In this document: positions 1 to 64,000 of the stretch, in pieces
How positions within the stretch are numbered: position 1 is the first letter of the stretch
Layout of the letters: every line of letters starts with the position of its first letter
Source of the DNA: Cyclobacteriaceae bacterium
GTDB lineage: Bacteria > Bacteroidota > Bacteroidia > Cytophagales > Cyclobacteriaceae
DNA length: 64,000 nucleotides
Assembly: GCA_019638285.1 (NCBI GenBank)
Contig: JAHBUB010000011.1
Location: forward strand, 41,321-105,320
Direction of reading: 5' to 3'
The notes under the pieces: model-generated
Database searches by the model: none
The model's input: only the letters and a program-made list of their open reading frames with translations
What the model was told of the DNA's origin: nothing
Made by a program: the position numbers and the translations under genes

Positions 1-1
1 C

Positions 2-235
2 AGTGAGGCTGGTAATTATATCGAAAAATCAAATATAGGTTACCAGTTTAATCCTATAGACATTGAAATATTATTAGATAAAATTATTGAAATAAAATCG
101 AATGCGGGGCTATATCATCAATTGACTGAAAATATCATGAAAATCAGATCGCAATTTTCAAGAGAGAGAATTAGTACTGAGGCAGTCCAAAAAATTGTTG
201 AGTTGACTCAAAAGTACGAGCCCATCATAGCTTAA
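2..235 (+). CDS. C-terminal end of a truncated protein, probably a glycosyltransferase
   Basis: An open frame enters from the left edge and ends at TAA 233-235, leaving 77 codons. The visible tail (SEAGNYIEKSNIGYQFNP, then DIEILLDKI and FSRERISTEAVQKIVEL) looks like the end of a GT4-type glycosyltransferase. In that family an EAGxY-like segment contacts the sugar nucleotide and the last helix ends after a FSRE-like motif. It is on the plus strand and overlaps the stop of the minus-strand aminotransferase by 11 bp, so it is convergent with the rest of the polysaccharide locus. Without the N-terminus the family call rests on tail similarity only. Confidence 0.5.
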   Translation, partial: SEAGNYIEKSNIGYQFNPIDIEILLDKIIEIKSNAGLYHQLTENIMKIRSQFSRERISTEAVQKIVELTQKYEPIIA

Positions 236-1331
236 AAAAAGATTTTATCCCATTGCAAACATACTCCATCTGTTCTTTTGAAATCTCAGGGTACATGGGA
301 ATAGAAATAATTTCATCTTGATATCTTGATGCTACCGGATAGTCATCGCGAGAATGGCCAAGATATTTGTATGCGGTGAGATTTGGTAATGCTGTAGGAT
401 AATGAATAGCTGTTTGAATTCCCATAGACCTCAAATGTTCTTTCAAGGCATCACGTTTTTTTGTGCGAATAACATATAAATGAAATGTATGCTTTGTGTT
501 ATTTCGAACTATAGGGAGTGTAATCTCTTCAACATTTTTGAGGGTTGTGTTGTAAAATGTCGCATTACTAATCCTTGAATTGGTCCAATTAATGATATAA
601 TTAGCTTTAACATTCAATACCGCAGCCTGAAGAGTGTCTAGTCTACTATTGATCCCTTCAATTTGATGTTCGTGTTTCTTTAACGCACCATGATTCGCAA
701 ACATTCTACACTTCTCAGCGAGCAGATCATCATCAGTTATTATACACCCAGCGTCACCATATGCTCCCAAATTTTTACCTGGATAAAAACTAAATGTTCC
801 CGCTACCCCATACCGACCAGCTAACCTTCCCTTCTCCTCACTAAAATGAGACTGAGCACAATCCTCTATGAGGTAGAGGTTATGCTTATCACAAATATTT
901 TTTATTGCTACAATATCTGCCATTTGTCCATATAGATGAACTGGGATAATTGCTTTGGTCCTTTTTGTGATTTTCTCTTCTATTAATCCTGGGTTGATTG
1001 TATAGGTCTCGGGATCAATATCAACAAATATCGGCTTAGCTCCTGTTTGTGTGATAGTTTCAGCGGTAGATATCCAACTAGATGCAGTTGTAATTACTTC
1101 ATCTCCAACTCCAATCCCGAGCATTTTTAATACTATATATATTGCATCTGTGCCATTTGCAACACCGATAACATGCTTTACCCCATAAAGTGAAGCAAAT
1201 TTGGATTCAAAATCTCCAATCTGTTCTCCACCAATAAAATTGGCATCATTTAAAACTTCAAAAATCGCTTTATCTATTTCTTGTTTAATAGATAAATACT
1301 GCGTTTTTAAATCTACAAATGGAATATTCAT
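225..1331 (-). CDS. DegT/DnrJ/EryC1/StrS-family PLP-dependent sugar aminotransferase (WlbC/WbpE-type)
   Basis: This 368-residue protein has the full-length nucleotide-sugar aminotransferase layout. It shows the GTDA cofactor loop near residues 60-63, the EDCAQ motif at 156-160 (Asp157 should contact the PLP ring nitrogen), and SFYPGKNLGAYGDAG with Lys186 as the expected Schiff-base lysine. Such enzymes transfer an amino group from glutamate to a keto-sugar nucleotide. It is the last gene of a tight trio with an acetyltransferase (5 bp upstream) and a Gfo/Idh/MocA dehydrogenase. That is the gene set for 2,3-diamino-uronic acid synthesis: oxidise C3, aminate, acetylate. The exact sugar is inferred. 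A second, more WbpE-like paralogue lies at 22120-23247. Confidence 0.85.
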   Translation of the reverse strand: MNIPFVDLKTQYLSIKQEIDKAIFEVLNDANFIGGEQIGDFESKFASLYGVKHVIGVANGTDAIYIVLKMLGIGVGDEVITTASSWISTAETITQTGAKPIFVDIDPETYTINPGLIEEKITKRTKAIIPVHLYGQMADIVAIKNICDKHNLYLIEDCAQSHFSEEKGRLAGRYGVAGTFSFYPGKNLGAYGDAGCIITDDDLLAEKCRMFANHGALKKHEHQIEGINSRLDTLQAAVLNVKANYIINWTNSRISNATFYNTTLKNVEEITLPIVRNNTKHTFHLYVIRTKKRDALKEHLRSMGIQTAIHYPTALPNLTAYKYLGHSRDDYPVASRYQDEIISIPMYPEISKEQMEYVCNGIKSFFKL

Positions 1332-1336
1332 AACTA

Positions 1337-1801
1337 CTAATCTAAAGCTCTTATTAAACGCGCAGGGTTACCCACATATATTCCAGGCAGGTCAATAGAT
1401 TTTGTTACTACTGCTCCTGCTCCAATAACTACATTATCGCAAATGTTAACAGGAAGAAGTGTAACATTTGATCCAATAGAAACATTATCTCCAATCCTTG
1501 TTTCCTTCCATAGCTCTTGTTTCCCTCTTGCAGGGCCTCCAATTGAAAATGTATCATTAACAAACATAACGCCATGTCCAATGAAACAATCACTACCAAT
1601 AGTAACTAATTCACAAATAAATGTGTGGGACTGAATCTTTGTGCGAGCTCCTATGGTTACATTTTTCTGTATCTCTACGAAAGGCCCTATAAAACAGTTA
1701 TCCTCAATTATGCACCCATACAAATTTACAGGTCGAATAACTTTTACTTCTTGACCAAATTGTACGTTGATAATATCTGAATCAATAAAACTAACACTCA
1801 T
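1337..1801 (-). CDS. Left-handed beta-helix (hexapeptide repeat) N-acetyltransferase, WlbB-like
   Basis: This 154-residue protein is built of [LIV]-G-x(4) hexapeptide repeats (for example [41 protein letters not shown]) and ends with the usual GNPARLIRAL cap. The fold is that of trimeric acyl-CoA-dependent sugar acetyltransferases. Its start overlaps the stop of the upstream dehydrogenase by ATGA, so the two are translationally coupled. The likely job is to acetylate the amine made by the adjoining aminotransferase. It is shorter than the WbpD homologue at 21535-22113 and lacks WbpD's NPRS-containing insert, so it is probably not a simple duplicate of it. Confidence 0.8.
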   Translation of the reverse strand: MSVSFIDSDIINVQFGQEVKVIRPVNLYGCIIEDNCFIGPFVEIQKNVTIGARTKIQSHTFICELVTIGSDCFIGHGVMFVNDTFSIGGPARGKQELWKETRIGDNVSIGSNVTLLPVNICDNVVIGAGAVVTKSIDLPGIYVGNPARLIRALD

Positions 1802-2814
1802 GCAATCACTTTAGCTGAAGAGTAAATTTTATCAATTATCTCGACTGTTTTTAATCCTTCAAAACCATTAGTTGCAATTACGCCAGCATGATTTAGAACA
1901 TTAACTACATTCTCATAAACCTTATCATGATTGGACATGGAGCCTTGATATTGACCATAGTTATTAGGTGGATTGCCCGGAGGAAGGTTTTCTATCTTAT
2001 AGTCTTGGATATTTTGATATTCCAATTCATTGAGATATTGTCCTCCTATTTTAACTGTACCTTTTTCTCCAAAAATAGTAAGCGAACCCTCCATATTTCC
2101 CCCAAAACTATTCACTGTATAGTTTATAGTTCCAATCGTGCCATCATAAAACTCTAGCGTAACAACGCCATTATCATCAAACTCTATAATACCCTTATGA
2201 TTAAAATTCCCTGTGAACGAATAGACATGACGAACATCGCCAACCATCCAATAGAGCAAATCTATAAAATGGCTAAACTGCGTATACAAAGTCCCGCCAT
2301 CCATGTCTTTTGTGCCTTTCCAAGAATTTTCATAATAGGCGTTATTTCTATTCCAGAAACAACTAAGCTGGACACTGAAAAGTTTGCCAAGCCTCCCCTC
2401 GTCAATGGCCCTTTTTACCGCAACAACTGGAGGATTGAAACGATTTTGTTTCACGATAAAAAGCCTTCTATTTGCCTTTTCAGCTTCCTTAATCATTTCA
2501 CCACAATCGTGAACTGTGAGAGCCATCGGCTTCTCACACAGTGCGTGAATTCCCGCACGCAAAACCAAAATAGTATGTTGAGCATGGAGACCATTGGGAG
2601 TGCAGATTGCTACTACATCTAAATTTTCCTCTCCCTGTAGCATTTCCTCTAGTCCAAGGTAAGTTTTACACTTATACTTACTTGCCATCGCCAAATTCTT
2701 CTCCGAATCTATATCACATACTGCCGCAAGCGCTCCATTATTAGCAATATGTTCCGCGTGACGTTGACCAATTCTACCACATCCTACTATAGCAAATCTT
2801 AAGATTTTATTCAT
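1798..2814 (-). CDS. Gfo/Idh/MocA-family oxidoreductase, WlbA-like sugar-nucleotide 3-dehydrogenase
   Basis: This 338-residue protein has an N-terminal Rossmann fold with GCGRIG at 11-16 and the family catalytic motif CEKP at 93-96 (Lys95). A Gfo/Idh C-terminal sheet domain follows. WlbA enzymes oxidise C3 of UDP-GlcNAc-uronic acid with NAD+, making the keto sugar used by the partner aminotransferase. The adjacent acetyltransferase and DegT gene support this role. It is clearly different from the WbpB homologue at 20648-21538, which has a [11 protein letters not shown]-terminus. It overlaps the upstream O-antigen ligase-like gene by 8 bp. The substrate is inferred from context. Confidence 0.75.
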   Translation of the reverse strand: MNKILRFAIVGCGRIGQRHAEHIANNGALAAVCDIDSEKNLAMASKYKCKTYLGLEEMLQGEENLDVVAICTPNGLHAQHTILVLRAGIHALCEKPMALTVHDCGEMIKEAEKANRRLFIVKQNRFNPPVVAVKRAIDEGRLGKLFSVQLSCFWNRNNAYYENSWKGTKDMDGGTLYTQFSHFIDLLYWMVGDVRHVYSFTGNFNHKGIIEFDDNGVVTLEFYDGTIGTINYTVNSFGGNMEGSLTIFGEKGTVKIGGQYLNELEYQNIQDYKIENLPPGNPPNNYGQYQGSMSNHDKVYENVVNVLNHAGVIATNGFEGLKTVEIIDKIYSSAKVIA

Positions 2815-4057
2815 TATGGTTCAATTGATACTTTCCTGCAAAGGAAGCGAATAAAGTATAGAAAAAAGAAAAAAACACTACCCCTTTTTGAACTTGCAAT
2901 GTAGATTCCGTTAAACTGAATATGCCAAAAAGGACAGTGAATAAAAGGAAGAGAGGCTGTTCCTTCCAAAATTTAATAGGATAAATCATTAAGAATACGA
3001 GAATCAGGCCACCAACTATTCCTATCTCTATGGTTGATTGGAGGTATTCGTTATGTGCATTGTATCTCTGACTTGATATCCACCAAAAATCATGTTGATC
3101 ATAACAATCTATAAGAATCTCATCAACATCCCCAGCACCAACTCCAGTGAAAAATGTTTTACTTACTATAATCTCTAAAGCGCATGAGTAAATTTGAATT
3201 CGATCATAAGCATAGTTTTTCAAACTGTCGAAATTGCCAGAAGAAGCCATTGTAAGTGGCACCACAAATCTTTCTTGAATGTCAGAATTCTTATTTTTCA
3301 CTAAAGCGAAAAGTACAATTGATAAAACTAGGCCCACAATTATTGCCTTGTATTGCTTCATCAGTATAAAATAGATCGTAATCGCAAGTATTAATCCAAC
3401 GATCGGCATCCTCGATGCCAGTCGAAAAACAAAAATACTTAACAAGAGAATTTGACCACCCGCCCAAAATTTACCAAGTCTTGAAAAAGAATTAAAGTAG
3501 ATGATAAGAATAATAATTGAAAAACTCAGATATAAACTCAAATAACCAGGATGAAAGGAGGCTATGCCAGATAATTTTTCAAATGTATATTGGCTCCATG
3601 CGTCAAGCATACTACTGCTTATACTTGCTATCTTAGCCAAGATAAAAAAGCATACAAGAACTGCGCTGTTAGAAAAAACAACTAAAACCTTCTTCACCTT
3701 TATATCCTTGAGAAGATCATAGCCAGAAAAAAAAATTAAAGGAAATAAAAGTATTGGTAGTTTAGTCTCAATATTCTTCATTCCCTCCCTCAAATTCGCA
3801 GAATAGCTTAGCGATATCAGTTGCATTACAAAATAAAGTAGCAACACAATAGCAACGCCATTAGCCTTAAATTTGAAGAGATGTTTTTCAGGGCTTCGCA
3901 GTGTTAAATAAAACCACCCAACAAAAAGTACAATAACACATACACTGGCAATTTTAATTGACAAAAAAAACGTTCCAGAAACAACATACATTAAGAGGAG
4001 TAAAAATCGCTTAATCCATTGCTCCTGCCTGCTTACTTCTGTAATAGGATTAGTCAT
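2807..4057 (-). CDS. O-antigen ligase/polymerase-like polytopic membrane protein (Wzy_C)
   Basis: This 416-residue protein is strongly hydrophobic with about ten to twelve membrane segments. A large periplasmic loop near residues 260-345 ends in YNAHNEYLQSTIEIGIVGG. That matches the conserved His/Glu/Gly region of the Wzy_C (WaaL/RfaL) superfamily, where the loop His is needed for ligase activity. It could ligate O-antigen to lipid A core or polymerise repeat units; sequence alone does not decide. A second protein of the superfamily sits at 4483-5688, separated from this one only by a decayed acyltransferase gene. Confidence 0.75.
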   Translation of the reverse strand: MTNPITEVSRQEQWIKRFLLLLMYVVSGTFFLSIKIASVCVIVLFVGWFYLTLRSPEKHLFKFKANGVAIVLLLYFVMQLISLSYSANLREGMKNIETKLPILLFPLIFFSGYDLLKDIKVKKVLVVFSNSAVLVCFFILAKIASISSSMLDAWSQYTFEKLSGIASFHPGYLSLYLSFSIIILIIYFNSFSRLGKFWAGGQILLLSIFVFRLASRMPIVGLILAITIYFILMKQYKAIIVGLVLSIVLFALVKNKNSDIQERFVVPLTMASSGNFDSLKNYAYDRIQIYSCALEIIVSKTFFTGVGAGDVDEILIDCYDQHDFWWISSQRYNAHNEYLQSTIEIGIVGGLILVFLMIYPIKFWKEQPLFLLFTVLFGIFSLTESTLQVQKGVVFFSFFYTLFASFAGKYQLNHNE

Positions 4058-4068
4058 TTCCCGCCACT

Positions 4069-4477
4069 TTAATTAACGCTTTTAGATAGCCTTTTCCCAA
4101 ATAGAACCATTGGTTTTTCAAGCAACTTATAGGATAGATGGCTAGCTAAAAAAGTACCAGCAATTGAACTTACCAATACAACGGTTTTATCTAGCCCAAA
4201 AATAACATTATTGACAATAATAAACAGTAACTAACCACAAGAGCGAATATATTCTAAAATTCTCTTTAGTTTAAAGCTTCAAGAATTTAAGATTTAAAGG
4301 GCTCCTGCTTAACAGTATGTAGAGCTAGTCCACTTAAAATCTTAAAAAAGATACACCATATAAGCCAGCTCTTCCCAAAAGAGTGGATACATCAAATTCA
4401 CCAAATATCCATGAAGACAAATGATAGAACATCACTTCATAAGCCATAAAGCCACGTAGATAGTCAAGTGAGTGCAC
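4069..4477 (-). pseudogene. Decayed acyltransferase-3 (OafA-type) gene: both ends remain, middle lost
   Basis: Translating the minus strand of this gap recovers two pieces of one family. From about 4477 to 4332 the frame reads HSLDYLRGFMAYEV and GRAGLYGVS, the start of an acyltransferase-3 membrane protein. It breaks at a 1-base shift near 4347, after which ILSGLALH continues in another frame. From about 4230 to the TAA at 4069-4071 a second piece reads FLASHLSYKLLEKPMVLFG, the typical end of the same family. Intact members have about 350 residues and only some 130 codons survive, so an internal deletion of about 200 codons is inferred. When intact it would have O-acetylated the polysaccharide. 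It was probably coupled to the upstream Wzy-like gene, whose stop lies 6 bp away. Confidence 0.8.
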
Positions 4478-4482
4478 CCTAC

Positions 4483-5688
4483 TTATGTTTTTTCTTCAAT
4501 GATGAATTGGCGATTTTCAGTCCTTTGATACCCTAGGGAATTGTTAGCTATCAGTTTAAAGCCGACAAGCGCACTAACAAAAAAATAATAATTTGAAAAT
4601 AAACCTTCAGATTGTGAAAGGCTGGCCAACATGATGGTAGCCAAGTAAACCCATGCAAGCCTAACTTTCGATCCTTTGCTGATATTAACAATTAAAAGTA
4701 TAAGAATTGAAATTGCTAACCAGCCATACTCTACCAAAAATTGAGCAACAAAATTGTGCATGCTTTGAGCTGTTGCAAGAGAGTACTCTGGCACCTCATT
4801 AAGCATTCGAGTTGCATTTCCAGGGCCAATACCAAAACCCCAAGTACTCAATAATTCAATAATTCCAAATATAAGCGCATCTGTTCTATCATAGATAGAT
4901 CCCCCCAGGCCATACGGATTAAGTGAAAATATACGCACAAATGGCTCCATAAGAAGTCCCTGTAGCGTATCTCCACCCAATTCATAATCTCTAAAAACAA
5001 AAAATAATGAGATGCCTAAAATTGATGATAAAGCTATCCCCAGCCATTTGTAATTATTCAACAATTTAAACAGCATGAAAAAAAGTAAGGCAAGCAAAGC
5101 AATCCGAGACCCATTGTATGCTATTATTACTATTCCCAGTGCTGCTAATAACCTATTTACTAGCAGTCGGTTCTTATCTATTAATAATAGCGGAATAAAA
5201 GCAGCTATCGCTGCTGCAAAGTCATTATCAATCCAAAAAAAAATATTTATAGTGCCCAAATACTCAGTGTTTGGAAATTCAAATTCAGTTACATATTGAA
5301 AAAGTGATAAACACATCATCAATATATATATACTTCGCAGGTGCTGATATAAACTTATCTCACCGAATTTTTTGATTACCGATGAGGTGAAGTACAACAA
5401 GAATATCAATGTAGAGTAGTGCAAAAAATGAACTGCGCTAAAGCCGCCATACCGAGAAAGAAGAACGGATGTTAGCGTGCCATACAGTAAAAAAAGAAGT
5501 ATTGTGCCTGTGCAAAACCAAGCAGATTTAGAATGTCTCCAGAACAAATAAAAATAAGCAAATGGAATAAGTATCCGAAATAACGTCCAGTCACCTTCAG
5601 GGCTTAAACGTAAAATCGTATTTAGATATCCGCTGATCAGGAAAAACGAAATTAAAAACCATTCAACTCGTCTTTTCTTAACTTTCAT
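4483..5688 (-). CDS. O-antigen polymerase-like membrane protein (Wzy candidate)
   Basis: This 401-residue polytopic protein has about eleven hydrophobic segments. A long periplasmic loop around residues 215-315 ends in SMHNFVAQFLVEYGW, the His/Glu-containing signature of the Wzy_C superfamily. With a Wzx flippase, a chain-length regulator and two such proteins in the locus, one is probably the polymerase and the other the ligase. Its start overlaps the stop of the deacetylase-like gene by 11 bp, indicating co-translation. The downstream gene is dead (4069-4477). Assignment as Wzy rather than ligase is inference. Confidence 0.7.
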   Translation of the reverse strand: MKVKKRRVEWFLISFFLISGYLNTILRLSPEGDWTLFRILIPFAYFYLFWRHSKSAWFCTGTILLFLLYGTLTSVLLSRYGGFSAVHFLHYSTLIFLLYFTSSVIKKFGEISLYQHLRSIYILMMCLSLFQYVTEFEFPNTEYLGTINIFFWIDNDFAAAIAAFIPLLLIDKNRLLVNRLLAALGIVIIAYNGSRIALLALLFFMLFKLLNNYKWLGIALSSILGISLFFVFRDYELGGDTLQGLLMEPFVRIFSLNPYGLGGSIYDRTDALIFGIIELLSTWGFGIGPGNATRMLNEVPEYSLATAQSMHNFVAQFLVEYGWLAISILILLIVNISKGSKVRLAWVYLATIMLASLSQSEGLFSNYYFFVSALVGFKLIANNSLGYQRTENRQFIIEEKT

Positions 5689-6511
5689 TTAATGGTCCTT
5701 CTGACATTTGTTCCCTAACTAGTTTTGAGGCGCCTGTAAAATCAATGAACTCCGCCTCAGCCTTTTTTAAATAAACGATTAGCCATTCATACCATTCTTT
5801 ATGAAGGGGGAAACTTTTAGAGTAGTGATGGTCATGAAAAATAATTGTGAAATAGGTAAGCCCTAACCTCAGTGCTTTGTCAATTCTTTCAAGCGTTGCT
5901 TTCTTTACTTTCTCTATATCAATCTCATTGTATCTTATCTCATATACCTCCATCATACTAACCGGAAATTCAATAGTGTGAGAGTTTTCAATAAAGTATG
6001 GATCCCTTAACTCATAAAGAGTTGAATCAAAGTCATAATTCAATCGATGTATATACTTAAGTGTTTCAGACTCATTTCTTAGGTAGTGCATTCTAATGCC
6101 CGAAATAGGGTTTCCAGAAGTGATCCGATTAAATTCCTCTTTTTCACTTTTCATTCTCTCAAAATTATTATACGAAATGCCGTGAAGGCACAAAGGAATT
6201 CTCATTTGGGCAAAATAATTAGCAATATGCAGAGCAGTGTTATGACTATAAGATAGATTCAAAGCATTTCTAACCCCCATGAAAAAAGTCGCAGGAACCT
6301 CATGCTCCATATTGAACTCGACTAATTCAGACAAGCGACCAAACCGATTAGAATCAAAAGCTTTCATTCTAGCTTTATAAAGTGAAAACGGTATTTGTCT
6401 TCTAAGATAAAATAATGTATTCTTTATTATATATTTTGGAATAAACAAATCTTTCAATATGTGGTCAGACCAATAATAATGGTCTATATCATGAGAGATA
6501 ATGAATTTCAT
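5678..6511 (-). CDS. Polysaccharide deacetylase-like protein (CE4-type fold)
   Basis: The 277-residue protein starts MKFIISHDIDH. A HDxDH motif at the end of the first strand is the metal-binding start of the polysaccharide deacetylase (carbohydrate esterase 4) fold. Later motifs include PATFFMGVRN, CLHGISYN and GIRMHYLR, in the order expected for the barrel: second-strand FF motif, metal His, then an Arg loop. There is no signal peptide, so the substrate would be cytoplasmic or lipid-linked. Context points to N-deacetylation of a sugar in the repeat unit. Similar small proteins occur in many Bacteroidota capsule clusters; the substrate is unknown. Confidence 0.65.
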   Translation of the reverse strand: MKFIISHDIDHYYWSDHILKDLFIPKYIIKNTLFYLRRQIPFSLYKARMKAFDSNRFGRLSELVEFNMEHEVPATFFMGVRNALNLSYSHNTALHIANYFAQMRIPLCLHGISYNNFERMKSEKEEFNRITSGNPISGIRMHYLRNESETLKYIHRLNYDFDSTLYELRDPYFIENSHTIEFPVSMMEVYEIRYNEIDIEKVKKATLERIDKALRLGLTYFTIIFHDHHYSKSFPLHKEWYEWLIVYLKKAEAEFIDFTGASKLVREQMSEGPLNES

Positions 6512-6534
6512 TTTTGCGTACTCTTTAAAGCATT

Positions 6535-7257
6535 CTAACTCAAAATTTTCTTCCGAAGTGCAAAACCCAAAAAACCAACTCTGTGATTTCTCGGTAGAAA
6601 GGTTGAATAATCAACTATTAAACCCCATTCTTCAAACATTGTAGAGTATAATTTAACATACTCCTGAGGAGTTAACTTCTCTAAAGGTGTCCCATAAAAT
6701 TCCATCCTTTTCCTAATCCATATGTCCCTATTCTTTAAATCCGAAATAGAATTAAATTTATAATCTTCATATAATGATTTAGGGTTAACTAAAATGACGT
6801 TGAAAATTAATATGAATTGTTCCTCCGTTGCATCAAAAATTTCCGGCATTACATTAAAGTGTTCATATAACCCATTTCCATAGGGGCTTACCAGTGGATT
6901 ATCAATAACCAGTAAATTGTACTTACCCATAAGGCGAAATTCCTTAACCGCCTTAACTGAATCTCCTTGAATTACATTTACATTTTTATCGCAAAATTTT
7001 CTGGCATACCTGACAAATTCAGGATCTAGTTCCCAAAGTTCGACAGACTGACATAATTTTGAATAATGCTTAGTCACATACAAACCGTACATCCCAAACA
7101 ATTCAAGAGCGTTCAAATTCTTCGGCAGATAACCAGATATCGTTATTGATAGAATCATATAATCAATTGGTACTTTTATATGAAAAGGACTCCCTTTTAA
7201 CCAAATAATAAATTTGGTAATCAACCAATCTTTATAAACCCTAATTAAACTCATCAT
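6535..7257 (-). CDS. Predicted class I SAM-dependent methyltransferase-like protein
   Basis: This 240-residue soluble protein has a Rossmann-like core. ALELFGMYGLYVTKHY resembles methyltransferase motif I, ELWELDPEFVRYARK is the acidic ribose-binding strand, and VIQGDSVKAV with YNLLVIDNP follow as motifs II-III. The catalytic part is divergent and I see no family-specific residue that fixes the substrate. Its start overlaps the upstream acyltransferase-like gene (ATGATGA). The same pairing of methyltransferase and FemAB/GNAT protein recurs at 15084-16744. Methylation of the glycan or of a precursor is a guess from context. Confidence 0.5.
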   Translation of the reverse strand: MMSLIRVYKDWLITKFIIWLKGSPFHIKVPIDYMILSITISGYLPKNLNALELFGMYGLYVTKHYSKLCQSVELWELDPEFVRYARKFCDKNVNVIQGDSVKAVKEFRLMGKYNLLVIDNPLVSPYGNGLYEHFNVMPEIFDATEEQFILIFNVILVNPKSLYEDYKFNSISDLKNRDIWIRKRMEFYGTPLEKLTPQEYVKLYSTMFEEWGLIVDYSTFLPRNHRVGFLGFALRKKILS

Positions 7258-8198
7258 AGTGTTAATTTGGATAAAATGGGAATACTTCTGATTTGATAAA
7301 ATGGAACGATTTCTCCTCCAAACCCACGAAAGAAATTTTCAATTGCAGGCACCATGGAACCTTCAAAATCAAAAATACCCACTCCCCTTGATTTCATTTC
7401 TTTTATTGACTCCCAAATACATAAAGCGCCAGCTCCATGATGGCTATTCTCACGATCATAGCCACCCAAAATGTAATATGCTACTTTGTGAGTATACACA
7501 ATAAAAGTAAACGCAGATGGTCTATCTTTATAATAGGAAACCACTCCAAATGAGTTCGAAGAGGTCGCAAATTCGAACAATATTCTTTCTAAAATGTCAG
7601 GATATGTACGTAGATTATTGTGTTTAAAAGTCTTTTTAATAAGCATTTCTATTTCATGATAATCGTGGGCAATTTTCGTAAAAACACCATCTTTTGCCGC
7701 TTTGGTCAAATCATTCCTTCGTTCGGGGCTAAAATTACTATAGAGAATCTGGTCACAGTCCTTCAATGAAATTTGGTATGTATATCGAATTCGAACCCCA
7801 AGGTTATTCCATATAATTGGCTGTATATCCTTTTCAGCTGGTGGCAATGAAATATTTATAATTGACCATTGGTTTCTTTTAATAAACTCTGCTACGGCTC
7901 GTATAACTTTCTTTCGTAAAGAATTAATATTTACTGGATTTTTTGAATTGTTCTTGTAAAAAAGAGAGATGTGCGGAGTAAATGGTATGTTTCTTAAATA
8001 AGGAATGCCTATTTTTTTTTCAGCATACACGCAAAATCCTCCAACGAATTGATTGGATTTTACCTTAAAAAGTCCAATCAGTTGCACCTTTGATTTGTAA
8101 TTTGACACCCACTCTTCACTTGCAAAAAGACTCCCTTCACTAATTGCCAAATTAAAAAAAATTCTATGTTCTTCAACCTTAAGTTTCCTAGCGTACAT
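7254..8198 (-). CDS. FemAB/GNAT-like acyltransferase (BioF2-like domain)
   Basis: This 314-residue protein resembles the acetyltransferases grouped with FemAB. The N-terminal half is a divergent GNAT lobe (ASEEWVSNYKSKVQLIGLF) and the C-terminal half holds the conserved HHGAGALCIWESIKEMKSRGV and FDFEGSMVPAIENFFRGFGG segments. The latter matches the DFxG...GxxxFKxxFG signature of this superfamily. Members move amino acids or acyl groups to sugars or peptidoglycan. In a legionaminic acid locus it could N-acylate a diamino sugar. It shares general layout with 15084-16055 but is not a close copy. Confidence 0.65.
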   Translation of the reverse strand: MYARKLKVEEHRIFFNLAISEGSLFASEEWVSNYKSKVQLIGLFKVKSNQFVGGFCVYAEKKIGIPYLRNIPFTPHISLFYKNNSKNPVNINSLRKKVIRAVAEFIKRNQWSIINISLPPAEKDIQPIIWNNLGVRIRYTYQISLKDCDQILYSNFSPERRNDLTKAAKDGVFTKIAHDYHEIEMLIKKTFKHNNLRTYPDILERILFEFATSSNSFGVVSYYKDRPSAFTFIVYTHKVAYYILGGYDRENSHHGAGALCIWESIKEMKSRGVGIFDFEGSMVPAIENFFRGFGGEIVPFYQIRSIPILSKLTL

Positions 8199-8255
8199 GA
8201 GCCCAAAAATATAGAAAATAGTGTCTTTTAACTACCTTAAAATTTATAATCCCAA

Positions 8256-9530
8256 TCAATTAGCTTTGATAAGCCACGGCATTGGATAAATTCGTTTGCT
8301 AATCCACCAAACTACTACAAATTCAAAAAACATACTAATGGCCGTAGCTTTGGCTGCACCCAACGCACCATATCGGCTTATCAGAATATAATTCAATGCC
8401 AAATTCAATGTCGCAGTTAGTAAGGTTATCAAGCTAATTATATAGGTCTTCTTTATGTAAAAAATATAGTTCACTACCATTTTATACATACCGTCAAATG
8501 CGAACCCTAAAGCAATCCAAAAAACAAACTGAATAGCATCTTGATATGATTTATTTATAAATATTTTAAATATTAGTGGAGTGGAAATTGTCAATACTGC
8601 AACACAGAAAAGAATCACTAAGAAGTATCCATAAGTAAATTTGACTATTTGGCGATTTATACTAGCGCTTTTTTGATTTAGCTTTTCATAAAACCATGGA
8701 ACCCAGGCAAGATTAAAAGACGATTGCAACAATGAAATGGCCATGGCTACCTGATATCCTACGGTATAAACTCCCGTGTCTGCCAACCCAATCATCTTTG
8801 TTATAAAAATGCGGTCGGAATAAATCATTATAACACTGCCCAGAGTATGAGGGATTAAAGGGACTCCAAATTTTAAAATATCCTTAATCTGCTCTGCGCT
8901 CCAATAAAACTTCATAAGTCGAGCATGAAAGAGAAAAATGATAGCTAATCCCCCAAAAATAAATGCTGTAATAGCCATTCCTTCCAAACGCCCAGTCCAA
9001 CCCTTTAAAGCTACAGTAACTAAAAAAACAGATAACCCCACTTCAACCAATGTTCTTGATACTCTAAACAAACCGTAAGTTGTTGGCTTGTTGTTTACCC
9101 TCCAATAACTCAGAAGTACCTCACAGACATTATGGCAAATACAATAAGTAGGAACAAGCCATAAAAATTTCACTGGAAAATCCACCAAGAGGGATATGGT
9201 TGTTCCAAAGATTTGAAATATCAAAAATATTAGCGCTCCACTTATGGAAAGAATTGCGATGGCATTGGTTATGTATTCCGCGAAATCGTATCTATCATTG
9301 AAGAATTCTCGTTCAATCGCGCCTTGAGAATTTAAACCAATGAATGGTAATGCAATCATTATCATTACCTGAAACATTGACACCAAACCATAATCCTCTT
9401 TTGATAGATAAGCAGTCAATACGGGGAGGAGTAGTATGGGGACAATTGCATTCAAAAAGTTGGCAGCCGTATACTTAAATGCTGATGAGGCAAACTTTGG
9501 AATTTGAAATTTAGGAATAAGCGGTCTCAT
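8256..9530 (-). CDS. wzx: Wzx-type polysaccharide flippase
   Basis: The 424-residue protein has about twelve evenly spaced hydrophobic segments and the N-terminal pattern of the polysaccharide biosynthesis (MATE/MOP) family: FKYTAANFLNAIVPILLLPVLTAY, YLSKEDYGLVSMF and a later IFITKMIGLADTGVYTVGYQ. Wzx flips undecaprenyl-linked repeat units across the inner membrane before polymerisation. It lies between the legionaminic acid genes and the Wzy-like genes, as expected for a Wzx/Wzy-dependent cluster. The gene symbol reflects the family; the glycan it carries is not known. Confidence 0.85.
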   Translation of the reverse strand: MRPLIPKFQIPKFASSAFKYTAANFLNAIVPILLLPVLTAYLSKEDYGLVSMFQVMIMIALPFIGLNSQGAIEREFFNDRYDFAEYITNAIAILSISGALIFLIFQIFGTTISLLVDFPVKFLWLVPTYCICHNVCEVLLSYWRVNNKPTTYGLFRVSRTLVEVGLSVFLVTVALKGWTGRLEGMAITAFIFGGLAIIFLFHARLMKFYWSAEQIKDILKFGVPLIPHTLGSVIMIYSDRIFITKMIGLADTGVYTVGYQVAMAISLLQSSFNLAWVPWFYEKLNQKSASINRQIVKFTYGYFLVILFCVAVLTISTPLIFKIFINKSYQDAIQFVFWIALGFAFDGMYKMVVNYIFYIKKTYIISLITLLTATLNLALNYILISRYGALGAAKATAISMFFEFVVVWWISKRIYPMPWLIKAN

Positions 9531-9539
9531 CCTACACCA

Positions 9540-9782
9540 CTAGTTTGCTATGTCAAATACTTTTGTGATTCGTTTCATATCATCAATGTCATACCTTTGA
9601 TCAATATGGAAACTCAATACGTTTTCAGCAGACCCATGCCAGTTTACTCTTTTTAGAATCGTGGCTTTAACGCTAGCATCAGAATAGAAATAGGTGAATT
9701 TTGAATCCTCAAACTGTGGTAGAAAAGTGTCCTTATGTGCTAAAACATTCACTGCCCTTCGTTTATCTAGCTGAAATCTCAT
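9540..9782 (-). CDS. Small orphan protein of 80 residues in the polysaccharide operon
   Basis: The ORF starts with ATG 9 bp after the legG stop and ends 9 bp before wzx, so its spacing fits a real cistron. The product is soluble and basic to neutral, with no signal peptide or membrane segment, and ends YDIDDMKRITKVFDIAN. I do not recognise it. It could be a small accessory protein, or the surviving end of a longer enzyme whose first part is lost, because the sequence has the look of a C-terminal alpha/beta domain. Codon use resembles its neighbours. Confidence 0.45.
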   Translation of the reverse strand: MRFQLDKRRAVNVLAHKDTFLPQFEDSKFTYFYSDASVKATILKRVNWHGSAENVLSFHIDQRYDIDDMKRITKVFDIAN

Positions 9783-9790
9783 CCTCCAAT

Positions 9791-10981
9791 TTATGACTTC
9801 ATATCGATTGCGTTTTTGACAACGTTATAAGTGTTCCTCTTTACTAAGAGGTCATCCCACTTCAACATTTCCAAAAATTCAATTATCTTATAACACGAGG
9901 CTCCATCACCATAAATATTAGGCTTACCCAAATATATTTTTTTGAATTCTTCGGACTGCACCTGCTCAATAGCCTTTATTATTGCTTCAGACTCAGCCTT
10001 ACAATTCAATACATTAGGATTAGTCAATCTGCTCTTTTGTCGGTCGCCAACATCGATAGCAGGCACATTAAATGATTGTGCTTCAATTAATGCACTCGAT
10101 GAATTACCTAAAACAATATCCGCATATTTTAACAATGAATAATATCTCAATTGACCCAAACTTTTATGGTATATTATTCTTTCATCTAATTGAGAACATT
10201 TGGTGACCATCTCATTTATTTCAGCCCCTCCGGGATCAAAATTAGAGGCTGTAACAATTATTTGATAATTCGTTTGCGTTAAAATTGTTTGCAAACAATC
10301 TTTAACAAATTCTGCACTAATTTTATTGCCTATTGTTTCTGGATGAAACGTACAACATATTACAGGTCGGTCTTGGTCTAGTCCTAGGTCATTATAAAGA
10401 TCATGTTTTGAAAAAAAACTCATTTCCTTTAAAAGATCAAGAGCTGGCTCACCAGAAACACAAATTCTCCATTCTTCTTCACCCATTCTTATAAGATTAT
10501 TTTTATAAATTTCTGTTGCTGGAAAATGAACGTGAGCCATTTTGGTAACGGCATGCCGAATCTGATTATCAATAGCTCCTTCGGTAAACTCACCCCCGGA
10601 AATATGAGCAATGGGTATATTAAATAACAAACTTGTGGCTACCACCGGAATAAGCTCAAATCGATCTCCCAAAACAAGTAATAAATCAACTGGGTATTTG
10701 TCCAAATAATCACCAATCTGAGTTTGCAGTCTGCTTAATATTTGCGGATAGGTATTTTCGTTTTTGTGCTCAGAAAGAAAAGGAAAGTAAGCCGCAATGG
10801 GGAAACCATCTTCTTTTATCCGGTCAACTGTTTTTCCATATGAATCTAATAAATGCGCACCCCCAACTAAAAGCTTTAATTCAAAGCCAGGATGCTCCAT
10901 AATTATTTTCAACAAAGGGGATAAAGGCCCATATTCGGATCGAATAGAAGTGAAAACAGCTATACTCCTTGTCTTTTTCAA
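9791..10981 (-). CDS. legG: Hydrolysing UDP/GDP-sugar 2-epimerase (LegG/NeuC family)
   Basis: This 396-residue GT-B-like epimerase begins with SIAVFTSIRSEYGPLSPLL, the NeuC/LegG variant of the family start. It carries VLGDRFELIPVVATSLLFNIP, HISGGEFTEGAIDNQIRH, CCTFHPETIG and NSSSALIEA, all conserved in hydrolysing 2-epimerases. The enzyme releases the nucleotide and inverts C2, giving a free mannosamine-type sugar for condensation with phosphoenolpyruvate. With LegB, LegC and LegI homologues nearby, the substrate is more likely the 2,4-diacetamido-2,4,6-trideoxy sugar (LegG) than UDP-GlcNAc (NeuC). It is not of the non-hydrolysing WecB/WbpI type. Confidence 0.82.
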   Translation of the reverse strand: MKKTRSIAVFTSIRSEYGPLSPLLKIIMEHPGFELKLLVGGAHLLDSYGKTVDRIKEDGFPIAAYFPFLSEHKNENTYPQILSRLQTQIGDYLDKYPVDLLLVLGDRFELIPVVATSLLFNIPIAHISGGEFTEGAIDNQIRHAVTKMAHVHFPATEIYKNNLIRMGEEEWRICVSGEPALDLLKEMSFFSKHDLYNDLGLDQDRPVICCTFHPETIGNKISAEFVKDCLQTILTQTNYQIIVTASNFDPGGAEINEMVTKCSQLDERIIYHKSLGQLRYYSLLKYADIVLGNSSSALIEAQSFNVPAIDVGDRQKSRLTNPNVLNCKAESEAIIKAIEQVQSEEFKKIYLGKPNIYGDGASCYKIIEFLEMLKWDDLLVKRNTYNVVKNAIDMKS

Positions 10982-10993
10982 TACATCAAATTT

Positions 10994-12379
10994 TTAAGTA
11001 GTAAAAATTGTTTTTAAGGATTCCCTAACATTATTTTGATAGTGAGGCGAGATCAGATCCGAATTTAGTTTAACAATTTCTTCTTTTCTACAACCTTTTA
11101 CTCTGTTCAGCGCTTCAATATATTCTTCTACAGTATCCACAAAAATAGTCGATTTCCGACTACATAGTGTTTCACCCAAATGCACCTGCGCCAGATTATC
11201 AATATTAACAAGAATGTTTGGTGTTCCTAAAGCAAGTGCCTCAATAGCGCAGGTAGAATACATCGTGGTGTGGCAAGAGGTAAGTCGAATTATTTCATAG
11301 GTGTCCCTGTCACTTGCTATGATTAAGTTGCTTGGTAGCCTATCGGCCTTATAGATATCTGAACTTAAATTTCTAGGAATATAAATAAAACAAGTTTCAG
11401 AAATTTGCTTAGCCACTTCAATTATAAACTTTATAAACCTAAGCTCTATGTGTGGCAATAATTGCCCTGTAACAGACACACAATACCGATAACCACTTGC
11501 TTCTGGAAGGTACTCCTTCAATGTCCTTTTCGACTTTCTAATGATTTCAAGGTAGTAGTGCCCCGCTGGAATAACTCGGTCTGCAGGTATATAAAAATTT
11601 TCATTTTTGAAAATTCCTATTTCTTGGTCTCCATATGACAGAAAGTAGTCAGGAAAATAAGAGTTATCTAGTTTTTTAAAAATATTGTAGGCAACATGGC
11701 CAGAGGAAATTAATCCATGCTGCACTTCAATGACCTTAACACCGTTGTCCTTAAATGCTTTAACAAATCCCGTATTGGTATATGCACATTGAATAATAAC
11801 TCCTTTTGGTTTATACAAACGCCATATCAGCTTACCCACCTTATATTGTGCGGTATTCCTTTTTATAACTTTCAAGTAATCAAAATCTACTCCCATCTCA
11901 TCCAACAACTGTTTAATTATATGTTCATTTTCGATTTTTGTGCTTTTTAAATTGAAAATTGTGTACATCCTCTCCAAAGCATAAAGAGGAAGTTTAGAAG
12001 CAATATGTAGAGTGGGAATTTTTGTGGTAGGATAATGACGCGGGAGTGGAATTTCAAAAAGTAATGAACGTGGGAGGCTCTCAAGAATAAAATCAACAGA
12101 TTTGTCAACCCATTTATCATTTATAAGTTTACGTTCAGAAGAATCTGAGAATCCTAAATAATTGTACCTGCCAAAAAAAGAAATAAAACCATAAAAAAAT
12201 TGTTTAACTAATTCAATGATCCGAGTAAACCCAAAAAATCCAACACTTATTGGCGATACCTCAGAAGAATAAAATGCCCACAATGAATATCTAATTAAAG
12301 GCCATACCTGATGCCCGTTGGCTCGAATGGTTTCTACCTCATATTTTGTTTCGAAATATTTAATCTTTTCTATACTCAT
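10994..12379 (-). CDS. Putative GT-B glycosyltransferase, candidate nonulosonate (legionaminic acid) transferase
   Basis: This 461-residue soluble protein shows GT-B features: GVKVIEVQHGLISSGH at the start of the middle region, CVSVTGQLLPH at the domain boundary, and TMYSTCAIEALALGTPNILVN near residues 395-415. The last resembles the donor-binding helix of capsule and sialic-acid transferases (SSTxxxEAxxLGxP). I do not recognise the N-terminal 150 residues. It is the only complete glycosyltransferase-like gene in the locus seen here and lies directly upstream of legG. A role in transferring the CMP-activated sugar is therefore plausible but unproven. Divergent from the esterase gene at 12464. 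Confidence 0.5.
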   Translation of the reverse strand: MSIEKIKYFETKYEVETIRANGHQVWPLIRYSLWAFYSSEVSPISVGFFGFTRIIELVKQFFYGFISFFGRYNYLGFSDSSERKLINDKWVDKSVDFILESLPRSLLFEIPLPRHYPTTKIPTLHIASKLPLYALERMYTIFNLKSTKIENEHIIKQLLDEMGVDFDYLKVIKRNTAQYKVGKLIWRLYKPKGVIIQCAYTNTGFVKAFKDNGVKVIEVQHGLISSGHVAYNIFKKLDNSYFPDYFLSYGDQEIGIFKNENFYIPADRVIPAGHYYLEIIRKSKRTLKEYLPEASGYRYCVSVTGQLLPHIELRFIKFIIEVAKQISETCFIYIPRNLSSDIYKADRLPSNLIIASDRDTYEIIRLTSCHTTMYSTCAIEALALGTPNILVNIDNLAQVHLGETLCSRKSTIFVDTVEEYIEALNRVKGCRKEEIVKLNSDLISPHYQNNVRESLKTIFTT

Positions 12380-12418
12380 CCTATCACTTCATCCCAAATC
12401 AATAACTGATAAATTGTT

Positions 12419-12426
12419 CAAATATA
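12419..12426 (-). promoter_or_regulatory. Possible -7 box (TATATTTG) for the GT-B/legG unit
   Basis: The minus strand reads TATATTTG, an exact match to the Bacteroidota -7 consensus TAnnTTTG, 40 bp before the ATG at 12379. No TTG lies at the expected 19-21 bp upstream, so this is half a promoter at best. Confidence 0.3.
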
Positions 12427-12463
12427 ATTCTTAGATTCAACCCGAGCTCATGCTTTATTACAA

Positions 12464-13543
12464 ATGAAAATTACTAAAGCAATTTTTCACCTATTATTTA
12501 TTCTTGTAATACCCGCTCTTGGGCAAAAGTTGTTTTTGATTGCTGGCCAAAGTAATGCTTCCGGAGTGGGAGATGCTAAACAGTCGCCACAATGGCCATT
12601 CAATTCAGGGTACGAATATAAGGTTATATCGGATGAACTTGTTCCTTTGATTGATCCCGTAGGCGAAGAAGTGAATGGTTTCGAGACTGCTAAAACAGGA
12701 AGCGCCTGGCCAGCTTTCGCTTCTCGATATTTTGAGCTTTCTTCAAAGCAGGTAACTATAGTTCAAGCGGCCAAGGGAGGCTCCACCCTAAACTCAAAAT
12801 ATTCCCCTCATCTATGTTGGGATTCGTTAAGCACCCTGTTTAAGGCTGCTGTTGATAAAACAACTAAAGCAATCACCAAAACAGGCATTCCATTGTCAGG
12901 AATTATATGGTCACAAGGCGAGGCTGATGCCAGTTTCATCAATGCCCTCCAATCCTCTGAAACTGAGTATAAAAAACAATTAAAGCTTCTTATTAAAAGA
13001 TTTCGCTTTGAATTTGGATCAAACATTCCATTTTATATAATACAAACAGGTTTTGCCAATGGGGAAAATTCAAATGGCTTTGAGCAGGTTCAAAGAGTGC
13101 AGGAGGTAATTTGTGACGAAATGCCAAATACCTACTTAGTATACAGTTTTGCCAAGTATTTTCAAGAATACGGCCTAATGACAGACTACATCCATTACAA
13201 TCAGCAAGGATTAAATGCAATAGGAAAATCAGTAGCTGAGGCAATCTATCAAATTGAAAACACCAATATTTATATCCTCCCTGTGCTTGAAGAATCAGTG
13301 TATCCGAACCCAGCAAAAGGAACACTATCCATTCAGCTTATTAATGTATCACTTCACGAACAGGTTAAAATTATATTTTTCGATTTAGCGGGTCACCATG
13401 CTAAAACTTACAGCTTACCTTTAAGAGAAGAAATTATAGAAACAATTGAACTCGATGTCCATGATTTACCCAATGGTTTGTATTTTATCCGTTCAAATAT
13501 AAATGAGCACTTCGCAATACAGAAAATTGAGATAGAGAATTAA
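12464..13543 (+). CDS. Secreted SGNH-type carbohydrate (sialate O-acetyl)esterase with T9SS sorting domain
   Basis: The 359-residue protein has a signal peptide (MKITKAIFHLLFILVIPALG), then an SASA-type SGNH esterase domain with LFLIAGQSNASG (nucleophile Ser30) and GIIWSQGEADA as block III. DYIHYNQQGLNAIG near residue 240 carries the Asp/His pair. The last 75 or so residues (VYPNPAKGTLSIQL ... DLPNGLYFI) are a type A T9SS C-terminal sorting domain, so the enzyme should be secreted across the outer membrane and anchored or released. Family members remove O-acetyl groups from sialic acids or xylan. It is the only complete plus-strand gene within the polysaccharide locus, which suggests separate expression. 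Confidence 0.85.
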   Translation: MKITKAIFHLLFILVIPALGQKLFLIAGQSNASGVGDAKQSPQWPFNSGYEYKVISDELVPLIDPVGEEVNGFETAKTGSAWPAFASRYFELSSKQVTIVQAAKGGSTLNSKYSPHLCWDSLSTLFKAAVDKTTKAITKTGIPLSGIIWSQGEADASFINALQSSETEYKKQLKLLIKRFRFEFGSNIPFYIIQTGFANGENSNGFEQVQRVQEVICDEMPNTYLVYSFAKYFQEYGLMTDYIHYNQQGLNAIGKSVAEAIYQIENTNIYILPVLEESVYPNPAKGTLSIQLINVSLHEQVKIIFFDLAGHHAKTYSLPLREEIIETIELDVHDLPNGLYFIRSNINEHFAIQKIEIEN

Positions 13544-14054
13544 GAGTTCTATGGCGAAAAAACAAACACATGACGGAAAAAACAAGCCTTAGTAATTTCA
13601 TTTTGAAATGTCACAATGATGCGAATAAATCAACAATTTGAGATCTTCATCGATTCTAAAATATCTTTCTTCGTTTTACAATTGGATTCTATATTCCGAA
13701 TGTTGTCATCCTAATCCAAATAAAATCAATTCTTAATAAAGAATCTCATCTTTCCTTTCATACACAACAATATCTAATGGTTCAATATGAAATTCACCTT
13801 TTAACAATATCTCCTTAGGATAAGGATATATTTTTTTGAAATCTACAGCTTGAGTAGAGTATCCGATGGAATAAGTTTTCTCAGGAATCGATTTTGCTTG
13901 AACATCAATTTCTTTCCAATAAATATGCAAATTACCCATTGGTGTTTCAGTAATTCATTACAAAATGTAATACCAATCAACCGGAGCAAAAAGCCCTCTA
14001 CTCCAATACCAATATAATGGATTAATACTTATTCTGCTCCTCCAAATAAATATT
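13544..14054. other. Gene-poor 0.5 kb between the esterase and legI
   Basis: This is the least gene-dense stretch of the locus. Apart from the doubtful small ORF at 13733-13939 it holds only AT-rich sequence, a short inverted repeat (ATTACA / TGTAAT at 13957-13971) and a distant GGAGCA / TGCTCC pair (13983-13988 and 14035-14040). The two flanking genes converge here, so it is a likely termination and scar region. I see no tRNA or transposase. Confidence 0.5.
13733..13939 (-). CDS. Possible gene remnant, 68 codons
   Basis: A minus-strand frame from an ATG at 13939 encodes 68 residues ending PLDIVVYERKDEILY. The frame remains open a few codons upstream of the ATG, until stops near 13958-13961. 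A strand such as GEFHIEPLDIVVYER resembles the last beta strand of the C-terminal sheet domain in many glycoside hydrolases, so it may be the end of a lost enzyme. It could also be a chance ORF; there is no convincing ribosome binding context. It is convergent with the esterase gene. Confidence 0.3.
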   Translation of the reverse strand: MGNLHIYWKEIDVQAKSIPEKTYSIGYSTQAVDFKKIYPYPKEILLKGEFHIEPLDIVVYERKDEILY

Positions 14055-15080
14055 CTAAGGATTAACATATTGAATATCAACAAAGCCGAGCTTATGAAAT
14101 GCCGGTAAGTCCATTCTCAATCTACTCCCAAGAATTTCAGGCATACGCATAGGTGATATTCCATCTCCCGGTCTAATCATCAATAGATCCTTTTCATCAA
14201 GTATATGTCCAGTCGGTAAATCATGAGCCAGATGAATGCTCCTTCTGGCAATTGCGATATTCTTTTCTTCTGAAGGCGATGGTTTCTTAAACCCATCACC
14301 AATCGCCAATTCGATATTTCTGATGGCCGAAACCATAGCCTTTAACTCATCAGGCTCAAGACTGGCCTTATGATCAGGGCCTGGCATATTTCTATCTAAG
14401 GTAAAGTGTTTTTCAATAACTGTAGCTCCTAACGCTACTGCTGCTATTGGCACTTCAATTCCTCTAGTATGATCCGAATAACCCACATTAACACCAAAGG
14501 CATCCTTTATCACTTGCATGGCTTTCAGGTTTACATCAGAAAATGGTGTGGGATATTCTGTATTACAGTGAAGTATTGTTATATCTTTTCTTAGCATCCC
14601 TGCTTCTTCCAGTATTCCCAAAGCTCCTTCAATCTCCCCTAGATTGGCCATTCCAGTTGAAATAATTACTTTCTTTTTAAGACTACCTACGTGTCTGAGG
14701 TAAGGCAAGTTCGTGATCTCACCACTCGGAATCTTAAAAATATCTATGCCTATTTGATTTAATAACTCTATGCTATCATGATCAAAAGGAGTAGAGAGGA
14801 ATTTTATTTCTTGTTCTGTGCAGTAATTGATCACCTCATTCAATTCAGCATTTGAGAGTTCCAGTTTCCTTACCATTTCAAATTGAGACTCGGTATTACC
14901 TGTGTTTTGGTCTTGATACTCAGCGCGAGGGGCAATTTTAGAAATTACTTTCTCTGTTTTAAATGTTTGGAATTTTACAATGTCTACACCTGCCGCAACA
15001 GCAACATCGATCAATCTCTTGGCCAACTCCACAGAGCCATTATGATTTACTCCCGCCTCAGCAATAATTAAAGTTTTCAT
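14055..15080 (-). CDS. legI: Nonulosonic acid synthase (LegI/NeuB family)
   Basis: The 341-residue protein has the NeuB barrel motifs in order: IAEAGVNHNG, IVKFQTFK, FLSTPFD, FKIPSGEITNLPYL, STGMANLGEIE, HCNTEYPTPF, GYSDHTRG and VIEKHFTLDRNMPGPDHKAS. A C-terminal SAF (antifreeze-like) domain follows (SIHLAHDLPTGHILDEKDL). It condenses phosphoenolpyruvate with a mannosamine-type sugar to make a nine-carbon acid. Given LegB, LegC, PtmE and LegG homologues in the locus, the product is probably legionaminic acid or an isomer, not N-acetylneuraminic acid. The gene follows the FemAB-like gene by 3 bp. Confidence 0.88.
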   Translation of the reverse strand: MKTLIIAEAGVNHNGSVELAKRLIDVAVAAGVDIVKFQTFKTEKVISKIAPRAEYQDQNTGNTESQFEMVRKLELSNAELNEVINYCTEQEIKFLSTPFDHDSIELLNQIGIDIFKIPSGEITNLPYLRHVGSLKKKVIISTGMANLGEIEGALGILEEAGMLRKDITILHCNTEYPTPFSDVNLKAMQVIKDAFGVNVGYSDHTRGIEVPIAAVALGATVIEKHFTLDRNMPGPDHKASLEPDELKAMVSAIRNIELAIGDGFKKPSPSEEKNIAIARRSIHLAHDLPTGHILDEKDLLMIRPGDGISPMRMPEILGSRLRMDLPAFHKLGFVDIQYVNP

Positions 15081-15083
15081 ATA

Positions 15084-16055
15084 TTAAATGGGTAATCGGT
15101 ACTTTAAAAAGTAATTTATTTCCTTATTGGTTTGTTTGGACCATAACCCACAAAGCTTCGCATATTCTTCTTTCATAAAGACTTTGCCAGCGATATAAAA
15201 GGGCAAAGTGTCTTTTGAGAATTTTCTCTTAAATAAAAGCAGTGTGTCCTTTTCGAGATTAGTGCGGCCACCTCCTAAATGAAAATATTTTTTACCAACC
15301 TCACGCGCGATATCAAAAAGACAATCAAGCAGAAAATAATTACCATTGTATTTAAGGAATCCATTACTACTGGCAGAAAGATGATAGTGGGCTATTTCTT
15401 TATCAAATAGGACGAAAGAAATACTAATAGTTTGACCCTCAAATAAAACACGATACAACTTACATTCATTGTACGAAAGCAATTTCTCGAAATAGGGTTT
15501 ATCAAAAAAATAAAAGCTATCTGCCTGGTTGCGTTTCATGGTTTCATTATATAATTCATAAAATGAATCTAAATCATTGGTTTCCTCAAATTGGAGTTGC
15601 CTTTCACATTTACGTAAAATATTTCTCGTATTCGCGTCATACTGCCTCCAACGCTCTTCTTTAGTCAGTGAAAGGTCAACACAGACAGTATTTCTGTCAG
15701 GAGTTATAAAATCAAATGCATCATCAAATTTTGACGCAAAAGTATTAAAAGGGTGGAATCGACTAAATTCAGCGACAATTTTATCGGAGACGCAATACTC
15801 AGTATAGCGTTTCATCGCACGGCTAATGAATTCAGGATCGTCAGAATTAGTGCGGTATCCACCATACCCATAAGCTGTTTCCAAATCATAAAGCTTTTCC
15901 TTGATGTCTAATTTTCCAACCGTTTGAATTATTCTTTTTATAGTTCTGTTGACGAACAAATCATTACCCTCCTGATATTCAAACTCCAAAATCTTATCCT
16001 CCTTTTGAAGGTAGAGGCTAATGTAATCCTTGCTAAAATAAAAATCGTCTAACAT
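15084..16055 (-). CDS. FemAB/GNAT-like acyltransferase next to the nonulosonate genes
   Basis: This 323-residue protein looks like the peptidoglycan-bridge/FemAB-type GNAT family. The middle carries YELYNETMKRNQADSFYFF, and the C-terminal lobe has HYHLSASSNGFLKYNGNYFLLDCLF and YFHLGGGRTNLEKDTLLLFKRKF, which fits the LGGG-x-DxL-xxFKxxF signature. Such proteins transfer an aminoacyl or acyl group to a sugar amine. It lies between the methyltransferase and legI, so it may decorate a legionaminic acid precursor. It might even replace the missing LegH acetyltransferase, but that is speculation. It overlaps the upstream methyltransferase by 7 bp. Confidence 0.65.
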   Translation of the reverse strand: MLDDFYFSKDYISLYLQKEDKILEFEYQEGNDLFVNRTIKRIIQTVGKLDIKEKLYDLETAYGYGGYRTNSDDPEFISRAMKRYTEYCVSDKIVAEFSRFHPFNTFASKFDDAFDFITPDRNTVCVDLSLTKEERWRQYDANTRNILRKCERQLQFEETNDLDSFYELYNETMKRNQADSFYFFDKPYFEKLLSYNECKLYRVLFEGQTISISFVLFDKEIAHYHLSASSNGFLKYNGNYFLLDCLFDIAREVGKKYFHLGGGRTNLEKDTLLLFKRKFSKDTLPFYIAGKVFMKEEYAKLCGLWSKQTNKEINYFLKYRLPI

Positions 16056-16744
16056 GCTTTTATGGACTCAACCACCCACTCTGATATTACTTTACCATTA
16101 TCTAAATGTTTTTCAATCCTCTCTAGATTCACAATTTTCAAATTCTGAGTGCCATAAAGCGCCTCAATATCTTGCCTCGTTGAATACCTACTGTAGCCCT
16201 TACCTTTCAGGGGGCCATCTTCTGCAACCACCGCATGGTATTCAACTTCGTCACCCTCAAATCCCCAACAGTTCTCAGCAAAGGTTACACTTAAAAACTT
16301 TCCATTATTCTTCAGTTTTTGAATTATCTTACCGACTATCAATTTGGTTTTTTCAAATGAATTACAATAAAGACTTTCCATGTCAATTACCGCATCAAAA
16401 TAATCATCAGGAAATTCGTCAATCAAAATCGAATAATCACCTGTTTTAATCTCTTGTAGATTTTTAATTGTCCCCTCTAACTCAAGCCTTTTAATCGATT
16501 TTTCGGTAGCTGTTTTTGTAAATTCAATCGCATAGGCACTAAATCCCTCTCGGGTCAAATACCAAAGATTGGCTCCTGGGCCCGAACCAAGCTCCAAGAT
16601 TTTAACATCAACACGATTAGGGTGTTTATAAAAATTTTTTGCTACAAATCTTATAAGGCTGGATTCTGGATATTTGCCCCATTCATTCTCAAGAAAAATT
16701 TTTTCCCAAATTTCACTGTTCGCACCTTCTAAATCATTTACCAT
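16049..16744 (-). CDS. Class I SAM-dependent methyltransferase
   Basis: I chose the ATG at 16744, so that the gene overlaps legF by only 11 bp; an upstream codon at 16765 is also possible. The 231-residue product has a clear motif I, ILELGSGPGANLWYL, an acidic motif after the second strand (YAIEFTK), and DYFDAVIDMESLYCN as motif II. It has no membrane segments. Its place between legF and the FemAB-like gene suggests it methylates the nonulosonate or its acyl group, as known for methylated legionaminic acid variants. The acceptor is not shown by the sequence. Confidence 0.75.
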   Translation of the reverse strand: MVNDLEGANSEIWEKIFLENEWGKYPESSLIRFVAKNFYKHPNRVDVKILELGSGPGANLWYLTREGFSAYAIEFTKTATEKSIKRLELEGTIKNLQEIKTGDYSILIDEFPDDYFDAVIDMESLYCNSFEKTKLIVGKIIQKLKNNGKFLSVTFAENCWGFEGDEVEYHAVVAEDGPLKGKGYSRYSTRQDIEALYGTQNLKIVNLERIEKHLDNGKVISEWVVESIKAC

Positions 16745-17432
16745 TTTCCCAAAGTTTTTTATCAATAATCGTCTCTGCCCATAACCAGTCTAAGGGAGTG
16801 TCAATGTCCACAGAACAAATTTCATCCATTACATATTTTATTACTTTATCGAATTCACCAATTTCCTGCTGCAAAATAGATTTAACATTAATAACATAAG
16901 TTGACCCATTGTATTCATAAACCTTAGGGCAGTCCTGTCTTCTGTTAAAATTTGCCTGCTTGGATAATTTAAGAAATCCATTTTTATTTTCTTCAAACAG
17001 TGAATAGTAAGGGTTTTTTTCAGATTCCTTAACAGAAACCACCATATCCAAATTTGAATTAAATAGCATAAGCATGTTTTGTACATCCTCCAGTTTTCGA
17101 AACGGTGACGTGGGCTGAAGTAATAAAACAATGTCATATTCAATACCTTTACTTCTATAAAATTCAATTGCATGAATAATCACATCTCTGCTACTAGCGG
17201 TATCCGTAGCGAGTATAGCTGGTCTTACAAATGGAACATTCAATCCTTCAGACTCAACCACAGCAATTATTTCATTGCTGTCGGTAGAGACACATATATT
17301 TTCATCCGTAGCAATTAGGCGTGCGATTTGGAGTGAAAACAAGATCAAAGGCTGTCCCATCAACGGTTTTGCGTTTTTCCCGGGTAATCCCTTTGAACCT
17401 CCCCTGGCAGTAATCAAAACAAGAGTCTTCAT
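16734..17432 (-). CDS. legF: CMP-nonulosonate cytidylyltransferase (LegF/NeuA family)
   Basis: The 232-residue protein starts at an ATG overlapping the ptmE stop (TGATG). It has the CMP-sialate synthetase P-loop ITARGGSKGLPGKNAKPL, LLLQPTSPFRKLEDV, VVSVKESEKNPYYSLF and the C-terminal DIDTPLDWLWAE. The enzyme activates a nine-carbon acid with CTP and releases pyrophosphate, giving the CMP-sugar donor. Length and motifs are normal for LegF/NeuA. The legionaminic rather than sialic assignment comes from the LegB/LegC/PtmE neighbours. Confidence 0.88.
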   Translation of the reverse strand: MKTLVLITARGGSKGLPGKNAKPLMGQPLILFSLQIARLIATDENICVSTDSNEIIAVVESEGLNVPFVRPAILATDTASSRDVIIHAIEFYRSKGIEYDIVLLLQPTSPFRKLEDVQNMLMLFNSNLDMVVSVKESEKNPYYSLFEENKNGFLKLSKQANFNRRQDCPKVYEYNGSTYVINVKSILQQEIGEFDKVIKYVMDEICSVDIDTPLDWLWAETIIDKKLWENGK

Positions 17433-18481
17433 CAAAATTTTATGTGTTTTACATCCTCCTGAGCCTTGGCAAAGTCTTCAGGCTTTCCAATGTCCAGCCA
17501 GTACCCATAGAGGGGATAAGTTGACACATGGTGCCCTGATTGAATTAGATCTTCCATCAAATCCGTTGCATTATAGGGTATGCCCTTAGGGATTCTGCCA
17601 AGAATATCTCTTCGAATCAAATAAATTCCAGCATTTGAGTAATAAGTGTATGTAGGCTTTTCCTTAAATCCCAAAATTTTGTCTGCCTCAGTTTCTAAAA
17701 CAGCATATGGGACAGTAACGTGGTAAGGAACGGTGGCCACACTCATTGCTGCATTCTGTTTTTCAAATTCAATAAAAAAATCTTCAAAGTCAATATTGGT
17801 GAGTAAATCTGAATTCATCACCAGAACATGATCATGTTCAAATTGTTCAATAAGGCTAACCGAGCCAATTGTACCTAATGGCAAATCGGACTCCTCAATA
17901 AATTTTATTGACATTTCTCTACCCGCCCTACTTTCAACATGATCTATAATAGACTCACTAAGATATTTTACGGTGATATAGCAATTGCCTACACCATAAT
18001 TCTCGAGTCTATCTATATTATAGTCAATGATGGGTTTGTTTGCTATTCTCAATAGGGGTTTGGGAATATTATTAGTCATGGGCCTTAGTCTTCTTCCTTC
18101 ACCACCAGCCATGATCACAGCGTCTATTGGTAAAAGAGATCTGCTCCCTTCTAAATCGATTAATCTTAGAATTGCATCCGACTCATCTAGAAATGGAACT
18201 AGCTTCAGTTTGCGTTTTTTAAATGCGAGAATTTCATCTATGCTATATTTTCCCTTCCTTAAAAAGGAGAAATTCCTGTTCATAACAGCTGCAACGCTCT
18301 GATCAACTGTTACTCCCTTAACTAGTGCCCTGCGAATATCACCATCCGTAATAGATCCAACCAATTTCCCTTCATTAACAGCAAACAATGAAAGTATTGG
18401 TAATTGATTAATCCTTTCAAGGGCTGTCCTTATTGTCTCAGAGTGATCTATAAGATGATGAGAATAATCCATTTCTTTCAA
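17432..18481 (-). CDS. ptmE: PtmE-like glucosamine-1-phosphate guanylyltransferase (CBS pair plus NTP transferase)
   Basis: The 349-residue protein has two CBS motifs in the first 115 residues (ITDGDIRRALVKG marks the first) and a sugar nucleotidyltransferase domain after that (VIMAGGEGRRLRPMTNNIPKPLL near 123-145, then VMNSDLLTNIDF). In Campylobacter, PtmE has this same CBS plus transferase layout and makes GDP-GlcN to start the GDP-based legionaminic acid route. CBS domains usually bind adenosyl ligands, so feedback control is possible. It is packed between legC (1 bp) and legF (overlap). A mannose-1-phosphate enzyme is the main alternative, but the CBS pair and context argue against it. 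Confidence 0.82.
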   Translation of the reverse strand: MKEMDYSHHLIDHSETIRTALERINQLPILSLFAVNEGKLVGSITDGDIRRALVKGVTVDQSVAAVMNRNFSFLRKGKYSIDEILAFKKRKLKLVPFLDESDAILRLIDLEGSRSLLPIDAVIMAGGEGRRLRPMTNNIPKPLLRIANKPIIDYNIDRLENYGVGNCYITVKYLSESIIDHVESRAGREMSIKFIEESDLPLGTIGSVSLIEQFEHDHVLVMNSDLLTNIDFEDFFIEFEKQNAAMSVATVPYHVTVPYAVLETEADKILGFKEKPTYTYYSNAGIYLIRRDILGRIPKGIPYNATDLMEDLIQSGHHVSTYPLYGYWLDIGKPEDFAKAQEDVKHIKF

Positions 18482-18482
18482 G

Positions 18483-19655
18483 CTATTTTTGTGTGTCGCT
18501 CATGTGCTCTAATGCGCTACTTGGCAAGTTTACAAGTCGCCCTTCAATATCAATCGCATTATCCAAATTTCCTGCAATACAATTCTTAAACATTTCAAGT
18601 TTATTCATCAACATCCAGGCAGGTCTAGCCATTACCTTTCTTTCATTAGCGAATTGAAGGAAACTATCTCGCTCAGACTTATCTTTAAGCAAAATTGCGT
18701 TTAACCAAAAATTGGATTTAGCGCCAATTGGTTCGTCAATGAATTCAATTTCAGAAACGGAAAAAAAGTTTTTATATGCTTTCGCAAGTTGGCGTTTCGA
18801 AGAAATAAATTTTTCCAAAAGTTCCATTTGCGCACAGGCCAATGCCGCATTAAGGTTGGGAAGCCTATAATTATAACCAACCTGATCGTGTACAAAATCC
18901 CATGCATGTGCCACTTTTGCCTGGGTAGTCAAATGTTTTGCAAGTTTTGCGAGTTTGTTATCATCAGTAACAATAATGCCCCCTCCTCCTGCAGTAATGG
19001 TTTTATTCCCATTAAAACTAAATGCACCTAATAAGCCGAATGTTCCTGTATGCTTACCCTTAAAAGTGCTTCCAATGGATTCCGCAGCATCTTCAACTAA
19101 CTTTATATGAAAAGACTCACAAATTGAGACCAGTTCATCCAACTTGGTAGGATGGCCAAAAGTATGCATTGGCACGCAAGCCGATATTCTTCTTCCAGAA
19201 TCTTTATGATAGCATTCCTTATTGATAACTCTAGTAGACTGTGAAAGGAAGTGTTTTAATTTTGAAGGAGAAAGTCCTAATGTATCTTTATCGATATCTA
19301 CAAATAATGGTTCTGCTCCAATATAACTTAAAGCATTGCATGTTGCGATAAACGTTAACGGTTGTGTTATAACAAGATCGTCCTTCCTTACTCCTGCCAA
19401 GATCAATGATATATGTAATGCAGCCGTACCATTCACCGTTGCTACAGCGTGTGCAGCACCGGTATAGTCACACATCATTTGTTCAAATCTGTCAACATAC
19501 TTGCCGACTGAAGAAACATAAGTAGAGTCTATTGCGTCCAATACATAGTTTCTCTCATTACCAATAAATATTGGCTCATGAAGTAAAATAGGTTCACTGG
19601 CTTGATTGTAATAACCCCGAATAAATTCCAGAATTTTATCAAATGTTATAGACAT
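18483..19655 (-). CDS. legC: LegC-family PLP-dependent aminotransferase
   Basis: The 390-residue protein has a DegT-type fold with the cofactor loop VNGTAALHIS near 74-82, VEDAAESIGS near 187-196, and AFSFNGNKTITAGGGG with Lys218 as the internal aldimine lysine. The HEPIFIGNERNYVLDAIDSTYVSSVG start is typical of the LegC subfamily, which aminates C4 of the 4-keto-6-deoxy sugar made by LegB. It overlaps legB by 17 bp, indicating a coupled pair. Confidence 0.88.
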   Translation of the reverse strand: MSITFDKILEFIRGYYNQASEPILLHEPIFIGNERNYVLDAIDSTYVSSVGKYVDRFEQMMCDYTGAAHAVATVNGTAALHISLILAGVRKDDLVITQPLTFIATCNALSYIGAEPLFVDIDKDTLGLSPSKLKHFLSQSTRVINKECYHKDSGRRISACVPMHTFGHPTKLDELVSICESFHIKLVEDAAESIGSTFKGKHTGTFGLLGAFSFNGNKTITAGGGGIIVTDDNKLAKLAKHLTTQAKVAHAWDFVHDQVGYNYRLPNLNAALACAQMELLEKFISSKRQLAKAYKNFFSVSEIEFIDEPIGAKSNFWLNAILLKDKSERDSFLQFANERKVMARPAWMLMNKLEMFKNCIAGNLDNAIDIEGRLVNLPSSALEHMSDTQK

Positions 19656-20637
19656 CTGCTTTATATCGCGTTAAATTGTTCGGGTTATTAAACCACTGAA
19701 TAGTCTTTTGAATTCCTTCATCTAAAGAAATTTTTTGCTTCCATCCAGTCAGTCGACTAATTTTTTCATTTGAGCCAAATAATCGCTCTACCTCACTTTT
19801 CTCTGGACGCAACCGTATTTCATCTGTAATCACCCTGGCTCGCGGATTAATCTGATCTATAATTTTTTGAGCTAAATCACCAACTGAAATCTCGGATTGT
19901 GTTGCTATGTTAACTTCTTCTCCAATCGTTTTATCTGCTTTAGCAATTTCCAGAAACCCTTCGGCTGTATCACTTACATATAGTAGATCACGAGTTGGAT
20001 GTAAAGAACCCAATTTTATTTCCTCCTTTCCATCAAGTAGCTGGGTAATTATTGTAGGGATCACAGCGCGCGCTGATTGTCTTGGGCCATATGTATTAAA
20101 GGGTCTTACGATTGTAACAGGAGTGCCAAAGCTTCTATAAAATGATTCAGCCAGATGGTCTGCTCCAATTTTTGTTGCAGAATATGGAGACTGGCCTTGC
20201 TTTGGATGATTTTCATCAATAGGTACGTAGCGTGCTGTTCCATATACTTCGGAAGTAGAGGTTACCAATACCCTCTGAGTTCCAAAATCCTTGGCCACTT
20301 GAAGTATGTTAAGTGTTCCCTTAATATTTGTATCCACATAGCTCTCCGGAGAATAATAACTGTACGGAATAGCGATAAGTGCGGCCAGATGAAACACTAT
20401 TTCAATATCCTTCATTGCGGTTCTGACACTTCCCGCATCACGTATATCTCCAGTAAAAATTTTAATCTTGGTCCTTGTGTTCAAATTAAGTGTATCAATC
20501 CATCCAAATGAATTAAAAGAATTATAATAGCAAAAAGCGCTAAGATCTGCTCCCTCCATTACAAGTCGTTCAACTAGATGACTCCCAATGAATCCATCTG
20601 CCCCCGTTACTAATACTTTTTTTCCTTTCAATTCCAT
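19639..20637 (-). CDS. legB: LegB-type nucleotide-sugar 4,6-dehydratase (extended SDR)
   Basis: I chose the ATG at 20637, 10 bp after the wbpB stop, because MELKGKKVLVTGADGFIGSHL is the normal family start. The 332-residue product has the TGxxGxxG NAD site, SPYSATKIGADHL with the Tyr-x3-Lys pair, and RPFNTYGPRQSARAVIPTII. LegB removes water from GDP-GlcNAc to give the 4-keto-6-deoxy sugar that LegC aminates. A role with UDP-GlcNAc cannot be excluded from sequence, but PtmE in the same operon favours GDP. Confidence 0.85.
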   Translation of the reverse strand: MELKGKKVLVTGADGFIGSHLVERLVMEGADLSAFCYYNSFNSFGWIDTLNLNTRTKIKIFTGDIRDAGSVRTAMKDIEIVFHLAALIAIPYSYYSPESYVDTNIKGTLNILQVAKDFGTQRVLVTSTSEVYGTARYVPIDENHPKQGQSPYSATKIGADHLAESFYRSFGTPVTIVRPFNTYGPRQSARAVIPTIITQLLDGKEEIKLGSLHPTRDLLYVSDTAEGFLEIAKADKTIGEEVNIATQSEISVGDLAQKIIDQINPRARVITDEIRLRPEKSEVERLFGSNEKISRLTGWKQKISLDEGIQKTIQWFNNPNNLTRYKADVYNI

Positions 20638-20647
20638 GAATGCACTA

Positions 20648-21538
20648 TTAAATTCTAATCCCGTAAACCGTTTCAATTGATGATTTTGCTTCTAAAATAC
20701 TAAATCCATTACCCTTCAAGATCAGGTCATAACTTTTAGTATGCAAATCACTAAATCCATCACTAAACTCCACCTCGTCACCTTCTAACTTCATAGATCG
20801 ATAGGTTCTTTTCCCTTGTGTCTTAAGCTCATCAGGAATATCTGCATAATCTACGCTCAATTTCCAATTCACATTCGCTTGTTGTAGATGGAGATGTCCG
20901 GATGCCTTTGAATTACTTATCTTCACTACCTTGCTTTCTTTTGCGCCCCCAAACACCCAAATCAGCATATCAAAAAAATGAATACCAATATTAGTAGCTA
21001 TACCTCCTGATTTAGAAATCTCTCCCTTCCAGCTGTGGTGATACCAATGACCGCGTGATGTGATGTAAGTTAATTCTACATCATACACTTTATTCTTTGG
21101 CCCATTTTTTATTTTTTCTCTCAGCGCTATAATACTTGGATGTAGTCGCAGTTGAAGAATGGTATATATTTTTCGTCCAGTTTCTTTTTCGATTTCAGCT
21201 AAGGCATCAATGTTCCATGGATTTAAAACCAGTGGTTTTTCGCAAATAGCATCTGCCCCATGGCGTAGCGCAAATCGTATATGAGAATCATGCAAATAAT
21301 TAGGCGAACAAGTGCTCACATAATCAATTTTGATTCCCTTTCTCTTGAGTTTATCCAAATGCCGATCAAAACGTTCAAACTCAGTAAAAAAATCACAGTC
21401 GGGAAAATAGGAATCTAAAATTCCGACACTATCATGTTTGTCAAGCGCTGCCACCAGGTTACCACCTACGGCTTTGATGGCTTGCATGTGCCTGGGCGCT
21501 ATGTAGCCTGCTGCTCCTATTAAGGCAAAATTCTTCAT
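20648..21538 (-). CDS. wbpB: WbpB-like UDP-GlcNAc-uronate 3-dehydrogenase
   Basis: The 296-residue Gfo/Idh/MocA protein begins [22 protein letters not shown], nearly the same as Pseudomonas aeruginosa WbpB. It continues with [24 protein letters not shown] (catalytic Lys) and [17 protein letters not shown]. WbpB oxidises C3 of UDP-GlcNAc-uronic acid, recycling NADH with 2-oxoglutarate, and works with WbpE in a coupled reaction. The start overlaps wbpD by ATGA-type spacing. Its C-terminus is some 20 residues shorter than the P. aeruginosa protein. Confidence 0.9.
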
Positions 21539-22113
21539 TGTATTTTACTCACTTTACCCTCTTCTAATTTATATTTTTCCTTACTTTCAAGACACTCCGC
21601 AATTCCTTTTTTATCAAACTTCAATCTATGGCCATACTCACTCATCCAGCCTGTCTGCTTTGCAGGATTTCCCACCACCAATGCATAATCGGGCACCTCT
21701 TTAGTTACCACTGCCCCTGCGCCAATAAATGCAAACCTGCCAATATCATGTCCGCAGACAATGGTCGCGTTGGCTCCAATAGATGCTCCCTTTTTTACTA
21801 AGGTTCTACTGTATTGGCCTCTCCGGTTTACTGCGCTCCTAGGGTTAATCACATTGGTAAATACCATGGATGGCCCAAGAAAAACATCATCTTCACAAAT
21901 CACCCCAGTATAAATGGAGACATTATTTTGAACCTTTACGTTATCCCCCAACACCACTTCTGGAGAGATTACCACGTTTTGTCCAATGTTACAATTCCTG
22001 CCAATTTTACACCCTGACATAATATGACTAAAGTGCCAAACTTTTGTGTCGTTACCAATCTCGCAATCTTCATCAATTACTGCTGTCTCATGAGCAAAAA
22101 AAGTTGTGTCCAT
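21535..22113 (-). CDS. wbpD: WbpD-like UDP-3-amino-uronate N-acetyltransferase
   Basis: The 192-residue left-handed beta-helix protein matches P. aeruginosa WbpD closely: [61 protein letters not shown] and QTGWMSEYG are all conserved. It acetylates the 3-amino group to give UDP-2,3-diacetamido-2,3-dideoxy-glucuronic acid. It sits 6 bp downstream of wbpE and overlaps wbpB, so the three would be made together. The length is normal for the family. Confidence 0.9.
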
Positions 22114-22119
22114 AAACCT

Positions 22120-23247
22120 TTAGGCTTTGTATTTTTTTATCTTTTCACAAATGTAAAACAATTGATCATTATCCATTTCTGTGTGAATGGGCAGCGAAAT
22201 AACATTTTCAGAAAGTTTTTCGCTTATTGGAAAAGCCCCTTTCCCAATTCCAGAAATCTGGTAGGCTTTTTGAAAATGCAAAGGAACCGGATAATAAACC
22301 ATGGATGGAATGCCGTGTGACTCTAGGTATTGACGAAAATGATCACGATCAACACCTTTCAATTTCAAAGTGTATTGATGAAATACATGTGTGGATTTAG
22401 AATTCCTAAAAGGAGTAGTTAAAAAAGTTGTTTCTGAAAATTCCTTATCATAGAAATCAGCAACAGCTTGTCTATTACTTTCGTATGATTTTATATGTTT
22501 AATCTTTACATCTAAAATAGCGGCTTGCAGGGTGTCCAATCTGCTGTTTACTCCAATGAGGTCATGGTAATATTTAACACGCTGACCATGATTAGAGATG
22601 ATCCTAATTTTCTCAGCCAAAGCCTTGTCGTTAGTCACTAAAGCACCTCCATCGCCATAACATCCCAGATTTTTTGAGGGAAAAAATGAGGTGCACCCAA
22701 TAGTTCCCATCGTTCCTGCCTTCTTCACTGAGCCATCTTTAAATGTATACTGAGCACCAAAGGCCTGGGCATAATCTTCAATTACAAAAAGCTTATTTCT
22801 CTCAGCCACTGCCAATAAAGACTCCATATCAGCACATTGACCAAACAAATGAACGGGGACAATAGCAACTGTCTTTGGAGTGATTTTAGATTCAACCTGA
22901 TCCACATCTAGATTAAATGTATCTTCTTTAACATCCACAAACACTGGCTTCAGGCCCAACAAAGCAATCACCTCAGCAGTAGCCACATACGTAAAAACCG
23001 GTAGGATTACTTCATCACCCGGTTTAAAATCCAGTGCCATCATAGCAATCTGCAGCGCATCTGTTCCGTTGCCACAGGTAATAGCATAAGCGTCATTATG
23101 AAAATCTAATAATGATTTTTCAAATCGACTCACCTGAGGCCCCTTAATAAAAGCGGTTGTGTCAATGACTTCCTGAATAGCCTGATCCATTTCAGATTTA
23201 ATATGTTGGTATTGACCGTGAAGGTCAACCATAGAAATTTTCTTCAC
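22120..23247 (-). CDS. wbpE: WbpE-like UDP-3-keto-uronate aminotransferase
   Basis: The 375-residue DegT-family protein has CGNGTDALQIAMMAL near 58-72, PVFTYVATAEVIALLG, EDYAQAFGA at 157-165, and CTSFFPSKNLGCYGDGGA with Lys192 as the PLP lysine. These match WbpE of P. aeruginosa. It converts the C3 ketone made by WbpB into an amine using glutamate. A CATAG-rich repeat and a GxxExxY gene lie just upstream, between it and galE, so its transcription from the galE side must cross that element. Confidence 0.9.
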   Translation of the reverse strand: MKKISMVDLHGQYQHIKSEMDQAIQEVIDTTAFIKGPQVSRFEKSLLDFHNDAYAITCGNGTDALQIAMMALDFKPGDEVILPVFTYVATAEVIALLGLKPVFVDVKEDTFNLDVDQVESKITPKTVAIVPVHLFGQCADMESLLAVAERNKLFVIEDYAQAFGAQYTFKDGSVKKAGTMGTIGCTSFFPSKNLGCYGDGGALVTNDKALAEKIRIISNHGQRVKYYHDLIGVNSRLDTLQAAILDVKIKHIKSYESNRQAVADFYDKEFSETTFLTTPFRNSKSTHVFHQYTLKLKGVDRDHFRQYLESHGIPSMVYYPVPLHFQKAYQISGIGKGAFPISEKLSENVISLPIHTEMDNDQLFYICEKIKKYKA

Positions 23248-23261
23248 ACTCTTAAATTTTT

Positions 23262-23290
23262 AACCACATAGGCTCATAGGAAACATAGAG
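23262..23290. repeat. Left CATAG-rich repeat
   Basis: Three CATAG units are spaced 8-10 bases apart behind AACC. The first 27 bases match 23720-23746 in direct orientation at 24 positions and also mirror the right end in inverted orientation. Confidence 0.6.
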
Positions 23291-23294
23291 ATTT

Positions 23295-23711
23295 TTAATC
23301 GGGTAATCCGCGAAAGTATTCATTGACATAAGTTTTTTGTCCTTCCTTAAACAAATTAGCGCAGTTAAAGTTTATCAGTATTCCCTTGGGCTTCTCAAGC
23401 AACTTCATGTAAGTTAACAATTGAGCCTCGTGTATAGGCGCAATTACATCTACTGCCTTCAATTCTATCACAATTGAATCTTCTACAACAAAATCACAAC
23501 GCAGTTCTGCCTCCATGTCCAATCCTTTATAATTCACGGACACAATATGCTCAGAAAGAAATAGCAACTGCTTGATTGCAAATTCATGTTTCAGGCACTT
23601 GTGGTATACGCTTTCTAATAACCCCGGCCCCAAAGCTTTATGGACTTCAATAGCTGCGCCTACTATCTGGTAGGTTAGTTCATTTAGATATGTCTTGGTG
23701 AGTATTTCCAA
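23295..23711 (-). CDS. GxxExxY family protein (PD-(D/E)XK-like fold)
   Basis: I start this gene at the TTG at 23711, because codons further upstream are repeat sequence. The 138-residue product has AAIEVHKALGPGLLESVY, in which G30-L-L-E33-S-V-Y36 is the family GxxExxY motif. It also has Asp73 in CDFVVEDS and E83-L-K85 in IVIELKAV, the PD-(D/E)XK-type acidic/lysine set. Such proteins (TIGR04256) are common in Bacteroidota, often inside unrelated operons, and their function is unknown. It has no signal peptide. It shares no pathway with the sugar genes around it, and it is bracketed by repeats. Confidence 0.8.
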   Translation of the reverse strand: MEILTKTYLNELTYQIVGAAIEVHKALGPGLLESVYHKCLKHEFAIKQLLFLSEHIVSVNYKGLDMEAELRCDFVVEDSIVIELKAVDVIAPIHEAQLLTYMKLLEKPKGILINFNCANLFKEGQKTYVNEYFRGLPD

Positions 23712-23719
23712 TTTTTTTA

Positions 23720-23774
23720 AACCATATAGGCACATAGAAAACATAGCCTATGTGCTCTATGTTTCTATGTGGTT
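23720..23774. repeat. Right CATAG-rich repeat forming a long imperfect hairpin
   Basis: Bases 23720-23746 (AACCATATAGGCACATAG...) and 23747-23774 (CCTATGTG...TATGTGGTT) are imperfect reverse complements meeting at the centre. A transcript through here would fold into a hairpin between galE and the GxxExxY gene. The unit CATAG or CTATG occurs seven times in about 50 bases. Confidence 0.65.
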
Positions 23775-24799
23775 AATCCCCTAAGTCTTTTCTCCCATGC
23801 CCATGCATCACGCAAAGCATCTTTGGCAGCATATTGTGCCGACCAACCCAGCTCTGTTTGTACTTTGGCTGAATTAGCATAAGTCTTTACTACATCCCCA
23901 GCCCTCCTCGGCCCAATCTCGTAGTTCAATTTTACACCTGTCACCTCAATGAACTCCTTTACCAATTGCAAAACCGAGACACCTTGACCGGTACCAAGGT
24001 TGAAATATTGGTAATGCTCATCTTCATTTTTACCTAAAAGCTTATCAATGGCCTTTACGTGAGCTTGAGCTAAATCGACTATATGAATAAAATCCCTAAT
24101 ACAAGTTCCATCTGGCGTGTCATAATCTCCACCAAAAATGACAAGCTTTTTTCTAATGCCTATTGCGGTTTGCGTTATGTATGGAACAAGATTGTTAGGT
24201 CTATCAATAGGCAACTCTCCAAGCATTGCGCTAGGATGAGCCCCAATAGGATTGAAGTAACGAAGCGAGGTAACCTTCAACTTTTTATCAGCTCTTACCG
24301 CATCTTCCAATATTTGCTCACACATCTGCTTCGTGGCTCCATAGGGAGACTCCGCTTTTTTAAAGGGCGCTGATTCATCCACAGGGATCGAGTCCGGCTC
24401 ACCGTATACTGTACAACTTGAAGAAAAAATAAGGTTATTGACTTTATGCTCTTTCATCACCTCAACTAGCGTCAATAATGAATTAAGGTTGTTCTGATAA
24501 TACATAACCGGGTGCTCAACCGATTCTCCTACTGATTTGTAAGCTGCAAAGTGCATTACGCCATCAAGATCACCTTCTTTTTCAAATACTTCCTTTAGGA
24601 ATTTTCTATCCGCACAATCCCCCTCATGAAAAATTAACGATTTCCCTGTTATCTTTTCAATCCCTTCAAGAAGTGTTCTGTCAGACTTTGAAAAATTATC
24701 AATGATGACTGGTGTATATCCACTAGCGTACAGCTCAACTACCGTATGTGCACCTATATATCCAGCTCCTCCTGTTACAAGTATCTTTTTTAAAGTCAT
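23765..24799 (-). CDS. galE: UDP-glucose 4-epimerase
   Basis: The 344-residue extended SDR has TGGAGYIGAHTVVEL, FAAYKSVGESVEHP, SSSCTVYG and SPYGATKQMCEQIL (Tyr-x3-Lys), then RYFNPIGAHPS and GTCIRDFIHIVDLA, all standard GalE motifs. It interconverts UDP-Glc and UDP-Gal (or the HexNAc forms). Its ATG overlaps the upstream dehydrogenase stop by one base (TAATG). The C-terminus reads KRLRGLTT, of which the last residues and the stop are written by the repeat element, so the original end may have been different. Confidence 0.92.
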   Translation of the reverse strand: MTLKKILVTGGAGYIGAHTVVELYASGYTPVIIDNFSKSDRTLLEGIEKITGKSLIFHEGDCADRKFLKEVFEKEGDLDGVMHFAAYKSVGESVEHPVMYYQNNLNSLLTLVEVMKEHKVNNLIFSSSCTVYGEPDSIPVDESAPFKKAESPYGATKQMCEQILEDAVRADKKLKVTSLRYFNPIGAHPSAMLGELPIDRPNNLVPYITQTAIGIRKKLVIFGGDYDTPDGTCIRDFIHIVDLAQAHVKAIDKLLGKNEDEHYQYFNLGTGQGVSVLQLVKEFIEVTGVKLNYEIGPRRAGDVVKTYANSAKVQTELGWSAQYAAKDALRDAWAWEKRLRGLTT

Positions 24800-26049
24800 T
24801 ATAATCTAGCGGTTACAAATGATCTATCCAGAAACCCCTTGACATCATACACCACTGTTCTTTCTCTTTTTATTCTATTCCAATCCAAATCTTTAAATTC
24901 CTGATGACCCACCGCCAATATAATTCCATGATACTTATCCTTCAGCTCATCAATTAATTTTAGGCCATACTCGTGAGCTACTTCCTTCGCATCAGCATGA
25001 GGGTCGTACACATCTACCAATGCACCATAGGTTTGAAGCTCCCTAATCACATCAGCAACTTTGCTGTTTCGAATATCCGGGCAATCTTCTTTAAAAGTAA
25101 TACCCAGTACCAATATTCTGCTTTTGTTAATCGGTAAATCATTTTTAGCCATCAACTTAATCACAGAGTTGGCGATATACACTGGCATGTTATCATTTAT
25201 TCTTCTCCCAGACAAAATTACCTCTGGTCGATAGCCAAGTCCTTCCGCCTTATAGGTCAGATAGTAAGGGTCAACACCAATACAATGCCCCCCTACTAAT
25301 CCCGGCTTAAATGGAAGGAAATTCCACTTGGTTCCCGCTGCCTCTAATACTTCGTGGGTATCAATCCCAACTTTTTCAAAAATCAGCGCCAATTCATTCA
25401 CAAATGCAATGTTCAGATCGCGTTGTGAATTCTCAATCACTTTAGCTGCCTCTGCAACCTTAATAGAAGATGCTTTATGGGTACCTGCTTTAATGATTCT
25501 TTTATAGAGTTGATCTACCTTTTCTGCAATTTCAGGCGTACTCCCACTGGTTACTTTTTTTATGGTGGTAACACGATGTTGCTTATCTCCTGGATTTATT
25601 CGTTCAGGTGAATATCCACAGAAAAAATCTTTGTTGAATTTTAGTCCGCTTTCTTTTTCAAGAATAGGCACACAAATCTCCTCTGTGCATCCAGGGTAAA
25701 CTGTAGACTCATAAATTGCGATATCTCCCTTTTTAAGAACCCTACCTACCGTTCTAATTGCACTTTCAACAGGTCGTAAATCGGGTTTCTTGAATTCATC
25801 AACAGGAGTAGGTACAGTCACTATGTAGTAATTTACATCCGCCAGGTCTTTTATGTCTGAGGAATAAGAAAGCATCGTAGCCTCTTTTAATTCGTTGGAA
25901 TCAACTTCTCGCGTACGATCAAAGCCTTTTTTCAATTCACCGATTCTACCCTCGTCAATATCAAACCCAACTACATGTATAATTTTACCAAACTCCACCG
26001 CCAGTGGAAGCCCCACATAGCCTAATCCAATTATTCCAATTTTCTCCAT
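24799..26049 (-). CDS. UDP-N-acetylhexosamine 6-dehydrogenase (WbpO/TviB type)
   Basis: I chose the ATG at 26049 ([15 protein letters not shown]), which overlaps the previous stop by one base. The 416-residue protein has the NAD loop [49 protein letters not shown] and [17 protein letters not shown] with the catalytic Cys. The [18 protein letters not shown] stretch is typical of the TviB/WbpO branch, which oxidises UDP-GlcNAc or UDP-GalNAc. It could supply UDP-GlcNAc-uronic acid to WbpB, filling the WbpA step. The exact substrate is inferred from the wbpBDE genes. Confidence 0.85.
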
Positions 26050-27071
26050 TAAATTTTCACTTTGTAGTATTCTAAATACCAATTAACAAAACTACTTATA
26101 CCTTCCTCAATCGTAGTAGAGGGCCTAAACCCTACTTCTTCTTCAAGTGCATCTATGTCTGCATAGGTTTCGGGTACGTCACCGGGCTGAATAGGCATAA
26201 AATTCTTTATCGCTTTCTTTCCAAGTTTTTCTTCTAACACTTCAATAAACCTGAGAAGCTCTACGGGTTTATTATTACCAATATTAAAAACCCTGTATGG
26301 AGCAAAGCTCGTGGCCGGGTCCGGAGCACTCCCATTCCACTCTTTATTTTCTTGAGGTATTTTTGGGAGTAACCTTACAATACCTTCTACGATATCTTCT
26401 ACATAAGTAAAATCGCGCCTCATTTTGCCATGATTATATACATCAATAGGGGTTTCCTCAAGGATGGCTTTTGTAAATAGAAATAACGCCATATCCGGTC
26501 GGCCGTAAGGCCCATATACAGTAAAGAAGCGCAACCCTGTAGTGGACAGATTGTATAAACTGGAATAAGTGTGCGCCATCAATTCATTTGCTTTCTTGGT
26601 AGCTGCATACAAGGAAAGGGGATGGTCTACATTGTGATGAACAGAGAACGGCATTTTTGTGTTGGCACCATATACTGAACTGGAAGAAGCATAGATAAGA
26701 TGCTCCGGCTTATTATGACGACAAGCTTCAAGAATATTGATGAATCCTTGAATATTACTATCGATATAGGCTTGTGGATTTGTTATCGAATATCGAACTC
26801 CGGCCTGAGCAGCCAAATTGACAACAAAAGAGAAAGTATATTCCCTAAATAATTGATCCAGTTGTTTTTTATCCCCAATACTCAGTTGCCTAAACTCAAA
26901 GCCTTCAGTTTTTTTTAGTAGCCCAAGCCTAGCCTCCTTTAGCGACACCTCATAATAATCATTCATATTATCAATGCCCACCACGGAATATCCAGCATCC
27001 AGTAGCCGCCTCGAAAGGTGAAACCCAATAAAACCGGCAGCACCGGTAACTAAAACCTGTTTTTTAGCCAT
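26049..27071 (-). CDS. UDP-glucuronate 4-epimerase-like SDR
   Basis: The 340-residue protein begins [22 protein letters not shown] and carries [44 protein letters not shown] (Tyr-x3-Lys) and [18 protein letters not shown]. This is the pattern of UDP-glucuronic acid epimerases (CapI/Gla type). It is the first gene of the minus-strand polysaccharide operon and lies divergently from the Wzz-like gene, 79 bp away. Acting on the GlcNAc-uronate made next door (giving GalNAcA, as TviC does) is an alternative. Confidence 0.82.
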
Positions 27072-27150
27072 TGACGCAAATGAGCAGTAAAAGTAAGATT
27101 TTAGGTTGATTTTGTATTATTCTCTAATTTGCGAGCTTCAATTTATAATC

Positions 27151-28011
27151 ATGGAAAAGCAGGCAAGCAATGATGAAATCGATTTAGTAGAGCTTTTGGT
27201 AAAAGTTGTCTTGTTGATTAAACGCAATCTAATCCAAATCATTGTTTTCTTTGTGATTGGATCAGGACTAGGATATGCCTATGCCTCACTGGCGCCTAAA
27301 GTCTATGAGAGCAAAATGCTCATCAGTTCAGATATCCTTACAGAATCTTATAGTGAAAAAATATTTCAAACGCTGGAAAAGCTAATCAATGAAAAAAACT
27401 ATTCGGAACTGAATGCCAAGCTAAACATTGATGCTGCCACAGCCGCAACTATTTCTAAACTTAAAATTGAAAGCGCCTTAAAGGACAAGCCTTCAAATGA
27501 GGAAGCTAAAAAATTCTTTTTAATCACCGCTGAATTACATGACCCAAGTGCCTTAGTCAAACTCCAAGAAGGCATTCTTAGTTTTTTACGCCAAAATGAT
27601 TTTGTAAAAGAGCGGGATGACCAAAAGAGAAAATCTTTTAATGAACTAATTCAAAAAACTGAAGCTGAGATCAAATCCTTAGAAGAATTTAAAATCAGCA
27701 TCTATAAAGGTGACTTTTTTAAAGACAACAAAGGCACCGTCATGTTTGACCCAACGGAAGTGAATTCCAAAATAGTCGAACTCACACGTCAAAAAGGTGA
27801 ATATGAAAAAGAGTTTCTGGAGGCCAATAGCGTTCAGGTAGTTGAAGGCTTCACTCGTTTTGATAAGCCCATCTGGCCTAAAAAATCCGTTTCGCTTGCT
27901 GCTGGAGCCTCTCTGGGACTTTTTTTAGTAGGTATTCTTATTGCCTTCAAATCCATTAGAAAACTAGTTCGATTTGCTGAAGATCACCCAAGTCAAAAAA
28001 CAACGAGTTGA
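27151..28011 (+). CDS. Wzz-like polysaccharide chain-length determinant
   Basis: I start at the ATG at 27151 (MEKQASNDEIDLVELLVK). The 286-residue protein has a membrane helix near 25-45, a long periplasmic helical region of about 170 residues, then KPIWPKKSVSLAAGASLGLFLVGILIAF, a Pro-rich stretch leading into the second membrane helix. That is the Wzz layout. It lacks a kinase domain. It sets modal length of the polymer made by the Wzy protein. The stop overlaps the ccmB start as TTGA, so it heads the cytochrome c maturation operon. That is an odd pairing, best explained by its place next to the polysaccharide locus. Confidence 0.8.
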   Translation: MEKQASNDEIDLVELLVKVVLLIKRNLIQIIVFFVIGSGLGYAYASLAPKVYESKMLISSDILTESYSEKIFQTLEKLINEKNYSELNAKLNIDAATAATISKLKIESALKDKPSNEEAKKFFLITAELHDPSALVKLQEGILSFLRQNDFVKERDDQKRKSFNELIQKTEAEIKSLEEFKISIYKGDFFKDNKGTVMFDPTEVNSKIVELTRQKGEYEKEFLEANSVQVVEGFTRFDKPIWPKKSVSLAAGASLGLFLVGILIAFKSIRKLVRFAEDHPSQKTTS

Positions 28012-28664
28012 TTGCAACCCTTTTCAAAAAAGAATTTACCCTTGAACTCAGGCGAAAGTCAGTAGTTTCAGGATTAGTACTTTATCTTTTTAGCACTGCC
28101 TTTATCTGTTATCTTACCTTTAATCTAAGACAGAACCTAGTCACTCCTTTGGTGTGGAGTGCTTTGTTTTGGATCACCATTCTTTTTACTGCTGTAAATT
28201 CAGTGGCCAAGAGTTTCATTGGCGAAAAAAAGGGTCGGGATATTTATTATTATTCAATCGCCAATCCCGCCTCTATTATTCTCTCTAAAATTTTATATAA
28301 TTTTTTACTCTGTACCCTCTTATCGGCTTCGGGCTATTTGCTTTTCTTTCTTTTTTTAGGCGACCCTATCTATGATAAATTAGTCTTTGCTGTGTTAATC
28401 CTTCTCACTTCCATGGGATTCGCTACTTCCCTAACCCTTCTCTCCAGCATTGCAGCTAAAGCCAATAACAGCAACATCCTTATGGCCGTATTAAGCTTTC
28501 CTATCGTAATCTCCATTTTGTTAATGGCTATTAAAGTAACTAAAAATTGTATCGATGGATTGGGCTGGGATGCAAGTTGGGACGAAATGCTTACCCTATT
28601 GTCTATAAATTGTCTTGTTGCTGCCGTGTCTTATTTACTCTTCCCGTATATTTGGAGAAGCTAA
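28008..28664 (+). CDS. ccmB: Heme exporter membrane protein CcmB
   Basis: The 218-residue protein has six membrane segments and the CcmB start (FKKEFTLELRRKSVVSG) followed by FTAVNSVAKSFIGEKKGRDIYYY. CcmB is the membrane part of the CcmAB ABC transporter that releases holo-CcmE. The start is TTG at 28008, overlapping the Wzz-like stop. No ccmA (ATP-binding) gene is present next to it, so the ATPase must be elsewhere in the genome. Confidence 0.88.
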   Translation: MIATLFKKEFTLELRRKSVVSGLVLYLFSTAFICYLTFNLRQNLVTPLVWSALFWITILFTAVNSVAKSFIGEKKGRDIYYYSIANPASIILSKILYNFLLCTLLSASGYLLFFLFLGDPIYDKLVFAVLILLTSMGFATSLTLLSSIAAKANNSNILMAVLSFPIVISILLMAIKVTKNCIDGLGWDASWDEMLTLLSINCLVAAVSYLLFPYIWRS

Positions 28665-28723
28665 TTTAATCGATTTATAATTGTCGGTTTTTATCTAGAA
28701 TAATCTCTATCACCTTGGAAAAA

Positions 28724-29398
28724 ATGGTTAAAAATTGGTGGAAAATAGTTTCAATACTTTTATTGGTTTATACGTTGATAGCCGGATTTTTAATGTCCGT
28801 GCCTAGGCTAAATATTATTAATGAATCCATACGTGCCCTCTATTTTCATGTGCCGATGTGGTTTGGCATGATTGTTATGTTTTCGGTTTCCACCATTTAT
28901 GCCATCAAATACCTCAGGAATCCTACTACTAAAAATGATGTTCTATCGGTTGAGTTTGCCAATACAGGGCTCTTTTTTGGTCTTCTGGGTATTACCACGG
29001 GGATGATTTGGGCCAATTATACCTGGGGAAGCCCGTGGCATGGTGATCCCAAACAAAACGGAGCCGCCATCGCGCTGTTGGTATATCTTGCATACTTCGT
29101 ATTGAGGGGTTCGGTGGAGAATCAGGAACAACGATCTCGCCTTAGTGCGGTCTACAATATTTTTGCTTTTGCAGCCATGATTCCTTTGATCTTTATTATC
29201 CCTCGCATGACCAGCTCTATGCACCCAGGAAGTGGCGGCAATCCAGGCTTCAATATGTACGATCTGGACAGCAGAATGAGAATGGTTTTTTACCCAGCGG
29301 TAATTGGGTGGATACTTCTTGGGGTATGGATTGCAACCTTGAGGATAAGAATAAGAAAAGCAGAAGAACAGATTTTAGAACTTGAAGACTATGCGTAA
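28724..29398 (+). CDS. ccmC: Heme transport protein CcmC
   Basis: The product (about 224 residues from ATG 28724; a TTG at 28715 is also possible) has six membrane segments. FHVPMWFGMIVMF gives the first axial His and RMTSSMHPGSGGNPGF the second. NYTWGSPWHGDPKQNGAAI is the Trp-rich heme-handling loop, a variant of the WWD motif. CcmC presents heme to CcmE. It is followed by the ccmD-like gene, which starts within its last codons. Confidence 0.9.
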   Translation: MVKNWWKIVSILLLVYTLIAGFLMSVPRLNIINESIRALYFHVPMWFGMIVMFSVSTIYAIKYLRNPTTKNDVLSVEFANTGLFFGLLGITTGMIWANYTWGSPWHGDPKQNGAAIALLVYLAYFVLRGSVENQEQRSRLSAVYNIFAFAAMIPLIFIIPRMTSSMHPGSGGNPGFNMYDLDSRMRMVFYPAVIGWILLGVWIATLRIRIRKAEEQILELEDYA

Positions 29399-29606
29399 AT
29401 ATTTAATACTTATATTTTTAATTCTTTCTTCACTGGCCACCTATGCTCAGGAGAAGGTAGAAATGGCGGACACCATGCGCTCAGAAGGTAAAATTTATGT
29501 GGTAGTTGCCATTTTGGGCCTTATTCTTTTTGGTCTTATCGGTTATCTGGTGGTGCTGGATAAAAAAGTATCAAAACTTGAAAAGAAACTTTCTGAGAAG
29601 AAATAA
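29391..29606 (+). CDS. CcmD-like small membrane protein
   Basis: From the ATG at 29391, inside the end of ccmC, this encodes 71 residues. There is a signal-like N-terminus (LILIFLILSSLATYAQ), a second hydrophobic segment (IYVVVAILGLILFGLIGYLVV) and a charged coil tail (DKKVSKLEKKLSEKK). Position between ccmC and ccmE, one conserved helix and a charged tail fit the CcmD family, which helps release holo-CcmE from CcmABC. The added signal peptide is usual for the Bacteroidota form. Confidence 0.75.
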   Translation: MRKYLILIFLILSSLATYAQEKVEMADTMRSEGKIYVVVAILGLILFGLIGYLVVLDKKVSKLEKKLSEKK

Positions 29607-29699
29607 TTAGGTGTCATCCTGTTGCTACCAATTATATTTTCAGGTCCCTAAATCCATAATTTTGCCTTATCTTTACAAGCGGAAAAAAGGGGAGAAAAA

Positions 29700-30110
29700 A
29701 TGAAAAAATCACACATTCTTGCCATTGTCGTTATTGCAGCTGCCATTGGCATAATTATAGCAACCGCTGGTGATGCCAGCACTTACGTAAATTTCAGTCA
29801 GGCCTATGAAATGGCTTCAACAGGTAATAATACCAGCATCCATGTAGTGGGTCAACTAAAAAAGGACCCCAGTGGTCATGTAATAGGAGTTAAAAATTCA
29901 TCTGACAATCTTTCGTTCTCTTTCCTGCTTGTCGATGACAAGGGTGAGGAACAAAAGGTTTTTTATAATGAGCCGATGCCCCCTGACTTTACCCGCTCAG
30001 AAAATGTCGTTGTAATTGGCGGCTTTCAAGAAAACAATTTCGTTGCCAATAAGATCCTGCTCAAATGCCCCTCGAAATATCAGGAGCAAAGTGTGAATGC
30101 AGGGATTTAA
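29700..30110 (+). CDS. ccmE: Heme chaperone CcmE with a Cys-type heme site
   Basis: The 136-residue protein has one N-terminal membrane anchor and the CcmE OB-fold barrel (STYVNFSQAYEMA, IHVVGQLKKD, VVVIGGFQENNFVANKILLKC). The heme-binding motif is C123-P-S-K-Y127 instead of the common HxxxY. CcmE normally binds heme through that His; in a few lineages, including Desulfovibrio and archaea, the Cys form CxxxY is used. A purine-rich GGGGAGAA sequence precedes the ATG, unusual in a genome where most starts lack one. Confidence 0.9.
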   Translation: MKKSHILAIVVIAAAIGIIIATAGDASTYVNFSQAYEMASTGNNTSIHVVGQLKKDPSGHVIGVKNSSDNLSFSFLLVDDKGEEQKVFYNEPMPPDFTRSENVVVIGGFQENNFVANKILLKCPSKYQEQSVNAGI

Positions 30111-30131
30111 AAACTAAGGGTTAATAGATTC

Positions 30132-32645
30132 ATGATTCATTACTTTGTCGGTGACTTGGGTCACCTTTTTGTTATCGTTTCATTCGTCACTTCATTGGTC
30201 GCTGCATTCGCCTATTGGAAAGCAAGGACTATTACTGACGTAGGTGTTAAGCAAGCATGGATCAATAATGCCCGCATTGCTTTTTATGCACATACTTTTG
30301 CGGTTATCGGTGTCTTTGTAGCCCTCTTTTACATTATCTATAACCACTATTTTGAATATCACTACGCTTATAGTCACTCTTCAAGGCATCTTCCGGCACA
30401 CTATATGGTTTCTTGTTTCTGGGAAGGACAGGAGGGTAGTTTTCTGTTGTGGATTTTCTGGCAAGCGTTAATCGGTGTCGTTATCATTCACACCCAAAAA
30501 AAATGGGAAGCACCGGTAATGGTTGTTTTTGCCCTCGTTCAGGCTTTTCTGGCCTCGATGATATTGGGTATCGTAATTCCTTTTGCCGATCTTAAAATAG
30601 GCAGTTCTCCATTTATCCTCTTACGAGATGCACTAAATGATCCTATATTTAAAATTCAGCCCAACTTTATTCCGGCAGATGGGAGTGGTTTAAATCCATT
30701 ATTGCAGAATTATTGGATGGTCATCCATCCCCCTACATTATTCCTGGGGTTTGCACTTACTATTGTTCCCTTTGCCTTTTGTATTGCTGGCCTGTGGGAG
30801 AGAAAGTATTCAGAGTGGATTAAGCCTGCCCTGCCATGGACATTATTGGGCGGAGCCATTCTTGGTCTTGGTATTCTAATGGGTGGTTATTGGGCATATG
30901 AAACCCTTAATTTCGGAGGATACTGGAATTGGGATCCGGTAGAAAACGCGGTCTACGTACCCTGGCTGATACTTATCGCCTCCATCCATACCATGATTGT
31001 CTATAAAAACAATCAAACCGCCTTAAAGACCTCTATTATTCTGGTGATTAGTGTTTTTATACTTATTCTTTATTCTACATTTCTTACACGAAGTGGTATT
31101 TTGGGAGATGCCTCTGTTCACTCTTTTACTGATTTAGGGCTCTCAGGCCAACTGCTCATATATCTGTTATTTTTTACAATAGCCGCTGTTGTATTGGCCA
31201 TCGTGCGCTGGAAAGAAATCCCATCATCCGAAAAGGAAGTCTCCATCTATTCTAGAGAATTCTGGATTTTTCTTGGCGCCACGACCTTGTGCCTTATGGG
31301 CTTCCAGGTGATCATCCCTACTTCTATACCTGTGTACAACAGCATTGTAGGCTTGTTTGGTGGCACCTCTAACCTGGCTCCACCCGCTGATCAAGTCGCC
31401 TTTTATTCAAAATTCCAACTATGGTTTGGAGTGGCGATTGCCCTTCTTTCAGGTACCGCGCAGTTCTTTTGGTATAAACGAATTGACAAATCGAAATTAA
31501 AAAAGGAATTGCTCCCTACTGTTTTAATTTCATTGGTCGTATTTGCACTGATCATCTCCATTGCAGGTATAAGCATACCATCCTATCTGGTATTAACCCT
31601 TGCCGGTGTTTACATCATTGTTTCCAATCTTAAGGTGTTATGGAGTGTTTTCAAGATAAAGCCTTCATTATCCGGAGGGGCTTTGGCTCATATCGGGATC
31701 GGGATCGCGTTAATAGGTATTATGTTTTCTGCAGGCTACTCCAGCGTGGTGTCCCTAAATAATACCGGTATGTTGATCTCAACGGAATTAAGTACAGAGT
31801 TCAATCGAGATAACTTACTCCTGTTTATCAACGAGCCTCGCTCTATGGCTGGCTACGACATTGAATTTCTTGGTGAGCGGTTCGAAGCCAAAAACAAATC
31901 TGGGTATGTCAAGAAAAATGATGTCCTGCTCACACCTGATCCCTATCAGGTGGTGGCTAAACAGGATATTTTTTATAAAGACAAAATGCTCTATGCCAAA
32001 AAGGATACGTTTGAAATATATCCTGAGAATACCTATTACGAAATAGAACTTCGTAAAGGAGACGAGGTGGAAGCAGTTCTATATCCCAGGGTTCAAATTA
32101 ATGAAGCAATGGGCGGATTTATAGCTTCCCCCGATATCAACAGGGGGGCGGTTCGTGATCTATACACACACGTTTCCGCTCCTATGAACAGGGAGGCGGA
32201 AGTAGAATGGAGCGATCTGGAAGAGGTGAAAGTAAAACCAGGAGAACAGTTCTTTGTAAACGATTATGTAGCCGTACTAGAGGATGTAAAACGCATTGAT
32301 GAAATACAGGGAGTAACCTTACGAGCTGATGATGTGGCCGTGCAGGCCAATGTGAGTGTAAAAGGTGAAAGGGATACCTATTATGCGGATCCTATTTTTC
32401 TCATAAAAGACAAGACCCAAGTGGGCAGAATCTCTTCTGAGATAAATGATCTTGGTGTGAAGATCACATTGCTAAATATTCATCCGGAAACCAATGAGTT
32501 TACCTTAGGGCTAAACGCCCGTCAAAAGGACTGGGTCATTATTAAGGCACTAGAGAAGCCTTTCATTAACCTGCTGTGGTTAGGAACTGGCATCCTTATC
32601 ATTGGTTTTTCAATTGCAATGGTAAGACGGTTCAAAACAGCGTAA
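30132..32645 (+). CDS. ccmF: Cytochrome c heme lyase CcmF
   Basis: The 837-residue membrane protein has about 14 membrane segments. GGYWNWDPVENAVYVPWL is the WWD-type heme loop, and conserved His residues occur in VIHPPTLFLGF and DASVHSFTD. A large periplasmic domain runs from about 580 to 805, followed by a last helix. CcmF attaches heme from CcmE to the CXXCH cysteines of apocytochromes. It ends the plus-strand operon and meets moxR tail to tail with only 2 bp between stops. No CcmG or CcmH is in the window. Confidence 0.92.
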   Translation: MIHYFVGDLGHLFVIVSFVTSLVAAFAYWKARTITDVGVKQAWINNARIAFYAHTFAVIGVFVALFYIIYNHYFEYHYAYSHSSRHLPAHYMVSCFWEGQEGSFLLWIFWQALIGVVIIHTQKKWEAPVMVVFALVQAFLASMILGIVIPFADLKIGSSPFILLRDALNDPIFKIQPNFIPADGSGLNPLLQNYWMVIHPPTLFLGFALTIVPFAFCIAGLWERKYSEWIKPALPWTLLGGAILGLGILMGGYWAYETLNFGGYWNWDPVENAVYVPWLILIASIHTMIVYKNNQTALKTSIILVISVFILILYSTFLTRSGILGDASVHSFTDLGLSGQLLIYLLFFTIAAVVLAIVRWKEIPSSEKEVSIYSREFWIFLGATTLCLMGFQVIIPTSIPVYNSIVGLFGGTSNLAPPADQVAFYSKFQLWFGVAIALLSGTAQFFWYKRIDKSKLKKELLPTVLISLVVFALIISIAGISIPSYLVLTLAGVYIIVSNLKVLWSVFKIKPSLSGGALAHIGIGIALIGIMFSAGYSSVVSLNNTGMLISTELSTEFNRDNLLLFINEPRSMAGYDIEFLGERFEAKNKSGYVKKNDVLLTPDPYQVVAKQDIFYKDKMLYAKKDTFEIYPENTYYEIELRKGDEVEAVLYPRVQINEAMGGFIASPDINRGAVRDLYTHVSAPMNREAEVEWSDLEEVKVKPGEQFFVNDYVAVLEDVKRIDEIQGVTLRADDVAVQANVSVKGERDTYYADPIFLIKDKTQVGRISSEINDLGVKITLLNIHPETNEFTLGLNARQKDWVIIKALEKPFINLLWLGTGILIIGFSIAMVRRFKTA

Positions 32646-32647
32646 CT

Positions 32648-33619
32648 TTAAGCCTGAACCAGTTTTTCTATTATTCTATCCAGACTCATTCCTTCAGCTT
32701 CGGCCTTAAAGTTTCTCACTATTCGATGTCGTAGCACTGGCTTTGCTATGGCCTGTACATCTTCTATGTCCGGAGAGTATTTGCCTTGCAGCAGGGCATT
32801 GCATTTTGCGCCAAGCACTAAAAACTGAGATGCTCGTGGTCCTGCACCCCACTCCAAAAATTCATTAGCAATTGCCGACCCTCCTACTCCTGGCCTTGTA
32901 AGGTGGCTCAGCTTTACAGCATATTCCACCACATTATCGGCTATGGGCACCCTTCGTACCAAATGCTGAAATTCAATAATTTGTTCGGCCGTAAGCACCT
33001 TATCAACACTTTGAATATCATCCGCAGTGGTGTTTTTGACAATGGTTACTTCCTGATCGTAGCTTGGGTAGTCCAATAATACGTTGAACATAAAACGATC
33101 CAATTGTGCTTCAGGCAATGGGTAAGTTCCCTCCTGTTCAATTGGGTTTTGGGTTGCCAAAACAAAAAATGGTTTTGGCAATGCGTATTGTTGGCCCGCA
33201 ATTGTAACTGAATACTCCTGCATCGATTCTAAAAGTGCCGCTTGTGTCTTGGGGGGCGTTCGGTTAATTTCATCCGCCAAAACGATGTTGGCAAATACAG
33301 GTCCTTTTACAAATTGAAAATTCCTTTCCTTGTCCATGGTTTCCGCCCCTACAATATCGGAGGGCATAAGGTCCGGAGTAAACTGAATCCTCTTAAATTG
33401 AAGATCAAGTGAAGTGGCTATCGTGTGCACCAAAAGTGTTTTTGCCAATCCCGGAACCCCAACCAACAAGGAATGTCCTTGACAAAAAATTGAAGTAAGG
33501 AGCAAGTGAACCACCTCATCTTGGCCAACTACTACTTTGGCAATTTCATTCTTAAGTTTCTGGTGAGCCTCCGAAAGCGCATCCGCTGCCTCTACATCAT
33601 TTGTATATCGTGAAACCAT
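32648..33619 (-). CDS. MoxR-family AAA+ ATPase
   Basis: The 323-residue protein has Walker A GVPGLAKT (54-61), Walker B with VLADEINRTPPKTQAALLESMQE, sensor I FVLATQNPIEQEGTYPLPEAQLDRF, and the lid with GPRASQFLVLGAKC. MoxR ATPases act as chaperones, usually with VWA-domain partner proteins. None lies adjacent: this gene follows the PPIase trio by 44 bp and is convergent with ccmF. The partner genes (DUF58, VWA) may be elsewhere or beyond this operon. Confidence 0.9.
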   Translation of the reverse strand: MVSRYTNDVEAADALSEAHQKLKNEIAKVVVGQDEVVHLLLTSIFCQGHSLLVGVPGLAKTLLVHTIATSLDLQFKRIQFTPDLMPSDIVGAETMDKERNFQFVKGPVFANIVLADEINRTPPKTQAALLESMQEYSVTIAGQQYALPKPFFVLATQNPIEQEGTYPLPEAQLDRFMFNVLLDYPSYDQEVTIVKNTTADDIQSVDKVLTAEQIIEFQHLVRRVPIADNVVEYAVKLSHLTRPGVGGSAIANEFLEWGAGPRASQFLVLGAKCNALLQGKYSPDIEDVQAIAKPVLRHRIVRNFKAEAEGMSLDRIIEKLVQA

Positions 33620-33663
33620 TCTATTCTGCTGGAATTAAAAGTGAACTGCATCTATTAAAAATT

Positions 33664-35031
33664 CTATTCGAGAAGATGACAGGAATTATATTCGGGGTCT
33701 ACACTAATAAAGACATCCTTTCTTGCCTTGCTAAACCATTTATCCAAAGCGTTATCCTTCTTCTCTGCAAGGGCAGCCGCTTGTATTCTGTGCCAGTCCT
33801 CTTTCTGACTCGCCTGATGGGGGGGTAGCTTTGTTTTGAAATACAAAATCCTCACTGCATCCTTTCCATCATCTGTTCTGTATCTAATAGGTCTACTGAT
33901 TCCTCCCGTTTTCATTGTGTCAATGGTAAAGTAAACTACAGGGTCTATTTCTTTAATAGAAATTTTGGTGCCACCATCGGCATCTGTAAAAAAGCCACCT
34001 TGCCCTTTTGTTTCGGGGTCATCCGAATATTCTTTTGCCGCTTTTTGAAAATCAATGCTATCAGCTACGATTTTCACCCTTAGACTGTCCAAAAATTTCT
34101 CTGTGCGGATGATGTCCTTTTCAGAGGGTGTTGCAGAAATCAAAATATGTCTTGAGTTGTATTCATTTCCTCTTCGATCAATCAACTGCATTATGTGGAA
34201 TCCAAATGCAGACTCAAAGGGTTGAGAGATTTCCCCTTTGCGCAATTTGAAAGCAGTCGCTTCATATGCCGACACCATTGCGCCTCTTCCTACGAATCCC
34301 ATTTCTCCACCATTCATTTGGGCACTGGGATCTTCTGAAAACTGTTTTGCTAGATCGTTAAAGTTCTCACCGCGCAATATTCTCTCTCGAATGTCCCTCA
34401 GCTTTTGCTTTACTGCCTCTTTTTGTGCCTCGCTGATTTTAGCCACCCTCACTATCTGGGCTACTTCCACATCCGATGAATAAAATGGAAGGCTGTCTTC
34501 AGGAATTTTATTATAAAACCTACGCACTTCAGAAGGAGTCACAGAGATGCTTTTGGTGATGATCTGTGTCATTTCGCCTCCAAGCATTTGTTCCCGAATT
34601 TGGTCGCGGAGGTCTAATCGTATTTCATTCATGGTTTTGCCATAGGCCCTTTCAAGTTCTTCCGGAGAATTACCGGAGCTTTGCAAAATCATTTGCATTC
34701 TTCGTGCAGTGTTTTGATCCACCTGCTCATCCGTCACCACTACGGAGTCAATCTCAGCCTTTGCCACCATTAGCTTATTAACAATAAGCCTGTTGAGCAA
34801 TCCACACTTTGCCTCAGCTGATGCAGGGTTGCCTTCCGCCAGGTAATTTTGATAAGTGCCCTCCAATTCAGATTTAAGAACAATATAGTTATCTACTTTG
34901 GCAACTATTTTGTCGACCAAAAAGCCTGGATTATCCTGGGCCGTCAGAATATTTGACCCCAATAATAATCCGACAAGCAGGCAACTACTTATTGAATACT
35001 TCAAAATCCTTGTTTTCTGCAGCCTTTTCAT
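33664..35031 (-). CDS. SurA-type periplasmic chaperone with two parvulin domains
   Basis: I chose the ATG at 35031 (MKRLQKTRILKYS...), which overlaps the upstream gene by 47 bp; a TTG at about 35003 would also give a signal peptide. The 455-residue product has a signal peptide ending near LTAQ, a SurA N-terminal helical domain (VDKIVAKVDNYIVLKSEL) and two PpiC-type segments (AKQFSEDPSAQMNGGEMGFVG ... ; EYSDDPETKGQGGFF). SurA escorts outer membrane proteins, so its operon with two further PpiC-like genes fits a demand for outer membrane and T9SS biogenesis. Confidence 0.82.
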   Translation of the reverse strand: MKRLQKTRILKYSISSCLLVGLLLGSNILTAQDNPGFLVDKIVAKVDNYIVLKSELEGTYQNYLAEGNPASAEAKCGLLNRLIVNKLMVAKAEIDSVVVTDEQVDQNTARRMQMILQSSGNSPEELERAYGKTMNEIRLDLRDQIREQMLGGEMTQIITKSISVTPSEVRRFYNKIPEDSLPFYSSDVEVAQIVRVAKISEAQKEAVKQKLRDIRERILRGENFNDLAKQFSEDPSAQMNGGEMGFVGRGAMVSAYEATAFKLRKGEISQPFESAFGFHIMQLIDRRGNEYNSRHILISATPSEKDIIRTEKFLDSLRVKIVADSIDFQKAAKEYSDDPETKGQGGFFTDADGGTKISIKEIDPVVYFTIDTMKTGGISRPIRYRTDDGKDAVRILYFKTKLPPHQASQKEDWHRIQAAALAEKKDNALDKWFSKARKDVFISVDPEYNSCHLLE

Positions 35032-35902
35032 ACACTTCTTCTTCCAATTTTCGCGCAAGTTCTACTTTTCTTTTGTTAATAATAATATTTTTTATATCCT
35101 CCTTAACGAATTCAAGCGGTGATGCATTGTCCGAAATCTTATATGCATCTATCTTCAGATAATATAGATAGCCGGCATCACTGGTTTCATAATACGGATA
35201 GCTTTTCAAAAATTGGATTTTGTTGGGAATCTCAGCCAGAGGCGAGTTCACCACTAATTTATCAAACTCAATCCAACTTGAATCTGAGAGATGATAGGCG
35301 GTCGAAAAACTTAAACAATAGGATTTCAGATCGCTTCTGTCCTTCTCTTTATTAGAAAAAATCAAATCTTTGATGCGGTTGGTCCTGGGGGCACCCTGAG
35401 GCACTTTGATATAGGCCCCTCTTATAATGTTCTGTTTAAGGATAAAATTATCAAGGTGCGTCTTGTAATATTCTTCAATCTCCACATCCGATACTTCTAT
35501 ACTCATGTGTTGCTGGATGTAAAGCTTTTGAAATTGGTAAGCGATCAGGCTGTATCGATAGTCAAGAATTTTTCTCTCCACCTCCGCCTCATTAATGTCT
35601 ATTCTCTTGAGTGCCTCATTGATCAATAATTGCTTCCTCACCCAACTGTTGATATAAGCACCCAATCGTGCAATACTATCTTCTTTGGGAGTATTCGGTG
35701 TAACGATTCCTTCCAACTCATCCAAATACAAGTAGGTGTCATTCACTCGTGCAATTGGTCTTCTGGCCAACTCCAGATCCGACTTCTCCTTTTTCATTCT
35801 AATAAGTTCGCAGCCATCCATACACAAAATGAAACAAAGCATGAAAACCCATAACAAAGGTTTACCCTGTGAGAGAACTATTTCAGCGACTCGGTTCTTC
35901 AA
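34985..35902 (-). CDS. SurA-N-like lipoprotein without a clear parvulin domain
   Basis: This 305-residue protein has a lipobox-like CMDGC after a hydrophobic stretch (residues 17-31), so it is a predicted lipoprotein. Then comes a SurA-N/trigger-factor-like helical domain (RPIARVNDTYLYLDELEGIV ... YINSWVRKQLLINEALKR). The C-terminal half shows none of the conserved FSEDP/GG pattern of PpiC domains. It probably acts as a chaperone scaffold with the two neighbouring PPIases. The start overlaps the 648-residue gene by 4 bp (ATGA type). Confidence 0.6.
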   Translation of the reverse strand: MKNRVAEIVLSQGKPLLWVFMLCFILCMDGCELIRMKKEKSDLELARRPIARVNDTYLYLDELEGIVTPNTPKEDSIARLGAYINSWVRKQLLINEALKRIDINEAEVERKILDYRYSLIAYQFQKLYIQQHMSIEVSDVEIEEYYKTHLDNFILKQNIIRGAYIKVPQGAPRTNRIKDLIFSNKEKDRSDLKSYCLSFSTAYHLSDSSWIEFDKLVVNSPLAEIPNKIQFLKSYPYYETSDAGYLYYLKIDAYKISDNASPLEFVKEDIKNIIINKRKVELARKLEEEVYEKAAENKDFEVFNK

Positions 35903-37845
35903 AATTTATCTTTAGCAGTTAATTCTAATATGGCCATCTTCCTGTTTTTCGAATTGATCTTTGTTTTGTACTTATTCTTCAGTTGAGCTACCCAATCCTT
36001 TTCCAATTTATCCTGATAATCTGAAATTACACCTGCCCTCACCTCTTCAAATTTTTTATTACCAGGCGGCACAAGGCTATTTACCTCCACAAGATAATAC
36101 ATTCCCCCCGCTTCAGTCTCGTGTAGCCCCACCGTCCAGTTGATTTTATCAATTGCCGGGTGATCTCCTTTTTCGAAAGCACGAAAATCAGTGACCAATT
36201 TAAACTTTTTCAGGTCTTCTGCTTTTAGCGTATCCCCTGCCATAACCTTTGCTTTCGCTGAATCAATTACGTCCCTGGTGGGAGAAGAAAAAACCCTGGC
36301 CTCCACGCGAAGACCAGCAGCATAGGAGTTCACATTCTTGTTATAGTATTCCCTTTGGCCCAAGGTGTCTTCCGATGCTTTGTTCCATACCTCTTTCTCC
36401 ATAATACTAAAAAGCAAAATTCCTTCCCGGTATTCATTGACAAGATTTCGATATTCAGGATTTGCTTCCTGTAACCGAAGATCTTCTACTTTTGAAAGGT
36501 TCTCTTCCACAAACTGATCGTACAATTGTTTCATATAAACCTTTGGTGAAATATTGGTGGGTGATTGGTTTATCAAAACGTAATTCTTAAAGCTCTCTAG
36601 GGTATAGGGGTTGTCGGCCAGTGTGTACAGAACAAATTCCTTGTCTTCAGTCAGTTTACAATCCCACTTACCCATTGTTAAACTAGAATCAGCCAGAGCC
36701 ATAATACGACCCATCGTCTCTGAGCTTTCCTTGTAGTTCAGTTCTCCTTTTCTTTTCTCCATTATCGCAGATTTAGAAATGCTCATCCTGTCATCCCTTG
36801 CCACCCTTCTTTTCAAAGATGGCTCTAAATCATCAAATGGTGGAAGTGGAATTTTCTTTTCAAGCCGGATAATGTGCCATCCAAAAGAAGTCTGAAAAGG
36901 TTCAGATATTTCACCTGGTTGGTTCATCGAAAAAGCCATTTCCTCAAATTTCGGTGCCGAAGCCAAAGCTCCGGGGCCGAATGGGCTCAACCTTCCTCCA
37001 TTGTCTTTGGTTCCCTGGTCTTGGGAATACTGCCTACACAATTCATCCCAATCAACTTTTTCCTTCAATTTCTTATATACCTCATCGATCGTATGCTTTG
37101 CTTCATCCCCAGAACCCCTTACCAGAATATGAGAGACTTCTACCTCACCTCTTGAGTGCCTTTTGTCTTCAGCTTTTATTAAATGATAACCAAATTTGGT
37201 GCGCACAGGCTTAGAAATTTCACCTATGCTCAAATCATAAGCTGCTTCTTCGAATGGATATACCATTTGAAGTGCTGAAAAATATCCTAGCATGCCCCCA
37301 TTGGACTTTGCCGATGGGTCTTCAGAAAATGCTCTTGCTAATTTTTCAAAGGACTCTCCATTCATCGCTCTATCACGAATAGCCATTATTTTTTTATAGG
37401 CAGCTAGTGTGTCGGCAGGGATCGCATCGGGATTCGTGTTTATAAGAATATGCGAAGCTTTAATTTCCCAACCCAATCTATCATAGACCTCTTTTACCAG
37501 TTTGTCAAGCAAATCGGGTTCTGCCACAAATGGTTTTCTTAATTCTTCCTTATAGGTGCTTAACTCTTTTACGAACTCTGGCTTTAAATCCATTTTTCGG
37601 TACTCTGCCTCAGCCACCTTCAACTTAAAATTGATGAACAACTCCAAGTACTCTTCAACTTTTTCCTTTGTAAATTCTTCTGTCTTTCCCTGGTGGTTTT
37701 TTTTATACAGGTAAACAAATTCACTCACTTTAACAGGCTTGTTATTAATAGAAAATAACACGAGATCATCTGTCTTCTTTTGCCCTTTGGCCACAAGAGA
37801 AAACGCCAACAAAGTTAGAATTATGTATAAATCATTTCTCCTCAT
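35899..37845 (-). CDS. Peptidylprolyl isomerase with two PpiC domains
   Basis: The 648-residue periplasmic protein has a signal peptide (ILTLLAFSLVAKG), a SurA-N-like region (YLELFINFKLKVAEAEYRKM), and two parvulin domains near 130-235 and 245-345. The domains are marked by ASHILI, ARAFSEDPSAKSNGGMLGYF, VSHILVRG and CRQYSQDQGTKDNGGRLSPF. The last 300 residues are a long helical tail I do not recognise. It is the first gene of the PPIase trio. Bacteroidota often carry such multi-parvulin proteins for outer membrane assembly. Confidence 0.85.
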   Translation of the reverse strand: MRRNDLYIILTLLAFSLVAKGQKKTDDLVLFSINNKPVKVSEFVYLYKKNHQGKTEEFTKEKVEEYLELFINFKLKVAEAEYRKMDLKPEFVKELSTYKEELRKPFVAEPDLLDKLVKEVYDRLGWEIKASHILINTNPDAIPADTLAAYKKIMAIRDRAMNGESFEKLARAFSEDPSAKSNGGMLGYFSALQMVYPFEEAAYDLSIGEISKPVRTKFGYHLIKAEDKRHSRGEVEVSHILVRGSGDEAKHTIDEVYKKLKEKVDWDELCRQYSQDQGTKDNGGRLSPFGPGALASAPKFEEMAFSMNQPGEISEPFQTSFGWHIIRLEKKIPLPPFDDLEPSLKRRVARDDRMSISKSAIMEKRKGELNYKESSETMGRIMALADSSLTMGKWDCKLTEDKEFVLYTLADNPYTLESFKNYVLINQSPTNISPKVYMKQLYDQFVEENLSKVEDLRLQEANPEYRNLVNEYREGILLFSIMEKEVWNKASEDTLGQREYYNKNVNSYAAGLRVEARVFSSPTRDVIDSAKAKVMAGDTLKAEDLKKFKLVTDFRAFEKGDHPAIDKINWTVGLHETEAGGMYYLVEVNSLVPPGNKKFEEVRAGVISDYQDKLEKDWVAQLKNKYKTKINSKNRKMAILELTAKDKF

Positions 37846-37883
37846 TTCTCACAGCAGAGTGCTATTCAATAAACAGGCTTGAG

Positions 37884-38402
37884 CTACTTCTTAAAACCAG
37901 CAAGTATTTTATCTACTGGCGTAGTGCCAGAAAATGTTTTAATTGGCTGTAAATCCTTATCGTATAAAACGATGTGAGGTATATTATGAATTTGCCAGAG
38001 ATCCATTACATAAACCGGACTTGAATAGGCAAATCTTACATTCTTGAATTTACTAAGTCCGTATTTTACTGAAAAATCCTTAATCCTTTCTAATGGCTCA
38101 GAACCAATCATTATAATGGTGATATCTTGCAACTGATCTATGTGTTGATAGAATTCTTGCGCCTGCGCCTGGCAATGATCACAGCCAGGGCTAAATAAGA
38201 CCGCCATCAGCGACCCTCGTACATCTTCTTTTGTGAATTCAAACTGAGCACTATCGAGATCATATAGGTGTAACCTATCTAGCTCCCCCATACTTACTGG
38301 TGCAGAGTCTGCCGAGCTGCAACTGTTTAATAAAGTAATGGCCAATATCGTTGCCAATCCTAATACGAGGTATGCGGCACTTCTTTTTTTTGTTTTATTC
38401 AT
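37884..38402 (-). CDS. TlpA/ResA-like thioredoxin-fold lipoprotein
   Basis: The 172-residue protein has a lipoprotein signal with LLNSC (lipidated Cys28) and a thioredoxin-like domain with the active-site FSPGCDHCQAQ (Cys74, Cys77) and cis-Pro in IHNIPHIVLYD. Such TlpA-like proteins face the periplasm and reduce or handle disulfides, often for cytochrome c maturation. It is separated from the ccm cluster by the PPIase genes, so a direct link is not shown. It lies 38 bp upstream of the PPIase gene. Confidence 0.82.
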   Translation of the reverse strand: MNKTKKRSAAYLVLGLATILAITLLNSCSSADSAPVSMGELDRLHLYDLDSAQFEFTKEDVRGSLMAVLFSPGCDHCQAQAQEFYQHIDQLQDITIIMIGSEPLERIKDFSVKYGLSKFKNVRFAYSSPVYVMDLWQIHNIPHIVLYDKDLQPIKTFSGTTPVDKILAGFKK

Positions 38403-38500
38403 CTGTTAAAGTGTTTTAATTTTTAAAAATTAATACCCGTCTTAGGAGTGTCGGGAAAGTTTATGCTTTGTTGAAGCCGTTTACTTAAAAGTATTTCAAA

Positions 38501-38926
38501 TTATCCATTATTCTTTTTATAAAATTTTGTTAGCCGACATATATTCTTTCCATCCTTAGATCCATATTCCACCTTATCCATTATTGATTTCACCAATCGT
38601 ATTCCTAAGCCACCCTTTCGTTTTTCATGAATCAAATTATCCATTTTTGGTTCGGTGAAAGCATTGATGTCAAACACGTTTCCATCATCCACGATTTCAA
38701 AAACCAACTCTCCGCTGGATGGCTCAATAATATGAAGTTCAATTTTATGATCCGGATTACAATGGTGGGCATGAATCATAAGGTTTGAGCACATTTCATC
38801 AATGGCCAATACAATAGCACTCAATTCCAGTTCAGGAATGGCATAGTCCTTCAGCGAAGTTCTGATGAATTCGCGAATTCCCTTTAGATTGCTCAGGCTA
38901 CATCCTATATTATACTGATAACTCAT
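38501..38926 (-). CDS. RsbW/SpoIIAB-like HATPase anti-sigma-type kinase
   Basis: The 141-residue protein has the GHKL fold signature: N box with Glu44-x3-Asn48 (AIDEMCSNLMIHA), G1 box IVDDGNVFD and G2 box RKGGLGIRLVKSIMDKVEY. Family members phosphorylate the STAS protein and in turn bind another partner, often a sigma factor. Its start overlaps the STAS gene by 17 bp, and the PP2C phosphatase lies upstream, giving a full partner-switching set. No sigma factor is adjacent. Confidence 0.85.
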   Translation of the reverse strand: MSYQYNIGCSLSNLKGIREFIRTSLKDYAIPELELSAIVLAIDEMCSNLMIHAHHCNPDHKIELHIIEPSSGELVFEIVDDGNVFDINAFTEPKMDNLIHEKRKGGLGIRLVKSIMDKVEYGSKDGKNICRLTKFYKKNNG

Positions 38927-39260
38927 TTACCAATTGCTTCGCTTCTTCTTTGGTGGTGCAAATGTGCAGTAGGTCAGCGAGACCCAAAATGCTGAAGTTG
39001 TTAGCCACCTTTTCATTCAATCCAAACATTACCATGTTTATCTTCTTGTCCTTAAATTCTTCAATGTAAGACATGAATACTCCAAGGCCGGCCGAGGAGA
39101 TATATTCCAAGGAGCTACAGTCTACGAGAATTTTTTTGAACCCCTCCCCCACACTTTTGGCAATAGACATATCCAATTCAATGGACGAGCTGGCATCAAT
39201 CTCACCAATAATTGCCAATGTGTCAATTCCGTCTTCTTGTAGTCTTTTGATTTGAACCAT
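38910..39260 (-). CDS. STAS-domain anti-anti-sigma-type switch protein
   Basis: The 116-residue STAS protein has DTLAIIGEIDASSSIELDMSI and VDCSSLEYISSAGLGVFMSY. Ser56, in the S-S-A-G-L-G motif, aligns with the phosphorylated Ser58 of Bacillus SpoIIAA. The kinase encoded by the overlapping downstream gene should phosphorylate it and the PP2C phosphatase upstream should reverse this. The gap to the phosphatase gene is 35 bp. Confidence 0.87.
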   Translation of the reverse strand: MVQIKRLQEDGIDTLAIIGEIDASSSIELDMSIAKSVGEGFKKILVDCSSLEYISSAGLGVFMSYIEEFKDKKINMVMFGLNEKVANNFSILGLADLLHICTTKEEAKQLVNELSV

Positions 39261-39295
39261 CTCTATTAACGATTTAAATTTTTATAAGTTTTGTT

Positions 39296-41356
39296 CTATT
39301 TAAACCTTACAATCATAGTCGTAAAATCATCATTTATATCATCCGTTCCTGAGTACTCGTATAATTTAGCTATCAGGTGCTCCTGAATTTCCTTTGCTCC
39401 CTTATCCTTCACCTCCAAAATAGTATGCCCAAGGTTATCGTACCCAAATTCTTCACCTTTGGCATCATTGGCCTCTGTAATCCCATCTGTATATAAAACC
39501 ATTACATCGTCCGTTTTGTAATCTATTCGATATACATCAATCATATTACAATAGGTTTTATTTTTTACCATACCCAAGGCAGCTCCTTTGTCTTTCAAAT
39601 ACTCTATCTTATTCAATGCACTGCGATAATAGAGCACTGGACAATGCCCTGCCCTACAATAGGTGATCTCCTTTTTTTGGCTGTCCACCACAAAATATAT
39701 GGCAGAAATGAAAGAGCCCCTCTCCAAACAAAAGACAAGCGCCTGATTGGCCCGCACCATAAATTCATGCGGATCCAACTCCTGTTGTGCCAGACTATGA
39801 AATATTCCTTTCATCTGTGACATATGAAAGGCCGCAGTAGTTCCCTTACCGGAAACATCTGCAATTATTAAAGCAACTTTGTGCTCATTTATGCGAATAG
39901 TGTCATAATAATCACCCCCTACCTCATCGGCAGATTGTGAGAAGGCGGCTATTTCAAAATCATCATTGGATTCAAGTTTTTCCGGCAAAAGACTTTTTTG
40001 AACTGTCTTGGCAATTTTAAGTTCTTCTTTATAGCGCTCATTTTGAAACGCTTCTTCCAACAACCTGAAATTCTCAATAGAAATACCTGCCTGATTGGCG
40101 AATGTAGAAATCACTCGCGTCATTTCTTTATTGAAACCATCGGGCAGCTCTTTGAGTATGGCCAGTGTGCCTATAGACTCCCCCTTAACCATTATAGGAA
40201 ATGAGAGTAGTGAACGGAATCTGGCTCCCTTCAACAAACCAAGGTGTTTGGATAAGTTTTTTGTTTTGTCTGCTCCTTGATCCAGTGCCCCTTTAATTTT
40301 ATTATTAAAAACATGATCCTGAATGGCTCTGGCCTCCGGCTCAGTTATTTCATAGGTGAATAAGCGATCCTCTTGGGATACGCTTCTTATCTCCAGCCAG
40401 GCAGCATCAGCAAAAACAGAGCTTACAGAACTTTCTAACAAAATATTATAAACGCTTTCTTCGTTTTGCTCCGTTTGAATGGATCGGCTGATCCGTTGGA
40501 AATTAACTACCTCCTCCAACTTTTGTTCAAATACTGATGAGGTCGGTAAGTTGAACAATATCACCAAAAAGGAAAAAAGGCTATATACAATAACAAAAGC
40601 AAAAATAGAAAGGCTAAAGGTGTGCTCTCTAAAGTCTAAAAATGAGACGGACTGAATAGCAATAGAATCTGCCAGCCGAGTAGTGGTGTAAAAGAAGTAG
40701 CCCAAATAGAAAAAGGCCAACAACAACAACAACAAGCTGGTCCATTTTTGTTTAAAGTTGAGATAAGCCACCCACTTCATGTTTGCTGTAAGTACAAGGC
40801 CAAGACCACCCAGAAGCAAAGCGATAATAGTACTCAGAGTACCATTGGTTCCTGAGTTAAGACTATCATATAAAAGGGCAAAAAGCAGGGTAAACTCAAA
40901 TACGTTCCAGATTCTGATCAGCCATTTCGATTTTTGATATAAAATCAAGCGTTTCCATGACGTGAACGCTGCCATGAGAAAACCTAAGAATAGTGCCAGG
41001 TTGATGTGATATACCACATCGGTAAATAAGATGTTAGAGGCCAGTGTAGTATCTCCCAGTAAGAACAAGACCAAGCGTAAGCCCAGAGAAACTACTGTGA
41101 CCACCAGACCTGTCGCAAATACACGCCAAAGCAGATCGGTAAAGTTGAGGCCCTCTTCCTTTTCAATTTTAAATTTATAATAAATGAAAAGGCCTAATAC
41201 ATAAAGGTCAAACATGAACCTTGGAAGCCAAAGTGGAATGTCAGGATTGAGGCCTCGGATATCGCTAAATAGAATAGTGACATCAGAAAAAATCAATACC
41301 AGCCAGGCTATGAATGCGCCTAAAAATGTAATTCGTATAAGGGCCTTGGCTCGCAA
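39296..41356 (-). CDS. Membrane-bound PP2C (SpoIIE/RsbU-type) phosphatase with GAF domain
   Basis: The 686-residue protein has eight or so N-terminal membrane segments (to about residue 265) and a GAF-like domain near 285-440 (SVFADAAWLEIRSV, LLSFPIMVKGESIGTLAILKE). The C-terminal PP2C domain has QSADEVGGDYYDTI, ALIIADVSGKGTTAAF, MVLYTDGITEA and DDINDDFTTMIV as the metal-aspartate motifs. The membrane and GAF parts would sense a signal and release the STAS protein from its kinase. The start codon is TTG. Confidence 0.88.
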   Translation of the reverse strand: MRAKALIRITFLGAFIAWLVLIFSDVTILFSDIRGLNPDIPLWLPRFMFDLYVLGLFIYYKFKIEKEEGLNFTDLLWRVFATGLVVTVVSLGLRLVLFLLGDTTLASNILFTDVVYHINLALFLGFLMAAFTSWKRLILYQKSKWLIRIWNVFEFTLLFALLYDSLNSGTNGTLSTIIALLLGGLGLVLTANMKWVAYLNFKQKWTSLLLLLLAFFYLGYFFYTTTRLADSIAIQSVSFLDFREHTFSLSIFAFVIVYSLFSFLVILFNLPTSSVFEQKLEEVVNFQRISRSIQTEQNEESVYNILLESSVSSVFADAAWLEIRSVSQEDRLFTYEITEPEARAIQDHVFNNKIKGALDQGADKTKNLSKHLGLLKGARFRSLLSFPIMVKGESIGTLAILKELPDGFNKEMTRVISTFANQAGISIENFRLLEEAFQNERYKEELKIAKTVQKSLLPEKLESNDDFEIAAFSQSADEVGGDYYDTIRINEHKVALIIADVSGKGTTAAFHMSQMKGIFHSLAQQELDPHEFMVRANQALVFCLERGSFISAIYFVVDSQKKEITYCRAGHCPVLYYRSALNKIEYLKDKGAALGMVKNKTYCNMIDVYRIDYKTDDVMVLYTDGITEANDAKGEEFGYDNLGHTILEVKDKGAKEIQEHLIAKLYEYSGTDDINDDFTTMIVRFK

Positions 41357-41458
41357 ATGAGAATGGAATTGATAAAAAAATAAGCCAACCGAAAAATTGG
41401 CCCTACAATTATAGGAAAAGGAGTCTAACTCATGAAATCTATCCTCTTTGCTGATACT

Positions 41459-41487
41459 GGTAATGGGAGTATGAAACTCCCATTACC
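41459..41487 (-). terminator. Hairpin downstream of guaB
   Basis: GGTAATGGGAGT (41459-41470) and ACTCCCATTACC (41476-41487) form a perfect 12-bp stem with a 5-nt loop, 22 bp after the guaB stop. There is no U-run, so it may stabilise the 3' end rather than terminate alone. Confidence 0.7.
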
Positions 41488-41509
41488 ACCAAAATATCGT
41501 TATTTAAGT

Positions 41510-42985
41510 CTAATTTCGACTGTAGTTAGGGGCCTCTTGAGTAATGTAAATGTCATGAGGATGGCTTTCATTTACCCCTGCTGATGTAATCTTTACAAAC
41601 TTCGCTCCTTTGAGCTTCTGAATATTTTTGGCTCCGCAATAGCCCATACCTGCCCTAAGTCCGCCTACCATTTGATAAAGCACCTCCGACACATGTCCTT
41701 TGTAGGGCACCTTGCCTGATATTCCTTCAGGAACCAGTTTTTTCACATCATCCTCCACATCCTGGAAATATCTGTCCTTAGAGCCTTTACCCATTGCTTC
41801 TACCGAGCCCATACCTCTATATGCCTTAAACTTTCTTCCTTCATACAAAATCATTTCGCCAGGTGCCTCCACCGTTCCAGCCAACAATGATCCTACCATT
41901 ATGCTATCTGCTCCTGCAGCGATTGCCTTCACTATGTCCCCGGAAAACCGGATTCCTCCATCTGCGATTATTTTAACCCCCGATCCTTTCAGCGCTTTAG
42001 ATGCTTCATATACTGCGGACAATTGTGGCAAACCAACACCAGCCACAATTCGGGTGGTACAAATGCTTCCAGGCCCTACACCCACTTTCACCGTGTCGGC
42101 TCCTGCCTGTGCCAACATTTTTGCTGCGGCACCTGTGGCTACATTGCCCACTACCAGCTCTAAATCAGGGAACTTTTGCTTCACTTTCTTAGCACTGTCA
42201 ATCACAAACTTATGATGACCATGAGCAGTATCTATGCTGATTACGTCTACCCCAGAGGTCATAAGGGCTGTAATCCGGTCAATAATATCGGGGGTAACAC
42301 CCACAGCAGCACCCACTCTCAAGCGACCAAAGCTATCCTGGCAAGCATTGGGTTTGTTTTTTTTCTTCTGAATGTCCTTAAAGGTGATTAGGCCTGTGAG
42401 CTTCCCTTTTTTGTTTACGATAGGAAGCTTTTCAATTTTATACTTCTGTAAGATTACCTCTGCCTTTTCCAACGTAATGCCATCCTGAGCAGTAATTAGG
42501 TTCTCTTTGGTCATTAGCAATTCCACCGGCTTTGACATATCCTTTTGAAATCTCAAATCGCGGTTAGTGATAATGCCCAGAAGCTTACCATTTCCATCTA
42601 CCACGGGAATGCCCCCAATCTTAAACTCCCGCATAATATTTTCCGCATCCCCTATTGTAGAGTTCACCATAAGAGTGATGGGGTCTAGAATCATTCCACT
42701 TTGTGATCGCTTTACTTTACGCACCTGAGCAGCTTGGTCTTCTATGGACATATTCTTATGAATAAACCCCAAACCACCCTCCAGCGCCATTGCAATGGCC
42801 AAATCCACTTCCGTCACCGTGTCCATGGCAGCCGAAATGATGGGTATGTTAAGCTTTATTTTACTTGTAAGGTATGTGCCAATATCCGTCTCGCGTGGAA
42901 GCACTTCAGAATAGGCGGGTACTAACAGCACATCATCATACGTGAGTGCTTCAAAAAGAAATTTGGATGAGTTAAGGGGAGTCAT
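41510..42985 (-). CDS. guaB: Inosine-5'-monophosphate dehydrogenase
   Basis: The 491-residue protein has the IMPDH barrel (LTYDDVLLVPAYSEVLPRETD, IDTAHGHHKFV, VGVGPGSICTTRIVAGVGLPQ with the catalytic Cys, GGIRFSGDIVKAIAAGADSIMVGS, YRGMGSVEAMGKGSKDRYF) and two CBS domains near 95-205. It oxidises IMP to XMP, the committed step to GMP. It is a monocistronic-looking gene with a strong promoter upstream (see 43020-43049) and a hairpin downstream. GMP/GTP supply also feeds the GDP-sugar branch at ptmE. Confidence 0.97.
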   Translation of the reverse strand: MTPLNSSKFLFEALTYDDVLLVPAYSEVLPRETDIGTYLTSKIKLNIPIISAAMDTVTEVDLAIAMALEGGLGFIHKNMSIEDQAAQVRKVKRSQSGMILDPITLMVNSTIGDAENIMREFKIGGIPVVDGNGKLLGIITNRDLRFQKDMSKPVELLMTKENLITAQDGITLEKAEVILQKYKIEKLPIVNKKGKLTGLITFKDIQKKKNKPNACQDSFGRLRVGAAVGVTPDIIDRITALMTSGVDVISIDTAHGHHKFVIDSAKKVKQKFPDLELVVGNVATGAAAKMLAQAGADTVKVGVGPGSICTTRIVAGVGLPQLSAVYEASKALKGSGVKIIADGGIRFSGDIVKAIAAGADSIMVGSLLAGTVEAPGEMILYEGRKFKAYRGMGSVEAMGKGSKDRYFQDVEDDVKKLVPEGISGKVPYKGHVSEVLYQMVGGLRAGMGYCGAKNIQKLKGAKFVKITSAGVNESHPHDIYITQEAPNYSRN

Positions 42986-43019
42986 AGCAAATAATATTTA
43001 CGATCCATTATTTGCCGAG

Positions 43020-43049
43020 CAAAGCTAGCCTAATTTGACCACAACTCAA
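43020..43049 (-). promoter_or_regulatory. guaB promoter (TTG, 19-bp spacer, TAGCTTTG)
   Basis: On the minus strand a TTG (43049-43047) is followed by 19 bases and TAGCTTTG (43027-43020), an exact match to the Bacteroidota -7 box TAnnTTTG. The predicted start point is near 43013, about 28 bases before the guaB ATG at 42985. The TTG is the other strand of the CAATTG used by the rlpA promoter. Confidence 0.65.
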
Positions 43050-43081
43050 TTGCTCCCCTCTAAATTATCTCACTAACTTTG
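43050..43081 (+). promoter_or_regulatory. rlpA promoter (TTG, 21-bp spacer, TAACTTTG)
   Basis: TTG at 43050-43052 precedes TAACTTTG at 43074-43081 by 21 bases, again matching TTG/TAnnTTTG. The transcript would start near 43088, about 50 bases before the chosen rlpA ATG. The two -33 boxes are the two halves of one palindrome (CAATTG 43047-43052). Confidence 0.6.
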
Positions 43082-43136
43082 CTGAAATTGAAATATCCTG
43101 ATGCTAAATTCAAATAAAGATTTCAAACCAAAATTC

Positions 43137-43820
43137 ATGACCAGACTCTTCCTGCCTTTCTTCTTGTTGCTGCTTTCGCTAGGGGCGTTTGCCCAAATAC
43201 AAACGGGGAAGGCTTCCTTTTATGCCGATAGATTTGAAGGAAGAAGCACCGCCAGTGGCGAAAAGTATAAACACAATAAACTCACAGCCGCGCATAAAAC
43301 ACTCCCTTTCGGCACCATATTAAAAGTAACTAATTTGGCTAATAATCAAACCGTTGAAGTGAAAGTCAACGATCGTGGACCCTATGTAGAAGGACGAATC
43401 ATAGACCTTTCAAAATCTGCTGCTGAGAAACTCGGGTTTACAAACCTCGGTCTGGCTGAAGTAAAATTAGAGGTAGTTGATGCAGGTGACGGCAAGGGCA
43501 AGACCCTGCCTGTCTCCATTGATAGGGTTTCGGTGGACGAAAAAGAGTTTTACGATCTCTCCATATCAAGGTTAAGTCCTTCTGGCTTTGGGGTACAAAT
43601 TGGAACTTATCAGGAATTGGTAAACCTGATGCGGCTATCCGAAAACCTCAAGAATTCATATAAAAAGGAGGTTACCATTCAGGTAAAAGTGATCAATGGG
43701 ATTAAATACTACAGTATTATTTTGGGTAGGTTTTCTAAAAGAGCAAAGGCAAGTGGATTTATAAGTGAGATAAAGAAGAAATTCCCTGATGCATTTATTG
43801 TGGAATTCGATCGTTTGTAA
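43137..43820 (+). CDS. rlpA: RlpA-type septal lytic transglycosylase with SPOR domain
   Basis: I chose the ATG at 43137, which gives a clean signal peptide (MTRLFLPFFLLLLSLGAFAQ); an ATG at 43101 adds 12 polar residues. The 227-residue product has a double-psi beta-barrel (GKASFYADRFEGRSTASGEKY, TAAHKTLPFGTILKVTN, VNDRGPYVEGRIIDLS with the catalytic Asp) and a C-terminal SPOR-like domain (GFGVQIGTYQELVNLMRLSENL). RlpA cleaves naked glycan strands at the division septum, and SPOR binds them. Confidence 0.85.
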   Translation: MTRLFLPFFLLLLSLGAFAQIQTGKASFYADRFEGRSTASGEKYKHNKLTAAHKTLPFGTILKVTNLANNQTVEVKVNDRGPYVEGRIIDLSKSAAEKLGFTNLGLAEVKLEVVDAGDGKGKTLPVSIDRVSVDEKEFYDLSISRLSPSGFGVQIGTYQELVNLMRLSENLKNSYKKEVTIQVKVINGIKYYSIILGRFSKRAKASGFISEIKKKFPDAFIVEFDRL

Positions 43821-43836
43821 AGTAAATTCTATCTTT

Positions 43837-43853
43837 CTGTTAATTTTTAACAG
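43837..43853 (+). terminator. Short hairpin between rlpA and the TauE-type gene
   Basis: CTGTTAA and TTAACAG flank a TTT loop, 16 bp after the rlpA stop. It is AT-rich and weak, so attenuation at most. Confidence 0.35.
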
Positions 43854-43862
43854 TCCCTCCTT

Positions 43863-44648
43863 TTGCTAATTATTGGCTATACAGCATCTGTTTTTATCGG
43901 TCTCGTTTTAGGCCTTTTAGGGAGTGGTGGCTCTATTCTGGCCATCCCCATTCTAGTTTATTTATTTCACCTTGATCCTGTCATTGCTACGGCCTATTCT
44001 CTCTTTATTGTGGGTGCTACTAGCTCAGTCGGTGTAATCTCAAAAGGAAAAGAAGGGTTAGTCAATTTTAAAACAGGCCTCGTGTTTGGCGCGCCTTCTT
44101 TGCTGGCTGTATTTAGTACCCGAAAATGGATCGTACCTGCCCTACCAGACATTATTATCAATACTTCATATTTAACTATCAATAAAAGAATGCTATTACT
44201 TGGGCTGTTTGCCGCCTTGATGATAGCCGCTTCTTTCTCAATGATTCGCAAACGAAAAAATGTCCCGGAGCCGAAGGAATCTAGCATTATTTACATGATA
44301 ATTCTTGGTCTGGCAATAGGTTTACTGACCGGATTAGTAGGTGCCGGTGGTGGATTTCTGATTATCCCTGCACTCGTGCTGCTAGCAGGCCAGCCCATGA
44401 AAGTGGCCACGGGAACTTCTCTATTTATTATTGCATTTAATTCCCTTATTGGGTTTACAGGCGATATTATCAACCTACAAATCCAGTGGATGTTTCTATT
44501 ATCAATTACTGCTCTTGCGGTTGCAGGCATCTTCGTTGGCAACTGGCTATCTACGAAAATAAACGGAAGCTATCTCCGAGCGGCCTTTGGGTGGCTCATT
44601 CTTGTAATGGGATGTTGGATTTTAGTAAAAGAAGTCATCAATCCATAA
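43863..44648 (+). CDS. TauE/SafE-family permease (sulfite exporter type)
   Basis: The 261-residue protein has about eight membrane segments and two repeats of the TauE signature ([18 protein letters not shown] and [21 protein letters not shown]). TauE/SafE proteins export sulfite, sulfoacetate or related anions. The start appears to be TTG at 43863, 42 bp after rlpA. The substrate is unknown, and a thioredoxin gene follows, so a link to sulfur or redox metabolism is possible but not shown. Confidence 0.85.
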
Positions 44649-44660
44649 TGCATTGACTTG

Positions 44661-44674
44661 GTGACTTTCGTCAC
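44661..44674. promoter_or_regulatory. GTGAC-N4-GTCAC palindrome upstream of thioredoxin
   Basis: GTGAC, TTTC and GTCAC form a perfect 5-bp inverted repeat with the spacing of Fnr/Crp-family half-sites. It lies 12 bp after the permease stop and 57 bp before the thioredoxin ATG. It could equally be a small hairpin. Confidence 0.3.
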
Positions 44675-44731
44675 GCTACTTCCAAAATACATTTCCGACC
44701 TTTGTATCCCGTTACATTTGTTAATAGAATT

Positions 44732-45043
44732 ATGGCAGATAAAAAGACCTTCAATGAATTGATACAAGACGAAAAGCCTGTGTTGGTAGATTTTTTCGCA
44801 GAATGGTGTGGCCCCTGCAAAATGATGGCTCCGATCCTCCAGGATTTTTCAAAAGAAATGGGCGATCAAGTTAAAATCATTAAGGTAGATGTGGACAAGA
44901 ATCAAAATGCGGCTAAGGCCTATAAAATTCAAGGTGTGCCTACCTTCATCCTTTTTCAAAAAGGTAAAATTGTTTGGAGACAATCCGGAGCAGTTCCTGG
45001 CCATCAATTAAAATCTGTAGTGTCGCAATACTTACCTAAGTAA
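44732..45043 (+). CDS. trxA: Thioredoxin
   Basis: From the ATG at 44732 the product has 103 residues: MADKKTFNELIQDEKPVLVDFF, then EWCGPCK (Cys26, Cys29) and VPTFILF with the cis-Pro. It has no signal peptide and the normal thioredoxin length, so it is cytosolic. It reduces protein disulfides and is itself reduced by thioredoxin reductase. Preceded by an 83-bp gap with a GTGAC palindrome (44661-44674). Confidence 0.92.
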   Translation: MADKKTFNELIQDEKPVLVDFFAEWCGPCKMMAPILQDFSKEMGDQVKIIKVDVDKNQNAAKAYKIQGVPTFILFQKGKIVWRQSGAVPGHQLKSVVSQYLPK

Positions 45044-45075
45044 GCCTTAGTTGGTTAAGAAATAGGCTTTCCAGG

Positions 45076-46542
45076 CTACTCCCCAGTTATAGATTTTATT
45101 ACCTCCTGCGCTACACGCTCAGCTGAAGCCAGGGCGCCATTAATAGTGCCTGCATCACCACTTATATCCGTGGCCTCACCAGCAAAGAATACTTTGCTTC
45201 CTATGGGCAACCCCAAATCTTTACGGTCTTCAAGTGTAGCAGATGCCATCGGGTACGAATATCCACCCTGGATAAATTCATCTTTCCCCCAATCCTGAAT
45301 AATCGAAAGTACCTCATTGGTATCAAAATCCCTTCTTACAAACGCTGTAGCCTGACCACCATAAATAGTATCGAGCTCTGTCAGAATTGTATTAATCATG
45401 TTGGGGCCTTGCGCAGAGAGCTCAACCGCTTTGGGGCCATTGATCGTAATGGATAAGGTTTGGTTCAATTCACTTCTCCCTACCCCGGCATTAAAGCAGT
45501 TAGGAAACGAAGTGCCTCCCCACACAAACCCTGTTGTTTCACCCCAGAAGTTTTTCTTAAAATCGATGACTACCCTGATGGAGTGATCCATTCCAATTTT
45601 GCCCATGGCAGAAGTCATCGCACCCGGCAATCCAGGGCTGAAGGATATTACATTCTGTTTCAGTATAGAAAGAGGTACGGTAACGATTACCTTATTGGTC
45701 TCAATCTGATTGCCATTGGCGTCTGTAATTAAAACCTTAGCCCCTGTAGCGTCAACGGAAGTAACCTGAGTATTGAGCTGTACCAAATCCCTCACCTGAT
45801 CGAATCTAAAAATCAGAAAATCTTGCATCGGATTGGTCTTGAGTACCAAGTGCATGTCGTCATGAGTTCTTGCCTGCAGTGACTCAGATACACCAGCCAT
45901 ACCCACTGTCTCGTTGGATGAGCCATACAAATTTCCGATTTGTGAATTGACAAGCATCTCCACTCGACTGGATAGACTTGCAGCTGCCTGTTTCACAGTG
46001 ACACTAGGTCCAAAATAATTTTGAAGACTTTCTACAAAGTTTTGTGCGTTCACAAAATCACCATCTACATTCCAATCATCTGCCAACTTCGCTATGTTAT
46101 CCATAACATATTTATCTGAGGAAATCTCTCCAACATCAACGGTATTAACTGCAAAGTTTTTGAGGCTAGTGCCCCAAATGGAATCAGAACCATAAATTAT
46201 TTCAGCACCCAATTCTACTGGGAAATCTGCCACTGAAAGATTGACAAGGTCCTTTTGATTGCGAAGGGATCTTATTCGCCCTCCAATCTGATTCCCTGCC
46301 TCAAGAACAGTAACCTTTATCCCCTTGGCCCTAAGGATATCCGCAGCATACATCCCTGCGGCACCTGCGCCTATGACCACCACATCCCCATCAAACGGCA
46401 CCTCAGGCCCTGGGTCATCACTTCCACATGAGGCCAACAATTGTGGTAGCAACAAGCTACCAGAAAGCCCAAAACCCAATTGCCTTAATAATTCTCTTCT
46501 CTTCACTTTATCTACTTTGTCAAAAGATAAACCCTGATTCAA
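45076..46542 (-). CDS. Exported flavin-dependent amine oxidase
   Basis: The protein has 488 residues from a TTG at 46542, or 476 from a GTG at 46506. The second start gives MKRRELLRQLGFGLSGSLLL, a Tat-like twin-Arg leader, and LLASC is a possible lipobox. The FAD domain starts DVVVIGAGAAGMYAADILRAKG, followed by the amine-oxidase GGRIRS and the C-terminal FAGEATDISGDAGTINGALASAERVA. Members oxidise polyamines, monoamines or amino acids. The substrate cannot be read from the sequence. It is convergent with thioredoxin (32 bp). Confidence 0.85.
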   Translation of the reverse strand: MNQGLSFDKVDKVKRRELLRQLGFGLSGSLLLPQLLASCGSDDPGPEVPFDGDVVVIGAGAAGMYAADILRAKGIKVTVLEAGNQIGGRIRSLRNQKDLVNLSVADFPVELGAEIIYGSDSIWGTSLKNFAVNTVDVGEISSDKYVMDNIAKLADDWNVDGDFVNAQNFVESLQNYFGPSVTVKQAAASLSSRVEMLVNSQIGNLYGSSNETVGMAGVSESLQARTHDDMHLVLKTNPMQDFLIFRFDQVRDLVQLNTQVTSVDATGAKVLITDANGNQIETNKVIVTVPLSILKQNVISFSPGLPGAMTSAMGKIGMDHSIRVVIDFKKNFWGETTGFVWGGTSFPNCFNAGVGRSELNQTLSITINGPKAVELSAQGPNMINTILTELDTIYGGQATAFVRRDFDTNEVLSIIQDWGKDEFIQGGYSYPMASATLEDRKDLGLPIGSKVFFAGEATDISGDAGTINGALASAERVAQEVIKSITGE

Positions 46543-46586
46543 TATTAGAACAAAACATTAAATCTTATTCGATGACGAATATATGA

Positions 46587-46607
46587 ACCAATTTATTGAA
46601 AATTGGT
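46587..46607. repeat. Perfect 8-bp inverted repeat in the divergent gap 46543-46719
   Basis: ACCAATTT (46587-46594) and AAATTGGT (46600-46607) flank a 5-base spacer. Lying between two divergent genes, it is a candidate operator, but AT-rich repeats of this size can arise by chance. Confidence 0.35.
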
Positions 46608-46719
46608 CTTCTAATGCCCTAATTGCAACAAATTCGGGGTTCTGCAATAATTAGCAGGTGATTGTCTTAGCCTTACGACAAAACAGAGCTCAAACTAGCT
46701 TTAATGAATTCTTAATAAA

Positions 46720-47259
46720 GTGAAAAGTCCTCTACAAAAAATAAAGAAAATTGCCATCATCGGTCCGGAGTGCACCGGCAAATCAGAGTTGTCTGAATAC
46801 CTGGCACAGCATTTCAATACCGTATGGGTGACTGAGTATGCCAGGACTTATCTTGAGAATTTGAACTCTCCCTATACTGAAACCGACCTGGTAAAAATTG
46901 CCCATGGCCAGATTAGGCTTGAGGATGAATGGATTGCTGAAGCCAATCGGGTATTAATCTGTGACACCAATTTATTGGTTATTAAAGTCTGGAGTAACTA
47001 TAAGTATGGACATTGCAGTGAGGAAATACTTCAGCTGATTAAATCAAGAACTTACGATTTGTACCTATTAACCTACATAGACATACCCTGGCAGGAAGAT
47101 CCTCAACGCGAACATCCCAACGAGAGAGAAACGCTATGGAAAATTTATAAAAATGAGTTAGAGCAACAAGATATTCCTTACGTAGAGATCAAAGGAGAGC
47201 GCGAAGCGCGAAGAGCTATGGCCATTGAGGCCATAGAAAATTTATTAAATAGAGAATGA
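46720..47259 (+). CDS. NadR-type ribosylnicotinamide kinase (kinase domain only)
   Basis: The 179-residue ATPase starts with GTG, has Walker A GPECTGKS (15-22), then TEYARTYLENLN, LICDTNLLVIKVWSNYKYG and YIDIPWQEDPQREHPNERE. These match the C-terminal kinase domain of NadR, which phosphorylates nicotinamide riboside to NMN. The adenylyltransferase domain found in long NadR proteins is absent, as is common in Bacteroidota. Its stop overlaps the start of the MFS gene (ATGA). Confidence 0.82.
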   Translation: MKSPLQKIKKIAIIGPECTGKSELSEYLAQHFNTVWVTEYARTYLENLNSPYTETDLVKIAHGQIRLEDEWIAEANRVLICDTNLLVIKVWSNYKYGHCSEEILQLIKSRTYDLYLLTYIDIPWQEDPQREHPNERETLWKIYKNELEQQDIPYVEIKGEREARRAMAIEAIENLLNRE

Positions 47260-48509
47260 CAGAAAAGCCCGGACCCTATGCCGCATTGCAGATTAGGGAT
47301 TTTCGTTTTTTTATCATGGCAAGACAGTGTGCCACACTGGCCGTTCAAATTCAGGCTACTATTGTGGGTTGGCAATTGTATGAAATAACACATGATCCAT
47401 TGGCATTGGGTTTAATTGGTCTTACAGAAGCTGTTCCGGCCATATCCGTTTCCTTGTATGCAGGCCACATTGCCGATATCATAGCTCGAAAAAAAATAAT
47501 ATTAAGTGCTATTACGCTGCTCTTATTTTGCGCCCTTGCGTTACTTTTTTTTACAATGGAGCCGGGAGAATTCCTACTTCAACACGGTTCTTTTCCTATT
47601 TATCTGGTTATTTTCCTGAGTGGACTGGCGCGTGGTTTTTTGTCCCCAGCCAATTTTTCATTCATGCCACAATTAATTCCGCGGCCTCTCTTTACCAACG
47701 CTGTCTCCTTAAACACTACTTTTTGGCTGGTCGGCTCTATTGTAGGGCCCATGTTAGCCGGTTTCATTTATGCACTCATGGGTATTAGCGCCACCTACCT
47801 TCTGGATGTATTGTTGATTATTGCTGCCCTGGGTTTTTACATGGCCATTCCTTCACGGCCTGTTCCTCCTGTTTCTGAAGAGCAGGGTATAAGAGAAAAA
47901 ATAAAGTCAGGCCTGAGGTTTGTATTAAAAACACAAATAATTCTTGGGGCCATAAGTCTGGATATGTTTGCAGTTCTTTTCGGAGGCGCGGTGGCATTAC
48001 TTCCGATTTTTGCTGCTGAGATTTTAGACGTAGGCCCACAAGGTTTGGGTATGCTTCGGGCGGCACCCGCCCTTGGAGCTGTTTTAATGGCATTATACAT
48101 TACACATCATCCTATCCAAAGAAACACAGGCAAGGTAATGCTGGTTTGTGTGGCCGGATTTGGTGCCAGTATGATTGGATTTGGGCTATCCACCAGTTTC
48201 ATCTTTTCACTTTGTATGCTAATGCTCAGTGGTATGTTCGACAGCATTAGTATGATCATCCGGAGTACATTGATTCAAACCCGGACTCCTGAAAACATGA
48301 AAGGAAGAGTTTCAGCTGTAAACAGCATTTTTGTTGGGTCTTCAAATGAAATTGGTGCTTTCGAATCCGGGCTCACAGCCAAGCTAATGGGCGTGGTTGC
48401 ATCTGTCGTTTTTGGTGGTGTCATGACATTGATCACTGTAAGCTTTACCGCATGGAAAGCCAAAGAGCTAACACACCTCGACTACCTGGATGAGGTTAAA
48501 TCCGGCTAA
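47256..48509 (+). CDS. MFS transporter, EntS/DUF894-like
   Basis: The 417-residue protein has twelve membrane segments. RDFRFFIMARQCATLAVQIQATIVGWQLYEIT and the loop HIADIIARKKIILSA (A-like MFS motif between segments 2 and 3) are typical of the EntS/YxxX exporters. Such proteins export siderophores or small molecules. It is translationally coupled to the NadR-type kinase gene, so transport of a nicotinamide compound is possible, but the family usually exports. Confidence 0.82.
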   Translation: MTEKPGPYAALQIRDFRFFIMARQCATLAVQIQATIVGWQLYEITHDPLALGLIGLTEAVPAISVSLYAGHIADIIARKKIILSAITLLLFCALALLFFTMEPGEFLLQHGSFPIYLVIFLSGLARGFLSPANFSFMPQLIPRPLFTNAVSLNTTFWLVGSIVGPMLAGFIYALMGISATYLLDVLLIIAALGFYMAIPSRPVPPVSEEQGIREKIKSGLRFVLKTQIILGAISLDMFAVLFGGAVALLPIFAAEILDVGPQGLGMLRAAPALGAVLMALYITHHPIQRNTGKVMLVCVAGFGASMIGFGLSTSFIFSLCMLMLSGMFDSISMIIRSTLIQTRTPENMKGRVSAVNSIFVGSSNEIGAFESGLTAKLMGVVASVVFGGVMTLITVSFTAWKAKELTHLDYLDEVKSG

Positions 48510-48592
48510 GTCTATCAAACAACACACCAATCATCACTTTTTCATTTTAAATTTCTTTACATAGCGTTAGCTTTTGTCCTAAACCATATACC

Positions 48593-50992
48593 ATGAAAAA
48601 GGCAACTCTCATTCTACTCTTTTGTGTTCCATTGCTCTGCTTAGGACAAACTGCTCTGAGTGTTCCTGGGTTACAGGAATCTGTAGAGGTAATTCGGGAT
48701 AACTATGGAGTAAATCATATCTATGCTAAAAACGAACGTGATCTTTTTTTTGCACAGGGCTATTGCGCAGCAAAGGATAGGTTATTTCAATTTGAAATAT
48801 GGAGGCGACAAGCAACCGGAACAGTAGCTGAGCTATTGGGGCCAAGGGAAATAAACAGAGACATTGGCGCAAGGCTTTTCCGCTTTAAAGGAGATTTAAA
48901 ACAAGAACTCAGCCATTATCATAAAAATGGTGTGGCCATTATCACAGCCTATACGGAAGGTGTAAATGCCTATATCAGCGAAACTGAGAAGAATCCCAAG
49001 CTGCTGCCTCTGGAATTTGAGCTGTTAGGAACCAAACCACAAAAGTGGACACCTGACATTGTGATTTCCCGACATCAGGGATTGGTGATGAATCTGACAG
49101 AAGAAATAAGTGTAGGAAGAATGGTGGTCGCGCTTGGTTCTGAAAAGGTAAAAGATATACAAAACTATGGACCCGGAGATCCCGTGCTGGACATCGATCC
49201 TGCTATCAATACGGATAGGCTATCCGATGATGTGATCGGGTTATATAATGCTTTTAGGAGCACTGTTAAATTCGCCCCACAAGATTTAGTGGCCGATGCC
49301 AATACCAATTTAGAGGAATATCGCTATCTGGTAAAATTAGATGAGGAAGCACAGCAAAGTGTGCTAAACGAGGAAAAACAAATTATTGGTAGCAATAATT
49401 GGATAGTGAGTGGTCGTTATTCCCAAAGTGGATATCCCCTGCTTGCCAACGACCCACATCGGTCCATCTCTGCACCCTCACTTCGTTACATGGTTCATCT
49501 CAATGCCCCCGGGTGGAATGTTGTAGGTGGCGGTGAGCCAACCATTCCGGGTATTTCAATTGGTCACAATGACTATGGTGCATGGGGACTTACTGTATTC
49601 GAAATAGACAGTGAGGATTTATATGTGTATGAATTAAATCCAGAAAACAAAAATCAATACAAATACAAGGGAGACTGGGAAGACATGCGCATCGAGAAAG
49701 ATGTAATTAAAGTAAAAGGTGCCCCGGATGTAAACGTAGAGCATCGTTATACAAGACATGGACCGGTTACCTTGATGGATGAAAAACATAACATTGCCTA
49801 TGCGGTGAGAGCAGCATGGATGGAAATTGGAGGATCTCCCTATTTAGCAAGCCTTAGGATGGATCAAGCGAAAACCTGGGAGGAATTTAGAGAAGCTTGT
49901 TCCTATAGTCAACTGCCTGGCGAAAATATGATTTGGGCTGACAAAGAAGGTAATATTGGATGGCAGGTGGTAGGAGTGGCTCCGATGAGGAAAAACTGGA
50001 GTGGTATGGTACCCGTGCCGGGTGACGGCCGATATGAGTGGGCCGGTTTTTTACCCATAAAGTCGCTGCCAAATATTTATAATCCAGAAAAAGGATTTTT
50101 TGCTTCTGCTAATGAAAATCTTGTGCCTGATCACTACGAACATAGAAATGCGGTAGGTTGGAGTTGGGCCGAAAGCTATCGCGCAGATCGCATCAACGAA
50201 GTACTGGCCATGAATAAGAAATTTTCTATCGCAGATATGATGCGATTACAAACTGATTATTTGGCTATCCCCGCACGTACGCTTGTGCCTTTGCTCACTG
50301 AGTTGAAATCTACTGATAAGGCCACTGAGACAGCCCGGCTCATGTTAACAAAATGGGACTTTATAATGGACAAGAACTCCGTTGAAGCCTCTATCTACAA
50401 AGCCTGGGAGGACAGATTAGAGGAGAACATTAAGCCTTTGTTCGTTCCAGAAAAAGGGAGGGACCTTGTATGGTCTCTGCCCCTTAGCAAGGTAATTGAC
50501 TGGATTTTGACTGCACGTCCGGAGTTTGGTGTTAATTCTGTCTCAGCAAGGGATGAGTTTATATTGAAAGCGCTAAAGGATGCCACTGCCGATTTAACTA
50601 ATAAACTAGGGCCAGATATGCGCAAATGGCAATATGGCCAGGCAAAGAATCATTATGTTCTTATTAAACATCCCCTAAGCAATGCTGTGGACGCTGCGAC
50701 AAGAAAAAAGCTTGAAGTAGGGCCCCTTCCAAGAAGTGGATATGGCTCAACCCCGGGCATGACAGGCAATGGAGATAACCAAACACATGGGGCTACCTTT
50801 AGAATTGTTGTAGACACTTACGATTGGGATAAATCCATGTTTACAAATGCGCCCGGGCAAAGCGGAATTCCTGGAGACAAATTTTATGACAATCTGTTCC
50901 CTCTATGGGCGAATGACAAACACTTTCCCGTATTTTTTAGTAAACCTTTGGTGGAGAAGTCGGCCTTTGAAAAATTTATTTTAAGACCTTAA
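48593..50992 (+). CDS. Penicillin-acylase-family Ntn hydrolase (secreted)
   Basis: The 799-residue protein has a signal peptide (MKKATLILLFCVPLLCLGQ). The alpha region has FFAQGYCAAKDRLFQFEIWRRQATG, and GSNNWIVSG gives Ser267 as the N-terminal nucleophile of the beta chain after self-cleavage. PLLANDPH and MTGNGDNQTHGATFR follow. Family members hydrolyse beta-lactams, N-acyl homoserine lactones or other N-acyl substrates. The native substrate is unknown; AHL quenching is a reasonable guess for a periplasmic enzyme. Confidence 0.9.
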   Translation: MKKATLILLFCVPLLCLGQTALSVPGLQESVEVIRDNYGVNHIYAKNERDLFFAQGYCAAKDRLFQFEIWRRQATGTVAELLGPREINRDIGARLFRFKGDLKQELSHYHKNGVAIITAYTEGVNAYISETEKNPKLLPLEFELLGTKPQKWTPDIVISRHQGLVMNLTEEISVGRMVVALGSEKVKDIQNYGPGDPVLDIDPAINTDRLSDDVIGLYNAFRSTVKFAPQDLVADANTNLEEYRYLVKLDEEAQQSVLNEEKQIIGSNNWIVSGRYSQSGYPLLANDPHRSISAPSLRYMVHLNAPGWNVVGGGEPTIPGISIGHNDYGAWGLTVFEIDSEDLYVYELNPENKNQYKYKGDWEDMRIEKDVIKVKGAPDVNVEHRYTRHGPVTLMDEKHNIAYAVRAAWMEIGGSPYLASLRMDQAKTWEEFREACSYSQLPGENMIWADKEGNIGWQVVGVAPMRKNWSGMVPVPGDGRYEWAGFLPIKSLPNIYNPEKGFFASANENLVPDHYEHRNAVGWSWAESYRADRINEVLAMNKKFSIADMMRLQTDYLAIPARTLVPLLTELKSTDKATETARLMLTKWDFIMDKNSVEASIYKAWEDRLEENIKPLFVPEKGRDLVWSLPLSKVIDWILTARPEFGVNSVSARDEFILKALKDATADLTNKLGPDMRKWQYGQAKNHYVLIKHPLSNAVDAATRKKLEVGPLPRSGYGSTPGMTGNGDNQTHGATFRIVVDTYDWDKSMFTNAPGQSGIPGDKFYDNLFPLWANDKHFPVFFSKPLVEKSAFEKFILRP

Positions 50993-51017
50993 AAAGATTG
51001 CTAAAACATTCTTTTAT

Positions 51018-51039
51018 AAATGTGATAAATATCACATTT
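51018..51039. promoter_or_regulatory. CRP/FNR-type operator-like palindrome
   Basis: AAATGTGAT and ATCACATTT are perfect 9-bp arms with a 4-base centre. The core TGTGA-N6-TCACA is the textbook Crp-family site. It lies 131 bp before the DUF2892 gene and 26 bp after the acylase stop, in a 177-bp gene-free gap. Confidence 0.55.
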
Positions 51040-51169
51040 CAAGAATCAATGATTTCGTAAATTGTTTATACGTTCAATTTTCATAGACACGAAACTTGAT
51101 AAAATTTACTTTGAAATTGCCTATGGCTTTCGCACCTATAGAAATTGATTTAACCAAAATAATAAAATT

Positions 51170-51382
51170 ATGAAAAAGAACATGGGGAATGCAGATCGAA
51201 TCATTCGAATTATACTTGCATTGGTATTTGTCGTCTTATATTACACAGGAACCGTAACGGGTTTACTTGGCATATTCCTAATGGTAGTTACAGTCATATT
51301 TGCAGCAACTAGTTTTATAAGTTTTTGTCCCTTGTATGCCGTTCTTGGTATAAATACCTGCCCAACAAAGAAAACCACTTAA
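51170..51382 (+). CDS. DUF2892 (YgaP-like) small membrane protein
   Basis: The 70-residue protein has MGNADRIIRIILALVFVVLYYTG, two hydrophobic segments and the tail FCPLYAVLGINTCP. That is the DUF2892 pattern, also found as the membrane part of the rhodanese YgaP. The two Cys-Pro motifs are conserved. A CRP/FNR-like palindrome lies upstream. No rhodanese domain is fused or adjacent. Function unknown, with links to sulfur and redox stress in other species. Confidence 0.82.
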   Translation: MKKNMGNADRIIRIILALVFVVLYYTGTVTGLLGIFLMVVTVIFAATSFISFCPLYAVLGINTCPTKKTT

Positions 51383-51400
51383 CGCTCATTAAGCCTTTAT

Positions 51401-51429
51401 AAGGTCACTGCTTTTATAGCAGTGACCTT
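51401..51429. terminator. Bidirectional terminator between DUF2892 and the VTT gene
   Basis: AAGGTCACTGC and GCAGTGACCTT form a perfect 11-bp stem with a 7-nt loop. It lies 18 bp after the plus-strand stop and 1 bp after the convergent minus-strand stop, so it would serve both genes. Confidence 0.75.
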
Positions 51430-51430
51430 C

Positions 51431-52024
51431 TTAGCCATTAAAAAAACTAGGAAAACTCCAAACCATCCATCCATATACTGCAAATCGAAGTATCCTGGAT
51501 ATGGAGATTAAAAGAAATGATTTAAAAGGAAAGTTAATAGAACCCGCCAACATGCATGTAGCTGAGAATGGGATGGGTGTGATGGCCCCCACAAACACCA
51601 GATAGCCCCCATATTTTCTTATTTGTTTTTGATATTGGCTAAGATACTTGTCATTGATTCGGGCATAAAATCCTGTCTTTGAAAAATTCTTTCCAATATA
51701 GTAACCCAATACTCCAGCTCCATATGATATTACTGTAAGCATTCCCAAGTTAAAAATATATTCAGATAATGGTACGTGATTGAGTACGTACACTATCATA
51801 AAAAATTCAGGAGGGACTAAACCGAATACAATCTCAGAAACAGTAAAACCCAAATAGAAAATTATTGGATTCGCCTGGATCCTTATAATATAAGGCATGA
51901 AATTGTCCTGGATATAGCTCTCCAATAAAATAAATGTTGTAATTATTACAACAAACCAAAGCAATCCCCTGGCAAGGTTCTTAAATAAAAAACCCGATTT
52001 GGTTTCTTCATCAACTGGTTCCAT
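51431..52024 (-). CDS. VTT/SNARE-associated (DedA-like) membrane protein
   Basis: The 197-residue protein has five or six hydrophobic segments, including FGLVPPEFFMIVYVL, VLGYYIGKNFSKTGFY and YGGYLVFVGAITPIPFSATCMLAGSINFP. The FxGxxTPxPF and GxxxFPFxxFL patterns are those of the VTT (SNARE-associated/DedA) family, which may flip lipids. It is 4 bp downstream of the GNAT-like gene and likely co-transcribed with it. Confidence 0.72.
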   Translation of the reverse strand: MEPVDEETKSGFLFKNLARGLLWFVVIITTFILLESYIQDNFMPYIIRIQANPIIFYLGFTVSEIVFGLVPPEFFMIVYVLNHVPLSEYIFNLGMLTVISYGAGVLGYYIGKNFSKTGFYARINDKYLSQYQKQIRKYGGYLVFVGAITPIPFSATCMLAGSINFPFKSFLLISISRILRFAVYGWMVWSFPSFFNG

Positions 52025-52028
52025 TTTT

Positions 52029-53198
52029 TTAATTTAAAATCGGGTGACGTTTAAATGGTTTTTTCTCATCAAACAGCTTTCTATAGGTATGGTGCACCTT
52101 GCAGATGTGAGCGCCTACCTGTTCCACAACCACAATCATTTTTGGATTAAAATCTCCAATCCAATTCATCTCATACTCTTCATATCTTTTGTGCTTTTCT
52201 TGAAGTACTTCTCTTGCATTCAAAATCATGGCGCCATCAACGCCCTTTCCCTGATGCTCAGGCACAATACCAAACAAGATACCAAATGCTTTTTTATTTG
52301 TCTTTAGCAGGGTATGCCAAAGAAATTTAGCCTTACCTATCCAATCTAACTTACCATTGACATACCTAAATATCTGATTTATCTCCGGTAAGGAAAGAAA
52401 AAATGATATGGGCTCGCCTTTGTAAAAACCAAAATAAAGAAGCTTATTGTCCATAATTGGCTTCATTTGTTTTACAATTAGCTTGGCTTGTTGAGTCGTT
52501 AATTCAGGCATTTCTGCCCTATTTGTCCAGGCATTATTATATACTGTTCGAAGGTATTCCGCCAATAAGTGAATCTCATTCTTTTTTAAATGTCTGAATT
52601 CATAGTCCTTATTCTCTGCCAGCCTTTTTGCCTTGACTTCCAATTTAGGGGATAGCGGATCCATAACAGGTCTCGCGAAGGTGAGCTGCTTAAAGTAGAT
52701 TTGAAACCCATACGACTCAAAAAAATTCTGATAATAAGGAAGGTTATAATTGCATTGGTAGTTGGGGTCTCTGTCAAAGCCATCCACCAATAGTCCCCAC
52801 CAACGGTCTCTGTTTCCAAAATTGATGGGCCCATCCATCGCTTCCATTCCTCGCTTTGAAAGCCACTCCTTACAGGTATCAAAAAGTAAAAAAGCTGCCT
52901 CTTTATTTTCTATACACTCAAAAAACCCCATACCACCGGTGGGTTGCTCATTACCCTTTTTTACTGTCTTTTCATTGACAAATGCAGCAACCCTTCCTAT
53001 GGTGTTGCCCGTTGCGTCCCGCAGTATCCATCGGCAACATTCTCCATGGCGAAATGTCTTATTCTTCTCTTTGTTAAAACATGATTCAATGTCAGCATCA
53101 AGAGGCCTAATCCAGTTTTGACTATTCTTGTACAGTCTTACTGACAAATTTAAAAAATCCTTAATGTCCTGTGCTGAAGTAACCTCCTTAATGGTCAT
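52029..53198 (-). CDS. Large GNAT-like N-acetyltransferase protein of unknown substrate
   Basis: I start at the ATG at 53198 (MTIKEVTSAQDIKDFLNLSVRLY), the usual family start; an upstream codon at 53279 adds 27 residues. The 389-residue product has QNWIRPLDADIESCFN, RVAAFVNEKTVKK, MDGPINFGNRDRWWGLLVDGFD and HQGKGVDGAMILNAREVL, with the last resembling a GNAT acetyl-CoA loop. It is a conserved Bacteroidota protein whose role I do not know. A 293-bp gap upstream (53199-53491) separates it from the methyltransferase; I see nothing else there. Confidence 0.65.
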   Translation of the reverse strand: MTIKEVTSAQDIKDFLNLSVRLYKNSQNWIRPLDADIESCFNKEKNKTFRHGECCRWILRDATGNTIGRVAAFVNEKTVKKGNEQPTGGMGFFECIENKEAAFLLFDTCKEWLSKRGMEAMDGPINFGNRDRWWGLLVDGFDRDPNYQCNYNLPYYQNFFESYGFQIYFKQLTFARPVMDPLSPKLEVKAKRLAENKDYEFRHLKKNEIHLLAEYLRTVYNNAWTNRAEMPELTTQQAKLIVKQMKPIMDNKLLYFGFYKGEPISFFLSLPEINQIFRYVNGKLDWIGKAKFLWHTLLKTNKKAFGILFGIVPEHQGKGVDGAMILNAREVLQEKHKRYEEYEMNWIGDFNPKMIVVVEQVGAHICKVHHTYRKLFDEKKPFKRHPILN

Positions 53199-53491
53199 GT
53201 CTTGTTTTGCGCTAATTCTGTAAAGGGGCCTTAAATATATCGGAAATAATGTTTTCAAAAGCCATAGCAGTAATGTCACTGATCATTTGCAGTGTCCTTC
53301 AAATTGTGAAATACTCATGCTTTTGATTCATTGTCATCATGGGCGTAAAAGCAATATAATGCATTACCCTGATCTGCTCTACACCGCACAAGGAATTAAA
53401 CAGTCCAAATCATAAAGTTTATTGGTGTGTCTTTTAAAAGATCTGGATGTCTGTCCCCTATCAGGATTTTACCAATAATACTTCACACCCC

Positions 53492-54112
53492 CTAATGAGC
53501 ATATACTATGTTTTTTATAAATCCACTATAGAAACAAGTTTCGTTTTCTACAGCAAAAGATTTACTCTGAATTATCCTATCCCAATCAGGAAGGGCCTTT
53601 CTATCAAGTGCTCCTACTATATTAAAAAAACCATACATCAACCATAAAACCAACTTGTGCCAATGTGTGTTATTTACAAAATCTGCCACAATCCATTTTC
53701 CTCCTGCATTTAGTACACTCGCCATCTGTTCTGCCACCTGAAGCAAATCAGATTCACCAAACATATCAACAAAAAAATGAGTAATTATAATATCAAATTT
53801 TCTGTTAGGAATATTCTCTTGTGTGCCATGTATAAAAACAACCTGATCGGTAGCCTTCAAGTGTTCCTTTGCAATCTGAATCATTTTTAAAGAAGCCTCT
53901 ACATACCAGATCTTGCACATCTCATTGTGTTTCAATAATTCAATCAACCATTTCCCTGTACCTCCACCGAGCACAAGCACTTCTGCATGTGCAGGAACAA
54001 TGTGAAGATTACATTTTTGTGCATTAATTATACTGCTGCCAAAAACCAGCGTAGACAGTCGGTCATAAAATGGAGCAATACAATCGAAACGGTTTAAGGG
54101 AGGTGTATGCAC
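53492..54112 (-). CDS. UbiE-like class I methyltransferase
   Basis: The 206-residue protein begins RFDCIAPFYDRLSTLVFG, a UbiE/COQ5-like start. It has motif I VLVLGGGTGKWLIEL (GGGTG), VEASLKMIQIAKEHL as motif post-I, and FDIIITHFFVDMFGE as motif II. It overlaps the UbiA-like gene by 19 bp. A prenyltransferase followed by a methyltransferase suggests the product modifies a prenylated or lipid-like ring, but the window lacks other quinone genes. Confidence 0.75.
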   Translation of the reverse strand: MHTPPLNRFDCIAPFYDRLSTLVFGSSIINAQKCNLHIVPAHAEVLVLGGGTGKWLIELLKHNEMCKIWYVEASLKMIQIAKEHLKATDQVVFIHGTQENIPNRKFDIIITHFFVDMFGESDLLQVAEQMASVLNAGGKWIVADFVNNTHWHKLVLWLMYGFFNIVGALDRKALPDWDRIIQSKSFAVENETCFYSGFIKNIVYAH

Positions 54113-54930
54113 ACGAACATTATATAAATAAGTGGAATCAAAAATACTGCATCTCCTACAAGTCGGTATCGGTCGTTAAATGCAAACCATTTTGCTTTTA
54201 GAAAAATAAATAGCAAGACCAGATACATAGAAACAAAGACAAGCAATATTGAAATTTCAACCTTAGAATCAAACGCATAAACAATCAGGCCAAGCTGAAT
54301 TACAAAAAGTGAATATAGGATTCCTTTCGAGCCTTTACTCCCAACACTCGTTACCAGTGAGGAGTGATTGTCCTGTAAGTCTTTCTCCCTATCAAACCAT
54401 GAGAACAGGATAAGATTAGTAAGAGCCGTATTAAAAAATAGAATAGCCGGAACTGATATAAGGCTATTAAATGACATTTTGGACAGCGCAATTACCGGCA
54501 GCATTACACCTACACAATAAAGCACCGCACCCAAAAGCTCTTTGAGAAAACCCAATTTACGCTGCACAACAAAATAGATAATAACTAATGCGCCCAGCCC
54601 AACCCCCATACTCAACACGGGTGTATAAATAAAAAAAAGGAGTGGAAGTATGGTTAGCAATATGAGAATTGCTAGCACCAGAATCATTTTAAAATATTGT
54701 TGGTGAAACCTATGCCGTTCCGTAGAGGCAGGGCTCCTTATCATCTTAGCGTCTACCAGGTGATCTGTGGTATAAATCAACCAAACGGTCAACCCCAGAC
54801 ACAGCAACCCATGAAACCTGATTTCTACATTAAAAATTCTTGTCAAAAACAACGCTGATATTGCGGCACCAAGGGCCACATCTAAGCTCAAAAGATTGAG
54901 GTATCGGTAATAATTAATTATTCGTTGCAT
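54094..54930 (-). CDS. UbiA-family prenyltransferase-like membrane protein
   Basis: From the ATG at 54930 (a TTG codon precedes it) the 278-residue protein has about eight membrane segments. YTTDHLVDAKMIR and FSWFDREKDLQDN supply the two Asp-rich motifs (DxxxD) that bind the Mg-diphosphate of the prenyl donor in UbiA enzymes. The first motif lacks the usual leading Asn. Its 5' end lies directly behind the atpG terminator, whose U-run abuts the start codon. Substrate unknown. Confidence 0.72.
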   Translation of the reverse strand: MQRIINYYRYLNLLSLDVALGAAISALFLTRIFNVEIRFHGLLCLGLTVWLIYTTDHLVDAKMIRSPASTERHRFHQQYFKMILVLAILILLTILPLLFFIYTPVLSMGVGLGALVIIYFVVQRKLGFLKELLGAVLYCVGVMLPVIALSKMSFNSLISVPAILFFNTALTNLILFSWFDREKDLQDNHSSLVTSVGSKGSKGILYSLFVIQLGLIVYAFDSKVEISILLVFVSMYLVLLFIFLKAKWFAFNDRYRLVGDAVFLIPLIYIMFVCIHLP

Positions 54931-54931
54931 C

Positions 54932-54963
54932 AAAAAAGAAAGCCCTCGGGTTGGAGAGCTTTC
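54932..54963 (-). terminator. Rho-independent terminator of the atp operon
   Basis: On the minus strand GAAAGCTCTC (54963-54954) pairs with GAGGGCTTTC (54947-54938) with one G-U pair and a 6-nt loop, followed by six T's. It ends 1 bp before the UbiA-like ATG. Confidence 0.8.
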
Positions 54964-54987
54964 AATTTAGAAATAATTCATATTCTT

Positions 54988-55866
54988 TTAAGAAGATTTC
55001 AGCGCTTCTGCTCCACCCACAATTTCCAGAATTTCTTTGGTGATCGCAGCCTGGCGGGTGCGATTATAGGCGAGTTTCAATTCCTTTAACAATTCTCCAG
55101 CGTTTTCGGTCGCTTTATCCATAGCGGTCATTTGAGCCCCGTTAAAAGCTGCATTTGAATCTAATACTGCTTTAAACAATTGCACCCTTAAAGATTTTGG
55201 GATAAGGCCCGTTACAATTTCCTCTCGATCTGGTTGGTAAATGTAGTCTACATCAGCAGTCTCAGTATCTGTAGTTGCAGAGGTTATAGGCAAATAGGCT
55301 TCCACCCTCAATACCTGAGTGGCTACATTTTTGAATTCGTTGTAAATGATATCAATCTTGTCATAAGCTTCATTCTTAAAAGAAGTCATTAAGAATTCCG
55401 CTGTCTTAGACACATTCTCAAAAGAAATGTCATGAAATAAATTAGAGTGACCCTCCTCTACCCTGTAGCCACGTTTTTTAAAATACTCCAACGCTTTCTT
55501 TCCTATTGGCAGGATAGTAACTTTCTCTTGCTCATGCTGCTGTGCATATTTATCATTAATGAGTTTTAGGGTCGCCTTAAAAACGCTTGAATTAAAAGAT
55601 CCGCACAATCCACGGTCCGCACTTATCACCACAATTAAAATATTCTTTTCTTCTCGAACCGTGTTATACCAGCTTTGCCCTTCTTCCCCAGCTGAGGATA
55701 CATTGTGTAACACTTCAGAAAGCTTTTCAGAAAACGGTCTCATTTGGATAATCCTTTCCTGCGACCTCCTCAATTTAGCAGCCGCCACCATTTTCATGGC
55801 TTTGGTGATCTGCTGTGTAGAGATGATCGAGGTTATCCTGTTTTTTACCTCCTTTAAACTGGCCAT
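54988..55866 (-). CDS. atpG: ATP synthase subunit gamma
   Basis: The 292-residue protein begins MASLKEVKNRITSIISTQQITKAMKMV, the standard gamma N-terminal helix, and ends NRTRQAAITKEILEIVGGAEAL, the C-terminal helix that rotates inside alpha3beta3. ISADRGLCGSFNSSVF is the conserved central loop. It is the last gene of the atp operon and is followed by a terminator. It connects F1 to the c-ring. Confidence 0.96.
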   Translation of the reverse strand: MASLKEVKNRITSIISTQQITKAMKMVAAAKLRRSQERIIQMRPFSEKLSEVLHNVSSAGEEGQSWYNTVREEKNILIVVISADRGLCGSFNSSVFKATLKLINDKYAQQHEQEKVTILPIGKKALEYFKKRGYRVEEGHSNLFHDISFENVSKTAEFLMTSFKNEAYDKIDIIYNEFKNVATQVLRVEAYLPITSATTDTETADVDYIYQPDREEIVTGLIPKSLRVQLFKAVLDSNAAFNGAQMTAMDKATENAGELLKELKLAYNRTRQAAITKEILEIVGGAEALKSS

Positions 55867-55875
55867 TTATCCTTC

Positions 55876-57450
55876 TTAATATTTGGCAGCCAATTCCAAT
55901 GCTGCTTTTTTAACTGCTTCTACATCTGCATCTTCAAATTTACCGGCTCTAAAGTTGTCCAGTACCACTTTGTTTTGCGCTCTTAACAAGCCGAGAAATT
56001 CTTTTTCAAACTCCTTTACTTTTTCTACAGGCACATTGTCAATGTAACCCCTTGTAGAAGCCAAAATTATAGCCACCTGCTCCTCCACTGGAACTGGTGC
56101 ATATTGAGGCTGCTTCAACACCTCTGTGTTTCTCCTTCCCCTTTCGATAATCAATTTAGTGGAGGCATCAAGGTCAGAACCAAACTTGGAAAATGCCTCT
56201 AATTCTCTGAATTGTGCCTGATCCAATTTAAGTGTGCCCGCAACCTTTTTCATTGGTTTGATCTGGGCGGCACCTCCCACACGTGATACAGATATACCTA
56301 CGTTAATTGCAGGACGCACACCAGCGTTAAATAAGTTAGTCTCCAGAAATATCTGACCATCGGTAATTGAAATTACGTTGGTGGGTATATATGCGGATAC
56401 GTCATTGGCTTGTGTTTCAATAATAGGGAGTGCAGTCAATGATCCGCCACCCTTTACTTTATTCTTTAGCGATGGAGGTAAATCATTCATTTGAGCAGCA
56501 ATCTTATCGTTGGCAATAACTTTTGCCGCACGTTCCAAAAGGCGTGAGTGTAGATAAAATACATCGCCTGGATATGCTTCACGTCCGGGAGGCCTTCTTA
56601 ACAGAAGCGACACTTCACGATATGCCACCGCTTGCTTTGATAAGTCATCATAGATCACAAGCGCAGGGCGACCTGTATCTCTAAAGTACTCGCCAATCGC
56701 AGCCCCAGTAAACGGAGCAAAGAATTGCATTGGAGCGGGATCAGCTGCAGACGCTGCCACGATTACGGTGTAATCCATCGCTCCGGCTTTTTCTAAAGTA
56801 TTTACAATGCCTGCCACTGTAGAGGCCTTCTGACCGATAGCTACATAAATACAGTAAACAGGCTCTCCCTTTTCGTAAAATTCTTTTTGGTTAATAATGG
56901 TATCGATGGCCACCGCTGTCTTACCTGTTTGGCGATCACCTATAATCAACTCACGTTGACCTCGACCGATGGGAATCATTGAGTCAATTGCTTTAATACC
57001 CGTTTGAAGTGGTTCGCTTACCGGTTGGCGGAAAATTACACCGGGTGCTTTGCGCTCCAATGGCATTTCAAAAAGTTCACCCGCTAACGGTCCTTTACCA
57101 TCAATAGGCTCAGCCAATGTGTCTACTACTCTTCCTAATACACCTTCACCAATTTTAATAGAAGCAATAAGGCCTGTGCGCTTCACCGTATCCCCTTCTT
57201 TGATTCCTTTTGAATCTCCCAACAATACCACTCCTACATTGTCTTCCTCCAGATTGAGAACCATTGCCCGAAGGCCATTTTCAAATTGAATTAGCTCACC
57301 AGCCTGCGCTTTGGTAAGTCCGTAGATACGGGCAACACCATCACCTACAGTGAGTACAGTTCCTATTTCTTCAAGCTGGGCACTGGTTTTGGCACCAGAA
57401 AGCTGTTCTCTCAATATTGCTGATACTTCTTCGGGTTTAATTTCTGCCAT
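55876..57450 (-). CDS. atpA: ATP synthase subunit alpha
   Basis: The 524-residue protein has the N-terminal barrel, the nucleotide-binding domain with [18 protein letters not shown] (Walker A, residues near 170), [18 protein letters not shown], and the alpha signature [17 protein letters not shown]. Alpha binds nucleotide without catalysing and holds the three catalytic beta sites. The beta gene is not in this operon. It is followed 9 bp later by atpG. Confidence 0.97.
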
Positions 57451-57498
57451 GATTGATATTGTTTCTTATTAGGTCTTTATTTTTAAGTGATGGATGCA

Positions 57499-58059
57499 CT
57501 AAAATTCTTTTACGTAAGGATTGTGTTTAAACAATAGCTTCAATGCCTTTAGTTTACTGCTTATGGACGCATCTATTTGTTTGTCTCCCACATTGAGAAT
57601 AAACCCACCGATGAGATCACTGTCCTTTTTTTCTTCGAGTTCGATGGTTTTCTTACCGCTCAATTTCTTTACCATCTCAATAACCTCATTGCGTAATTCT
57701 ACATCCAATGTAATTGTTGAGGTAATAGTCGCCTTTTGTATGCCCTTAAACTCGTTATAGGCATTGTGAAATTCCTTTGCGATTGCCGGAAGAATTGCTT
57801 CCCTATTTTTGCGGGTAACAATATCAATTATAGCCAGCGTGAGGGTATTTACTTTCCCTTCAAATATTTTATAAAGAATTGTTTTCTTCTTATCGTGTTT
57901 TATTAAAGGACTGTGAAGTAACGACACCAACTCGAAGTTTTCATTACAAGTCTTGCCAATAAGTTGCATGTCTTTATGCACCTCATCCAGTACGCCCTGC
58001 TCTTGTGCCAGTCCCAAAAGTGACCTTACGTATCGTGATGCAGCTCTAAAATCTGACAT
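57499..58059 (-). CDS. atpH: ATP synthase subunit delta
   Basis: The 186-residue protein has the delta/OSCP layout: an N-terminal helical bundle (ASRYVRSLLGLAQEQGVLDEVHKDM), FELVSLLHSPLIKHDKK, and a C-terminal GGFILNVGDKQIDASISSKLKAL signature. Delta clamps the stator stalk to the top of F1. It lies between atpF (4 bp) and atpA (48 bp). Confidence 0.94.
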   Translation of the reverse strand: MSDFRAASRYVRSLLGLAQEQGVLDEVHKDMQLIGKTCNENFELVSLLHSPLIKHDKKKTILYKIFEGKVNTLTLAIIDIVTRKNREAILPAIAKEFHNAYNEFKGIQKATITSTITLDVELRNEVIEMVKKLSGKKTIELEEKKDSDLIGGFILNVGDKQIDASISSKLKALKLLFKHNPYVKEF

Positions 58060-58063
58060 TTCT

Positions 58064-58558
58064 CTAATTTAGCTTTAGTTCTTCTACAAACCGATTCGTC
58101 AACTCTCTTTGCGCCTTATCGTCAGAAAGATTCTTCCTCATTAATTTTTCAGCAACCTCCAATGAAAAAATAGCCACCTGCTCTTTTACATCCCTAAGGG
58201 CTGCATTTTTCTCGGTTTGAATAACCGCCTTGGCATCTTCGATTATCTTGTCCGCATTCTTCCTAGCTTCCACTTGCGCCTGACTGTGCAGTCTGTTAGC
58301 CGCATCTCTGGCCTCGTGAAGAATTTTATCTCTTTCCTCACGCGCTTCCTTCAGTAAAGCCTCGCTATCCGCATGCATAGTGACCATCTGTTGTCTGGCT
58401 TTGTCAGCAGCGTCCAGCGATCCTTGAATAGTTTCTTCTCTTTGTTTTAATCCGTTCAGTATTGGCTTCCAAGCCATTTTTGACAATGCAAGTATCAAAA
58501 TAAGGAAGACAACTGCCTGCCAGAAAATAAGACCAACGCCCGGGGTTAATAAATCCAT
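58064..58558 (-). CDS. atpF: ATP synthase subunit b
   Basis: The 164-residue protein has an N-terminal membrane helix (LIFWQAVVFLILILALSKMA), WKPILNGLKQREETI, and a long charged helix to the end (ARKNADKIIEDAKAVIQTEKNAA), the stator stalk. It follows atpE after a 96-bp gap with a hairpin, the largest spacing inside the operon. Confidence 0.94.
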   Translation of the reverse strand: MDLLTPGVGLIFWQAVVFLILILALSKMAWKPILNGLKQREETIQGSLDAADKARQQMVTMHADSEALLKEAREERDKILHEARDAANRLHSQAQVEARKNADKIIEDAKAVIQTEKNAALRDVKEQVAIFSLEVAEKLMRKNLSDDKAQRELTNRFVEELKLN

Positions 58559-58609
58559 ATTGGCTATTTTTTTATTTAAATTCTATTTGATGGTGTTTTT
58601 CTAAAACAA

Positions 58610-58645
58610 GAAACCTGCCCAGACCCAATGTCAAAGGCAAGTTTC
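58610..58645 (-). terminator. Hairpin between atpE and atpF
   Basis: On the minus strand GAAACTTGCC (58645-58636) pairs with GGCAGGTTTC (58619-58610) through nine Watson-Crick pairs and one G-U, with a 16-nt loop, followed by TTGTTTTAG. It sits right after the c-subunit stop and could act as a leaky terminator or 3' stabiliser. Confidence 0.55.
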
Positions 58646-58654
58646 TAATTTGAT

Positions 58655-58924
<270 letters not shown>

Positions 58925-58990
58925 TTAAACAACACCGGGAATTTCCCGGATATCTTTGTGTGCACACTTCTTCTTGCACTTTTTTAATTG

Positions 58991-60010
58991 CTAATGATGC
59001 TCCTGTTCTGCTGTTGCCATCCCTATGTATAGGGATGAGAATAGCGTAAACACATAGGCTTGAATTCCCGCGACCAACAACTCAATCAAGCTAATAAATA
59101 CTACCAAGATGGAAGAGCCAAAACCCACAAACCAGCTGTGAAATATAAATGTCAAAGACATAATACTTAACAATACGATATGACCGGCAGCGATAGCTGC
59201 AAACAAACGGATGAGTAAAGCAATAGGCTTTGTAAATATTCCAATTACCTCAACCATTAATAAAATTGGTCGCAGCGGCAATGGAACACCGGGTGTCCAG
59301 AAAATATGACTCCAGTAGGCTTTATTCCCACTTATATTGGTGATTATAAAAGTAAATGCCGCAAGTGTCATTGTCACAGCAATATTTCCTGTGAGATTAG
59401 CAGCACCCGGTAACAGACCCAATAAGTTTCCAAAAAGAATAAAGAAGAAAAGTGTCAACAAGTATGGAACGTATTTATTCGCTTTAGGCCCTGCATTAGG
59501 CTTTATCACTTCTTCCGTTACAAAAAGGATGATCGGCTCCATGAGAGACTGAATCCCTTTTGGTGCTTTTCCCGCATTTTTCCTGGCTCCCTTTGCGGCT
59601 GCACGAAATACAAGTATTAATAAAATTGCCGTAATAAACAGCATGGCCACATTTTTGGTAATTGAAAGGTCGAGCACCTGCGTCTCCCCCAAATAAATAT
59701 GGCTGTGCTCCAATTTATATCCATTATAAGGGATCACATTGTGGTTTTCATCATAAAAATTAGATGATGAAAACACATCAAGGCCTCTCTCCGCAGAATA
59801 AACTATTACAGGCAGGTAAAGAGTACCATAGTGGCCATCAAAAAGATGCCAAGTATGATCATCCAGCACATGGTGAATGATTACCCCACTCACGTCAAAA
59901 CTCTCATCTTCATTATTATCAGCCGCGAATGAAGGAACTGAATTCCCGATAAAAAGGAGGATTACCAATAAAATTCGAGAAAGAGCATTTTTATCAGAAA
60001 AGGCGATCAT
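58991..60010 (-). CDS. atpB: ATP synthase subunit a with exported N-terminal domain
   Basis: The 339-residue protein has the a-subunit core: PIILFVTEEVIKPNAGPKANKYVPYLLTLF, NLLGLLPGAANLTGN, LLIRLFAAIAAGHIVLL with the essential Arg, and LLVAGIQAYVFTLFSSLYIG. Before it come about 110 extra residues with a signal peptide (ILLVILLFIGNSVPSFAA) and a His/Asp/Tyr-rich periplasmic domain. This extension is common in Bacteroidota. The a subunit forms the proton half-channels against the c-ring. Confidence 0.94.
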   Translation of the reverse strand: MIAFSDKNALSRILLVILLFIGNSVPSFAADNNEDESFDVSGVIIHHVLDDHTWHLFDGHYGTLYLPVIVYSAERGLDVFSSSNFYDENHNVIPYNGYKLEHSHIYLGETQVLDLSITKNVAMLFITAILLILVFRAAAKGARKNAGKAPKGIQSLMEPIILFVTEEVIKPNAGPKANKYVPYLLTLFFFILFGNLLGLLPGAANLTGNIAVTMTLAAFTFIITNISGNKAYWSHIFWTPGVPLPLRPILLMVEVIGIFTKPIALLIRLFAAIAAGHIVLLSIMSLTFIFHSWFVGFGSSILVVFISLIELLVAGIQAYVFTLFSSLYIGMATAEQEHH

Positions 60011-60100
60011 TTTGACTCTTTTAGAGTTTTTGATTTTGCCGCAAAGGTATAAATTAAAGAACCAGTAAAAAATATTCTGGCACTTCCAGAACCTAATTTA

Positions 60101-60460
60101 TTAGCTCTTTTTTTCTACGATTTTTCGGTATAAAAAACCAACCTCTAGAGCGGTAAAAAGTATATAAGTTACCACGAATACCCCTGCATTTGCTGCCGCG
60201 TGACTGGGGCTCTTCACCAGCACAAACAGAATATAGGCCCCATAAGCGAGTAGTTTAACGGAAAGACTAAGCAGGTATAATTGAGCAAAATACTTTGGTT
60301 TTTCACTTTTGATATCAACCAAATAGTAATACATACCAGCGGCCCCCAAAAACATTAGAATGATCGTTTGGAAAAAGAAGGAGGGGAAAACCGGAAAAAT
60401 TAAATAACTCACCGCCACGACAATCATCGTACATACCAGCAAGGCGATTAAAAACAGCAT
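60101..60460 (-). CDS. Small membrane protein of the atp operon (AtpI-like)
   Basis: The 119-residue protein has four hydrophobic helices (FLIALLVCTMIVVAVSYLIF; FFFQTIILMFLGAAGMYYY; LYLLSLSVKLLAYGAYILF; AGVFVVTYILFTALEVGFLY). Size, topology and place between atpZ-like and atpB fit the AtpI role, helping c-ring assembly or Mg uptake, but the sequence is not a close AtpI match. It starts 1 bp after the AtpZ-like stop. Confidence 0.55.
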   Translation of the reverse strand: MLFLIALLVCTMIVVAVSYLIFPVFPSFFFQTIILMFLGAAGMYYYLVDIKSEKPKYFAQLYLLSLSVKLLAYGAYILFVLVKSPSHAAANAGVFVVTYILFTALEVGFLYRKIVEKKS

Positions 60461-60461
60461 A

Positions 60462-60695
60462 TTATCGTTGATTTGTCGACCTATAAACTTGGTACAATGC
60501 CGCTACAAGAGCAGCAATGGTGAAAAGTACAATAAACAGTGGAAACCTCAGGTTTAAGTAATTATCAAGTAAATGTCCCAGCCACCCTGCCACACCAATT
60601 GTGAGCACAAGCTGGATAGCCAGTCCACTGTACTTTAAGTAAGTATTATATGGTTTTGGCTTGTTCTGGTCTGAGGGACCTGGATCCTTGGCCAT
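60462..60695 (-). CDS. AtpZ/AtpI-family protein
   Basis: From the ATG at 60695 the 77-residue product has two helices: YSGLAIQLVLTIGVAGWLGHLLD and LFIVLFTIAALVAALYQVYR, joined by NYLNLRFP. The GxxLD and FP pattern is the AtpZ/I signature; such proteins form a Mg or Ca transporter or assembly factor with AtpI. Its 5' end overlaps the bactofilin gene by about 50 bp in another frame. Confidence 0.75.
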   Translation of the reverse strand: MAKDPGPSDQNKPKPYNTYLKYSGLAIQLVLTIGVAGWLGHLLDNYLNLRFPLFIVLFTIAALVAALYQVYRSTNQR

Positions 60696-61080
60696 TTTCA
60701 CCCATTTTTATTTCGCGTACCGCGGTTCCCATTTTGCAAGTGCCATTAAATATTGCCCCTGGCTCTACCACCAATTTGCCAGTAATGATATCTCCGTGTA
60801 CAACTGCCGTTGCTTTTAATATTAACATTTCAGATATTTCTATTCTTCCCTTTACCTCCCCCTCTAGATCCGCATTTTGAGCAATGATGTTCCCCTCCAC
60901 CTGACTGCTGTTACCCAGGGCGATCTTGGATTTCGATTTGATGTTTCCAATTACCTTTCCTTCAATACGTATGTTTCCATAGGTTTCTATATTACCTTCA
61001 AGTACGGTGCCTTTGCCTATGGTATTGGTTGAATTACTAATTTCTTCTGCCACTTTTTTTTGTTCTTTAGAGGTAAACAT
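60646..61080 (-). CDS. Bactofilin
   Basis: The 144-residue protein carries the bactofilin beta-helix (TIGKGTVLEGNIETYGNIRIEGKVIGNIKSK, then GEVKGRIEISEMLILKATAVVHGDIITGKLVVEPGAIFNGTC) between short disordered ends. Bactofilins polymerise without nucleotide and scaffold cell-wall enzymes. An M23 peptidase gene lies 10 bp upstream, a pairing seen across bacteria. It overlaps the AtpZ-like gene. Confidence 0.88.
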   Translation of the reverse strand: MFTSKEQKKVAEEISNSTNTIGKGTVLEGNIETYGNIRIEGKVIGNIKSKSKIALGNSSQVEGNIIAQNADLEGEVKGRIEISEMLILKATAVVHGDIITGKLVVEPGAIFNGTCKMGTAVREIKMGENGQGSRSLRPEQAKTI

Positions 61081-61090
61081 GATTCTCTGA

Positions 61091-61978
61091 TTAAAAGGTT
61101 ACAAACTCTTCCGGATTAAGGGAGCTTCCATTGTACCACAATTCAAAATGCAGGTGCGGGCCATCGGTCATCTCTCCACTGTTGCCAACTATAGAGATAA
61201 TGTCTCCGGCATTTACAAAATTACCAACTTTTTTTAACAGTTCAGCATTGTGCTTATATACCGATATGAGGTTGCTCCGGTGTTGCACAGCTATTACATA
61301 ACCAGAATCCTGCGTCCAGGATGCCATAATCACCGTTCCATCGGCAATGGATTTTACAGGTTCATTTGTTTTGGCAACGACATCTATTCCAAAGTGACTT
61401 TTCTTTAAATCGTAATGATCAGAGATAAACCCGGTGATTGGAGAAAAGAAAAACATTTCCTGAAGCTCACGGTATTTGTTGTTTGTAAGTGCAATTAGCG
61501 ACATCTCCGATTGCTCAAACTCCTGACGGAATTGAGAGTCAGATGGAGCTAACTTCATGTCATTAATGGATGGAATAGCGGTGTTGTTATTTCCCAATGC
61601 TTCCACCGGGTCAATAAAACCGCTGGAGGTATCCCCACTAAGTATCCGCTGAAAGTTCATAATGAACTTATCCTTATTATCTACTTCTACTGAAAGTGAA
61701 TCCACTTTTATTGCCAACTCATATAATTTTTTGTTCGCTTCCATCTGGGCATGTTTAGGATCGAACCATTTTGCCAACACCGTCTTGGACAGCAACATGC
61801 TCAACGAGAAAATCACAATAAAAAAAGTAATAGAGATCACCAATAACTTGGCATACGTAAAGGCAAAGTTTGACTTCTCAGCTAGATTCTCCTCATTGCG
61901 GATGACCAACTGATATTTGGTGGTGAGTCTTTCGGAAAGGGTCTTTTTTGGCTTCAAAAACCGTTGATTTTTGCACAA
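61091..61978 (-). CDS. Membrane-anchored M23 (LytM) peptidase
   Basis: The 295-residue protein has a cytoplasmic head, a membrane helix near 45-68 (AKLLVISITFFIVIFSLSMLLS), a coiled-coil stretch (LYELAIKVDSLSVEVDNK), and a C-terminal LytM domain with SHFGIDVVA (His-x3-Asp) and GPHLHFELWYNG (HxH), the zinc ligands, all present. It should cleave peptidoglycan cross-links in the periplasm. The start appears to be TTG at 61978. Grouped with bactofilin, it probably shapes the cell. Confidence 0.88.
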   Translation of the reverse strand: MCKNQRFLKPKKTLSERLTTKYQLVIRNEENLAEKSNFAFTYAKLLVISITFFIVIFSLSMLLSKTVLAKWFDPKHAQMEANKKLYELAIKVDSLSVEVDNKDKFIMNFQRILSGDTSSGFIDPVEALGNNNTAIPSINDMKLAPSDSQFRQEFEQSEMSLIALTNNKYRELQEMFFFSPITGFISDHYDLKKSHFGIDVVAKTNEPVKSIADGTVIMASWTQDSGYVIAVQHRSNLISVYKHNAELLKKVGNFVNAGDIISIVGNSGEMTDGPHLHFELWYNGSSLNPEEFVTF

Positions 61979-62021
61979 AAATAGATATAATCGTTAATTA
62001 TAATATTGATTATCTGTTTTT

Positions 62022-62029
62022 TACGTTTG
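62022..62029 (+). promoter_or_regulatory. Possible -7 box (TACGTTTG) of the porW/sprE-like gene
   Basis: TACGTTTG matches TAnnTTTG exactly, 24 bp before the chosen TTG start. A TTG lies only 13 bases upstream, closer than the usual 19-21, so confidence is low. Confidence 0.35.
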
Positions 62030-62052
62030 TAAACCTGAATAAACCCTATTTA

Positions 62053-64000
62053 TTGCTCTTGCGCGCATTTTTTCTCTTAGCCATATTAACACTTCTGATG
62101 ATCGGTTGCTCTACAGAGCAAACTACTGTCACTAGTAACATATATCATAACCTGACCGCACATTATAATGGGTACTATTATGCACGAGAAAAAATTCGTG
62201 AAGTAGAGCAAACCATACAGCAAAGTCAGGATGATGATCATAATAGAATACTGAGACTCTACCCAAAGCTCGATACCACATTAGCCAAAACTTACGAAAA
62301 AGACACCGAAGAGGCTATAAAAATGGCATCCCTTTCTATCCAGAGGCATCCCAATAGCAAATGGGTTTACCAAAACTACATCATAGTGGGGCTGGCACGC
62401 ATGTATGATTGTGATTTTGTGAATGCTGTGCAAACATTTAAATATGTGAACACCAAAAGCAAGGACATCAATACACGCCACCAAGGATTACTTAATCTTA
62501 TCAGGGCGTTTACAGAAAATGAAGAATTTGAAAAAGCGGAGGAAGCATTTGGATTCCTTGAGAAGGAGCCACTAAACAAGCCCAATGCAAAGAAACTCTA
62601 TCTTGAAAAGGCTTACTATTATCAAGTGCGCAACGATTACAATAATATGGTGCGCAACCTCACACTTGCTGATAGCTTGTTAAATAAGCAGGATCAGAAA
62701 GGCAGGATTTATTTTATTATCGGCCAAGTCTATCAGAAGTTAGGCTTTGGTTCAGAAGCATATAATTATTACCGAAAATGCATCGCTACTAATCCAGATT
62801 ATGAAATCGATTTCTATGCAAGGCTAAACATGGCACAAGTGGCTCGCCTGGACGATAAAAGGGACATGAAGACAGTAAGAAAGCAATTTGGGAAAATGCT
62901 AACAGACACCAAGAATCGGGAATTCAGAGATAAAATATACTACGAGTTGGCAAAGTTTGAATTAAAACAAGGAAACCTTACGGAGGCCATCACAAATTAT
63001 ACTTACGCTGCCCATGCCGGAACCAACAAAAGAATTCAAGGAAGTGCATACCTCGAGCTTGGGCAGATTCAGTTTGATTTATTGAAAAAATACGCCATCG
63101 CAAAAAATTATTATGACAGTGCGGTAGGTGCCTTGCCAGCAGACTTTGAGAACTTAGATAACATCAAGAAAAGACAGGAAGTCCTGGGCGAATTTGCTAA
63201 ATATAAAGAAACCATTACATGGCAGGATAGTCTATTACTTATGGCCTCAATGGACTCCACAGTGCTGCGCACAAAGCTCGATTCTGTGGTAACTTCAAGA
63301 AAAAGAATAGAAGAAGGAGGGAAAAAGAAGAAAAAGAGGACACAAGGAAACGTTAATTCTAATCAAAACAACCCCTTTTTCATGCAAGAAACCAACACTA
63401 CAGCCGACTGGTACTTCGGAAATCTTTCAGCGGTGGGTGCAGGGCAATCTGAATTTAATCGGATCTGGGGGAATATACCTCTTGAAGATAACTGGAGACG
63501 CTCCAACAAGTCATCTGTAATAGGGCAAGAACTCAATCAAATTGCCAAGGTTGAAGAAATCAATAATATTACTGAAACAACGGAAAGTAAACTTCCCACT
63601 GACGAGACAAACAAAATTTTCCAGCAACTCCCTCTTACACAAGCGGACAAGGCAAAAGCCCTTGCAAAAATTGAAGATGCCTATTTCAATTTAGGTGACT
63701 TATACTATTTCAAGCTTGATGAAAAGCTAAATGCCGATAATTCTTATACTACTCTTTTGCATCGATTTCCAAACTCAGCACTTGAACCAGAAGTACTTTA
63801 TAAACTCTACCTCATCCATACAGAATTAAATGATAATGAAGCAACGGGTTATTACCAAAAGCTTATTGAGGGCCACCCCAACTCCAGCTTTGCAAAACTG
63901 TTGTTAAACCCAAATTATCTGAAAGAAACGAGTGTAGCCACAGAGAAACAAAAAACAATCTATAAAGACGCCTACAACGATTTTGAAAAGGGCAACTCAC
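62053..64000 (+). CDS. porW: T9SS-associated TPR lipoprotein PorW/SprE-like (3' end beyond window)
   Basis: A long open frame runs off the right edge, with 649 codons in view. The N-terminus (TTG start at 62053, MLLRAFFLLAILTLLMIGC) is a lipoprotein signal with lipobox Cys19. Next comes SNIYHNLTAHYNGYYYAREKI, the conserved PorW/SprE start, then many TPR-like helix pairs (KWVYQNYIIVGLARMYDCDF, GRIYFIIGQVYQKLGFGSEAYNYY). Around residues 420-440 a KKKKKR stretch precedes NQNNPFFMQETNTTADWYFGN. PorW/SprE helps link the T9SS motor and trans-envelope complex, needed for secretion and gliding. The ATG at 62098 is an alternative start but would lose most of the signal. Confidence 0.85.
   Translation, partial: MLLRAFFLLAILTLLMIGCSTEQTTVTSNIYHNLTAHYNGYYYAREKIREVEQTIQQSQDDDHNRILRLYPKLDTTLAKTYEKDTEEAIKMASLSIQRHPNSKWVYQNYIIVGLARMYDCDFVNAVQTFKYVNTKSKDINTRHQGLLNLIRAFTENEEFEKAEEAFGFLEKEPLNKPNAKKLYLEKAYYYQVRNDYNNMVRNLTLADSLLNKQDQKGRIYFIIGQVYQKLGFGSEAYNYYRKCIATNPDYEIDFYARLNMAQVARLDDKRDMKTVRKQFGKMLTDTKNREFRDKIYYELAKFELKQGNLTEAITNYTYAAHAGTNKRIQGSAYLELGQIQFDLLKKYAIAKNYYDSAVGALPADFENLDNIKKRQEVLGEFAKYKETITWQDSLLLMASMDSTVLRTKLDSVVTSRKRIEEGGKKKKKRTQGNVNSNQNNPFFMQETNTTADWYFGNLSAVGAGQSEFNRIWGNIPLEDNWRRSNKSSVIGQELNQIAKVEEINNITETTESKLPTDETNKIFQQLPLTQADKAKALAKIEDAYFNLGDLYYFKLDEKLNADNSYTTLLHRFPNSALEPEVLYKLYLIHTELNDNEATGYYQKLIEGHPNSSFAKLLLNPNYLKETSVATEKQKTIYKDAYNDFEKGNS

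Follow-up and report, generated by a model that had tools for sequence, protein, structure and literature searches.

Known Repeat-and-Enzyme Systems

The closest described counterparts of the unit analyzed here are the REPIN/RAYT systems. According to the available portions of the published accounts, their short arms are dispersed through the genome as inverted pairs, as single arms, and as tandem arrays of pairs (PMC3116915), and a genome can carry several distinct single-copy genes, each flanked by its own arm type (PMC3116915, PMC3733652). As far as the available part of one account extends, RAYT transfer between lineages is infrequent (PMC3116915). RAYTs are HUH/Y1 tyrosine transposases, and their arms carry a GTAG or CGTC tag.

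S23 (TIGR02436), a four-helix bundle protein, is encoded by a gene inside 23S rRNA intervening sequences. For the Coxiella intervening sequence, the portion of the report consulted uses the term selfish element and describes inverted repeats at its termini as well as tandem heptamer repeats (PMC4990558). MITEs are short, non-coding inverted-repeat units with a parental DDE transposon. Finally, Rpn nucleases (YhgA-like, transposase_31; PF04754) belong to the PD-(D/E)XK class. They have been linked to DNA mobilization, and the parts of the Rpn descriptions covered here make no mention of flanking arms (PMC5350276, PMC10327210).

Here, we focus on a unit carrying a GxxExxY gene. Within the literature searched, from which subscription journals and bioRxiv were largely missing, the GxxExxY name turns up in 2 papers and its accession is absent, and the accessible portions of the sources contain no link between GxxExxY and flanking repeats. 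We suggest, with slightly more confidence than doubt, that the unit belongs to a widespread kind of repeat-and-enzyme element, REPIN/RAYT-like but with an unrelated enzyme.

A Repeat-Bounded Gene Between galE and an Aminotransferase Gene

The window is the whole 64,000-nucleotide stretch of DNA analyzed. It derives from a Cyclobacteriaceae genome (G000; 3.98 Mb, 85 contigs, 99.4% complete) with 7 GxxExxY genes. The window gene occupies positions 23295–23744 on the minus strand (149 aa counted from the annotated ATG), and its frame matches the profiles TIGR04256 (134.6 bits, cut-off 35) and PF13366 PDDEXK_3 (129.7 bits, cut-off 22). The host genes of the insertion site, both named by eye and both on the minus strand, are galE upstream (23765–24799) and a DegT/WbpE-like aminotransferase gene downstream (22120–23247). 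Thus, unlike a 23S rRNA intervening sequence, the unit lies between protein-coding genes.

Three copies of one 27-nt arm bound the gene: a single arm on the left and a full inverted pair on the right. The left arm, downstream of the gene (23262–23288, plus strand), is AACCACATAGGCTCATAGGAAACATAG, with three CATAG words and AACC outermost. The right pair (23719–23774, 1-nt loop) consists of an inner arm upstream of the gene (23720–23746, plus strand; AACCATATAGGCACATAGAAAACATAG) and an outer arm beside galE (23748–23774, minus strand; AACCACATAGAAACATAGAGCACATAG on that strand). In each arm, AACC precedes three direct words resembling ACATAG, at spacings of 8 and 9 nt. The pair has a DNA fold z of -4.13, and its organization is that of gene-less units found elsewhere in the genus. 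The initial annotation had described 20-bp inverted repeats around the gene, interrupted by 9 bases, and a 27-base direct repeat with 24 matches, and both are borne out. Specifically, the 20-nt inverted match joins AACCACATAG to AAACATAGAG and is broken on the left side by 9 bases (GCTCATAGG), while the direct repeat (23262–23288 versus 23720–23746) is alike at 24 of 27 positions. A repeat search of the unit returns a 29-nt inverted pair at 79%, and an Rfam search returns matches only far below gathering scores.

galE takes its stop codon from the outer right arm (CTA at 23765–23767, TAG on the minus strand). As initially proposed, the right repeat thus writes the end of galE: the window protein terminates in ..AWEKRLRGLTT, whereas by reading, the relative G360, which lacks the unit, has ..AWEKDLNH. 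In G360, the galE and aminotransferase flanks (77% and 75% match) are adjacent, and the missing stretch corresponds to 23262–23785, its right end being uncertain by about 10 bases; G034 and others gave gapped alignments at galE, which were not used. The claim that the unit carries no transposase also holds, as the gene and its repeats form a transposase-free insertion unit for which relatives have empty sites. The gene does not sit at one place in all relatives, and other copies of the repeats exist, although UBA2338 (L018) shares the galE site with the window copy. Our reading is that these two genomes probably inherited this site together.

The annotated ATG of the window gene falls inside the arm, and L018, which is 88% identical, has ATG at the codon that is TTG in the window. 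Thus, translation probably starts at this TTG, near 23711, where the conserved core begins.

A Predicted Cas4-Like Nuclease

The AlphaFold model of the protein, built with 52 input sequences, has a pLDDT of 96.9 and a pTM of 0.90. Its nearest solved chain is Cas4 SSO0001 (E 8e-4, TM-score about 0.5), followed by Cas4 Pcal_0546 (E 1.6e-3) and, more weakly, by lambda exonuclease; the nearest Cas4 chains are 4ic1 and 4r5q. By sequence, no PDB chain matches the window protein, and the Cas4 profile scores fall below their cut-offs (PF01930, 19.4 bits against 22.7; TIGR00372, 14.7 against 65). Residues H21, G27, E30, Y33, D70, E80, K82, Q94, N111, and F112 are invariant in the 52 sequences, and Y98 is nearly so. 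We take these residues to represent the RecB/Cas4-type E, D, ExK, and QxxxY motif. The predicted fold is of the PD-(D/E)XK type, with the invariant D70, E80, and K82 as its D and ExK active site. The model is consistent with a predicted Cas4/RecB-like PD-(D/E)XK nuclease with invariant active-site residues. Departing from Cas4, the protein has about 135 residues and no cysteine among the invariant or nearly invariant columns, and thus no conserved iron–sulfur ligands. Unlike Rpn, it belongs to PF13366.

Repeats Flank Most Members of the Family

GxxExxY genes are present in 43 of the 58 genomes of the relatives set, the window genome included. The family set contains 165 loci: 7 from the window genome, 29 from relatives, 80 named GTDB-contig loci (the best 80 of at least 571 confirmed), and further genus loci, with fragments below chosen limits dropped. 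Removing duplicates (L021=L229, L022=L249, L024=L220, and L054=L055) leaves 161 loci, or 99 sites once loci with a common neighbor on the same side are merged. A flanking inverted or direct repeat (score at least 14, both 200-nt flanks scorable) exists at 115 of 149 distinct loci, versus 0 of 105 for far flanks taken 500 nt further out. Before duplicate removal, 119 of 153 loci were repeat-positive, compared to 29 of 1530 sequences obtained by dinucleotide shuffling of these flanks. By site, 68 of the 87 that are scorable have at least one repeat-positive locus. When the arm detector and repeat score are combined, 129 of the 149 loci show something, and 20 show no sign of a repeat by either test. 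An early control with mismatched pairs provided no clean null, since arms recur between genomes.

Besides Bacteroidota, arms occur on MAG contigs titled Chlorobiota, Ignavibacteriaceae, Pyrinomonadaceae (Acidobacteriota), Delongbacteria, and Neomarinimicrobiota; such titles may be wrong, and the Rhizobium-titled contig L068 is doubtful. Relatives of the window protein appear 8 times among 72,556 plasmid records and not at all among 50,697 phage records. Regarding the plasmid relatives, that of Gemmatirosa (Gemmatimonadota) has long hairpins on both sides, those of Bernardetia and Bacteroides finegoldii have CACAGAG-type arms, that of Sphingomonas has one arm, and the repeats beside those of Treponema, Prevotella, Persicobacter, and Fusobacteria are weaker or of another kind. 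Sphingomonas parapaucimobilis (L277) has its GxxExxY gene in the fabD–fabG interval, with a single arm and a gap of 2 nt to fabG; it is possibly a settled copy.

S23 genes possess comparable flanks. By the generic repeat score, inverted repeats of tandem short words accompany 15 of 28 S23 loci (L161–L190) and 0 of 28 far flanks; the AG-word detector is positive at 1 of 29. S23 genes were dropped as a negative control because of the 15 positive loci, and far flanks and shuffles were used instead. As with GxxExxY, a small gene is enclosed by inverted repeats built of tandem short words, and the likeness extends to location: in G025, G013, and G024, S23 genes occupy the metH–metF gap, an insertion spot common to both families. 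The differences are the protein, the words (for example, TTGAGATTTGAGTATTGAG), and the classical S23 location in rRNA. As a four-helix bundle, S23 has no nuclease fold, and thus such arms need no nuclease of their own. S23 and its arms may be a second system designed alike, or else a sign that something common to both families moves the arms.

The Words, Not the Spacers, Are Conserved

We compared 92 CATAG arms (76 distinct) from 46 loci, which were selected as CATAG-type. Word positions are nearly invariant and two spacers vary; shuffling the same sequence yields no CATAG arms. In 20 inverted pairs, the two arms agree at 393 of 440 word positions and at 30 of 100 spacer positions. When right arms are dealt anew, 40.4 spacer positions agree, with 493 of 500 such deals at or above the observed value, which suggests that the spacers of paired arms are, if anything, less alike than chance. 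Words that are alike and spacers that are not favor recognition of the words over a perfect base-paired stem. Single strands of the arms can still fold, with z from -3.5 to -14.6 in 6 chosen units. Many inverted pairs have G at the first spacer in one arm and A in the other, as if left and right ends were distinct.

These data bear on the notion that the unit functions at the RNA level, as S23 intervening sequences do: the arms would fold the segment out, RNase III would cut the operon transcript, and the insertion would be harmless. Such a role fits gene orientation. Specifically, with neighbor strands assigned by a plain open-frame rule and one locus counted per site, GxxExxY genes are co-directional with the upstream neighbor at 63 of 73 sites and with the downstream neighbor at 52 of 69, compared to 26 of 41 background gene pairs. 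It also has a precedent in Coxiella, where, in the portion of the report available, terminal inverted repeats, tandem heptamers before the S23 gene, and RNase III excision are described (PMC4990558). However, the spacers are mostly non-complementary between arms, so the stem would be interrupted; gene-less pairs exist elsewhere in the genome; and the nuclease would be left without a role. We consider the RNA-level reading quite improbable.

Each Protein Type Has Its Own Word

Both sides of a GxxExxY gene carry the same word class at 54 of 64 distinct loci, whereas shuffling gives a mean of 10.6 and a maximum of 21. Word classes follow our own rules: one majority word, plus regular expressions where the arm detector missed loci. 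In the window genome, the GxxExxY genes are flanked by CATAG (window gene), CGCAAAG (L002, and L003 on one side only), CACAGAT-like (L001), AGGATT/GTCTGAA-like (L004 and L006), and ACCAAG/ACAAAG-like words (L007). On a tree of 165 proteins, 131 of them word-labeled, 18 word changes are needed, versus a shuffled mean of 86.4. This tree is a quick one with few columns. The 34 unlabeled proteins are left out of the count, and reading frames containing an internal stop were either trimmed after an early stop or carried an X. The CACATAAG class is not clearly clustered on this tree (36 of 500 shuffles are as low).

Plain inheritance of sites could, by itself, produce the tree signal, so pairs of genes at different sites and in different genomes were compared. 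The two genes have the same word in 139 of 221 pairs at 70% protein identity or above, 505 of 1810 at 60–70%, 225 of 1116 at 50–60%, 133 of 2299 at 40–50%, and 11 of 2382 below 40%; a few named-locus pairs from one genome (for example, L045 and L088) are counted as different genomes. Within one genome, GxxExxY genes under 50% identical have the same word in 4 of 45 pairs. Thus, the word follows the gene type, not the genome. A stringent 28-nt pattern searched over 295 genomes of the class matches in only 4, because each GxxExxY type has its own word. The genome-wide look for further copies of the repeat, proposed at the outset, gives a gene-less copy on contig C31, with more in relatives, and the other GxxExxY types go with words of their own.

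Arms Without Genes

Of 20 arm loci fetched at a distance from intact genes, 19 contain no GxxExxY frame. The twentieth (L209, in G024) retains the last 36 codons of the gene between two arms. As with MITEs, internal deletion of a gene unit can leave a near-bare pair. In the window genome, the gene-less CATAG pair lies at C31:26437–26482 (L010); its AACC ends face inward, opposite to the usual pairs.

Arm number goes with the cognate gene. The 12 genus genomes with a CATAG-type gene, set at 53% or more identity to the window protein by chosen limit, hold 132 CATAG arms (3–31 each, arms at the gene included), and the 46 genomes without one hold 40, of which 16 are in G001. The association has p 1.8e-8, or 1.8e-4 when 4 arms are subtracted per gene-bearing genome. 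For CGC arms and the CGC-type gene, p is 0.0015 over the 36 genomes with a full gene list, with that list and the arm tables compiled by hand. All these p-values are optimistic, since the genomes are related and their arm counts non-independent. The reversed-pattern control gives a total of 7 over the 58 genus genomes. The exception, G001, has 16 CATAG arms (among them L205, L206, L208, L321, and L322) and no CATAG-type gene; the gene was possibly lost, or the CGC-type gene of G001 possibly acts in trans. Three further genomes without a CATAG-type gene (G028, G363, and G366) have 3 CATAG arms each.

Intact GxxExxY copies inside one genome are never near-identical (best, 71% protein identity; copies compared in 19 genomes). 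Thus, the gene itself seems not to multiply within genomes, while the arms seem to do so. The initial suggestion of a small mobile element is, in this respect, partly sustained: there is an insertion unit with empty sites, but it is apparently the arms, and not the gene, that multiply.

G030 carries a tandem array of CGC pairs. Inspection by eye shows AAATGCATTT, or a sequence much like it, directly beside many of its CGC pairs (L311–L319), mostly at one end. One G018 CATAG pair (L325) also abuts an AAATGCATTT-like sequence, which could represent a target preference, a duplication, or extra end sequence.

Could other machinery, be it a transposase of IS200/IS605-like or RAYT type or errors in host replication, move the arms, with GxxExxY a passenger caught between arm pairs? 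The same architecture, with other words, surrounds S23 genes, as though any small gene might be carried along; in G001, arms occur in the absence of the gene; and Y1 transposases occur in 49 of the 58 genus genomes. Yet, the number of arms does not go with that of Y1 transposases (Spearman 0.21, p 0.11), and G018, whose 31 CATAG arms are the highest count, yields no Y1 transposase match. Moreover, a passenger would give no reason for the word to go with the protein at different sites and in different genomes, nor for dissimilar GxxExxY genes of a single genome to differ mostly in their words. We judge the passenger reading unlikely.

The likeness to REPIN/RAYT covers dispersed inverted pairs whose number, apart from G001, goes with the cognate gene, as well as single arms, tandem pair arrays as in G030, and several distinct single-copy genes per genome with their own arm types. 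The differences are as follows: the flanked gene is a PF13366 member with a predicted PD-(D/E)XK fold, not an HUH/Y1 tyrosine transposase; the CATAG-type consensus is AACC plus three direct words, with no GTAG or CGTC tag; GxxExxY units cross distant lineages; and GxxExxY arms do not track Y1 transposase numbers. By analogy, the GxxExxY unit would resemble REPIN/RAYT in action while lacking two of its defining features, the enzyme and the arm.

Empty and Filled Sites

A second unit of the window genome (L002), in the metH–metF gap, also exists in G017, where the gene is decayed, and in G366 and G006, where it is broken. This gap was read in 29 other genomes, the ones with a fetched locus out of 52 showing a match. 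Of these 29, 3 are filled, 13 have 11–76 nt, 1 has 132 nt, 8 have other inserts, and 4 have no readable metH end. Some of the 13 short gaps contain short repeats of other words. In G357, G350, G365, and G352, the gap holds gene-less short repeats of other words (CGAATCAACAAATC, AATTTGAAAATTTGAAAAT), perhaps bare S23-type arms.

G035 and G007 are close (96% at metF). The CATAG unit of G035, which lies between mnmH and selD (names by eye), is missing in G007, and its flanks are 95–96% identical. A gene-less arm pair of G035 is missing in G007 too, along with about 50 further bases beside it; in this bare pair, as in galE, an arm ends a reading frame early. The mnmH–selD site is common to the CATAG-type genes of G021, G009, G011, G018, G031, G035, and L023, and G024 has a remnant there, while the CATAG-type genes of G006 and G027 sit elsewhere. 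Thus, 6 of the 9 CATAG-type genus genomes compared (G352, G355, and G359 being outside the comparison) share one older gene site, which speaks against the idea that the CATAG-type genus genes are independent insertions and indicates that gene movement is rare. G007 probably lost its copy of the unit. In our reading, the unit has likely moved or been gained afresh one or more times. Between MAGs titled Delongbacteria, Neomarinimicrobiota, and Flavobacteriaceae, identity of the unit DNA ends within about 35 nt of the arms.

Comparison of the galE junction among relatives, suggested at the outset as a check, yields the empty site in G360 and no convincing target duplication; the same is true of duplications at one bare pair and the units compared, where precise sites are few. 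The unit differs from MITEs in containing no parental DDE transposon.

The shared site also gives weight to the idea of a domesticated nuclease of DNA repair or recombination that binds or processes DNA at the arms, which recombination would have scattered with no dedicated movement. Invariant catalytic residues and the scarcity of plasmid relatives and lack of phage relatives in the records searched point the same way. On the other hand, presence and absence at defined sites, units common to MAGs of different phyla, and a gene remnant between two arms all resemble mobile DNA. We hold the domesticated-nuclease reading to be very doubtful.

How the Element May Work, and What It Means

GxxExxY genes typically sit between arms composed of three short direct words. 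Under the REPIN/RAYT-like explanation that we favor, the protein would read these words in double-stranded DNA, with one contact per word, and the nuclease would nick or cut at arm pairs, opening the DNA. Subsequently, an arm pair, or rarely the whole unit, would be copied or moved into new sites. Such sites may sometimes be the last codons of a gene, in which case the TAA or TAG of the arm would end the frame. The gene, mostly downstream of a co-directional gene, would probably be expressed from that gene's transcript. It would spread between lineages mainly by horizontal transfer, arm pairs would multiply within genomes, and decay would leave bare arms. Insertion at gene ends, of which there are two cases, and read-through expression fit an element that must spare its host. 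Our strongest reason for not placing greater confidence in this explanation is that S23 arms accompany a gene that does not encode a nuclease.

A bolder claim, which we advance tentatively and with somewhat less than even confidence, is that GxxExxY constitutes a new class of repeat-moving system. In such a system, a minimal Cas4-like nuclease would recognize three-word arms and spread their pairs, with one word per protein type, in at least six phyla as judged by record titles. If so, S23 genes could form another family built in parallel on this design, which would bring the spread of rRNA intervening sequences into the same question. The new class would also provide an agent for the dispersed CACAGAG, CGCAAAG, CATATAAG, and GTCTGAA-GGATT repeats, for which none is described in the literature searched.

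GxxExxY is a common family without an assigned role, and the matching of protein to word makes its function directly testable. If that matching holds, dispersed short repeats would gain an agent, and there would be a second route to REPIN-like elements, one using an unrelated enzyme. If true, the arrangement could also offer a view of Cas4-type nucleases acting at repeats outside CRISPR.
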